From Gammaproteobacteria bacterium (GTDB lineage: Bacteria > Pseudomonadota > Gammaproteobacteria > Ga0077536): a stretch of DNA of 41,734 bases. The stretch spans positions 1 to 41,734 of the forward strand of contig JACQWY010000056.1 of NCBI GenBank assembly GCA_016209015.1, read 5' to 3'. Positions within the stretch are counted from its first letter, which is position 1; the number at the start of each line of letters is the position of its first letter. The notes beneath the pieces are model-generated. The model was not told the origin of the DNA. It searched no databases and saw only the letters and a program-made list of their open reading frames with translations. Below, piece after piece: positions 1 through 41,734 of the stretch. The position numbers and the translations under genes were made by a program.

Positions 1-157
1 GCACGCGCGAGGCTTTCGCGTCTTCGGCGGGATCCCGAAGCGCGGGATCTACGACAACATGAAGACGGCGGTGGATCGCGTCGGCGTCGGCAAGCGGCGC
101 ATCGTCAACACGCGCTTCGCGGCGATGTCGTCGCATTACCTGTTCGAGCCGGACTTC
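1..157 (+). pseudogene. IS21-family transposase (IstA) internal fragment
   Basis: The frame starting at base 2 reads through the window edge. It encodes GGIPKRGIYDNMKTAVDR followed by NTRFAAMSSHYLFEPDF, which I recognise as the catalytic-core region of IstA, the DDE transposase of IS21-family elements. In intact proteins this stretch is followed by a conserved CNP.SGWEKG segment. Here similarity stops after codon FEPDF at 157 and the frame runs into an inverted repeat at 166-248. The fragment is therefore broken on its right side, and its left part lies outside the window. No IstB gene follows. It is most likely a dead remnant marking an old insertion and rearrangement next to the truncated NYN gene. 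Family assignment is from recalled motifs; the truncation is directly visible. Confidence 0.8.
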
Positions 158-165
158 CGAACATT

Positions 166-248
166 AAAAGGTGACAGATTTATTTTCTGCCGATCCCGAA
201 ATTCAGTTCTGTTGCGCGCTGGCTGGGAAAATAAATCTGTCACCTTTT
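166..248. repeat. REP-like palindrome with 22-bp perfect arms
   Basis: The arms at 166-187 and 227-248 are exact reverse complements (core GGTGACAGATTTATTTTC) around a 39-bp spacer. The repeat sits exactly between the broken IS21 fragment and the end of the NYN gene. The NYN stop codon TGA lies in the right arm, read on the minus strand. The arm motif resembles that at 13391-13486 (GGACAGTTTACTTATTT). I infer a REP-type palindrome of the kind mobilised by REP-associated tyrosine transposases, but no such transposase is in the window. The hairpin could also act as a transcription terminator for the minus-strand gua operon. Confidence 0.8.
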
Positions 249-869
249 TTGATTCAAATACTGGCCGAGCGCGCTGAGCCCGACCTTTCCTTCAGGCGTA
301 TCCCCAGCGAGTAGAGAAACAGCATCGACGACGAATTTCGGCCGACGCTCGGGAGCTGGAGTTGAAGATTCCGCTTTCGCCGGCTGCCCCTTCGTGGCCT
401 TGTTCGCATCGTTCGTGACGGATTCCGGCTCCGTCGCAGGCTTCCATTCGAAAAATTGATCGCTCGCGTTACGCAATGCATCCGGCGTCTTCGCTTCACC
501 GACGATGCACACCGTCGCCCCGCGCTCGCGCAGCTTGCGACACAGGTACGCGAAATCGGAATCGCTGGTGACGAGGCAGAAGGTCTCGGCGCGATTGTCG
601 AATCGGGCTTCGAGCGCATCTAGCGCGAGAGCGAGGTCCGCGGTGTTCTTGCCGGAAGAGTACTGGTATTGCAGGCAGGGAGTGAATGCGAGCCGAACGA
701 GCGCGTCCTGCCAACGCTGGGTCAAAGTCGTGTGATTACCATAACCCCGCCGTAGCACGATGCGCCCGAACTGCGCGGCGAAGCGCAACGCGTCTTCGAG
801 AATCTCGGGCGACACATTGTCGCAATCGACCAGAACAGCAACCCGCGATTCTCCCTTCGCGGCTTCCAT
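240..869 (-). CDS. NYN-domain (LabA/DUF88-like) putative RNase, C-terminally truncated
   Basis: A 209-residue protein beginning MEAAKGESRVAVLVDCDNVSPE. The N-terminal 150 residues form a NYN/PIN-like nuclease domain, with conserved acidic residues in VLVDCDNV, in NTADLALALDA and in LVTSDSDFAYL. Family members are metal-dependent RNases. After a polar linker rich in K, E and P, residues from about 178 (FVVDAVSLLAG...GKVGLSALGQYL) look like the start of an OST-HTH/LOTUS RNA-binding domain. That domain normally continues for about 50 more residues. It is cut by the stop codon inside the inverted repeat at 166-248, so the protein has probably lost most of it. The ATG lies 3 bp after the guaA stop, suggesting translational coupling to guaBA. 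Nuclease function is inferred from the family. Confidence 0.75.
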   Translation of the reverse strand: MEAAKGESRVAVLVDCDNVSPEILEDALRFAAQFGRIVLRRGYGNHTTLTQRWQDALVRLAFTPCLQYQYSSGKNTADLALALDALEARFDNRAETFCLVTSDSDFAYLCRKLRERGATVCIVGEAKTPDALRNASDQFFEWKPATEPESVTNDANKATKGQPAKAESSTPAPERRPKFVVDAVSLLAGDTPEGKVGLSALGQYLNQKR

Positions 870-872
870 GCC

Positions 873-2472
<1,600 letters not shown>

Positions 2473-2480
<8 letters not shown>

Positions 2481-2613
2481 CTCAAAATTCAGCTGAGTGT
2501 CGCAGGCAAGGCGCGAGGGCCGCGAGGAGCGCAGTTTACATGCGAGTAAATGAGCACCGGAGCGGTGCTCGCAACGCCGCATGCGGCGCTCAGATGAGTT
2601 TTGAGGTGAGTTC
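2473..2613. repeat. Long imperfect inverted repeat in the guaB-guaA spacer
   Basis: Arms 2473-2497 and 2589-2613 are complementary at 22 of 25 positions (GAACTCA..CTCAAAA.TCA.CTGAG). The interior holds smaller palindromes: GCACC/GGTGC, the perfect CGCCGCATGCGGCG, and TTTAC/GTAAA. On the minus-strand mRNA the 3' arm contains the guaA start codon and the preceding TTTTGAG, the only Shine-Dalgarno-like sequence there. The whole element is about 141 bp and fills the spacer. It may be a mobile palindromic repeat of MITE or ERIC type, a translational control hairpin, or both. Structure is seen directly; role is inference. Confidence 0.75.
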
Positions 2614-2624
2614 TCATTCGGGCG

Positions 2625-4158
<1,534 letters not shown>

Positions 4159-4183
4159 CGCGGGGACCAGCCGGGTAATAGCC

Positions 4184-5533
4184 GTGGCCTCGAATCCCGA
4201 ACGCGACATCTACACCGTTTCGCGCTTGAACCGCGCCGTGCGCGAGCTGCTCGAGGGCCGCTTCGGCGCGGTCTGGATCGAGGGCGAGCTCTCGAACCTC
4301 GCGCGCCCCGCCTCGGGGCACCTCTACTTCTCGCTGAAGGACGCGAACGCCCAGGTGCGCTGCGCGATGTTCCGCTCGCGCCAGAGCGGGCTCGGCTTCA
4401 CGCCCCGCGACGGCATGCACGTCGTGGCTTACGCCCGCGTCGGAATGTACGAGCCGCGCGGCGAATTCCAGCTCGTCGTCGAGCATCTGGAACCCGCCGG
4501 CGAAGGCGTGCTCCGCATGCGCTTCGAGGCCTTGAAGCGAAAACTCGCCGCCGAGGGGCTTTTCGAGACGGAAACGAAGCGCCCGCTGCCGGCCTGGCCG
4601 GTGGCGATCGGCGTCATCACCTCCCCGACGGGTGCGGCTGTCCGGGACATCCTGCACGTATTGGCCCGGCGGAATCCCGCCATTCCGGTCGTCATCTACC
4701 CGGCGGCGGTGCAGGGCGCGGCGGCCGTGCCGGAGCTCGTCGCGGCGCTCCAGGCGGCGAACGCGCGGGCTGAATGCGACGTGCTGATCCTCGCCCGCGG
4801 CGGCGGCTCGCTCGAGGACCTCTGGGCCTTCAACGAGGAGGCGCTCGCGCGGGCCGTGCACGCCTCGGAGATCCCGGTCGTGAGCGGGGTCGGGCACGAA
4901 ATCGATTTCACGATCGCGGATCTCGTCGCGGACGTGCGCGCACCGACGCCCTCGGCCGCGGCCGAATTGTGCTCGCCGGAAGCCGGTGAGGCGCTGCGCC
5001 TCTTCGGCGGCTTCGAGCGGCGGCTCGCGGCGGCGATGAACGCGCGGCTCAAGACGCTCGCGGCGAAGGAATCCGAGCTCGCGCGGCGACTGCGGCATCC
5101 GGGCCGGCGGGTGGAGGAGCTCTATCAGCGCGTCGACGAGCTCTCGCGCCGGCTGCCGCAGGCGCTCGCGACGCAGTTGAGGCTGCGGGAATCGCGATTG
5201 GCGATCCTGTCCTCGCGGCTCGCGGCGGTGACCCCGCTCGGCTTCGCGGCCGTGATGCGGGAGCGGGTCGCGGCGCAGCAGATGCGGCTCGGGCTCGCGA
5301 TGGGGGCTCGGTTGAAAGAAGCGGCCATGCGCGTCGAGGCGACGGAGCGGGCCTTGCGAACGGTGAGCCCGCTCGCGACGCTCGATCGGGGGTATGCGAT
5401 TCTGACGGATGCCGAGGGCCGGATTGCGCGGGATGCGGCGAAGTATCGTCCCGGGGACAAGCTCGAGGCCCGGTTGGCGCGGGGGCGGCTCGGGGTCGTC
5501 GTGGAATCGAAAGAGGCGCCGCCGGAGGGTTGA
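4184..5533 (+). CDS. xseA: Exodeoxyribonuclease VII large subunit
   Basis: A 449-residue protein starting with GTG (MASNPERDIYTVSRLNRAVRELL). With XseB it forms exonuclease VII, which degrades single-stranded DNA in both directions into oligonucleotides during repair. Visible parts are the N-terminal OB-fold (about 6-105, with WIEGELSNL and GHLYFSLKD) and the nuclease core with GVITSPTGAAVRDI, LARGGGSLEDLWAFNEE and GVGHEIDFTIADLVAD. A long coiled-coil helical region follows (about 265-385), then a C-terminal GYAIL segment. Length fits E. coli XseA (456). The small subunit xseB is not adjacent in this window. It diverges from guaB and is followed by a palindromic repeat. Confidence 0.96.
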   Translation: MASNPERDIYTVSRLNRAVRELLEGRFGAVWIEGELSNLARPASGHLYFSLKDANAQVRCAMFRSRQSGLGFTPRDGMHVVAYARVGMYEPRGEFQLVVEHLEPAGEGVLRMRFEALKRKLAAEGLFETETKRPLPAWPVAIGVITSPTGAAVRDILHVLARRNPAIPVVIYPAAVQGAAAVPELVAALQAANARAECDVLILARGGGSLEDLWAFNEEALARAVHASEIPVVSGVGHEIDFTIADLVADVRAPTPSAAAELCSPEAGEALRLFGGFERRLAAAMNARLKTLAAKESELARRLRHPGRRVEELYQRVDELSRRLPQALATQLRLRESRLAILSSRLAAVTPLGFAAVMRERVAAQQMRLGLAMGARLKEAAMRVEATERALRTVSPLATLDRGYAILTDAEGRIARDAAKYRPGDKLEARLARGRLGVVVESKEAPPEG

Positions 5534-5565
5534 GGCTGCTGCGCCGGCGGTCTCCGTAGGTCTTC

Positions 5566-5649
5566 GTAGGTCCGTATTAGCGCCAGCGTAATCGGACGTT
5601 CGCAACCATGCGCCTGAGCGTCCGATTACGCCTGCGGCTAATCGGACCC
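5566..5649. repeat. Palindromic repeat family A, copy 1 (two inverted units)
   Basis: The left unit (5566-5598) reads GTAGGTCC.TATTAGCGCC followed by AGCGTAATCGGACG. The right unit (5619-5649) is its inverted partner, CGTCCGATTACGCC...GGCTAATCGGACC, with a 20-bp spacer. Each unit is itself a short hairpin (TTAGC/GCGTAA). The same unit recurs at 13267-13302, 13340-13375 and 14920-14955. It lies in the convergent space between xseA and the ElyC-like gene, where it could also act as a bidirectional terminator. Confidence 0.85.
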
Positions 5650-5659
5650 ACGAATCGAG

Positions 5660-6439
5660 TCACTCCGGCGCCGGCACCGTCTCGTAGTGCACGCGATACC
5701 ACAGCAATCCCACCCATTCGTGGATCACGTCGCGCGAAGTCAGCAGGAAGCCCGCCGACGGCAGCAGGGCATAGGGGAAGATCAACTCGCTCGCGCGCAC
5801 CGAGGCGAACGACGTCGGGGCGGGCACGACCTCGAAGCCCGCGAGCTCGAAGACGCGTTTCGCGCGCGGCATGTGGGTCGCGTGCGTGACGAGCAGGATC
5901 TTCGGGGCGGTCTGTTTCAGCTCCTGCGAGAAGCCCGCGTTCTCCGCCGTGTTGCGGCTGTTCGCCTCGATCCACTGCACGGGCACGCCGAATTCGTCAT
6001 GGAGCACCTGGGCCATGGTGATGCCGACGGGCACGCCGTTGCCGATCGGCTCGCCGCCGACGGTCGCGACGGGCAGGTCGAGCTCGTGGTGGAGGAAGGC
6101 GGCGTAGCGGATGCGGATCAGCGAGTCCGCGCCGACCGTGCTGCCGCCGTATTCCGGCGCGTTCGGATAGCTCGAGCCGCCGAGGACGACGATCGCTTTC
6201 GCGCCCGAAGCGCGCGCGGCTTCCGGCGTGAGCGGCGGCCAGGTCTCGAGCGTGCCGGCGATGAGCACGGCGCCGTAAGGTGTCGCGAGCAGCCACAGGC
6301 TCAGCAGGGCGAAGGCGAGCAATCCCGCGCCGAGCCGCGGCCGGCGCCGACGCAGCAGCGCGCCGAGGACCGCGAGCAGGATGTTCGCGCCCGGCGGCAG
6401 GAAGAAGGGTTTCAGCAGATAGCCGAACAGCACGTCCAT
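5660..6439 (-). CDS. YdcF/ElyC-family (DUF218) envelope protein
   Basis: A 259-residue inner-membrane protein. Two hydrophobic segments near the N-terminus (about 14-30 and 37-62, separated by an RRRRPR patch) anchor a DUF218 domain (about 80-245). Typical blocks are IVVLGGSSYP, ANSRNTAENA, and LVTHATHMPRAKRVFELAGF. E. coli ElyC has the same length and layout and is linked to envelope integrity and lipid-carrier or peptidoglycan metabolism. The biochemical activity of the family is poorly defined, so I give no symbol. It stands alone on the minus strand, convergent with xseA and about 50 bp downstream of lipA. The ATG at 6439 starts the usual MxxLFGYLLKPFFLPPG motif. Confidence 0.85.
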   Translation of the reverse strand: MDVLFGYLLKPFFLPPGANILLAVLGALLRRRRPRLGAGLLAFALLSLWLLATPYGAVLIAGTLETWPPLTPEAARASGAKAIVVLGGSSYPNAPEYGGSTVGADSLIRIRYAAFLHHELDLPVATVGGEPIGNGVPVGITMAQVLHDEFGVPVQWIEANSRNTAENAGFSQELKQTAPKILLVTHATHMPRAKRVFELAGFEVVPAPTSFASVRASELIFPYALLPSAGFLLTSRDVIHEWVGLLWYRVHYETVPAPE

Positions 6440-6492
6440 GAAGTCCGGATCAGATCGCGGAGGAGCGGCGCGCCGGGCTCATCCGGCGGCGT

Positions 6493-7452
6493 TCAGCCGA
6501 CCTCCTCGCCGGCCGCCTGACGGTCGGCATGATACGAGGAGCGCACGAGCGGCCCGCTCGCGACGCGCGTGAAGCCGAGATCGCGGGCGTAGGCGCCGAG
6601 CCCGGCGAATTCCCCGGGCGTCACGAAGCGGCTCACGGGCAGATGCGAGCGGCTCGGCTGCAGGTACTGGCCGAGCGTCAGCATCTCGCAGTCGTGCGCA
6701 CGCAGATCACGCAGCACGTCGCGTACTTCGTCGAGCTCTTCACCGAGACCGAGCATGACGCCGGACTTCGTCGGGATCGCGGGATGCCGCGCCTTGAACT
6801 GCCGGATGAGCTCGAGCGACCACGCGTAGTCCGCGCCCGGACGTACGGCGCGATAGAGCCGCGGCACGGTCTCGAGGTTGTGATTGAAGACGTCGGGGGG
6901 CGCGACGGCGAGCGCCTCGAGCGCGGGCTCGAGCCGGCCGCGGAAATCGGGCACGAGGACTTCGATCCGGATGTCCGGCGCGGCCGCGCGGACGGCGGCG
7001 ACGCAGGCCGCGAAATGCGCGGCGCCGCCGTCGCGGAGATCGTCGCGATCGACGGAGGTGATCACGACGTAACGCAGCTTCATCGCGGCGATCGCGGCGG
7101 CGAGATGCGCGGGCTCGTCCGGATCGAGCGGCGACGGCCGGCCGTGCGCGACGTCGCAGAACGGGCAGCGCCGCGTGCACAGCGCGCCCATGATCATGAA
7201 CGTCGCCGTGCCCTTCGTGAAGCACTCGCCGAGATTCGGGCAGGACGCTTCCTCGCACACGGAGTGCAGGGCGTGATCGCGCAAGAGACCTTTCAGCGCG
7301 AGCACCTTCGGATCCGTCGGCGCCTTCGCTTTCAACCACGCGGGCTTGCGCGGCAGCGGTCCCGTCGTCGGTTCGACCTTCACCGGAATGCGCGCGACTT
7401 TGAGCGCGCCGCGCTCGGCGCGGCCCGGCGGTTTGATCGGGGGTGTGCTCAT
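6493..7452 (-). CDS. lipA: Lipoyl synthase
   Basis: A 319-residue radical-SAM enzyme that inserts two sulfurs at C6 and C8 of protein-bound octanoyl groups to make lipoyl cofactors. The auxiliary cluster cysteines are C66, C71 and C77 ([12 protein letters not shown]). The SAM cluster cysteines are C92, C96 and C99 (CTRRCPFC). The C-terminal RSSYHA serine that ligates the auxiliary cluster is present. The ATG at 7452 overlaps the lipB stop by 4 bp (ATGA), and the size matches E. coli LipA (321). The frame remains open upstream over lipB, but that part is not lipA. It is the last gene of a DUF493-lipB-lipA operon. Confidence 0.98.
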
Positions 7453-8105
7453 CGGTGCGTACCTCCAGCAGCGAGTCGTGGCCGGGCGGTATCCGGCTCC
7501 GGATCGAGCAACTCCAGCAGCAGCGGTTCGAGCAGCCGGCCCGCCGCTTCCCAGTCGAGCGCATGCCCGAGGCGCGCGAGGCTCGTGACCTCGAGGCCGG
7601 GATAGCCGCAGGGATTGATGCCCGCGAACGGGCCGAGATCGAGATCGCAGTTCAACGCGAGGCCGTGATACGAACAACCGCGCTTGATGCGCAGACCGAG
7701 TGCCGCGACTTTCGCGCCGCGCACGTAGACGCCCGGCGCTTTCGGGCGGCGCTCGCCCTCGATGCCGAGCGTGGCGAGCAGGCGGATGATCGCCTCTTCG
7801 AGCCGCATCACGAGCTCGCGCGGCCCCCAGCCGCGGCGCTCGAGATCGAGCAGCACGTAGCCGACGAGCTGGCCGGGGCCGTGATAGGTGATCTGGCCGC
7901 CGCGATCCGTGCGCACGACGGGCACCTCGCCCGCCGCGAGCAGATGCTCGGGCCGGCCGGCGCGGCCGAACGTGTAGACCGGATCGTGCTCGACGAACCA
8001 GAGCTCGTCGGCGCCGTTCTCCCCGCGCGCCTCGGTGTAGCGGATCATCTCCTCCCACACCGGCGCGTAGGGCCGGCGCCCGAGGCGCCGCACGGCGATG
8101 CTCAT
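7449..8105 (-). CDS. lipB: Octanoyl-[ACP]:protein N-octanoyltransferase
   Basis: A 218-residue LipB that moves octanoate from acyl carrier protein to lipoyl domains of 2-oxoacid dehydrogenases and GcvH, providing the substrate for LipA. Signature blocks are [16 protein letters not shown] (68-83) and the catalytic Lys132 in GAKVAALG. Cys166 in GINPCGYPG is the acyl-thioester residue. It is joined by 4-bp ATGA overlaps to both the upstream DUF493 gene and downstream lipA, indicating translational coupling. The C-terminal 20 residues, rich in P and R, are family-variable. Confidence 0.97.
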
Positions 8106-8398
8106 AACACCAGCAGCACGCGTTCGTGCGCGGACAGCTCGCGATAGAGGTTGTCGAGCTGCTCCTGGCTCTCGGCCTGGATCGTGACGGTGACGGAGAC
8201 GTACTTGCCGCCGCTGCTCGCACGCAAGCGCAGCGCGCCCTCGCGCAGATCCGCGACGTGCCTGAGCACGATCTCGGCGACGAGACTGTCGAATTCCGCG
8301 ATCGCCTCGCCCATCACCTTGATGGGGAAATCGCAGGGAAACTCGAGAATGCTTTCGCGTTCTGTGCTCATGGGGCCGGGCTTGCTGAAAGGAGTCAT
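8102..8398 (-). CDS. DUF493 (YbeD-like) family protein
   Basis: A small soluble protein with the family core [16 protein letters not shown] and a second half containing [13 protein letters not shown]. Members adopt an ACT-like fold and are often found just before lipB. The role is not established, although regulation of lipoate metabolism or of a neighbouring enzyme has been suggested. Two starts are possible. The ATG at 8398 (98 residues) has GAGG six bases upstream. The ATG at 8371 (89 residues) gives the usual length but lacks a Shine-Dalgarno. I list the longer form. It overlaps lipB by 4 bp and heads the lipoyl operon on the minus strand. Confidence 0.85.
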
Positions 8399-8582
8399 AT
8401 GCGGCCTCATTCTAGCCTTTTCCACCCCGGCGCCGCGCGCCGGAATTTGCAAAAGTTTCGGGAGGGCGCGACGTTCGAGCCGGCGGCGCTGTTAGAATGC
8501 CCTGACCGGTACGGGTTCCCGACCGGCGTGGGGATAGGGATTCGGCACCAGCCGTCAATAACTTCGAGCCGGGGGCGAAGAC

Positions 8583-8732
8583 GTGAAAGACATCCTGTTC
8601 GGGCTGTTCTACGTCGTGGCGATCACGGTCGTGATCCTGCATTTCACCGGCTGGCTCGCGGCGCGCAACCTCGAGTGGATCGTCTACGTGATCGCGGTCG
8701 CCGTCTTCCCCGTGGTCATCTTCCTGCACTGA
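8583..8732 (+). CDS. Putative 49-residue membrane protein
   Basis: An open frame from GTG 8583 to TGA 8732 that encodes VKDILFGLFYVVAITVVILH, then a short polar turn (FTGWLAARNLEW), then IVYVIAVAVFPVVIFLH. This is two predicted transmembrane helices with a hairpin topology. A purine-rich GGGGGCGAAG stands just before the start. The frame has the strong third-position GC bias of the neighbouring genes. I do not recognise the family and assign no function. It lies alone between the divergent DUF493 gene and the convergent sixA. Because it is so short it could be a chance frame, but hydrophobic composition, ribosome site and position argue for a real gene. Confidence 0.55.
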   Translation: MKDILFGLFYVVAITVVILHFTGWLAARNLEWIVYVIAVAVFPVVIFLH

Positions 8733-8750
8733 GCGCCGTCCGGCGCCCCG

Positions 8751-9260
8751 TTACTCGACGAGATTCTTCGGCCGCTGGTGCGCGAGCAGCTTCGCGCCGC
8801 CTGCTTTCAGTCGATGCCCCGAGAACGCGACGGCGAGCACGTAGACCGCGGCCGTCGGCATCACTTTCGGCGTTTCGACGAGGCGTTCCACGTCCGTCAC
8901 GAGATGGCGCACGAGGTATTCGAGGCCCGGGTTGTGACCGATGAGCAGCAGCGGTCCGTCGGCGGCGGCCTCGGCCTGGCCGAGCAGCGTCTCGAGATCC
9001 GCGAGGTAGAGTGCGGGCTCGAAATCGGGCGCGGGCGGCTTCGCGAGCCCGGCCGCGACGCGCTCCACCGTCTGGCGGGTACGCAGCGCGGGTGAGCTGA
9101 GGATCCGGGCGGGCTGCCAGGCCGCCGCGCCGAGCCAGCGCCCCATCCGCGTCGCGTCGCGCTCGCCGCGCTCGTTCAGCGGTCGCTCGAAATCCGACAT
9201 GCCGGGACTCTCCCAGCTCGATTTCGCGTGGCGCATGACGATGAGAATGGCGTCGCTCAT
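8751..9260 (-). CDS. sixA: Phosphohistidine phosphatase SixA family
   Basis: A 169-residue histidine phosphatase (phosphoglycerate-mutase superfamily). The catalytic motif RHAKSSW places the phospho-accepting His11 near the N-terminus. Arg57-type residues lie in SSPALRTRQT, and the second His109 lies in LLLIGHNPGLEYL. SixA of E. coli (161 residues) dephosphorylates histidine on phosphotransfer proteins such as ArcB or NPr. The substrate here is unknown. The ATG at 9260 directly precedes the conserved strand (MSDAILIVMRHAKSSW). The frame is open upstream but carries no family sequence. It is divergent from the unrecognised gene at 9403 and convergent with the small membrane gene. Confidence 0.88.
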   Translation of the reverse strand: MSDAILIVMRHAKSSWESPGMSDFERPLNERGERDATRMGRWLGAAAWQPARILSSPALRTRQTVERVAAGLAKPPAPDFEPALYLADLETLLGQAEAAADGPLLLIGHNPGLEYLVRHLVTDVERLVETPKVMPTAAVYVLAVAFSGHRLKAGGAKLLAHQRPKNLVE

Positions 9261-9402
9261 GAGGACTTTCCGTCGGAAACTGAACCGGCTTCGCAGTCTC
9301 GGGCACCCGTCGCGGCAGGGTTCCGGGCCGGAGTCCAAAAAGCCCGGGCGCCGCCGATGTATGGGTCAGGACCTAGTGTAGGCAGCCCGCCCCCGGCCCA
9401 CA

Positions 9403-10539
9403 ATGCAAGCAGCGCTCCCCCTGACAGCACCGAACGGCATCGACGAGCAGGTCGAGCGCGCGATGACGCTCGATCTCGCGGTGCTCGCGCAGGTCGAGCG
9501 CGGCGATCGCATCGAAGTCGAGCGCGTGGCGGATCGGACCATCGAGCTCTTCGCGCGGACGATCCGCATCCTCGAGGATCAGCATCGCCCCGGGCCGGGC
9601 GAAACCGAGCCCTTCATCGGTCCGCCTCCCGGCTTCGTCCCCGAAGAGCTCGATTTGCGCGAGCGCTTCCTGTTCGCCGAAGCGCTCGGCAGTTATTCGA
9701 CGCTGCACGACCTCGTGAACGGCGATTCACCCGCCTACCGGCTTTTCCTCGAATGCGGCGGGCGCGGCTCGTCACCGGAGCTCGCGCCCCAGGAGGCGAC
9801 GCGTCTCGAGGCGTACCGCAGCCAGATCCACGAAGCCTTGATCCACGCGAACGCGTATCTGCTCTCGAACGTCGGCGACGGCTTCACGGGCGACGAGCTG
9901 CACGAGCTCAACGTGATCCTGAAGGAGGCGGAGGCGCGCTTCGAGCGCATCACGGCACTACTCGGCGGCAATCACATCCGCGAGGTCGAGCGGGCCGTGA
10001 TCGCGCTCAACCGTCTCAACGAGAAGATGAAATCCGTGAAGCCGACGGTGGACGGCATCTTCCTCGTCGACAGCGAAGTGATGTTCGTGCCGACGAACGA
10101 CCTGATCGACATCGTGAACACGATCTTCGCCGCCGTGGGCAATCCCTACGTCGCGCAGAACGTCGACGGCATGCTGCTGCTCGCGGGCCGCAACCTGCTC
10201 ATCCAGGTCGTCTCGTTCTACTCCTATTACGGCAAGCAGCAAATCTACAACGCGTTCAAGAAGAGCCAGGGCGCGATTCCGCGCCACGTCATCGCCCGCC
10301 ACGTGCGCTACGAGATCCGCAAGCTCTTCCAGGCCTGCAAGGCCGAGAACCGTCTCGTGCTGAAGCGGGTGATGGCGCACGCGGAACGCGAATTCGAGAT
10401 CTCCGTGAAGGCCATCCGGACCGAAGCCGAGCACTCGGCGATCCGGGCGGTCCACCTCCTCATGCCCCCCGAGCCGCCGCCTCCGCCGCCGGAACGTCAG
10501 ACCATCCTCAGCCGCCTGCGTGCGTGGCTGTTCCGCTGA
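9403..10539 (+). CDS. Unrecognised 378-residue protein, paired with a cNMP-binding protein
   Basis: I cannot assign this protein to a family. It lacks a signal peptide and clear membrane spans. It appears largely alpha-helical with many charged residues. Notable stretches are FIGPPPGFVPEELDLRERFL (about 68-87), a possibly buried hydrophobic region LLLAGRNLLIQVVSFYSYYG (about 261-280), and a basic helical region after it. A proline run PPEPPPPPPE (about 354-363) precedes a basic C-terminus RLRAWLFR. Codon use matches the neighbours, so it is surely coding. The ATG at 9403 lacks a clear Shine-Dalgarno, and an in-frame ATG 20 codons on (MTLDLAV) is an alternative start. It is followed after 57 bp by a dual cNMP-binding protein and is probably co-transcribed, which suggests a signalling partner. 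Confidence 0.75.
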   Translation: MQAALPLTAPNGIDEQVERAMTLDLAVLAQVERGDRIEVERVADRTIELFARTIRILEDQHRPGPGETEPFIGPPPGFVPEELDLRERFLFAEALGSYSTLHDLVNGDSPAYRLFLECGGRGSSPELAPQEATRLEAYRSQIHEALIHANAYLLSNVGDGFTGDELHELNVILKEAEARFERITALLGGNHIREVERAVIALNRLNEKMKSVKPTVDGIFLVDSEVMFVPTNDLIDIVNTIFAAVGNPYVAQNVDGMLLLAGRNLLIQVVSFYSYYGKQQIYNAFKKSQGAIPRHVIARHVRYEIRKLFQACKAENRLVLKRVMAHAEREFEISVKAIRTEAEHSAIRAVHLLMPPEPPPPPPERQTILSRLRAWLFR

Positions 10540-10596
10540 ACCCGGACGGGGTTGTACCATAGGCGTCAAATTGCTGACGTGGTTCCCGGGGTCAAT

Positions 10597-11466
10597 ATGG
10601 TCGTTCTGCGAGCGAGTGCCGAGCTGCTCCGGCGTGTGCCGATGTTCAGCAGTTTGAGCGATGACCAGCTCCAACGCGTGATCTCCTCCCCCAAGAACGC
10701 CGTCATCGAATACCGCCCGCTCGAAACCATCATCGCGGAAGACGAGGTGGCGGACTGCATGTTCATCATTCTCGACGGCACCTGCGACGTGCGCATCAAG
10801 GCCGTCGGCGGCCGCGAAATCACGATCGCGACGCTCAAGACCGGCGAATTCTTCGGCGAGCAGGCACTCCTCCCGGGCGCGACCGGCCGCCGCAACGCGA
10901 GCGTGCGCGCACTCCAGCCCTGCCGACTGTTCCGGATCACGAAGGACGACGTGCTGCTCGGCACGGGCCAGCCCCTCGACGATGCCCGCATCGCCCCCGA
11001 CGTGCCGCCGCCGAGCGAGGACGAGCGCGTGCGCATGCTGTTGCGGACGGTCAACCTCTTCCGCTCGCTCTCACCGCGCGATCTCGAACGCGTCGGCGAC
11101 TGGACCGAGGTCGTGCGCTTCGATGCCGGCGACATCATCGTGCGCGAGGCCGAGCAGGGCGATTTCATGTACGTCGTGATCGAGGGTTCGGTCGAGGTGT
11201 TCGTGCTGGACGACGACGGCAAAATCGTAGTGCTCGCGCGCCTGACCCGCGGCCACTACTTCGGCGAACAGGCGCTGCTGCCGAATTCGACCGGCGTGCG
11301 CAACGCGAACGTCCGCGCCGACGGCGCGGTGACGCTGGTGCGCGTCGCGAAGCGCTACTTCCAGCTCATCGTCAATCACGACAACAAGCTCATGCTCGCG
11401 CTGAAAGCCGTCGGCGACGCCCAGCGCAAGAAGATCATGAGCGCGCTGGGCCAGGAGCCGCACTGA
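10597..11466 (+). CDS. Tandem cyclic-nucleotide-binding-domain protein
   Basis: A 289-residue protein made almost entirely of two Crp-like cNMP-binding domains. Domain 1 (about 15-125) begins PMFSSLSDDQL and has FFGEQALLPGATGRRNASVRA. Domain 2 (about 152-262) begins NLFRSLSPRDL and has YFGEQALLPNSTGVRNANVRA. The phosphate-binding cassette FGE-x-AL...R-x-A is present in both. The residue after RxA is Ser in the first domain and Asn in the second, so their ligand preference may differ. No helix-turn-helix, kinase or channel part is attached. This layout recalls a free-standing regulatory subunit, like that of PKA. The start at ATG 10597 follows GGGG; the frame is open further up without similarity. 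It sits between an unrecognised gene and an ABC exporter on the same strand. Confidence 0.85.
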   Translation: MVVLRASAELLRRVPMFSSLSDDQLQRVISSPKNAVIEYRPLETIIAEDEVADCMFIILDGTCDVRIKAVGGREITIATLKTGEFFGEQALLPGATGRRNASVRALQPCRLFRITKDDVLLGTGQPLDDARIAPDVPPPSEDERVRMLLRTVNLFRSLSPRDLERVGDWTEVVRFDAGDIIVREAEQGDFMYVVIEGSVEVFVLDDDGKIVVLARLTRGHYFGEQALLPNSTGVRNANVRADGAVTLVRVAKRYFQLIVNHDNKLMLALKAVGDAQRKKIMSALGQEPH

Positions 11467-11538
11467 GCCGCAGCGCCTCGCGGCGGCGCATCCGACCCGC
11501 TGCCAAGCGCGTGCATTTGCGCTAACCTTGGCGCCTCG

Positions 11539-12471
11539 ATGCACGCACTCGAAATCCAAGGTCTCACGAAGGTCTACCCGACCGGCAAGCGCGCCCTCTC
11601 GGGCATCGATCTGACCGTCGGCGAAGGCGAGTTCTTCGCCCTGCTCGGCCCGAACGGCGCCGGCAAGTCGACGACCATAGGGATCATCACCTCGCTCGTG
11701 AACAAGACGAGCGGCACGGTGAAGGTCTTCGGCGCGGACATCGACCGGGATTTCGAGCTCGCGAAATCCTATCTCGGCGTCGTGCCCCAGGAATTCAACT
11801 TTTCCCAGTTCGAGACCGTCTGGGAGATCGTGATCAACGAGGCCGGCTTCTACGGCATCCGCCGCCCGCTCGCGATCGAGCGCGCCGAGAAGTACCTGCG
11901 CCAGCTCGGTCTGTGGGAGAAGCGCAAGGACCGCTCGCGCACGCTCTCGGGCGGCATGAAGCGCCGGCTGATGATCGCCCGCGCGCTGATCCACGAACCG
12001 CGGCTGCTCATCCTCGACGAGCCGACGGCTGGCGTCGACATCGAAGTGCGGCGCTCGATGTGGCAGTTCCTCGCCGAGCTCAATCGCGCGGGCCGCACCA
12101 TCATCCTGACCACGCACTATCTCGAGGAGGCCGAGCTCCTCTGCCGCAACATCGCGATCATCGACGACGGCCTCATCATCGAGAACACCGGCACGAAAGA
12201 CCTGCTCGGCAAGCTCCACGCCGAGACGTTCGTGCTCGATGTCGCCGTGCCGCTCGACGCTGCGCCGGCGTCGGAGAATTTTCCGTTCTCGCTCATCGAT
12301 CCGACGACGCTCGAGGTCGTCGTCGACAAGCGTCAGAGCATGAACGGCTTGTTCGAATGCCTCTCCGATCTCGGCATCACGGTCACCAGCATGCGCAACA
12401 AGACGAACCGGCTGGAAGAGCTCTTCGTGAAGCTCGTGCAGGACAACGACAGCGAGGCCGTGCATGACTGA
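11539..12471 (+). CDS. ABC transporter ATP-binding protein (YadG-like)
   Basis: A 310-residue ATPase of an ABC-2 type exporter. Walker A is GPNGAGKST (37-45), the Q-loop is VVPQE, and the signature is LSGGMKRR (136-143). Walker B is LLILDEPT (156-163), and the switch histidine is H193 in TTHYLEEAE. The C-terminal extension of about 90 residues (NFPFSLIDPTTLEVVVDKR) is typical of YadG and daunorubicin-resistance type ATPases. It overlaps its permease gene by 8 bp, so the two are translated together. The substrate cannot be told from sequence. The gene starts 72 bp after the cNMP-binding gene and may belong to the same transcript. Confidence 0.95.
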   Translation: MHALEIQGLTKVYPTGKRALSGIDLTVGEGEFFALLGPNGAGKSTTIGIITSLVNKTSGTVKVFGADIDRDFELAKSYLGVVPQEFNFSQFETVWEIVINEAGFYGIRRPLAIERAEKYLRQLGLWEKRKDRSRTLSGGMKRRLMIARALIHEPRLLILDEPTAGVDIEVRRSMWQFLAELNRAGRTIILTTHYLEEAELLCRNIAIIDDGLIIENTGTKDLLGKLHAETFVLDVAVPLDAAPASENFPFSLIDPTTLEVVVDKRQSMNGLFECLSDLGITVTSMRNKTNRLEELFVKLVQDNDSEAVHD

Positions 12472-13255
12472 GCGCGAGCCGCCGCCCGAACGCAACTATC
12501 TCGTCGCGTTCAACACCATCCTCTACAAGGAGATCAGCCGCTTCATGCGGATCTGGGTGCAGACGATCCTGCCGCCCGCGATCACGATGGGCCTCTACTT
12601 CGTCATCTTCGGGCACTTGATCGGGCCGCGCATCGGCACGATGCACAATTTCCCGTACATGCAGTACATCGCGCCCGGCATCATCATGATGTCGGTCATC
12701 ACGAACGCCTATGCGAACGTCGTGTCCTCGTTCTTCGGCGCCAAATTCCAGCGCCACATCGAAGAGATCCTCGTCGCACCCGTGCCGAACATCCTGATCC
12801 TCGCGGGCTTCGTCTCAGGCGGCATCGTCCGCGGCATCGTCGTCGGCATCGTGGTGACGATAGTCGCGCTCTTCTTCACGGATCTCGCCGTGCACTCCTA
12901 TGCCGTCACGATCGCGGTGGTGGTCCTGACCGCAGCGCTCTTCTCCATCGCCGGTCTCATCAATGCCGTCTTCGCGAAGAAGTTCGACGACATCTCGATC
13001 GTGCCGACGTTCGTGCTGACGCCGCTCACCTATCTCGGCGGCGTCTTCTATTCGATCGATCTCCTGCCGACGTTCTGGCAGCGCCTCTCGCTCGGCAACC
13101 CGATCCTCTACATGGTGAACGCGTTCCGCTACGGCATCCTCGGCGTCACCGACATCAATATCGGCACGGCCTTCACCGTTATCGTCGCGTTCAACATCGT
13201 GCTGTTCTTCTGCGCGCTGTATCTCTTGAACCGCGGCGTCGGCATAAGAACGTAG
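12464..13255 (+). CDS. ABC-2 type transporter permease (YadH-like)
   Basis: A 263-residue integral membrane protein with about six transmembrane segments. It starts with a cytoplasmic N-terminus containing NTILYKEISRFMRIWVQTILPP, a family hallmark. The family motif region FVLTPLTYLGGVFYSIDLLPTFWQ (about 184-207) precedes the last helices. It forms the membrane channel for the ATPase encoded just upstream; the two genes overlap by 8 bp. The E. coli homologue YadH is similar in size (256). The exported substrate is unknown. A palindromic repeat begins 11 bp after its TAG stop. Confidence 0.95.
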   Translation: MTEREPPPERNYLVAFNTILYKEISRFMRIWVQTILPPAITMGLYFVIFGHLIGPRIGTMHNFPYMQYIAPGIIMMSVITNAYANVVSSFFGAKFQRHIEEILVAPVPNILILAGFVSGGIVRGIVVGIVVTIVALFFTDLAVHSYAVTIAVVVLTAALFSIAGLINAVFAKKFDDISIVPTFVLTPLTYLGGVFYSIDLLPTFWQRLSLGNPILYMVNAFRYGILGVTDINIGTAFTVIVAFNIVLFFCALYLLNRGVGIRT

Positions 13256-13266
13256 GCATCGCGGCT

Positions 13267-13375
13267 GTAGGTCCATTGATTAGCCGCAGGCGCATTCGGA
13301 CGTTCGCTCCGGCGCTGACATAGCTGGCTCTCTCGACGAGCGTCCGATTACGCTGGCACTAATCAATGGACCTAT
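13267..13375. repeat. Palindromic repeat family A, copy 2 (two inverted units)
   Basis: The left unit at 13267-13302 (GTAGGTCCATTGATTAGCCG...CGGACG) and the right unit at 13340-13375 (the reverse: CGTCCGATTACGCTGGC...GGACCTAT) flank a 37-bp spacer. The unit is the same as at 5566-5649 and 14920-14955. The right unit and copy 3 also share the outside sequence CGACGA next to CGTCCG. This is part of the 349-bp gene-free stretch between the ABC permease and the monooxygenase, which otherwise holds the hairpin at 13391-13486 and promoter-like sequence. Confidence 0.85.
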
Positions 13376-13390
13376 GGAGCCCGCCCCTCA

Positions 13391-13486
13391 CGGAACAAAT
13401 TCTGGACAGCTTACTTATTTCGCACTCGGCGCTTGAATAGACCGAGCCTCAGGGGCCGAAATAAGTAAACTGTCCCCGAATTTCCG
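13391..13486. repeat. REP-like palindrome, family B
   Basis: The arms at 13391-13422 and 13457-13486 pair along GGACAG.TTACTTATTTCG and the outer CGGAA..AATT. A nested CTCGG/CCGAG stem lies at 13425-13446. The arm motif resembles that of the repeat at 166-248. It sits only 16 bp after family A copy 2 and ends just before promoter-like sequence upstream of the monooxygenase gene. Membership in a REP/BIME-type family is inference. Confidence 0.75.
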
Positions 13487-13547
13487 ACACCGCGATCGAT
13501 GCTATAAATCTCCGCTGTCCATGCTGCGCCGCCGCGTCGGCCGATGC

Positions 13548-13576
13548 CTCGCCAATCGCGTGCCGCCCGCTATACT
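13548..13576 (+). promoter_or_regulatory. Possible promoter of the luciferase-like monooxygenase gene
   Basis: A -10-like TATACT lies at 13571-13576, 29 bp before the ATG, with no convincing -35 at 17 bp. A second AT-rich TATAAA lies at 13503-13508, shortly after the hairpin arm that ends at 13486. Either could start transcription. A good ribosome site (GGAG, 7 bases before ATG 13605) follows. The prediction is weak. Confidence 0.35.
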
Positions 13577-13604
13577 GGCGGCCCCTACGACACGGAGATC
13601 ACGC

Positions 13605-14786
13605 ATGAGCTCACGCCTCGGATTCGGCATCTTCCTCGCCCCGTTTCACCGCGCCGGAGAGAATCCGACGCTCGCGCTGGAGCGCGATCTCGAGCTCGTC
13701 GCGCATCTCGATCGGCTGGGCTACGACGAGGCCTGGATCGGCGAGCATCATTCGGCGGGGACGGAGATCATCGCGTCGCCGGAAATCTTCATCGCCTTCG
13801 CCGCCGGGCGCACGCGCCACATCAAGCTCGGCACGGGCGTCATCAGCGTCGGCTATCACAATCCGTTGTGGGTCGCGAACCGCCTCGTGCAGCTCGATCA
13901 CATGACGCGCGGTCGCATCATGTTCGGAGCGGGGCCGGGTTCGCTGCCGACGGACGCGGCGATGATCGGCATCGACCAGTCCGAGACGCGTGACCTGCTG
14001 GAGCAGGGCTTCGACATCATCATGCAGCTCCTCACGACCGAGGAGCCGGTGAACTTCAAGAACCAGCGCTGGGATCTGCGCGACGCGCGCCTGCACCTGC
14101 GGCCGTACTCGAACCCGCTGTTCGATTGCGCCGTCGCGGCCGTCGCTTCGCCGTCCGGTCCGCGCCTCGCCGGCAAGCACGGTGTGGGCCTGCTCTCGCT
14201 CGGCGCGACGCAGGCCGCGGGCTTCGACGCGCTCGCGATGCACTGGGACGTGATGGAACAGCGCGCGGCGCAGTTCGGCAAGGTCGCGGACCGTTCGCAG
14301 TGGCGCCTCGTCGGCATGGTCCACTGCGCGGAGACGCGCGAGCAGGCGCGCCGCGACGTCGCTTACGGCATCGCGCACTGGTTCAAATACTTCCAGTCCG
14401 TCGCCGCCCTGCCGCACATGAACCCGACCGGCAACGAGCTCGAGGAGATGATCGATTTCGTCGAAGCCTCGGGACTCGGCATCATCGGCACGCCCGACGA
14501 TTGCAAGGCACAGATCGAGCGCCTCATGGCGCAATCGAACGGCGGCTTCGGCACCTACCTCATGCTCGCCCACGAATGGGCGAATACCGAATCCACGCGC
14601 CGCAGCTACGAGCTCATCGCGAAATACGTCATGCCGCAGTTCCAGGGCCAGGCGCATCCGACACTGAACGCCGTGGCACATGCGCGGACGCTGCGCGACC
14701 GCCTGAAATCCGAGCAGCAGGCCGCGCTCGACGCGATGTCCGCGAAGCACGCGCGCGAGATGGAGGCCTTGAAGGGTAAGGGTTGA
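13605..14786 (+). CDS. LLM-class flavin-dependent oxidoreductase (limonene monooxygenase-like)
   Basis: A 393-residue luciferase-like TIM-barrel enzyme expected to use reduced FMN and O2. The opening MSSRLGFGIFLAPFHRAGENPTLALERDLELVAHLDRLGYDEAWIGEHHSAG, with FIAFAAGRTRHIKLGTGV and SPSGPRLAGKHGVGLLSLGA, matches the group that includes limonene 1,2-monooxygenase LimB. I infer oxygenation of a small hydrophobic compound; the true substrate is unknown. The start at ATG 13605 has GGAG seven bases before it. The frame is open upstream without similarity. The C-terminus is a charged coiled-coil-like tail (SEQQAALDAMSAKHAREMEALKGKG), unusual but common in close relatives. Repeats lie on both sides, so the gene may be an accessory acquisition. 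Confidence 0.88.
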   Translation: MSSRLGFGIFLAPFHRAGENPTLALERDLELVAHLDRLGYDEAWIGEHHSAGTEIIASPEIFIAFAAGRTRHIKLGTGVISVGYHNPLWVANRLVQLDHMTRGRIMFGAGPGSLPTDAAMIGIDQSETRDLLEQGFDIIMQLLTTEEPVNFKNQRWDLRDARLHLRPYSNPLFDCAVAAVASPSGPRLAGKHGVGLLSLGATQAAGFDALAMHWDVMEQRAAQFGKVADRSQWRLVGMVHCAETREQARRDVAYGIAHWFKYFQSVAALPHMNPTGNELEEMIDFVEASGLGIIGTPDDCKAQIERLMAQSNGGFGTYLMLAHEWANTESTRRSYELIAKYVMPQFQGQAHPTLNAVAHARTLRDRLKSEQQAALDAMSAKHAREMEALKGKG

Positions 14787-14796
14787 ACGGATCCGC

Positions 14797-14849
14797 GGTC
14801 TGACCCGTGTGGGTAACTCGCGCAGCGAGTCATCCATGCGGGTCAGACC
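14797..14849. repeat. REP-like hairpin after the monooxygenase gene
   Basis: GGTCTGACCCG (14797-14807) pairs perfectly with CGGGTCAGACC (14839-14849). A nested perfect stem ACTCGC/GCGAGT lies at 14816-14830. It begins 11 bp after the TGA of the monooxygenase gene and could end its transcript. The GGTCTGACCC form is typical of REP-like sequences in proteobacteria. Family relation to the other hairpins is inference. Confidence 0.75.
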
Positions 14850-14919
14850 CCGGCTTCGAGAGCGCGAAAGGAAGAATCCTCGAACGACGACGAAGAGGCG
14901 ATCGATGCGCCTCGACGAA

Positions 14920-14955
14920 CGTCCGATTACGCTGGCGCTAATCAATACGGACCTA
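14920..14955. repeat. Palindromic repeat family A, copy 3 (single unit)
   Basis: A single unit in the reverse orientation: CGTCCGATTACGCTGGCGCTAATC...GGACCTAC. The last three bases, CTA at 14953-14955, are the stop codon TAG of the D-amino-acid transaminase gene read on the minus strand. The repeat therefore abuts and supplies the end of that gene. Confidence 0.8.
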
Positions 14956-15798
14956 CGGCAGCCCCGCCACCTTCTCCCGATACGCGGTGAACTGTGCCTT
15001 GATGCGGCGGTAGACCGGGCCGGGCTTCCCGTCGGCGACCGGTTTGCCGTCGAGCGTCGTCACCGCGAGCAATTCCTTCGTCGAGCTCGTGATCCAGATC
15101 TCCTCGGCTTCGACGAGCAGCGCCGCCGGGATCGGATCTTCGCGCACCGCGTCCGGCGTTCCGGCGAGCAGCTCCACGATGAGATCACGCGTGATGCCCG
15201 GAAGAATATGCGGCGAGTGGGCGGCCGTGCGGATGCGTCCGCCGTGCACGACGAAGACGTTGCTCGCCGCACCTTCGGTCACGATGCCGTCGCGCACGAG
15301 GATCGCCTCGTAGGCGCCGGCCGCGGTCGCGGCCTCCCGGAACATCACGTTCGCGAGCAGCGAAATCGCCTTGATGTCGCAGCGCGACCAGCGGATGTCC
15401 TCGAGCGTGATCGCGGCGACCGGCGCCGGATCGGCCGGCACTTCGAGCGGTGTGCTCATCGCGAAGACGGTGGGCACGAGATCCGGCGGCGGGGCATGGT
15501 TGCGCGGCGCGACGCCACGCGTCACCTGCACGTAGAGCGACTGATCCTCGCCGGCATTGCCCGCGACGAGGCGCTCGACGAGCGCACGCCAGCCGGCATC
15601 GTCCAGCGGATCGCGGATCCCGATCGCCTCGAGGCTGCGGGCGAGCCGGGCGCGATGCTCGCCGAGGCGGAACGGCCGGCGCTTGAACACCGGGATCACC
15701 TCGTAGACGCCGTCGCCGAAGATGAAGCCGCGGTCGAGCACCGGCACGCGCGCCTCGGCGAGCGGCAGGTATTCGCCGTTGAGGTAACAGAGCGACAT
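14953..15798 (-). CDS. dat: D-amino-acid transaminase (class IV aminotransferase)
   Basis: A 281-residue PLP enzyme of fold type IV. GDGVYEVIPV lies at 28-37 and the Schiff-base lysine is K143 in CDIKAISLLANV, the pattern of D-alanine/D-amino-acid transaminases rather than IlvE. The phosphate and ring contacts lie in VTEGAASNVFVV. The C-terminal SSTKELLAVTTLDGKPV block completes the family. It would interconvert D-Ala and D-Glu with 2-oxoacids, feeding peptidoglycan precursors or recycling D-Ala released by the neighbouring carboxypeptidase. It lies 80 bp downstream of dacA and is probably in the same transcript. Its TAG stop codon is part of the adjoining palindromic repeat (14920-14955). 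Confidence 0.9.
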   Translation of the reverse strand: MSLCYLNGEYLPLAEARVPVLDRGFIFGDGVYEVIPVFKRRPFRLGEHRARLARSLEAIGIRDPLDDAGWRALVERLVAGNAGEDQSLYVQVTRGVAPRNHAPPPDLVPTVFAMSTPLEVPADPAPVAAITLEDIRWSRCDIKAISLLANVMFREAATAAGAYEAILVRDGIVTEGAASNVFVVHGGRIRTAAHSPHILPGITRDLIVELLAGTPDAVREDPIPAALLVEAEEIWITSSTKELLAVTTLDGKPVADGKPGPVYRRIKAQFTAYREKVAGLP

Positions 15799-15878
15799 GC
15801 AGACTCCCTATCAGGCTTGGGACGAGCGCGGACGCGGGTGTCGCGCCAGGACCGCAGGATACCCGAATCCGGCGCGAT

Positions 15879-17033
15879 CTAGCGCCCGATCATCAGGCGC
15901 AGGTGGTCGATGCCCCGCGACAGGAAAGAGCCCTGATCGACGGCCGCGGCGGCGACGAGCGGCACGGTCAGGAACTCCTTGTCCTCGTAGCGCACGATGA
16001 GCCTGCCGAGCTGCTGGCCCTTCGCGAGGGGGGCGACGAGCCGGGGATTCACTTCGGCCGAGGCTTTCACCGACGCGTACTTGCCGCGCGGAATCGTCAC
16101 CCCGAGCGGCGCCTCGAGCACGACATCGACGTTCGGCGCGGCGCCCTTCCAGACCCGCGCGGTCGCGATTTTCGCGCCGGCCGGGTAGAGCTCGCGCGTC
16201 TCGAAGTAGCGGAAACCGTAGTTCAACAGCGCTTCACTCGCCTTCGTGCGCGCGGAGTTCGATTCCGTGCCGAGCACGACCGCGATGAGGCGCATGTTCT
16301 CGCGTTTCGCAGACGAGATGAGGCAGTAACCCGCCGCTTCGGTGTGGCCCGTCTTCACGCCGTCGACGGACGGATCCTTGCCGAGCAGGCCGTTGCGGTT
16401 CGGCTGATGGATGCCGTTGAACGTGAACTCCTTCTGCGAGTAGTACTTGTAGATCTCGGGGTAGTCGCGGATGAAGGCCTGCGTCAGTTTCGCGAGATCG
16501 CGGGGCGTCGCGTAGTTGTTCGGATCGGGCAGGCCTTCGGCGTTCGCATACTTCGTGTTCGTGAGACCGAGGCGTGCGGCGTGCTGGTTCATGACGGTCG
16601 TGAACACCTCCTCGGATCCCGACACGTGCTCGGCGAGCGCGACGGCGGCGTCGTTGCCCGACTGGATCATCATGCCGTGCAGGAGGTCGTCGACGCTCAC
16701 CTGCTTGTTGACCTCGATAAACATGCGCGAGCCCTCGGTCTTCCAGGCTTTTTCGCTGATCGTCACTATGTCGGTCAGCTTCACGAGGTTCTTCGCGAGC
16801 GCATCCGCCACGCCATAGGCGGTCATGATCTTCGTCAGACTCGCGGGCTCGGCACGCTCGTCGGGCGCCTGCTCGGCGAGGATCGCGCCCGACTCGAAAT
16901 CCATGAGGATGAATTGCCGCGCGGCGACCTGCGGCGGTGCCGGCACGCCGGGAAAAGACACCGGTTCGGCGGCCGCGAGCAGAGTCGTGAGTGCGAGCGC
17001 GGCGAACAGGCAGAAACGCGAAAACATGCCCAT
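15879..17033 (-). CDS. dacA: D-alanyl-D-alanine carboxypeptidase (PBP5/6 type)
   Basis: A 384-residue periplasmic DD-carboxypeptidase that removes the terminal D-Ala from peptidoglycan stem peptides. The signal peptide spans about 1-22 (FCLFAALALTTLLAAAEP). The catalytic motifs are SLTK (65-68), SGN (125-127) and KTG (227-229). The beta-rich C-terminal domain (about 285-365) ends in an amphipathic membrane-anchoring helix, FLSRGIDHLRLMIGR. Pseudomonads call the gene at this position dacC. The ATG at 17033 is followed by another at codon 3, so the start is uncertain by two residues. It lies 17 bp from rlpA upstream and is followed by dat. Confidence 0.95.
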   Translation of the reverse strand: MGMFSRFCLFAALALTTLLAAAEPVSFPGVPAPPQVAARQFILMDFESGAILAEQAPDERAEPASLTKIMTAYGVADALAKNLVKLTDIVTISEKAWKTEGSRMFIEVNKQVSVDDLLHGMMIQSGNDAAVALAEHVSGSEEVFTTVMNQHAARLGLTNTKYANAEGLPDPNNYATPRDLAKLTQAFIRDYPEIYKYYSQKEFTFNGIHQPNRNGLLGKDPSVDGVKTGHTEAAGYCLISSAKRENMRLIAVVLGTESNSARTKASEALLNYGFRYFETRELYPAGAKIATARVWKGAAPNVDVVLEAPLGVTIPRGKYASVKASAEVNPRLVAPLAKGQQLGRLIVRYEDKEFLTVPLVAAAAVDQGSFLSRGIDHLRLMIGR

Positions 17034-17050
17034 CGAGAGGGGAGCTCCAG

Positions 17051-17932
17051 TCAGTTCGATACGAAATGATGATCGACGAGGCCGATCCGATCCAGCGCCG
17101 AGGCAATGCGGTCCGCATGATCGACGTCGTCGATCGGTCCGACCTGCACCTTGAACAGCCGCTTGCCCAGGGCCGTGTCTTCAAAGACCCGCACATTGTC
17201 GTTAAGTTGCGGCGCGACGCGTCCCTGCAGGCGCTCGGCATTGCCGCGGTCGGAGAACGCGCCGATCTGCAGATACATGCGCGGTGCCGGCGGCGCCGGT
17301 CGCGGCGGCAAGGCGGCGAGCGTCGCCGGCGGCACGGCGGAGGCGAGCTCGCCGGGCGGCACGGTCTGCGGGCCGATGCGCTGGCGTGAGAGCGCTTTCA
17401 CGGTCACGAACGCCGTCCCGGGTCCCACGATGCCGAGCTTGAGCGCCGCGGCGTAGGACAGATCGAGGATGCGATTGTCCTTGAACGGCCCGCGATCGTT
17501 CACGCGCAGCACGGCCGTGCGGCCGTTCGCGAGATTCGTGACCTCGACCACCGTCGGCAACGGCAGGAGCTTGTGGGCGGCGGTCATCTGATACATGTCG
17601 TAGGGCTCGCCGCTCGATGTGCGCTTGCCGTGGAAGTCCGGTCCATACCACGACGCGATGCCGCGCTCCTCGAAACCCGCGGCGGACTTCAAGACGTGAT
17701 AGACCTTGCCGTCGACGATGTAGAAGTCGGGATTGCCGTAGGGGCTGAGCGGCTCGCCGTCTTCGGTGAAACGCGGGGCTTGCTGCGATTTTTGAGCCGG
17801 CGCGACGACCGGCGCGGTCTTGCGCGAGCCGAACATGCCGCAGCCCGCGAGCATCGTGGCAAGCACCCACAGGCAGGCGAGCCGGCCCGCGCGGCGCAGG
17901 GAACCGGGAGCTCGGGGGCTGTCGCTGGGCAC
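17051..17932 (-). CDS. rlpA: Septal-ring lytic transglycosylase / rare lipoprotein A
   Basis: A 293-residue lipoprotein. The lipobox LAGC puts the lipidated cysteine at residue 31. The double-psi beta-barrel domain (about 88-175) contains GIASWYGPDFHGKRTSSGEPYD, with the two residues known to be needed for activity in Pseudomonas RlpA: His120 in TAAHKLLPLP and Asp146 in VNDRGPF. A proline-rich linker leads to a C-terminal SPOR domain (about 218-290, MYLQIGAFSDRGNAERL) that targets glycan stripped of stem peptides at the septum. The presence of His and Asp suggests an active transglycosylase. It lies between mltB (20 bp) and dacA (17 bp), in one transcription unit. Confidence 0.95.
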   Translation of the reverse strand: MPSDSPRAPGSLRRAGRLACLWVLATMLAGCGMFGSRKTAPVVAPAQKSQQAPRFTEDGEPLSPYGNPDFYIVDGKVYHVLKSAAGFEERGIASWYGPDFHGKRTSSGEPYDMYQMTAAHKLLPLPTVVEVTNLANGRTAVLRVNDRGPFKDNRILDLSYAAALKLGIVGPGTAFVTVKALSRQRIGPQTVPPGELASAVPPATLAALPPRPAPPAPRMYLQIGAFSDRGNAERLQGRVAPQLNDNVRVFEDTALGKRLFKVQVGPIDDVDHADRIASALDRIGLVDHHFVSN

Positions 17933-17952
17933 CGGGCGTCAGCTCGCGACGT

Positions 17953-19023
17953 TCATAGCTGGGGATCGGAACCGCGCGCTAGTTTGATCGCCTGGGCGAG
18001 TTGGGTCACCGCCATGGCGTATTTCGGGCTGTGGTTGTAGCGGGTGATCGCGTAGAAATTGCGGAAGCCGAACCAGTACTCGTTGCCGTCCTCGGCGTCG
18101 AGCGCGAGCAGCATCGCGGGTACGCTCGCGTCGCTGACGACGGCCGCGGGCTTCACGCCCGAGCTCACGTATTCCGTCAGCAGCCGCTTCGGCACCTCGA
18201 CGTCGGCGGCGAGCTTCTCGGCGGCAGGCGAGGCGACGGCCGGGAGCACGACGGGCCGGTTCGCCTCCCAGCCGTGCTCCTTGAGATAGTTCGCGACGCT
18301 GCCGATCGCGTCCTCGCGATCGGTCCAGATGTTGCGGTGGCCGTCGGCGTCGAAGTCGACGGCGAAACGCCGGAAGCTCGACGGCATGAACTGCGGGAAG
18401 CCCATCGCGCCCGCATAGGAGCCGGTCGGCGTGCGCGGATCGACGCCCTCGTCGCGCGCGAGCAGCAGGAAATTCTCCAACTCGTCGGTGAAGAACGTCG
18501 CGCGCGGCGGATAGTTGAACGCGAGCGTCGAGAGTGCATCGAGCACGCGGTAGGAACCGGTGTTGCGCCCGTAGAACGTCTCCACGCCGATGATCGCGAC
18601 GATGATTTCCGCCGGCACACCGTAGGTCTGCGTGGCGCGCTCGAGCGCGGCGCTCTGGCCGCGCCAGAACGCGACGCCGGCCTGGATGCGCTCCGGGGTC
18701 AGGAAGATCGGGCGGTACTCGGACCAGGGCTTGTATTCAGCCGGCTTCGAGATCGCCTTCAGCACCGCGTCCTGCCGGTTCGCCTGGGCGAACAACACGC
18801 GCAGCGCGGCGGCGTCGTAGTCGTGTTTCGTCGCCATGCGCTGCACGAATTTCTCGACGAGCACGTCGTCGAGTCCCTGCGCGGCGGCCGTGCCGGCGGC
18901 GAGGCAGGCGAGGATCGCGACGAGGAAAGTCAGGGTGCGGGGGAGGCGGCGTCCCGCGGCTCCGGATCGGATCGACCCGGCTGCATCTTGGGGGTGTGCT
19001 GTGTGGACGCGCGTATTGAACAT
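17953..19023 (-). CDS. mltB: Lytic murein transglycosylase B
   Basis: A 356-residue glycosidase that cleaves the MurNAc-GlcNAc bond to form 1,6-anhydro-MurNAc ends. The secretion signal lies at about 28-49 (TLTFLVAILACLAAGTAAAQG). C40 is not in a good lipobox, so the protein is probably soluble periplasmic rather than a lipoprotein. The catalytic Glu148 is in IIGVETFYGRNTGSYRV, followed by GSYAGAMGFPQFMPSSFRRFAVDFDADGHRNIW, typical of family GH103. The ATG at 19023 has GAGG seven bases upstream. The open frame extends into rodA in another frame but has no family sequence there. It is 17 bp downstream of rodA. Confidence 0.95.
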   Translation of the reverse strand: MFNTRVHTAHPQDAAGSIRSGAAGRRLPRTLTFLVAILACLAAGTAAAQGLDDVLVEKFVQRMATKHDYDAAALRVLFAQANRQDAVLKAISKPAEYKPWSEYRPIFLTPERIQAGVAFWRGQSAALERATQTYGVPAEIIVAIIGVETFYGRNTGSYRVLDALSTLAFNYPPRATFFTDELENFLLLARDEGVDPRTPTGSYAGAMGFPQFMPSSFRRFAVDFDADGHRNIWTDREDAIGSVANYLKEHGWEANRPVVLPAVASPAAEKLAADVEVPKRLLTEYVSSGVKPAAVVSDASVPAMLLALDAEDGNEYWFGFRNFYAITRYNHSPKYAMAVTQLAQAIKLARGSDPQL

Positions 19024-19040
19024 CAAGGAGCCTCTTCGGC

Positions 19041-20147
19041 TCAGGATTCTACAATAAAGCGTCGATGGGTTTGAATCGACATCAGGATGCCCAATCCCGT
19101 GAGAATCGTCACGAGCGAGGTGCCGCCGTAGCTCACCATCGGCAGGGGCACGCCGACCACGGGGAGCTGACCGATCACCATTCCCATGTTCACGAAGATG
19201 TAGGTGAAGAGCGTCAGCGTCAGGCTCGCCGCGACGAGCCGCCCGAAGCTGTCCTGCGCCATCGCCGCGATCTGCAGGCCGCGCGCGAGGACGAGGGAAT
19301 AGGCCGCCAGCATGATGAGGACACCCACGAAGCCGAACTCCTCGCAGTACACCGCGAATATGAAATCCGTCGCGTGCTCCGGCAGGAATTCGAGGTGGGA
19401 CTGGGTGCCGTTCAGCCAGCCCTTGCCGTAGGCGCCACCCGAGCCGACGGCGATCATCGCCTGGATGATGTGATAGCCCGTACCGAGCGGATCCTGGGTC
19501 GGATCGAACAGCGTGATGATGCGCTGGCGCTGATAGTCGTGCATCGTGAACCAGACGAGCGGCGCGGCGCAGACGCCGAGCGCGCCCGCGGCGCCGATCA
19601 GCTTCCAGCTCACGCCGGAGAAGAAGATCGCATAGACGCCCGCGGCCATGACGAGGATCGCCGTGCCGAGATCCGGCTGCTCGGCGATGAACGCGCCCGG
19701 CACGAGGATGATGCCGAGCGCGACGAGCGTGATCGGCAGCCGCGGCGGCAGGATCTTGTCCGAGAGGAACCACGCGACCGTGAGCGGCACGGCGATCTTC
19801 ATGATCTCCGAAGGCTGGAAGCGCACGGGGCCTATCGTCAGCCAGCGATGCGCGCCGCGGCCGGTGCCGAACAGGAAGCAGGCGACGAGCAGCGCCATAC
19901 CGGCGAGATAGAACATCGGCGCCCAGCGCGCGAGGCGGCTCGGGTTCAACTGCGCGACGGCGATCATGCAGCCCATGCCGAGCAGCATGCGCAGCGCCTG
20001 GTTGATGACGACCTCGCGGGTCTCGTCGGACGCGCTGTAGAGCACCACGAGCCCGAGCGAGCACAGCACGAGCACGCCGCCGACGAGCGGCGCGTCGATG
20101 TGGAGCCGCGAGAAGAGATCGCGTTCCTCAGCCGGACGAATTGCCAT
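19041..20147 (-). CDS. rodA: Peptidoglycan glycosyltransferase RodA (SEDS)
   Basis: A 368-residue polytopic membrane protein with about ten transmembrane segments, which polymerises lipid II into glycan strands for lateral wall growth with PBP2. Family landmarks are RFQPSEIMKIAVPL (109-122), AEQPDLGTA (155-163) and the long periplasmic loop with FLPEHATDFIFAV. In that loop Asp261 corresponds to the essential Asp262 of E. coli RodA. The C-terminus has PLPMVSYGGTSLVTILTGLGILMSI. It overlaps the end of mrdA by 20 bp, which suggests coupled translation. Confidence 0.97.
   Translation of the reverse strand: MAIRPAEERDLFSRLHIDAPLVGGVLVLCSLGLVVLYSASDETREVVINQALRMLLGMGCMIAVAQLNPSRLARWAPMFYLAGMALLVACFLFGTGRGAHRWLTIGPVRFQPSEIMKIAVPLTVAWFLSDKILPPRLPITLVALGIILVPGAFIAEQPDLGTAILVMAAGVYAIFFSGVSWKLIGAAGALGVCAAPLVWFTMHDYQRQRIITLFDPTQDPLGTGYHIIQAMIAVGSGGAYGKGWLNGTQSHLEFLPEHATDFIFAVYCEEFGFVGVLIMLAAYSLVLARGLQIAAMAQDSFGRLVAASLTLTLFTYIFVNMGMVIGQLPVVGVPLPMVSYGGTSLVTILTGLGILMSIQTHRRFIVES
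19046..19075 (-). promoter_or_regulatory. Possible internal promoter ahead of mltB
   Basis: Inside the end of rodA, on the minus strand, -10 TAGAAT (19046-19051) is preceded after 18 bp by TTCAAA (19070-19075). Between it and mltB there is a short hairpin GAGCC/GGCTC. This could give mltB-rlpA-dacA a supply independent of the mre/mrd promoter. It is a consensus match only. Confidence 0.3.
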
Positions 20148-21996
20148 TCGCTGCTTTCGCTCCGAGATAGTGGTCGAACAGTTTGCGGGCGATCGGCGCC
20201 GCCGTCCCGCTGCCGGAGCCGCCGTTCTCCACGATGATCGCGACGGCGATCTGCGGATCGTCGACGGGCGCGAAGGAGATGAAGAGCGCGTGGTCGCGCA
20301 GCGCCTTCTGCACGTCCTCGTTCTTCACCGTCTTGTCCTGCGCGATCCCGAAGAGCTGGGCGGTGCCCGTCTTGCCCGCGAAGCGGTAGGCCGCGCCCTC
20401 CCCGCTCTTGCGGGCGGTGCCCGTCTTGCCGTGCACGACTTCGACCATCCCGTTGATGACGTCGTTCCAGAACTGCGGGCTGCGGAGCTGCACTTTCTCG
20501 CGCTCGTAGACCCCGGCCTGCGTGGCGGTGTGGGTCAGCGGATCCTCGATTTGCCCGACGACGTGCGGGACGACGACCATGCCGCGGTTCGCGATGATGG
20601 CCGCCGCATGCGCGAGCTGGAGCGGCGAGGCCAGCATGAAGCCCTGGCCGATGCCGTTGATGAGCGTCTCGCCGGGGAACCAGGGCAGCTTGCGCGTGCG
20701 CCGCTTCCATTCGCGCGACGGCAGGAGGCCGTTCGGTTCGCCCGGCAGGTCGACGCCCGTCGCGCGACCGAGGCCGAACTTCGCGAGGAAGCTGCTCATG
20801 CGATCGATGCCGAGATCCTTCGCGAGCGAGTAGTAGTAGACGTCGCAGGACTCGGCGATGGAGCGCGTGAGATCGACCGTGCCATGGCCCCACTTCAGCC
20901 AGCAGCGGTAATGATGCTCGTCGCCCGGCAGCGCGAACCAGCCCGGGCAGAACACGTGATCGGAAGGCGTACGCGTGCCGTAGTCGAGACCGGCGAGCGC
21001 CATCATGGGCTTGATCGTCGAGCCCGGCGGATACTGACCCTGGAGCGCGCGGTTGTAGAGCGGTCGCGACGGCGAATCGCGCAGGCTCGAGTAGAGCGCA
21101 CGGCTGATGCCGTTCACGAACTCGTTCGGGTCGTAGGACGGATTGCTGACGAAGGCGAGCACCCCGCCCGAGCCCGGCTCGATCGCGACGATCGCGCCTT
21201 TCTCCTCGCCGAGCGCCTCGATCGCGATTTTCTGCAGCGTCGTGTCGAGCGAGAGATAGATGTCGCTGCCTTGCACCGGCGGCTTGCGCTCCACGACGCG
21301 CAGCACGCGGCCCTGGGCGTTGACCTCGACGTGCTGGTAGCCCACTTCGCCGTGCAGCACGCCCTCCCAGGATTTCTCCACGCCGTCCTTGCCGATGTGG
21401 GTCGTCGCGGCGTAGTTGCCGGGATCGATGCTCTTCAGCTCCTCCTCGCTGATGCGCCCGACGTAGCCGACGAGGTGCGCGGTCTGCTCGCCGAGCGGAT
21501 AGTAGCGCGAGAGATGGCCGACGATGCTGAAGCCCGGGAAGAGATGGCGGCGCTCGGAGAAGATCGCGACCTCCTCCTCGGTGAGTCCGGTCTTCAGCGG
21601 CACGGTGTCGAAGCGCCGCTTCTGCTTCAGCTCGTCGTGGAAGCGATCGAGCTCGTCGTCGTCGATGCGCACGAGCTTGCGCAGCGCGGCGACCCGATCC
21701 TCGAGATTCTTGATGCCTTCGGGTACGACCTCGAGCGAGAACGACGGCCGGTTGTCGGCGAGCAGCACGCCGTCGCGGCTGTAGATGAGACCGCGCGTCG
21801 GCGGGATCGGCACGACCTTCAGCCGGTTCTCCTGCGAGAGCGTCGTGTAGTGCTCGTGGTTGACGATCTGGAGCTCCGCGAGCCGCCCGACGATGACGAG
21901 CATGCCGAGGAACATCGCCGCCACCGAGAACCAGATGCGCGAGAGGAAGAGCCGCGATTCGCGCTCCGGTTCCTTGAGCTCCGGCAGCAGGCTCAC
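20128..21996 (-). CDS. mrdA: Penicillin-binding protein 2 (elongasome transpeptidase)
   Basis: A 622-residue class B PBP that cross-links new glycan made by RodA. There is one membrane anchor (about 20-43), then a pedestal domain (NRLKVVPIPPTRGLIYSRDG), then the transpeptidase domain. Its motifs are STIK (326-329, active Ser326), SCD (383-385) and AGKTGTAQ (Lys542). A second KTGTA occurs 18 residues earlier (524-528), where relatives have NP.GTA or PRGTA. The start is GTG at 21996, overlapping the mreD stop by 4 bp (GTGA), followed by the usual MSLLPELKEPERE. The frame is open far upstream over mreD, but that is not part of this gene. Confidence 0.96.
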   Translation of the reverse strand: MSLLPELKEPERESRLFLSRIWFSVAAMFLGMLVIVGRLAELQIVNHEHYTTLSQENRLKVVPIPPTRGLIYSRDGVLLADNRPSFSLEVVPEGIKNLEDRVAALRKLVRIDDDELDRFHDELKQKRRFDTVPLKTGLTEEEVAIFSERRHLFPGFSIVGHLSRYYPLGEQTAHLVGYVGRISEEELKSIDPGNYAATTHIGKDGVEKSWEGVLHGEVGYQHVEVNAQGRVLRVVERKPPVQGSDIYLSLDTTLQKIAIEALGEEKGAIVAIEPGSGGVLAFVSNPSYDPNEFVNGISRALYSSLRDSPSRPLYNRALQGQYPPGSTIKPMMALAGLDYGTRTPSDHVFCPGWFALPGDEHHYRCWLKWGHGTVDLTRSIAESCDVYYYSLAKDLGIDRMSSFLAKFGLGRATGVDLPGEPNGLLPSREWKRRTRKLPWFPGETLINGIGQGFMLASPLQLAHAAAIIANRGMVVVPHVVGQIEDPLTHTATQAGVYEREKVQLRSPQFWNDVINGMVEVVHGKTGTARKSGEGAAYRFAGKTGTAQLFGIAQDKTVKNEDVQKALRDHALFISFAPVDDPQIAVAIIVENGGSGSGTAAPIARKLFDHYLGAKAANGNSSG

Positions 21997-22478
21997 GCCA
22001 CGTTCGCCTTGCGCCTGAGATCGCGCAGGATGATGAACACCCACGGCCAGAGCACCGCGCTGCTGATCGCACCGAACAGATAGCCGAAGCCGTATTTCAC
22101 GGAACCGAAACCGTTGTAGATGCCGAGCATCACGAGGAGATACAGGAACACGACCGTGCCGACGACGAGAGCCTGCTGGAACAGCGGAAAGACGCGGACG
22201 CGCTGGTGATAGAGCACGGCGAGATAGGCGACGGCGGCGAGGCCGAACGCGTGCTGGCCGAGCAGCGTGCCGTTCAGCACGTCGAGCAGGAGACCGATGC
22301 ACCACGCCGTCAGCACGCCGACACGGCCCGGCAGCGCCATGCACCAGTAGATGAGGACCATCGGCACCCAGGCGGGCCGCCACGAATCGGCCCACGAGGG
22401 CATCGGCAGCGCGGCGAGCATGAACGCGACGAGCACGCTCACCGCGACGACGAGCCACCAGCGCGGGTTGTAGTTCAT
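21993..22478 (-). CDS. mreD: Rod shape-determining protein MreD
   Basis: A 161-residue inner-membrane protein with five or six hydrophobic segments, containing the family signatures PAWVPMVLIYWCMALPGRVGV and GLLLDVLNGTLLGQHAFGL. MreD works with MreC and RodA/PBP2 in the elongation complex. It is linked by 4-bp overlaps to mreC before it and mrdA after it. Length agrees with E. coli MreD (162). Confidence 0.95.
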   Translation of the reverse strand: MNYNPRWWLVVAVSVLVAFMLAALPMPSWADSWRPAWVPMVLIYWCMALPGRVGVLTAWCIGLLLDVLNGTLLGQHAFGLAAVAYLAVLYHQRVRVFPLFQQALVVGTVVFLYLLVMLGIYNGFGSVKYGFGYLFGAISSAVLWPWVFIILRDLRRKANVA

Positions 22479-23329
22479 TGCCGCGCGGCTTCCGCGCCCG
22501 CCGCGCCACGCTGATGCGGCCAGACGAGCAGCACTTCGCGCGAACGCCCGATGTGCGCGCTCGGCGCGACGATGATCTTCGCGAACGGCTCGCCGGGCTC
22601 GACGTCGAGGGACTTCACCTCGCCGACGGGATAGCCGGCCGGAAACTGGTGACCGAGGCCGGAGCAGACGACGAGATCGCCGACCCTGATGTCGGCGTTC
22701 GTCGGCACGAAGGACAACACGAGCAGATCGCCCTCGCCTTCGCCGTTCGCGACGGCGCGCACGCCGCTGCGGTTGATCTGCACGGGCAGCGCGTGGCGGG
22801 GATCGGTGATGAGCAGCACCGTGCTCGTGAAGGGTCCCACCTGCATCACCTGGCCCACGATGCCGAACGCGTCCGCGACCGGCTGGCCCTCGTAGACGCC
22901 CTGACGCGCGCCGCGGTTGATGACGATCTGCCGCGAAGAAGCGCCCGGCTCGATCGAGAGCGTGTCCGCGACCACGACTTCCTCGCGGAGATCGGCGGTC
23001 GAGTCCAGCAGCTTGCGCAGGCGCTCGTTCTCGCGCTCGAGTGCCGAGAACTTCACGGTGTGCGAGCGGAGCATGAGGTTCTCGGCGCGCAGCCGCTCGT
23101 TGTCCGCGATCAGGACTTCGCGCGCCTTGAAATTCTCGGCGAGCCCGTCGCCGATGCGCATGGGCAGCGCGACGAGATATTGAATGGGGTAGACGGCGAC
23201 CGAGAGCGCACCGCGGATCGCCGCCAGGTGCTGGTGGCGGTGATCAATGGAAATCAGCAGGAACGACAGGATGACGCACGTGATGAATCTCGCGGTGGGC
23301 GAGGCAGCATCTGTGAACAGCGGCTTGAT
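22475..23329 (-). CDS. mreC: Rod shape-determining protein MreC, apparent AUC start
   Basis: MreC is the periplasmic scaffold that activates PBP2/RodA. The conserved N-terminus reads IKPLFTDAASPTARF, then the transmembrane segment ITCVILSFLLISI, then DHRHQHLAAIRGAL. It lines up with E. coli MKPIFSRGPS, but the first codon is ATC (23327-23329). GGAGG stands six bases before it. From the mreB stop TAA (same frame) to this point there is no ATG, GTG or TTG. A CTG lies three codons on. The first in-frame ATG (23161) would delete the membrane anchor. A coiled coil (about 70-110) and the two beta-barrel domains (VVINRGARQGVYEGQPV, ADIRVGDLVVCSGLG) are intact. With the ATC start the product is 284 residues. 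It lies 27 bp after mreB and overlaps mreD by 4 bp. Confidence 0.88.
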   Translation of the reverse strand: MKPLFTDAASPTARFITCVILSFLLISIDHRHQHLAAIRGALSVAVYPIQYLVALPMRIGDGLAENFKAREVLIADNERLRAENLMLRSHTVKFSALERENERLRKLLDSTADLREEVVVADTLSIEPGASSRQIVINRGARQGVYEGQPVADAFGIVGQVMQVGPFTSTVLLITDPRHALPVQINRSGVRAVANGEGEGDLLVLSFVPTNADIRVGDLVVCSGLGHQFPAGYPVGEVKSLDVEPGEPFAKIIVAPSAHIGRSREVLLVWPHQRGAAGAEAARQ

Positions 23330-23356
23330 AGGCGGCCTCCGGGAAAGCGCGCCCGA

Positions 23357-24412
<1,056 letters not shown>

Positions 24413-24470
24413 CTAGTAATTGATGGTGCTCGGCGAACCGCAAACGACGGGATTTCGAGGCCGGCAGACT

Positions 24471-24492
24471 CGAAGTGGTGTGGTACACTTCG
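24471..24492. promoter_or_regulatory. Stem-loop in the mreB/gatC divergent region
   Basis: The perfect 7-bp inverted repeat CGAAGTG/CACTTCG has an 8-nt spacer and is centred in the control region between mreB and gatC. A dyad of this size could be a repressor operator. On the minus strand TTGATT (RC of 24504-24509) stands 16 bp before TGTACC, a weak promoter-like pair overlapping the dyad. The rest of the 257-bp spacer shows no gene. Confidence 0.3.
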
Positions 24493-24663
24493 CCCGCGAA
24501 ATGAATCAAACCCCGACGCCACGACTCCCTTCGGGAAGCCGCTGCGGCAGGGCATTACGCGTCAACTGGAACGCGCGCTAATGTAACAGTGGCCGGGGCC
24601 GAGGGCAAGGTCACGACAGCGCGCGTTTTTCGTTCGATATCAAATGAATAACGGATTGATCAG

Positions 24664-24951
24664 ATGGCGATTGGCGCAGATCAGGTGACCGCTATCGCGC
24701 GCCTCGCGCGCCTGCACATCGACGCTTCCGAAGTGGCCGGCTACGGCGCGCAACTGTCACGGATCCTGGACCTCGTCGCCGAGATGGACCGCGTCGACAC
24801 CGACGGTGTCGAGCCGCTCGCCCACCCCCTCGAAGTCGTCGCGCGACTGCGTCCCGACGTCGTGACGGAACCGGATCGGCGCGGCGTGCTGCAGCAGGGC
24901 GCGCCTGCCGTCGAGGACGGCTACTACCTCGTTCCGAAGTTCATCGAATAA
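24664..24951 (+). CDS. gatC: Asp-tRNA(Asn)/Glu-tRNA(Gln) amidotransferase subunit C
   Basis: A 95-residue subunit that wraps around GatA and GatB and stabilises the amidotransferase. Typical features are [13 protein letters not shown] at the start, [27 protein letters not shown] in the middle, and the C-terminal [11 protein letters not shown]. It is the first gene of gatCAB, with 8 bp to gatA. The presence of the complex implies an indirect route to Gln-tRNA and/or Asn-tRNA in this organism. Confidence 0.96.
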
Positions 24952-24959
24952 GGCGCCCC

Positions 24960-26429
24960 ATGGCTTCCGGATTTCCCAGCACCGTCGCGGCGCTCGCCGC
25001 CGGGCTCGAACGCGGCGATTTCTCGAGCGTCGAGCTGACCGAGCACTACCTCGCCCGTATTCGCGCGCTGAACCCCGAGCTGAACTGCTACATCACGGTC
25101 TGCGAAGACGGCGCGCGCGCCCAGGCCCGCGCCGCGGACGAGCGGCGCGCGATGGGCGAGGCCGGCGTCCTGACCGGCATCCCGTATGCGAACAAGGACA
25201 TCTTCTGCACGGCCGGCGTGCGCACGAGCTGCGGCTCGCGCATGCTCGACAACTTCGTCCCGCCCTACACCGCGACGGCCGTCGAGCGTCTGCACGAGGC
25301 CGGCATGGTCATGCTCGGCAAGGCGAACATGGACGAGTTCGCGATGGGCTCCTCGAACGAGACGAGCTTCTACGGGCCCGCGCGCAATCCGTGGCGCCCC
25401 GACTGCGTGCCCGGCGGATCCTCCGGCGGCTCGGCCGCGGCCGTCGCCGCGCGGCTCGCCCCGGCCGCGACCGGCACGGACACCGGCGGCTCGATCCGTC
25501 AGCCGGCCTCATTCTGCGGCGTGAGCGGTTTGAAGCCGACGTACGGCCGGGTCTCGCGCTGGGGCATGATCGCGTTCGCTTCGAGCCTCGACCAGGGCGG
25601 CCCGATGGCCCTCACGGCCGAGGATCTCGCGTTGCTCCTCGGCGCGATGAGCGGATTCGACTCGAGGGACTCGACGTCCGTCGATTGCGTGCCGGAGGAT
25701 TTCTCGCGTCTGCTCGGCGCGCCGCTCGCCGGGCTGAAGCTCGGACTGCCGAAGGAATTCTTGGACGGCCGCCTCGCGCCGGAGCTCGGCGCGACGCTCG
25801 AGGAGGCGCGGCGCGTCTACGAGAGTCTCGGCGCGGAATGCCGCGAAATCTCGCTGCCGAATTCCGGCCTCGCGATTCCGGCCTATTACATCGTCGCTTC
25901 GGCCGAGTGCTCCTCGAACCTCTCGCGCTACGACGGCGTGCGCTTCGGTCATCGCTGTGATCAGCCTGCGGATCTGCTCGACCTCTACACGCGCTCGCGT
26001 GCCGAAGGTTTCGGCGCCGAGGTGAAGCGCCGCATCCTCGTCGGCACGTACGCGCTCTCCGCCGGCTACTACGAGGCCTATTACGGCAAGGCGCAGAAGC
26101 TGCGCCGCCTCATCCAGCGCGATTTCCAGGCCGCATTCGGCGAGGTCGACGCGATCCTCGGGCCGACCTCGCCGAGCGTCGCGTTCGGTCTCGGTCAGAA
26201 GACCGACGACCCGGTCTCGATGTATCTCGCCGACATCTACACGACGGCCGTCAATCTCGCCGGTCTGCCGGGGCTCTCGATCCCGGCCGGTTTCGTCGAC
26301 GGGCTGCCCGTCGGCATGCAGCTCATCGGCAACTATTTCGACGAGGCGCGGCTGCTCGGCATCGCGCATCGCTTTCAGCAGGCGACGGACTGGCATCGGC
26401 GCGTGCCGGCGCTCGCGGACAAGGTGTGA
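24960..26429 (+). CDS. gatA: Asp-tRNA(Asn)/Glu-tRNA(Gln) amidotransferase subunit A
   Basis: A 489-residue amidase-signature enzyme that hydrolyses glutamine to supply ammonia through a tunnel to GatB. The catalytic triad is complete: Lys79 in PYANKD, cis-Ser154 in GGSSGGS and nucleophile Ser178 in [11 protein letters not shown]. The numbers coincide with those of Staphylococcus GatA. The C-terminal blocks [23 protein letters not shown] are also standard. The ATG at 24960 follows gatC by 8 bp, and the gene runs to the gatB start region. Confidence 0.98.
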
Positions 26430-26434
26430 CGGCC

Positions 26435-27871
<1,437 letters not shown>

Positions 27872-27930
27872 AGCCTGGGCGGCCGGGTTCGGAGCTTGGG
27901 GCATCGAAATCCACGCTCGCCCGGCACGGA

Positions 27931-27947
27931 CCGCCTCTCGGAGGCGG
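27931..27947 (+). terminator. Short GC-rich hairpin after gatB
   Basis: CCGCCTC and GAGGCGG form a 7-bp perfect stem with a TCG loop, 60 bp after the gatB stop. No T-tract follows, so it is at best a weak or factor-assisted terminator or an mRNA-stabilising hairpin. The surrounding 27872-28035 stretch shows no gene. Confidence 0.3.
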
Positions 27948-28035
27948 GACTTCGAATGCGGATCCGGGAATGCGCCGCCTGAGTTTCCCTGATTCGATAC
28001 TGCGGCGCGATTGGATGCCCGCGAACGCCAACGAA

Positions 28036-28057
28036 AACGGCGCCCGAGGGCGCCGTT
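28036..28057 (-). terminator. Intrinsic terminator of the ribosomal-protein superoperon
   Basis: AACGGCGCC (28036-28044) and GGCGCCGTT (28049-28057) form a perfect 9-bp stem with a CGAG tetraloop. Read on the minus strand the stem is followed by TTTTCGTT, 25 bp after the rplQ stop. On the plus strand TTCTCATTTCT follows, so it may also stop gatB transcripts. It is a classical stem-loop between convergent units. Confidence 0.75.
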
Positions 28058-28082
28058 CTCATTTCTACGGTTGTGCTCCCGC

Positions 28083-28472
28083 TCAGCTCGCGGCTTCCGC
28101 CGTCGCTTCCTCGAGCGGCCGATCGAGCAACTCGACGAGCGCCATCGGTGCGTTGTCGCCGGGGCGGAAACCGCACTTCAGGATGCGCAGGTAGCCGCCG
28201 GGACGTTTCTCGTAGCGCGGGCCGAGCGTGGTGAACAGCTTCGTCACCACGTCGCGATCCCGCAGGCGCGAGTACGCGAGACGACGGTTCGCGAGCGAAT
28301 CGGACTTCGCGAGCGTCAGCAGCGGCTCCGCTTCCCGGCGCAATTCCTTGGCCTTGGGCAGGGTCGTGCGGATCAGCTCGTGCTGGAAGAGCGAAACGGC
28401 CATGTTGCGGAGCATCGCCTTGCGATGCGAGCTGGTGCGGCTCAGGTGCCGGCCGGAATTGCCATGTCTCAT
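28083..28472 (-). CDS. rplQ: 50S ribosomal protein L17
   Basis: A 129-residue large-subunit protein near the exit tunnel. It begins [25 protein letters not shown], the standard L17 opening, and contains [16 protein letters not shown] and [36 protein letters not shown]. The acidic tail EEATAEAAS is variable in the family. It is the last gene of the alpha operon, 12 bp after rpoA, and is followed by the hairpin terminator at 28036-28057. Confidence 0.98.
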
Positions 28473-28484
28473 CGTGATAGCTCT

Positions 28485-29483
28485 TTAGAGTTTGTCGTGG
28501 TCGTACAGTCCCTTCGGCGGCCAATTCTCCAGGCGCATGCCGAGGGAGAGTCCGCGCGCAGCCAGGACGTCCTTGATTTCGGTGAGCGACTTCTTGCCGA
28601 GGTTCGGAGTCTTCAGGAGCTCGACCTCGGTACGCTGAATCAAATCGCCGATGTAATAGATGCTCTCCGCCTTCAGGCAGTTCGCCGAACGCACGGTGAG
28701 CTCCAGATCGTCGATCGACCGCAGGAGGATCGGATCGATTTCCGCTTCCTCGCGACGCGTCGGCTCGGCCTGCTGCTCGCCGCTGAGATCGACGAAGACC
28801 GCGAGCTGGCTGCGCAGGATACCTGCCGCCTCGCGGACCGCGAACTCCGGATCGATCGTGCCGTTCGTCTCGATCGTGATGATCAGCTTGTCGAGGTCGG
28901 TCTGCTGTTCGACACGCGCGCTCTGCACTTCATAGGCCACGCGGCGCACGGGGCTGAACGAGGCGTCGAGCTTGAGCCGGCCGATCGTCTGATCGGCTTC
29001 TTCCGGCGCCTCGCGACCCACGGACGGCTGATAGCCGCGGCCGCGTTGGACCTTCAATGTCATGTTCAGCTCGCCGTTCGCACCGAGGTTCGCGATCGGA
29101 AAGCTCGGGTCCAGGATCTCGACGTCGTGATCGAGCACGATGTCGCCGGCCACGGCGATACCCGGTCCCCTCTTGTTCAGGGTCAGCGTCGCCTCTTCAC
29201 GGGCGTGCATCTTGATCGCCAGGCCCTTCAGGTTCAGCAGGATGTCGGTGACGTCTTCCTGCACACCTTCAATCGTGGTGTACTCGTGCAGGACGTTCTC
29301 GATCTCCACTTCGACGACCGCGCAACCGGTCATCGACGACAACAGGACTCGACGCAGCGCGTTCCCGAGGGTGTGACCGAAGCCACGGTTCAACGGTTCG
29401 AGCGTGATCTTCGCCGTGTGGGCGTTGACGGGCTGAACTTCGACGATCTTCGGCTTCAACATTTCGACTGCCGCTGCCGCCAT
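28485..29483 (-). CDS. rpoA: DNA-directed RNA polymerase subunit alpha
   Basis: A 332-residue alpha subunit. The N-terminal assembly domain (about 8-240) includes [25 protein letters not shown] flexible linker leads to the C-terminal domain (about 252-325), with [51 protein letters not shown], which binds UP elements and activators. The ATG at 29483 has AAAGGAGA at good spacing, which favours this start over the internal Met at codon 8. It lies between rpsD and rplQ, as in the canonical alpha operon. Confidence 0.98.
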
Positions 29484-29508
29484 ATGATTCTCTCCTTTGG
29501 GAACCCGA

Positions 29509-30132
29509 TTACTTCGAGTACAACTCTACGACCAGGGATTCATTGATGTCGGCGGGCAGCTCGCTACGTTCAGGAGCGGCCTTGAAAATACCCTCCATCT
29601 TCTTCGTGTTCACGTCGAGCCATTCCGGAATGCCGAGCTGTTCGGCGACCGCAAGCGCGTCCTGGATGCGCACCTGCTTCTTCGCGCGCTCGCGCACCGC
29701 GACGATGTCCTTCGCACTCACCTGGTACGACGGGATGTTGACCACGGACCCGTTCACGGTGATCGCCTTGTGCGACACGAGCTGCCGCGCTTCAGCGCGT
29801 GTCGTGCCGAAGCCCATGCGATAGACCACGTTGTCGAGCCGGGATTCCAGCAGCTTCAGCAGGTTTTCGCCCGTCGCACCCTTGCGCTGCGCGGCCTGCT
29901 GGTAGTAGTTGCGGAACTGCCGCTCGAGGATGCCGTAGATGTAGCGCAGCTTCTGCTTCTCGCGCAGCTGGGTCGCGTAGTCGGACTGACGGCGGCCACG
30001 GTTGTCACCGTGCTGACCCGGCGGCTTGTCCAGCTGGCACTTCGATTCGATCGCACGCCCGCGCCCCTTCAGTGCGAGGTCGACGCCCTGGCGGCGGCTC
30101 AGCTTGCACTTCGGTCCAATGTATCTAGCCAT
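29509..30132 (-). CDS. rpsD: 30S ribosomal protein S4
   Basis: A 207-residue primary 16S rRNA-binding protein, beginning [19 protein letters not shown]. It lacks the zinc-binding cysteine set (only C9 and C32 in the region), so it is the zinc-free type. The S4 RNA-binding domain (about 96-160) contains [34 protein letters not shown]. In E. coli S4 represses its own operon at the rpsM leader; whether that holds here cannot be seen. A GAGGAT ribosome site precedes the ATG. Confidence 0.98.
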
Positions 30133-30149
30133 GCACTATCCTCGGTGAA

Positions 30150-30542
30150 TTAGACGCGGCGCTTCTTCGGCGGCCGGCAGCCGTTATGCGGGATGGGCGT
30201 CACGTCGGTGATGTTCGTGACCTTGAAGCCCGCGGCGTAGAGCGCGCGGACGGCCGACTCGCGGCCCGGGCCGGGGCCCTTCACGAACACGTCGAGGTTC
30301 TGGGTGCCGAACTCTTCGATCACGCCGGACAGCTTCTCGGCGGCGACCTGCGCCGCGAAAGGCGTGCTCTTGCGCGAACCGCGGAAGCCGCTGCCGCCCG
30401 CCGTCGCCCACGCCAGCGTGTTGCCCTGGCGATCCGTGATCGTGATGATCGTATTGTTGAACGACGCGTGGATGTGGGCCACGCCGTCCACGACCGTCCG
30501 CTTGGCCCGCTTGCGCGTCTTGTTAGCCGTTGCAGTTGCCAT
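30150..30542 (-). CDS. rpsK: 30S ribosomal protein S11
   Basis: A 130-residue platform protein of the small subunit. The basic N-terminal extension ([14 protein letters not shown]) is followed by [22 protein letters not shown] and [23 protein letters not shown]. The C-terminus is [16 protein letters not shown], as in all S11. It lies 18 bp from both rpsM and rpsD and is part of the alpha operon. No unusual features. Confidence 0.98.
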
Positions 30543-30560
30543 TTATCCCTACCCGAAGCT

Positions 30561-30917
30561 TTACTTCTTGACTGCGCGACGCGGGCCCTTGCGGGTGCGC
30601 GCGTTCGTTTGCGTCTGCTGGCCACGGACCGGCAGACCACGGCGATGACGGATGCCGCGGTAGCAGCCGAGGTCCATCAGACGCTTGATGTTCATCGAGG
30701 TCTCGCGGCGGAGGTCGCCTTCCACCGTGAACTTGCCGACGGCCGTACGCAGCGACTCGAGCTGCTCCTCCGTCAGGTCCTTGACCTTCGCATTGGCCGG
30801 CACGCCGGTCGCGTCGCAGATCTTCTGCGCACGGGTCAGCCCGATGCCATAGATGTGCGTGAGCGCAATCACCGTGTGTTTGCGATCGGGGATGTTTACA
30901 CCAGCAACACGTGCCAT
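30561..30917 (-). CDS. rpsM: 30S ribosomal protein S13
   Basis: A 118-residue head protein that contacts the A- and P-site tRNAs and the B1 bridge. It begins [26 protein letters not shown] and ends in the basic [26 protein letters not shown]. It is separated from rpmJ by 31 bp, the position where E. coli has the S4-controlled leader. The short spacer leaves little room for that pseudoknot outside coding sequence. Confidence 0.98.
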
Positions 30918-30948
30918 AACGTACGACCTCGTTCGATAATCTTCTGAA

Positions 30949-31062
30949 TCAGCCCTGGCGCTGCTTGTGGCGCGGATCCTTGCAGATCACGCGGACCGTG
31001 CCCTTGCGGCGGATGATGCGGCAATTGCGGCAGAGTGGTTTGACGGATGCGCGAATTTTCAT
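30949..31062 (-). CDS. rpmJ: 50S ribosomal protein L36
   Basis: A 37-residue protein: [20 protein letters not shown], then [17 protein letters not shown]. The zinc ligands C11, C14, C27 and H32 are all present, so this is the zinc-binding (C+) form. Organisms often keep a zinc-free paralogue elsewhere for zinc starvation; none is in this window. It lies between secY (28 bp) and rpsM (31 bp), the standard order. Confidence 0.96.
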
Positions 31063-31090
31063 GTCACAACTTTCCTAGATTGACGCCGCC

Positions 31091-32431
31091 TCAACGACGG
31101 CCGTACCCCTTCAGGTTCGCCTTCTTGAACAGGCCCTCGTACTGGTGCGACAGGGTGTGGGCCTGCACCTGGGCAATGAAGTCCATCACCACGACCACGA
31201 TGATCAGCAGCGAGGTGCCGCCGAAGTGGAAGGGCACGCTGAACTTGAGAATCAGGAATTCCGGCAGCAGGCACACCAGCGTGATGTAGATGGCGCCGGC
31301 CACCGTCAGACGCGTCATGACCTGGTCGATATAGCGCGCGGTCTGTTCGCCGGGCCGGATGCCCGGGACGAGCGCGCCCGACTTCTTCAGATTGTCCGCC
31401 GTCTCTTTCGGATTGAAGACGAGCGCCGTATAGAAGAAGCAGAAGAAAATGATCGCGCCGGCGTAGAGCAGGATGTAGAGCGGCTGACCCGGCGAGAGCG
31501 CGGTCGAAATCTCGCGCAGCCAGCCCAAGCCCTTCGCGTTACCGAACCAGCCGGCGATGGTCGTCGGGAACAGGATGATGCTCGACGCGAAAATCGGCGG
31601 GATGACGCCGGACATGTTGATCTTGAGCGGCAGATGGCTCGACTGGCCGGCATACTGTTGTCGCCCGCGCTGCTGCTTCGCGTAATTGACCGTGATCCGG
31701 CGCTGACCGCGCTCGACGAATACGACGAGACCCGTCACCGAGACGGCGAGCGCGAGCAGCACGACGACCATGATCGGGTGCAGTTCGTGAGTGCGCGCCA
31801 TCTCGACGGTACCGATGACCGCCCGGGGCAGCCCGGCGACGATGCCGGCGAAGATGATCATCGATATGCCGTTGCCGATGCCCCGCTCCGTGACCTGTTC
31901 GCCGAGCCACATCAGGAACAGCGTGCCGGTCACGAGCGAAGTCACACACGTGATCTTGAACGCGAGGCCCGGATGCATGACGAGCTCGAGCCCGGCAGAG
32001 GACTGCTGCTCCATCATGATCGCGACGCCGAGGGCCTGGAAAATCGAGAGCCCCACCGTGCCGTAGCGCGTGTACTGGTTGATCTTGCGCCGGCCGGCCT
32101 CGCCTTCCTTCTTCAGCTGCTCGAGGCGCGGATGCACGACCGAGAGGAGCTGCACGATGATGGAAGCCGAGATGTACGGCATGATGCCGAGCGCCACCAC
32201 CGAGAAGCGCTGCAGCGCCCCGCCCGAGAACATGTTGAACATGTCGAGGATCGTGCCCTTCTGCTGATCGAACAGCGAGGCGAGCGCGGACGGATTGATG
32301 CCCGGCACGGGGATGTGCGTGCAGATACGGAATACCACCAGCGCGCCGATCAGGAACATGAAGCGCTGGCGGAGCTCCGTGAGCTTGCTCATATCGAGCC
32401 CGCCCGGCATTTTCCGTGGAGGAGTGGCCAT
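31091..32431 (-). CDS. secY: Preprotein translocase subunit SecY
   Basis: A 446-residue channel protein with ten transmembrane helices that forms the SecYEG pore for exported and membrane proteins. Recognisable parts are [58 protein letters not shown] (plug and TM2), the cytoplasmic loops with [17 protein letters not shown], and [22 protein letters not shown]. The ATG at 32431 begins just after the rplO stop and gives the size of E. coli SecY (443). The Shine-Dalgarno is weak, and in-frame ATGs lie 7 and 13 codons on. Confidence 0.97.
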
Positions 32432-32435
32432 CGGC

Positions 32436-32870
32436 TTAGTCTTCGACCTTGCCTCCGAGGGCCTCGATCTGGGCGCGCGCGCCCTTCGTCGCGGCAATGC
32501 CCTTCAACGTCACGGCCTTCGCGAGCTTGCCCGAAGCGATGACCTTCACGCTCGTGATCGCGGCGGTGATGAGCCCCGCGGCGCGCAGCGCGGCGAGATC
32601 GATCACGGCGGCGTCGACATGGTTCAGCTCGGCGAGTCTGATTTCGTCGTGGAAGCGCTCCGTCGTCGAGCGGAAGCCGAACTTCGGCAGACGACGCTGG
32701 ATCGGCATCTGGCCGCCTTCGAAGCCGACCTTGTGATAGCCGCCCGCGCGCGCGTGCTGACCCTTGTGGCCGCGGCCCGCGGTCTTGCCGAGACCGGATC
32801 CGATGCCGCGGCCGAGGCGCTTGCGTGCCGTCTTCGCGCCGTCGGCGGGCTTGATGGTGTTCAAATACAT
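32436..32870 (-). CDS. rplO: 50S ribosomal protein L15
   Basis: A 144-residue late-assembly protein of the large subunit. It begins [44 protein letters not shown], the glycine- and basic-rich extension that penetrates the rRNA core, followed by [18 protein letters not shown]. The C-terminal half has [36 protein letters not shown]. It lies directly before secY (4 bp) and one base after rpmD. Confidence 0.98.
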
Positions 32871-32871
32871 A

Positions 32872-33057
32872 TCAGTTTTCCCGGATCTGCAGCAGGTAGG
32901 AAACCTTGTCGATCATGCCGCGGTTCGCCGGCGTGTCCGCGACTTCCACGGTGTGGCGCTGGCGGCGCAGACCGAGGCCGCGGACGCACTGCTGATGCGC
33001 CTCGAGGCGGCCGGCTAGGCTCTTGACCAGGGTTAACTTGATCGTCTTCTCTGCCAT
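32872..33057 (-). CDS. rpmD: 50S ribosomal protein L30
   Basis: A 61-residue small ribosomal protein: [53 protein letters not shown] matches the whole L30 fold. Length is normal (59 in E. coli). It is followed after one base by the rplO start and preceded by rpsE with 3 bp, so the three are tightly packed. Confidence 0.97.
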
Positions 33058-33060
33058 GGT

Positions 33061-33570
33061 CTATCCCCTGATCTCTTCGACGCTCTTGCCGCGCTTCGCC
33101 GCGACGTACTCCGGAGCCGACATGTTCTGAAGGCCCTGGATCGTGGCGCGCACGACGTTGATCGGGTTCGAGGTGCCGATGCACTTGGCGAGCACGTTGT
33201 GAACGCCGAGCACTTCGAAGACTGCGCGCATCGGGCCGCCGGCAATGATGCCGGTACCCTGCGAGGCGGGCTGCATGTAGACCTTCGCCGCGCCGTGCTC
33301 GCCGATCACCGGATACTGCAGGGTGTCGCCGTTGAGCGCGATGTTCGTCATGTTGCGGCGCGCGTTCTCGAGCGCCTTCTGGATCGCCGCCGGCACTTCA
33401 CGCGCCTTGCCGCGGCCGAGGCCCACGCGTCCGGCGCCGTCACCGACCACGGTCAGGGCCGCAAAGCCGAAGATCCGGCCACCCTTCACCACCTTGGCGA
33501 CGCGATTCACCGCGACCAGCTTTTCGTACAGGCCTTCCGGGCTTTCCGGGATACCGTCGTTAACGCTCAT
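33061..33570 (-). CDS. rpsE: 30S ribosomal protein S5
   Basis: A 169-residue protein important for decoding accuracy. The N-terminal double-stranded RNA-binding-like domain has [49 protein letters not shown]. The loop around VKGGR is where spectinomycin-resistance changes occur in other bacteria; it looks wild type. The C-terminal domain has [33 protein letters not shown]. It lies between rplR and rpmD. Confidence 0.98.
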
Positions 33571-33584
33571 GGAATGGCTCGCTC

Positions 33585-33944
33585 CTAGAATTTCAGACCG
33601 TGTTCACGCGCAGCGTCGGCCAGAGCCTTGACGCGCCCGTGATACTTGAAGCCGGCGCGGTCGAACGCGACCCGCTCGACGCCGGCAGCGACCGCACGCT
33701 CCGCGATCAGCTTGCCGACTGCCGCCGCAGCCGCGACGTTGCCGCCGCTCTCCAGCGTGGAGCGAAGCTCCTTGTCCACCGTCGAGGCGCACGCCAGGAC
33801 CTGACTGCCGTCCGGGGTGATCACCTGCGCATAAATGTGGCGCGGCGTGCGATGGATACGCAGGCGCGTCGCCGATAATTCGCGGATGTGCTTGGCGGTC
33901 TTGCGCCCGCGCCGCTGGCGCGAGTCTTTCTTGTTCAACTGCAT
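33585..33944 (-). CDS. rplR: 50S ribosomal protein L18
   Basis: A 119-residue 5S rRNA-binding protein of the central protuberance. The basic start ([22 protein letters not shown]) is followed by [35 protein letters not shown]. The C-terminus is [26 protein letters not shown]. It lies 10 bp from rplF and 14 bp from rpsE. Size and motifs are ordinary. Confidence 0.98.
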
Positions 33945-33954
33945 CGCTCGTTAC

Positions 33955-34488
33955 TCAACTCTTCTTGGCTTCCTTGCGGAGGATCTGCTCGTTCGCATAG
34001 CGCACGCCCTTGCCCTTGTAGGGCTCCGGCGGGCGGAACGCGCGGATGTTCGCCGCAATCTGGCCGACCTGCTGTTTGTCCACGCCCTTCACCAGGATTT
34101 CCGTCTGGCTCGGGACCTCGATCGTGATGCCCTCGGGAATCTCGAGATCGATGGGGTGCGAATAGCCGAGCGCGATGTTCAGGACCTTGCCCTTGAGCTG
34201 CGCGCGGTAGCCGACGCCGGTGATGTCGAGCTTGCGCACGAAGCCGGCGGAGACGCCGGTCACCATGTTGCTCAGCACCGCACGTGCCGTCCCGGCCTGC
34301 ATGTCCGCGGCGGTCGTCTGCTGCGTCGGGACGACAGTGAGCACGCCAGCGGTGAGGGCGACCGAGACATCCCGGTGCACCTGGTGCTCGAGCGTGCCCT
34401 TGGGCCCGGTGACTTTCACCACCTGGCCGGCGATCTCGACCTTCACGCCGCCCGGCAGCGGAATTTCCTTCTTAGCGACTCGCGACAT
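33955..34488 (-). CDS. rplF: 50S ribosomal protein L6
   Basis: A 177-residue protein near the factor-binding site, with two repeated alpha/beta domains. It begins MSRVAKKEIPLPGGVKVEIAGQVVKVTGPKGTLEH, and the C-terminal part has GVDKQQVGQIAANIRAFRPPEPYKGKGVRYANE. The ATG at 34488 has GAGGAAG five bases upstream and gives exactly the E. coli length. An 18-codon upstream extension of the frame overlaps rpsH and is not credible. Confidence 0.98.
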   Translation of the reverse strand: MSRVAKKEIPLPGGVKVEIAGQVVKVTGPKGTLEHQVHRDVSVALTAGVLTVVPTQQTTAADMQAGTARAVLSNMVTGVSAGFVRKLDITGVGYRAQLKGKVLNIALGYSHPIDLEIPEGITIEVPSQTEILVKGVDKQQVGQIAANIRAFRPPEPYKGKGVRYANEQILRKEAKKS

Positions 34489-34498
34489 GGGAGCTTCC

Positions 34499-34894
34499 TC
34501 AGTACACCGAGCAGATGACTTCACCGCCGATGCCCTGGGCACGGGCGCGGCGATCGGTCATCAGGCCCTGGGAGGTCGAGACGATCGCGATACCCAGGCC
34601 GCCGACGATGCTCGGCAGTTCCTCGGCGCCGCGATACGTGCGCAGGCCCGGCCGGCTCACACGCTGGATGCGCTCGATGACCGGACGACCGTTGTAGTAC
34701 TTGAGCTGCACCGTGAGCTCGCGCTGCGGACCTTCGCCGGCGACGCTGAAGTCCACGATGTAACCTTCGTCTTTGAGAACCTGCGCGATGGCCGCCTTGC
34801 GCTTCGAGGCGGGCATGACGACGTCACGTTTCGCCCGCGCCTGCGCATTGCGAATGCGCGTGAACATATCGGCGATGGGGTCTTGAATGCTCAT
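34499..34894 (-). CDS. rpsH: 30S ribosomal protein S8
   Basis: A 131-residue 16S rRNA central-domain protein, [46 protein letters not shown]. The conserved C-terminal [26 protein letters not shown] is intact. In E. coli S8 represses the spc operon by binding near rplE. The same order (rplE, rpsN, rpsH) is kept here, but I did not establish an S8 site. Confidence 0.98.
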
Positions 34895-34933
34895 AGTCTT
34901 CTGAATCCTTGCTCGGTTTCTGCTACGCCGCGA

Positions 34934-35239
34934 TTACCAGCTCGCCTTGACGAGGCCGGGCACGTGCCCTTCCATCGCCAGACGGCGGAGCTCGTTACGG
35001 CCGAGGCCGAACTTGCGATAGAAGCCGTGCGGACGGCCGGTCAGACGGCAGCGGTTACGCTGGCGGCAGGGGCTCGAGTCACGGGGTAGCTGCTGCAGCT
35101 TGTTACGTGCCGCCTCGCGCTCCTCGAAGCTCAGCTTCGGGTTCGTGATCGCGTTCTTGAGCTCTCCGCGCTTGGCGGCGAACTTCTTCACCAGCTTGGC
35201 GCGCTTCACTTCGCGATTGATCATCGACGTCTTCGCCAT
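34934..35239 (-). CDS. rpsN: 30S ribosomal protein S14 (zinc-free form)
   Basis: A 101-residue S14 of the long, zinc-independent type: [28 protein letters not shown], and at the end [34 protein letters not shown]. Only two cysteines (in PCRQRNRC) remain of the zinc ribbon, so metal binding is not expected. Length equals E. coli S14. It lies between rplE (5 bp) and rpsH (39 bp). Confidence 0.98.
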
Positions 35240-35244
35240 GTCGC

Positions 35245-35784
35245 TTATCCCCTCAGCGGAAACTTGAATGCCTGCAGGAGCGCACGGCCTTCTTCATCGG
35301 TGCGCGCGGTGGTCGAGATGCACACGTCGAGACCGCGCAGCGCGTCGATCTTGTCGTAGTCGATCTCCGGGAAAATGATCTGTTCCTTCACGCCGAGCGT
35401 GTAATTGCCGCGGCCATCGAACGCACGACCATTGATGCCGCGGAAGTCGCGAATACGCGGAATCGCGACGTTGATCAGGCGATCCAGGAATTCGTACATG
35501 CGATCGCGGCGCAGCGTCACTTTCGCACCGATGGGCCAGCCCTCGCGGATCTTGAAGCCGGCGATCGAGGTGCGGGCCTTCGTGACTACCGGCTTCTGGC
35601 CGCTGATCTGCGCGAGATCGTTCAGCGCGTTCTCCAGAACCTTCTTGTCGCCCACGGCCTTGCCGAGGCCCATGTTGAGGGTGACCTTCGTGATCTTCGG
35701 AACCTGCATGATGCTGCCGTATTTGAACTGCTCCATCAGCTGGCCGACGATCTGGTCGCGGTAAATGTCGTGCAATCTTGTCAT
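35245..35784 (-). CDS. rplE: 50S ribosomal protein L5
   Basis: A 179-residue 5S rRNA-binding protein that touches the P-site tRNA. It contains [57 protein letters not shown], and the C-terminal [40 protein letters not shown]. Length equals that of E. coli L5. It lies 12 bp after rplX and 5 bp before rpsN in the spc operon. Confidence 0.98.
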
Positions 35785-35796
35785 CGTTTCGCTCTC

Positions 35797-36114
35797 TTAC
35801 AGGTCCACGACTTCGTCGTTCGATTTGAAGAAGCGGACCTTGCGGCCGTTCTCAAGCGTCCGGAAGCCGACGCGGTCCGGCTTCTGGGTCACGGGATTGA
35901 ACAGGGCGACATTCGAGATGTGCACCGCACGTTCCGCCTCGACGATGCCGCCCGGGAGGTTGGCCATCGGATTCGGCTTCGTGTGCCGCTTCACCACGTT
36001 CACGCCCTCGACGACGATCTTGTCGTCCGCCAGAACGCGCAGCACGCTGCCGCGCTTACCCTTGTCCTTGCCGGACAGGATGTAGACCTGGTCGCCTTTC
36101 CTGATCTTGTTCAT
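35797..36114 (-). CDS. rplX: 50S ribosomal protein L24
   Basis: A 105-residue assembly initiator of the large subunit with a KOW motif at the N-terminus ([27 protein letters not shown]), then [41 protein letters not shown]. The ATG at 36114 is the family start. The frame is open further upstream over rplN but without similarity. It lies 17 bp downstream of rplN. Confidence 0.98.
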
Positions 36115-36131
36115 AAGTCTTTCCTTCGGCC

Positions 36132-36500
36132 TCAGAGCACTTCCGGAGCGAGGGAGACGATGCGCATGAAGCGCTCGCCGCGCAGCTCGCGGGTCACGGG
36201 CCCGAAGATGCGGGTGCCGATCGGCTGGAGCTGCTTGTCGAGCAGCACGGCCGCGTTGCCGTCGAAACGAATGACGGACCCGTCCGGACGGCGGACGCCC
36301 TTGCGGGTGCGCACGACCACGGCGTTGTAAACGTCGCCCTTCTTGACCTTGCCGCGCGGGATCGCATCTTTGATGCTGACTTTGATCACGTCGCCGACGC
36401 CGGCGTAACGGCGCTTCGAGCCGCCGAGCACCTTGATGCACATCAGCTGCTTCGCGCCGCTGTTGTCCGCGGCGTCGAGCATGGTTTGCATTTGAATCAT
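36132..36500 (-). CDS. rplN: 50S ribosomal protein L14
   Basis: A 122-residue interface protein that forms bridges with 16S rRNA. It begins [37 protein letters not shown] and ends [15 protein letters not shown]. It has the exact length of most L14 proteins and is the first gene of the spc part. It follows rpsQ by 29 bp, the place of the spc promoter in E. coli. I see no strong promoter there. Confidence 0.98.
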
Positions 36501-36529
36501 TTTTCAGTCTCCGCTGGCGCTACGCCGGC

Positions 36530-36796
36530 TCAAACCTGGGCGGCCCGTTCGATCACGCGCTGCAGCTTCCACGCCTTGCGCTTGGAGATCGGGCGGCATT
36601 CCTCGATGGCGACCTTGTCGCCTGGGTTGCACTCGTTGTTCTCGTCGTGCGCCAGGAGCTTCGTCGACTTGCGGACGTACTTCCGATAGAGCGGATGCTC
36701 GACGCGCCGTTCGATGAGCACCGCGATGGTCTTGTCCATGCGATTGCTGACGACCTCGCCGACCAGGGTGCGCTTCAGTTTCGTCTCTTCGCTCAT
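36530..36796 (-). CDS. rpsQ: 30S ribosomal protein S17
   Basis: An 88-residue OB-fold protein that binds helix 11 of 16S rRNA. It contains [69 protein letters not shown], nearly the full conserved sequence. The ATG overlaps the rpmC stop by 4 bp (ATGA). It is the last gene of the S10 part of the cluster. Confidence 0.98.
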
Positions 36797-36993
36797 TTCG
36801 CCTCACCCTGCTTCTTTTCGGTCAGGATCGTCTTGATGCGCGCGATGTCGCGACGGGTCTCGCGGACCTGGCTCGCCCGCGGCTGCTGTCCCGAGCCGCG
36901 CTGCATGCGCGTGTTGAACTGTTCCCGGCGCTTCTCGAGGATCAGTGCATTCAGTTCTGCCGCGGTCTTGCCGCGCATTTCGGCCGCGTTCAT
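36793..36993 (-). CDS. rpmC: 50S ribosomal protein L29
   Basis: A 66-residue two-helix protein at the tunnel exit, where trigger factor and SRP dock. The family core is visible: [52 protein letters not shown]. The start codon overlaps the rplP stop by one base (TGATG), and its stop overlaps rpsQ by four. The frame is open upstream over rplP but is not part of the gene. Confidence 0.97.
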
Positions 36994-37406
36994 CACATCA
37001 CCTTCCGTACGGCAAACGTCGTCAGAATCGGCAGCTTGGCGCTGGCGAGGCGGAATGCGGCGCGTGCCACCTCCTCTTCCACGCCTTCCATCTCGTAGAG
37101 CATGGTGCCCGGCTTGATCTGGGCGACCCAGTACTCCACGTTGCCCTTGCCCTTGCCCTGGCGCACTTCCAGAGGCTTCTTGGAGATCGGCTTGTCCGGG
37201 AAGATGCGGATCCACACCTTCGCGCCACGCTTCACTTCGCGGGTGATGGCGCGGCGGGCAGCCTCGATCTGACGCGCGGTCAGTCGGCCGCGGGTCGTGG
37301 CCTGCAGGCCGTACTCGCCAAAACTCACCTTGCAGCCACGCTGGGCGAGGCCGACGTTGCGGCCCTTTTGCTGCTTGCGGTATTTCGTCGTCTTCGGTTG
37401 TAACAC
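36993..37406 (-). CDS. rplP: 50S ribosomal protein L16
   Basis: A 137-residue A-site protein, beginning [36 protein letters not shown]. The loop [20 protein letters not shown] holds the arginine that YcfD-type oxygenases hydroxylate in E. coli. Length is as usual (136). It lies 12 bp after rpsC and shares one base with rpmC. Confidence 0.98.
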
Positions 37407-37418
37407 GGCTCGAACTCC

Positions 37419-38093
37419 TTAGGACGCGGCGGCTTCAGCGGCTTCCGCGGTCTGCTCTTCGATGCGGCGCATGACTTCGCCCTTGAAGATCCAGACCTTC
37501 ACGCCGATCACGCCGTAGGTCGTATTCGCTTCGGCGAAGCCATAGTCGATGTCGGCGCGCAGCGTGTGCAGCGGCACCCGGCCTTCGCGATACCATTCCG
37601 TGCGCGCGATTTCGGCGCCGTTCAGACGGCCCGCGACGTTGATCTTGATGCCCTGGGCGCCGAGGCGCATCGCGTTCGACACGGCGCGCTTCATGGCGCG
37701 GCGGAACATGATGCGGCGCTCGAGCTGCTGGGCTACGGACTCGGCGACGAGATAGGAGTCGAGCTCGGGCTTGCGGATTTCCTCGACGCTGATGTGGGCC
37801 GGAATGCCCATCAGCTTCGAAACCTGCTTGCGCAACGCTTCGATGTCCTCGCCCTTCTTGCCGATCACGATGCCGGGACGGGCGGTATGCACGACGATGC
37901 GCGCGTTGTGAGCCGGACGCTCGATCTGGATGCGGCTCACGGACGCATGAGCCAGCTTCTTGCGCAGGAACGTGCGCACGGCGATGTCCGTGTTCAGGTA
38001 ATCCGCATATCGACGGTTGTCCGCGTACCAGGTGGACGTCCAGTCCTTGATGACGCCGAGCCGGATGCCGTACGGGTGTACTTTCTGCCCCAT
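37419..38093 (-). CDS. rpsC: 30S ribosomal protein S3
   Basis: A 224-residue head protein with mRNA helicase contribution at the entry site. It begins [25 protein letters not shown]. The KH domain (about 40-108) has [33 protein letters not shown], including the GKKG loop. The C-terminal domain has [35 protein letters not shown]. It is slightly shorter than E. coli S3 (233), with a short alanine-rich tail. It lies 3 bp after rplV. Confidence 0.98.
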
Positions 38094-38096
38094 CTG

Positions 38097-38435
38097 TTAT
38101 CGCCCTGCTTCTTCGACGATCACGGTGACGTGACTCGTCCGTTTGAAAATGCGGTTCGCACGGCCGCGTGCACGCGGCAACCAGCGCTTCATGGTCGGGC
38201 CTTCGTCCACCATGATCGTCTTGACCTTCAGTTCGTCCACGTCGGCGCCGTCGTTGTGCTCGGCGTTGGCGATGGCGGACTCGAGCACCTTCTTGATGAT
38301 GTGCGCGGCCTTCTTGTTGCTGAACGCCAGGATGTTGATCGCCTTGTCTACCCGCAGACCACGCACCTGGTCGGCGACCAGTCGTGCCTTCTGGGGCGTG
38401 ATGCGCGCGCCGCGCAGTATTGCTGCCGTTGCCAT
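38097..38435 (-). CDS. rplV: 50S ribosomal protein L22
   Basis: A 112-residue protein whose long beta-hairpin lines the exit tunnel. It contains [52 protein letters not shown] and the hairpin [36 protein letters not shown]. The hairpin tip, where macrolide-resistance changes occur in other species, shows no insertion or deletion. It lies between rpsS and rpsC. Confidence 0.98.
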
Positions 38436-38447
38436 GCTCGCCCGTCC

Positions 38448-38720
38448 TTACTTCGTTTTCTTGTCCGCGACGTGGCCGCGGAACGTACGCGTCGGCGCGA
38501 ATTCGCCGAGCTTGTGGCCGACCATGTTCTCGCTCACGAACACCGGCATGTGCTGGCGGCCGTTGTGCACGGCGATCGTCAGACCGACCATGTCGGGGAT
38601 GACGATCGAACGACGCGACCAGGTCTTGATCGGCCGCTTGTCGCCGGACGCACGCGCCTGCTCCACCTTCTTGTCGAGGTGGTGGTCGATGAATGGGCCC
38701 TTCTTGATCGAACGTGACAT
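38448..38720 (-). CDS. rpsS: 30S ribosomal protein S19
   Basis: A 90-residue head protein that contacts 23S bridge B1a. It begins [21 protein letters not shown] and contains [52 protein letters not shown], which spans the conserved fold. Size and sequence are ordinary. It lies 18 bp after rplB and 12 bp before rplV. Confidence 0.98.
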
Positions 38721-38738
38721 CAGCTCTTACTCCGCGGA

Positions 38739-39566
38739 TTAGCGCTTGTCGCGGCGGCGCACGATCATGCTGTTCGTACGCTTGTTGTTACGGGTCTTGT
38801 GGCCCTTGGTCGGCGTGCCCCACGGGCTGACCGGATGACGGCCGCCGGAGGTGCGGCCTTCGCCGCCGCCGTGCGGGTGGTCCACCGGGTTCATCGCCAC
38901 ACCGCGGACGGTGGGGCGGATGCCGCGCCAGCGCTTCGCGCCGGCCTTGCCGAGCTGACGCAGCGAGTGCTCGGTGTTGCCGACTTCGCCGATCGTTGCG
39001 CGGCACTCGATCGGCACGCGGCGCATTTCGCCGGAACGCAGGCGGAGCGTCGCGTACGCGCCTTCGCGCGCGACGTACTGGATGCCGGTACCCGCACTGC
39101 GGCCGATCTGCGCGCCCCGGCCCGGCTTGAGCTCGACGCAATGCAGGATCGCGCCGACCGGGATGTTACGCAGCGGCAACGTGTTGCCGACCTGGATCGG
39201 CGCATCGACGCCCGAACGGATCGTCGCACCGGCTGCGAGGCCCTTCGGCGCGATGATGTAACGGCGCTCGCCGTCGGCGTAGAGCACGAGGGCAATGTGG
39301 GCCGAACGGTTCGGGTCGTACTCGAGGCGCTCGACGGTCGCCGGAATGCCGTCCTTCTGGCGCTTGAAATCGACGACGCGGTAATGCTGCTTGTGACCGC
39401 CTCCGCGATGACGCACGGTGATGCGGCCCGCGTTGTTGCGGCCGGAATTCTTGGCCTGGGTCTCGAGCAAAGGAGCGTGCGGCCGGCCCTTGTGGAGCTC
39501 GGGCGTCACGACCTTCACCATGCCGCGGCGGCCGGGCGAAGTGGGCTTGGTTTTGACTAGCGCCAT
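38739..39566 (-). CDS. rplB: 50S ribosomal protein L2
   Basis: A 275-residue core protein next to the peptidyl-transferase centre. It begins [19 protein letters not shown]. The two beta-barrel domains include [24 protein letters not shown] and [25 protein letters not shown]. The essential His lies in the motif [29 protein letters not shown]. Length is usual (273). It lies 19 bp after rplW. Confidence 0.98.
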
Positions 39567-39585
39567 GATGCTGATTCCTGACTGT

Positions 39586-39882
39586 TTACGCTTTGCCCAT
39601 GAAGTCGATGTCGAAACCCGGCTTCAGATTGACGTAAGCCTTCTTCCAACCCTGCAGCGCGCCGGCACGGCCGCGGAAATTGCGACCGCGCGACCGCATG
39701 TTAAGGGTCTGGACGGACTCGACCTGGACGCTGAACATCTTCTCGACGGCTTCCTTGATTTCCGGCTTCGTCGCGTCGTTCAGGACGCGGAAGACGTACT
39801 GGGCATTCTTGTCGGCGACGCGGGTCGCCTTCTCCGAGATCTTGGGCTCGACCAAAACCTGCATGAGGCGTTCCTGGTTCAT
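39586..39882 (-). CDS. rplW: 50S ribosomal protein L23
   Basis: A 98-residue protein at the tunnel exit, the main docking site for trigger factor and SRP. It contains [81 protein letters not shown], with the exit-site Glu of the VEPKISEKA region. The start overlaps the rplD stop by 4 bp. No unusual features. Confidence 0.98.
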
Positions 39883-40499
39883 TTGTACTGCTCCTCCAGG
39901 TGGCTGAGCGCGCCCTTCGTGATGATGACCTTCTGGAAGGAGATCAGGAGCGCCGGGTCGATCGCGTCAACGTCCGCGAGTCCAATCCAATGGATGTTGC
40001 GGGCGGACAGGTACAGCGCCTCCGAAACTTCTTCGGCGATCAGGAGCATGTCCTTCGCGGCGAACTTCGTCAGCGTCGCGAGCAGCGCCTTCGTCTTCGC
40101 TTCCGCGATGTCGAGGTTGTCCACCACGACGAGCCGGTCCTGACGGACGAGCTCGGAGAGGATGGAGCGGATCGCGCCGCGGTACATCTTGCGGTTGACC
40201 TTCTGCTCGAAGTTGCGCGGACGCGCGGCGAACGCGCGACCGCCCGTGCGCCACAGCGGCGAGCGGATCGAACCGGCGCGCGCCTGGCCCGTGCCCTTCT
40301 GGCGCCAGGGCTTGGCACCGCCGCCGCTCACTTCGGAGCGCGTCTTCTGGGCCTTCGTGCCGGCGCGGGCGCCAGCGAAGTAGGCGGTGACCACCTGGTG
40401 GATCAGCGCTTCCTTGTACGGCAGACCGAACACCTCGTCGGACACCGAGACGGTGCCGGCGGAGGAGCCGGTCGCGAATGAATGAAGTTGGAGTTCCAT
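39879..40499 (-). CDS. rplD: 50S ribosomal protein L4
   Basis: A 206-residue protein with a long loop reaching into the exit tunnel ([61 protein letters not shown]). In E. coli L4 also represses the S10 operon through a long leader. Here the tuf-rpsJ spacer is only 89 bp, so that classical leader does not fit. It lies 11 bp after rplC and overlaps rplW by 4 bp. Confidence 0.98.
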
Positions 40500-40510
40500 G
40501 GAGCCCGCCC

Positions 40511-41170
40511 TTAGTTCGCGTTCGCGCTGCTGCGCTTCTTGGTGGTCGGCTTGATCAGGAGATCGCCGCCTTTCGCACCGGGCACCGCGCCCTTGATGAG
40601 GAGCAGATTGCGATCGACGTCGACGCGCACGACCTGCAGGGCCTGCGCCGTACGCTGGGCAGCGCCCATGTGACCTGACATCTTCTTGCCCTTGAACACC
40701 TTGCCGGGCGTCTGGTTCTGGCCGATCGAACCCGGCGCGCGGTGCGACAGCGAGTTGCCGTGCGTGGCGTCGCCCATCGAGAAGTGATGGCGCTTGATGG
40801 TACCGGCGAAGCCCTTACCGATCGTGGTGCCGGTAACGTCCACGTACTGTCCGGCGGCGAACAGATCCGCCTTCACCTCGGAGCCCGGCGCAAGCTCGGC
40901 GCCCTCGCCCTCACCGAGGCGGAATTCCCACAGACCACGGCCCGCGTCGACGCCGCACTTGCTGTACTCGCCCGCTTCGGGCTTCGTGATGCGATTACGA
41001 TGCCGCGAACCTGTCGTGATCTGCACGGCGCGATAGCCGTCGCTGTCCTCGCTCTTCACGCGCGTGACGCGATTCGGTTCGACCTCGACGACAGTCACGG
41101 GAACGGCTGCGCCGTCCTCGGCGTAAATGCGCGTCATGCCGCGCTTGCGCCCAATCAATCCTAGTGCCAT
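40511..41170 (-). CDS. rplC: 50S ribosomal protein L3
   Basis: A 219-residue early-assembly protein. It begins [36 protein letters not shown]. The extension that reaches the catalytic centre has [33 protein letters not shown]. It includes the glutamine that PrmB methylates in E. coli. The ATG at 41170 is the family start; the frame is open upstream over rpsJ without similarity. The C-terminus is somewhat extended ([11 protein letters not shown]). Confidence 0.98.
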
Positions 41171-41190
41171 TGCCTTGTCTCCCGAGCCGA

Positions 41191-41502
41191 TCAGTTCAGG
41201 CGGATCTGGACGTCGACGCCGGCCGCCAGATCGAGCTTCATCAGCGCATCGACGGTTTTGTCCGTCGGATTGACGATGTCGAGCAGGCGCTTGTGCGTGC
41301 GGATCTCGTACTGATCGCGCGCGTCCTTGTTGGCGTGCGGCGAAATCAGCACCGTGAAGCGCTCTTTCTTCGACGGCAGGGGGATTGGTCCCTTCACCTG
41401 CGCGCCGGTGCGCTTCGCGGTCTCGACGATCTCGCGGGTCGACTGATCGATGAGTCGATGGTCGAACGCCTTGAGTCGGATTCTTATCACCTGCTGATTC
41501 AT
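41191..41502 (-). CDS. rpsJ: 30S ribosomal protein S10
   Basis: A 103-residue head protein that also serves as transcription elongation factor NusE with NusB. It contains [98 protein letters not shown], the complete fold with normal length. It is the first gene of the S10 part, 89 bp after tuf. Confidence 0.98.
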
Positions 41503-41542
41503 GTCTTCTTAGTCCTTGGTCAGTTGCTGGTGTCTGCCTTGC

Positions 41543-41575
41543 GAGTTGTGCACCGGGCGCGTGCCTCGACAACTC
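41543..41575. promoter_or_regulatory. Stem-loop in the tuf-rpsJ spacer
   Basis: GAGTTGT (41543-41549) pairs with ACAACTC (41569-41575), with an inner GCAC/GTGC. No T-tract follows on the minus strand, so it is not a convincing terminator. It may be a partial attenuator, an RNA-processing site, or the only remaining leader structure for the S10 operon. The 89-bp spacer otherwise shows no recognisable site. Confidence 0.4.
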
Positions 41576-41591
41576 ACAACCGACTCTTCTC

Positions 41592-41734
41592 TTACTCGAT
41601 GATCTTGGAAACGACTCCGGCGCCGACCGTACGGCCGCCCTCGCGGATGGCGAAGCGCAGACCCTCCTCCATCGCGATCGGGTTGATCAGCTTCACCGTG
41701 ATCTTCACGTTGTCGCCCGGCATCACCATCTCCA
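41592..41734 (-). CDS. tuf: Elongation factor Tu, C-terminal end (partial)
   Basis: The last 47 codons of EF-Tu, running off the right edge of the window. It contains [46 protein letters not shown], then TAA, the classical domain III end that binds tRNA. Its place before rpsJ shows that the str operon (rpsL-rpsG-fusA-tuf) probably lies just outside. A second tuf copy, common in proteobacteria, cannot be judged from here. Confidence 0.97.

Follow-up and report, generated by a model that had tools for sequence, protein, structure and literature searches.

A conserved AUU, AUC or AUA start codon inferred for mreC in many Gammaproteobacteria

The start of mreC in a gammaproteobacterial genome of the Ga0077536 lineage (5.7 Mb, 65 contigs, completeness 100) appears to be an AUC codon at positions 23329-23327, on the minus strand of the 41,734-nt stretch of DNA analysed here (the window), and, as judged from sequence, this placement is well supported. 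Relatives keep ATC, ATT or ATA at the same place, and a canonical start is never missing from mreB or mreD at these loci, so that the codon cannot readily be put down to chance. The apparent trait is far wider than one genome, extending to about half of the families examined, Pseudomonas among them. We consider it probable that this conserved weak start limits MreC and exposes it to initiation factor IF3, the low output and the IF3 control both being inferred. Below, AUH stands for AUU, AUC or AUA (ATT, ATC or ATA in DNA), and canonical refers to ATG, GTG or TTG.

The relevant features of the window are as follows:

22475..23329, minus strand: mreC coding sequence read from ATC, 284 aa plus stop (Pfam MreC PF04085, E = 1.2e-42)
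23327..23329, minus strand: putative mreC initiation codon ATC (AUC), the aligned first codon
23336..23340, minus strand: Shine-Dalgarno (SD) sequence GGAGG, 6 bases (CCGCCT) 5′ of the ATC
23240..23299, minus strand: MreC membrane anchor, approximately residues 11-30, from hydropathy windows
23159..23161, minus strand: ATG, codon 57, the next canonical codon in the mreC frame
23357..24406, minus strand: mreB, longest ORF from TTG (Pfam MreB_Mbl, E = 9.4e-148)
21993..22478, minus strand: mreD (Pfam MreD, E = 3.2e-24), the ATG of which overlaps the mreC stop (ATGA)

Assignment to MreC was made to depend on the PF04085 score and on the gene order, and the window meets both criteria, with 145.6 bits against a curated cut-off of 28 and with mreB-mreC-mreD in sequence; the genome yields no second MreC match. 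The mreB stop codon TAA (23359-23357) is followed by 16 bases and then by GGAGG, which places the putative start 27 bases from the stop, and the ATC is followed by AAG CCG CTG TTC ACA (KPLFT), the frame from the TAA onwards translating as SGALSRRPP-IKPLFT... An earlier note on this DNA had proposed an AUC start behind a strong SD, with GGAGG six bases before the ATC and no ATG, GTG or TTG between the mreB TAA and the ATC. The sequence confirms these local details, the first canonical codon in frame being codon 57, and the family conservation, the same-locus controls and the SD data described below agree with the start itself. The span 23159-23356 given in that note is bounded by the mreB stop and the ATG of codon 57 and does not represent the bounds of the coding sequence. 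The duplex of the window GGAGG with the anti-SD has an energy of -9.5 kcal/mol. Hydrophobicity of MreC peaks at residues 11-30 (Kyte-Doolittle 15-residue mean up to 2.39), and a second window exceeding 1.6 begins at residue 41 (1.69); both precede codon 57, so that a start at the ATG at 23161 would indeed cost the protein its membrane segment.

Within the family, MreC was found in 32 of 36 genomes, and 30 loci were read, including the window; the order-level search covers the same 36 genomes, and the genus is represented by the window genome only, which made it necessary to go to the level of the class. At the 26 loci where the match reaches codon 1, this codon is ATC in 19 (window included), ATT in six and CTG in one (L023), and none of the 26 has ATG, GTG or TTG there. 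At the remaining four (L026-L029) the match starts after codon 1, and the HMM puts AUH at or adjoining codon 1 in all four; their starts are unsettled, with the HMM alignment beginning only at positions 5-11, and there are canonical codons 3 and 8 codons upstream in L027 and a GTG two codons downstream in L028 and L029. The L027 locus (G022:C3:401995-402810), from a small (2.0 Mb) family genome, also has one in-frame TGA within the MreC match.

In the class, MreC was found in 331 of 369 genomes. A search of genome contigs by the window protein alone recovered no relative, and a class alignment was used there instead; the viral contigs searched likewise contained no relative. With one genome sampled per family, the start could be read in 148 of 182 families, the unread ones comprising 15 not taken into the sample, 10 searched without a locus being retrieved, and the rest without a usable match. 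AUH occupies aligned codon 1 in 77 of the 148 (ATC 36, ATT 29, ATA 12), two of these (L162 and L181) being aligned from a position other than the first. No canonical codon occurs anywhere from the upstream stop through codon 12 in 65 of the 77, and an upstream canonical codon is absent from 70, seven having one in frame. In six further families AUH lies 1-2 codons off position 1 (L119 and L153 also have a canonical codon just upstream); 37 have a canonical codon within 2 codons of position 1, including L068, L081 and L129, in which codon 1 is ATT and the canonical codon is two codons away; 26 fall outside these groups, mostly with a canonical codon further upstream, and two could not be aligned. 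The 93 families aligned from position 1 have ATC (35), ATT (31), ATA (12), ATG (12), GTG (1), TTG (1) or CTA (1). The AUH share may be slightly underestimated, because three loci not counted as AUH (L040, L067 and L337) carry ATA, ATC or ATT 1-3 codons ahead of the aligned position; L040 repeats an IKP-type start, and L067 also has an ATG at codon 4.

Two additional sets were read. Twenty further class genomes have AUH at codon 1 in nine, ATG in seven, TTG in one and neither in three; the nine include all five genomes of family f160, the MreC of which resembles that of Pseudomonas, and three of the nine (L329, L330 and L333) have an in-frame canonical codon upstream. A non-random set of 80 named records, chosen by one peptide pattern, has AUH at codon 1 in 66 (ATC 31, ATT 19, ATA 16), 50 of these being free of canonical codons between the stop and codon 12; the remainder consists of four with a canonical codon within 2 codons (L225 has ATC at codon 1), nine others and one with AUH adjoining. 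Named examples are Pseudomonas sp. BN417 (ATC), Stutzerimonas urumqiensis (ATC), Methylomonas methanica (ATA) and Thiocapsa roseopersicina (ATC). Further start shifts are possible in a Halioglobus MAG (L191), in which codon 1 is GTT and codon 4 is TTG, and in Competibacter relatives (L220-L222), which read GTC, ATC or TCC at the first codon and TTG at the fourth, and have either TTG or GTG nine codons upstream.

Pooling of the loci aligned from position 1 (26 family, 102 class sample and 69 named, after removal of L188, which is the same stretch as L043) gave an alignment of 197, in which codon 1 is one of ATG, GTG, TTG, CTG, ATT, ATC and ATA in all except two (CTA and GTT); the same seven codons make up only 2-15% at each of the six preceding positions. 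AUH is found at codon 1 in 173 of the 197. Lysine at residue 2 is kept in 172 and phenylalanine at residue 5 in all 197, although F5, with the adjacent residues, also served to anchor the alignment. The earlier note had named relatives with ATG or GTG at this codon as a finding that would refute its reading: such relatives do exist, with 19 ATG and one GTG among the 197, and they form a minority that does not extend to the 26 family loci.

The neighbouring genes served as controls. A canonical start is lacking, from the upstream stop to the anchor residue, in 87 of 150 mreC loci, as opposed to none of 149 mreB and none of 162 mreD loci, with 14 mreC loci and one mreD locus that fall short of the anchor excluded, along with ORFs running off contig ends. 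These counts are not independent, since many of the loci come from close relatives. For infC, the known non-canonical gene, reading by eye showed an Ile codon where the start is expected in all 27 loci in which the motif was found (30 were fetched), one of them (L278) with an additional ATG five codons upstream; in the window genome (L344, C51:91600-92500) the infC start region reads TAG GAG GAT TGA GTT ATC GCT, with GGAG upstream, in the manner of known non-canonical infC starts.

Outside the class the picture is different: in other classes of the phylum, 19 of 20 relatives have an in-frame canonical codon no more than 11 codons upstream of a weakly aligned position, and the remaining one (L321) is unalignable. 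Four of the 32 plasmid-collection records with a match (L298-L301) were also read, and within the class mreC starts with ATG in E. coli K-12 and Aeromonas caviae (L301) and is annotated from GTG in Acinetobacter baumannii (L300) and Legionella adelaidensis (L299), which means that a weak start can be dispensed with. Two genomes of family f107 have an ATG nine codons upstream, and their MreC looks betaproteobacterial. Without a formal inference of gain and loss, we read the AUH start as a putative trait of Gammaproteobacteria sensu stricto that is absent from the E. coli/Aeromonas-like group and from other, scattered members.

The fourth plasmid-collection record, CP123788.1 (L298; P. aeruginosa, 1131 bases, deposited as a plasmid), reads TAG GAG CGG ATC ATC AAA CCG CTA TTC. 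Either ATC could serve as the start, and codons were counted from the second. The annotated start of its mreC (L298 219-267) is the GTG of codon 17, which falls within the anchor, 16 codons past the conserved second ATC. A paper on P. aeruginosa MreC structure, available in part (PMC8137920), assigns both the cytoplasmic residues and the membrane region to the "first 14 amino acids", which seem too few for the two together, and its Arg175 matches residue 191 counted from the CP123788.1 ATC, an identical offset of 16. Its numbering fits a truncated start, no discussion of which was found in the portion of the text available. The expectation of the earlier note that a gene caller would truncate MreC is thus met in this record, and also in the window, where the table-11 ORF comprises only 228 aa from codon 57, there being no earlier canonical codon in frame. 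At least one deposited P. aeruginosa record lacks the MreC N-terminus, and the same numbering is found in structural work; constructs beginning at the GTG would be without the cytoplasmic tip and part of the anchor.

The SD sequence before AUH-type mreC is strong (mean -7.14 kcal/mol, n = 173, vs -3.80 in windows 60-200 bases upstream) and well spaced (median 7 bases, IQR 6-8). At long loci it exceeds those of the neighbouring genes (-7.06, n = 117, vs -4.36 for mreB, n = 155, and -4.92 for mreD, n = 160). AUG-type mreC averages -3.44 in the whole set (n = 24; p = 8e-7 vs AUH); at long loci it averages -5.40 (n = 11) and does not differ from mreB or mreD. After correction for kinship, which left eight pairs, the link between AUH and a strong SD was not significant (on average 3.4 pairs with and 0.2 against; median p = 0.25). 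Folding energy near the start was -13.3 kcal/mol for AUH (G+C 0.50) and -17.3 for canonical starts (G+C 0.57), leaving little difference when G+C is allowed for by eye.

No preference for one of the three AUH codons was detected, the third base (U, C or A) tracking inner Ile codon usage (chi-square p = 0.40), and G in third position is rare, at 19 of 192 for codon 1 vs 50 of 96 for the Pro3 codon. On a FastTree tree of 161 MreB+MreC sequences, built with the codon-1 region left out, the minimum numbers of changes are 38 among U, C and A, 7 to or from G, and at least 9 between AUH and canonical. As the third base drifts and yet is rarely G, the conserved property looks like "not AUG". The criteria for a conserved AUH-start gene that can be judged from sequence, namely absence of a canonical alternative, occurrence in many species with avoidance of AUG, and a strong, well-spaced SD, are all fulfilled.

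We propose that mreC translation would be initiated at AUC 23329-23327 by the ordinary initiator tRNA, in which case MreC very likely begins with fMet. The strong, well-spaced SD would recruit the 30S subunit to a codon disfavoured by IF3, so that MreC synthesis would be limited compared with that of MreB and MreD from the same operon, and lower IF3 activity would raise MreC output. In much of the Gammaproteobacteria, selection would keep the third base off G and let it drift among U, C and A, the inferred reason being control of PBP2/RodA activity by the balance of MreC and MreD. Sequence shows where the start lies, that it is conserved, that its SD is the stronger one and that G is rare there; no protein, ribosome-profiling or reporter data stand behind the claims on start or output. 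That MreC is low relative to MreB and MreD and sensitive to IF3, much as the earlier note had suggested for low output and initiation factors, is an inference from precedents concerning IF3, S. aureus, and E. coli MreC and MreD, all drawn from papers available in part. Unless the codon is AUG, GUG or UUG, IF3 destabilises initiation, which is how infC and sigR are controlled, and few conserved starts beyond these three codons have been characterised (PMC5472188); conserved AUU and AUA starts with extended SD sequences lower output in S. aureus (PMC13009471); and in E. coli overexpression of MreC gives shorter, wider cells, with MreD suppressing at least the shortening, and the balance of the two has been proposed to set PBP2 activity (PMC7793260).

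The gene infC has an AUH start in the class and in the window genome, as mreC does; unlike mreC, it encodes IF3 itself and its start closes a feedback loop (PMC5472188, in the part available), whereas mreC, encoding a cell-wall scaffold, would be a target and not a sensor. The same partial source describes Streptomyces sigR, which resembles mreC in having a non-canonical start and a conserved extended ribosome-binding site and in having been missed by annotation, and in which the GTC start keeps the protein below its partner RsrA, similar to the limitation proposed for MreC. It differs in that the codon is GTC (32 of 34 Streptomyces) or GTT (2) and not AUH, and in that repression of the non-canonical start by IF3 has been demonstrated experimentally (PMC5472188). 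The S. aureus genes ccpN (AUA) and cvfC1 (AUU) share with mreC a conserved AUH and an extended SD, with reporter output below that of AUG, as far as the accessible text of PMC13009471 goes; unlike mreC, they are staphylococcal and encode a transcriptional repressor and a small protein. In the window genome, pcnB (L342) has no ATG but does have a GTG in the 30 codons before the family match, and its start was not placed. In E. coli, pcnB, the gene for poly(A) polymerase, is a different gene sharing with mreC an AUU start, which was reportedly found by Binns and Masters in 2002 to limit output.

Whether the mreC start is regulatory or a fixed setting of dose cannot be told from sequence. The AUH start might be real and provide only a fixed low level, or be a frozen accident offset by the strong SD, without regulation by IF3. 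This is the most serious competitor, and we hold it possible but not favoured. It would accommodate the strong SD before AUH, which may restore output, so that the net MreC level is not readable from sequence; it would also accommodate a third base that follows inner Ile codon usage and the fact that E. coli manages with ATG. A pure accident, however, should revert often, ATG being one point change away, and the tree requires only the 7 changes to or from G against 38 among U, C and A. Re-initiation, with ribosomes that finish mreB translating most of mreC and poor codons being tolerated, would suit the short distance between the two genes in the window, but appears improbable across the class: the stop-to-start distance has a median of 70.5 bases (IQR 34-116, n = 172) at AUH loci vs 49 (n = 23) at AUG loci (p = 0.21), which is no significant difference, and 78 of the 172 AUH loci lie within 60 bases of the mreB stop.

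A start further downstream, at the CTG of codon 4 or the ATG of codon 57, is very unlikely, even though annotators do choose such sites, as with the P. aeruginosa GTG. The CTG three codons on, raised in the earlier note as a possible alternative, is present in the window and is not kept as a start codon, the pooled loci having CTG (45 of 197), TTA (41) or CTA (27) there, so that the position mostly just encodes Leu; moreover, the SD spacing suits codon 1, the residues before the anchor (K2, F5) are conserved, and the product from ATG 57 would lack the anchor. The opposite possibility, a canonical start upstream with Ile as an internal residue, can hardly be maintained: an in-frame codon of this kind exists in the seven AUH families mentioned above, but stops occur 2-5 codons upstream of codon 1 in 8 of 30 family loci, the upstream residues are unconserved, and codon 1 is a potential start in 195 of 197 loci. 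In the window itself, which has no such codon, an upstream start is refuted short of stop-codon readthrough. A sequencing or assembly error in an original ATG, for which read support data are lacking either way, is effectively eliminated by the family loci sharing the codon (25 of 26 ATC or ATT, the other CTG).

Our preferred reading is that of a weak start under conservation, which would keep MreC low and place it under the influence of IF3. Conserved non-canonical starts are already known, and mreC would be a new, widespread case. Among the matches listed in the open-licence PMC literature, represented mostly by titles and abstract openings, we found no paper linking mreC to a non-canonical start. 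A list of bacterial genes preferring non-AUG starts, said to have been posted on arXiv by Gvozdjak and Samanta in 2020, could include it. The AUH start of mreC may have gone unnoticed because E. coli, the usual model, has ATG, and, as a practical consequence, database records can list MreC without its full membrane anchor.

Conservation of the AUH start suggests that MreC synthesis is deliberately held back. Its occurrence in a morphogenesis gene would extend such starts from an initiation factor to cell-wall growth, and would make it straightforward to look for a coupling between elongation and translation initiation. More tentatively, and by inference only, mreC might be gated by IF3, with the MreC:MreD ratio, and hence PBP2-RodA activity, set by how much free IF3 or initiation capacity the cell has. 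If this is true, lateral wall synthesis would be tied to the translation state in many Gammaproteobacteria, a link that would be absent from species with an AUG mreC, such as E. coli.
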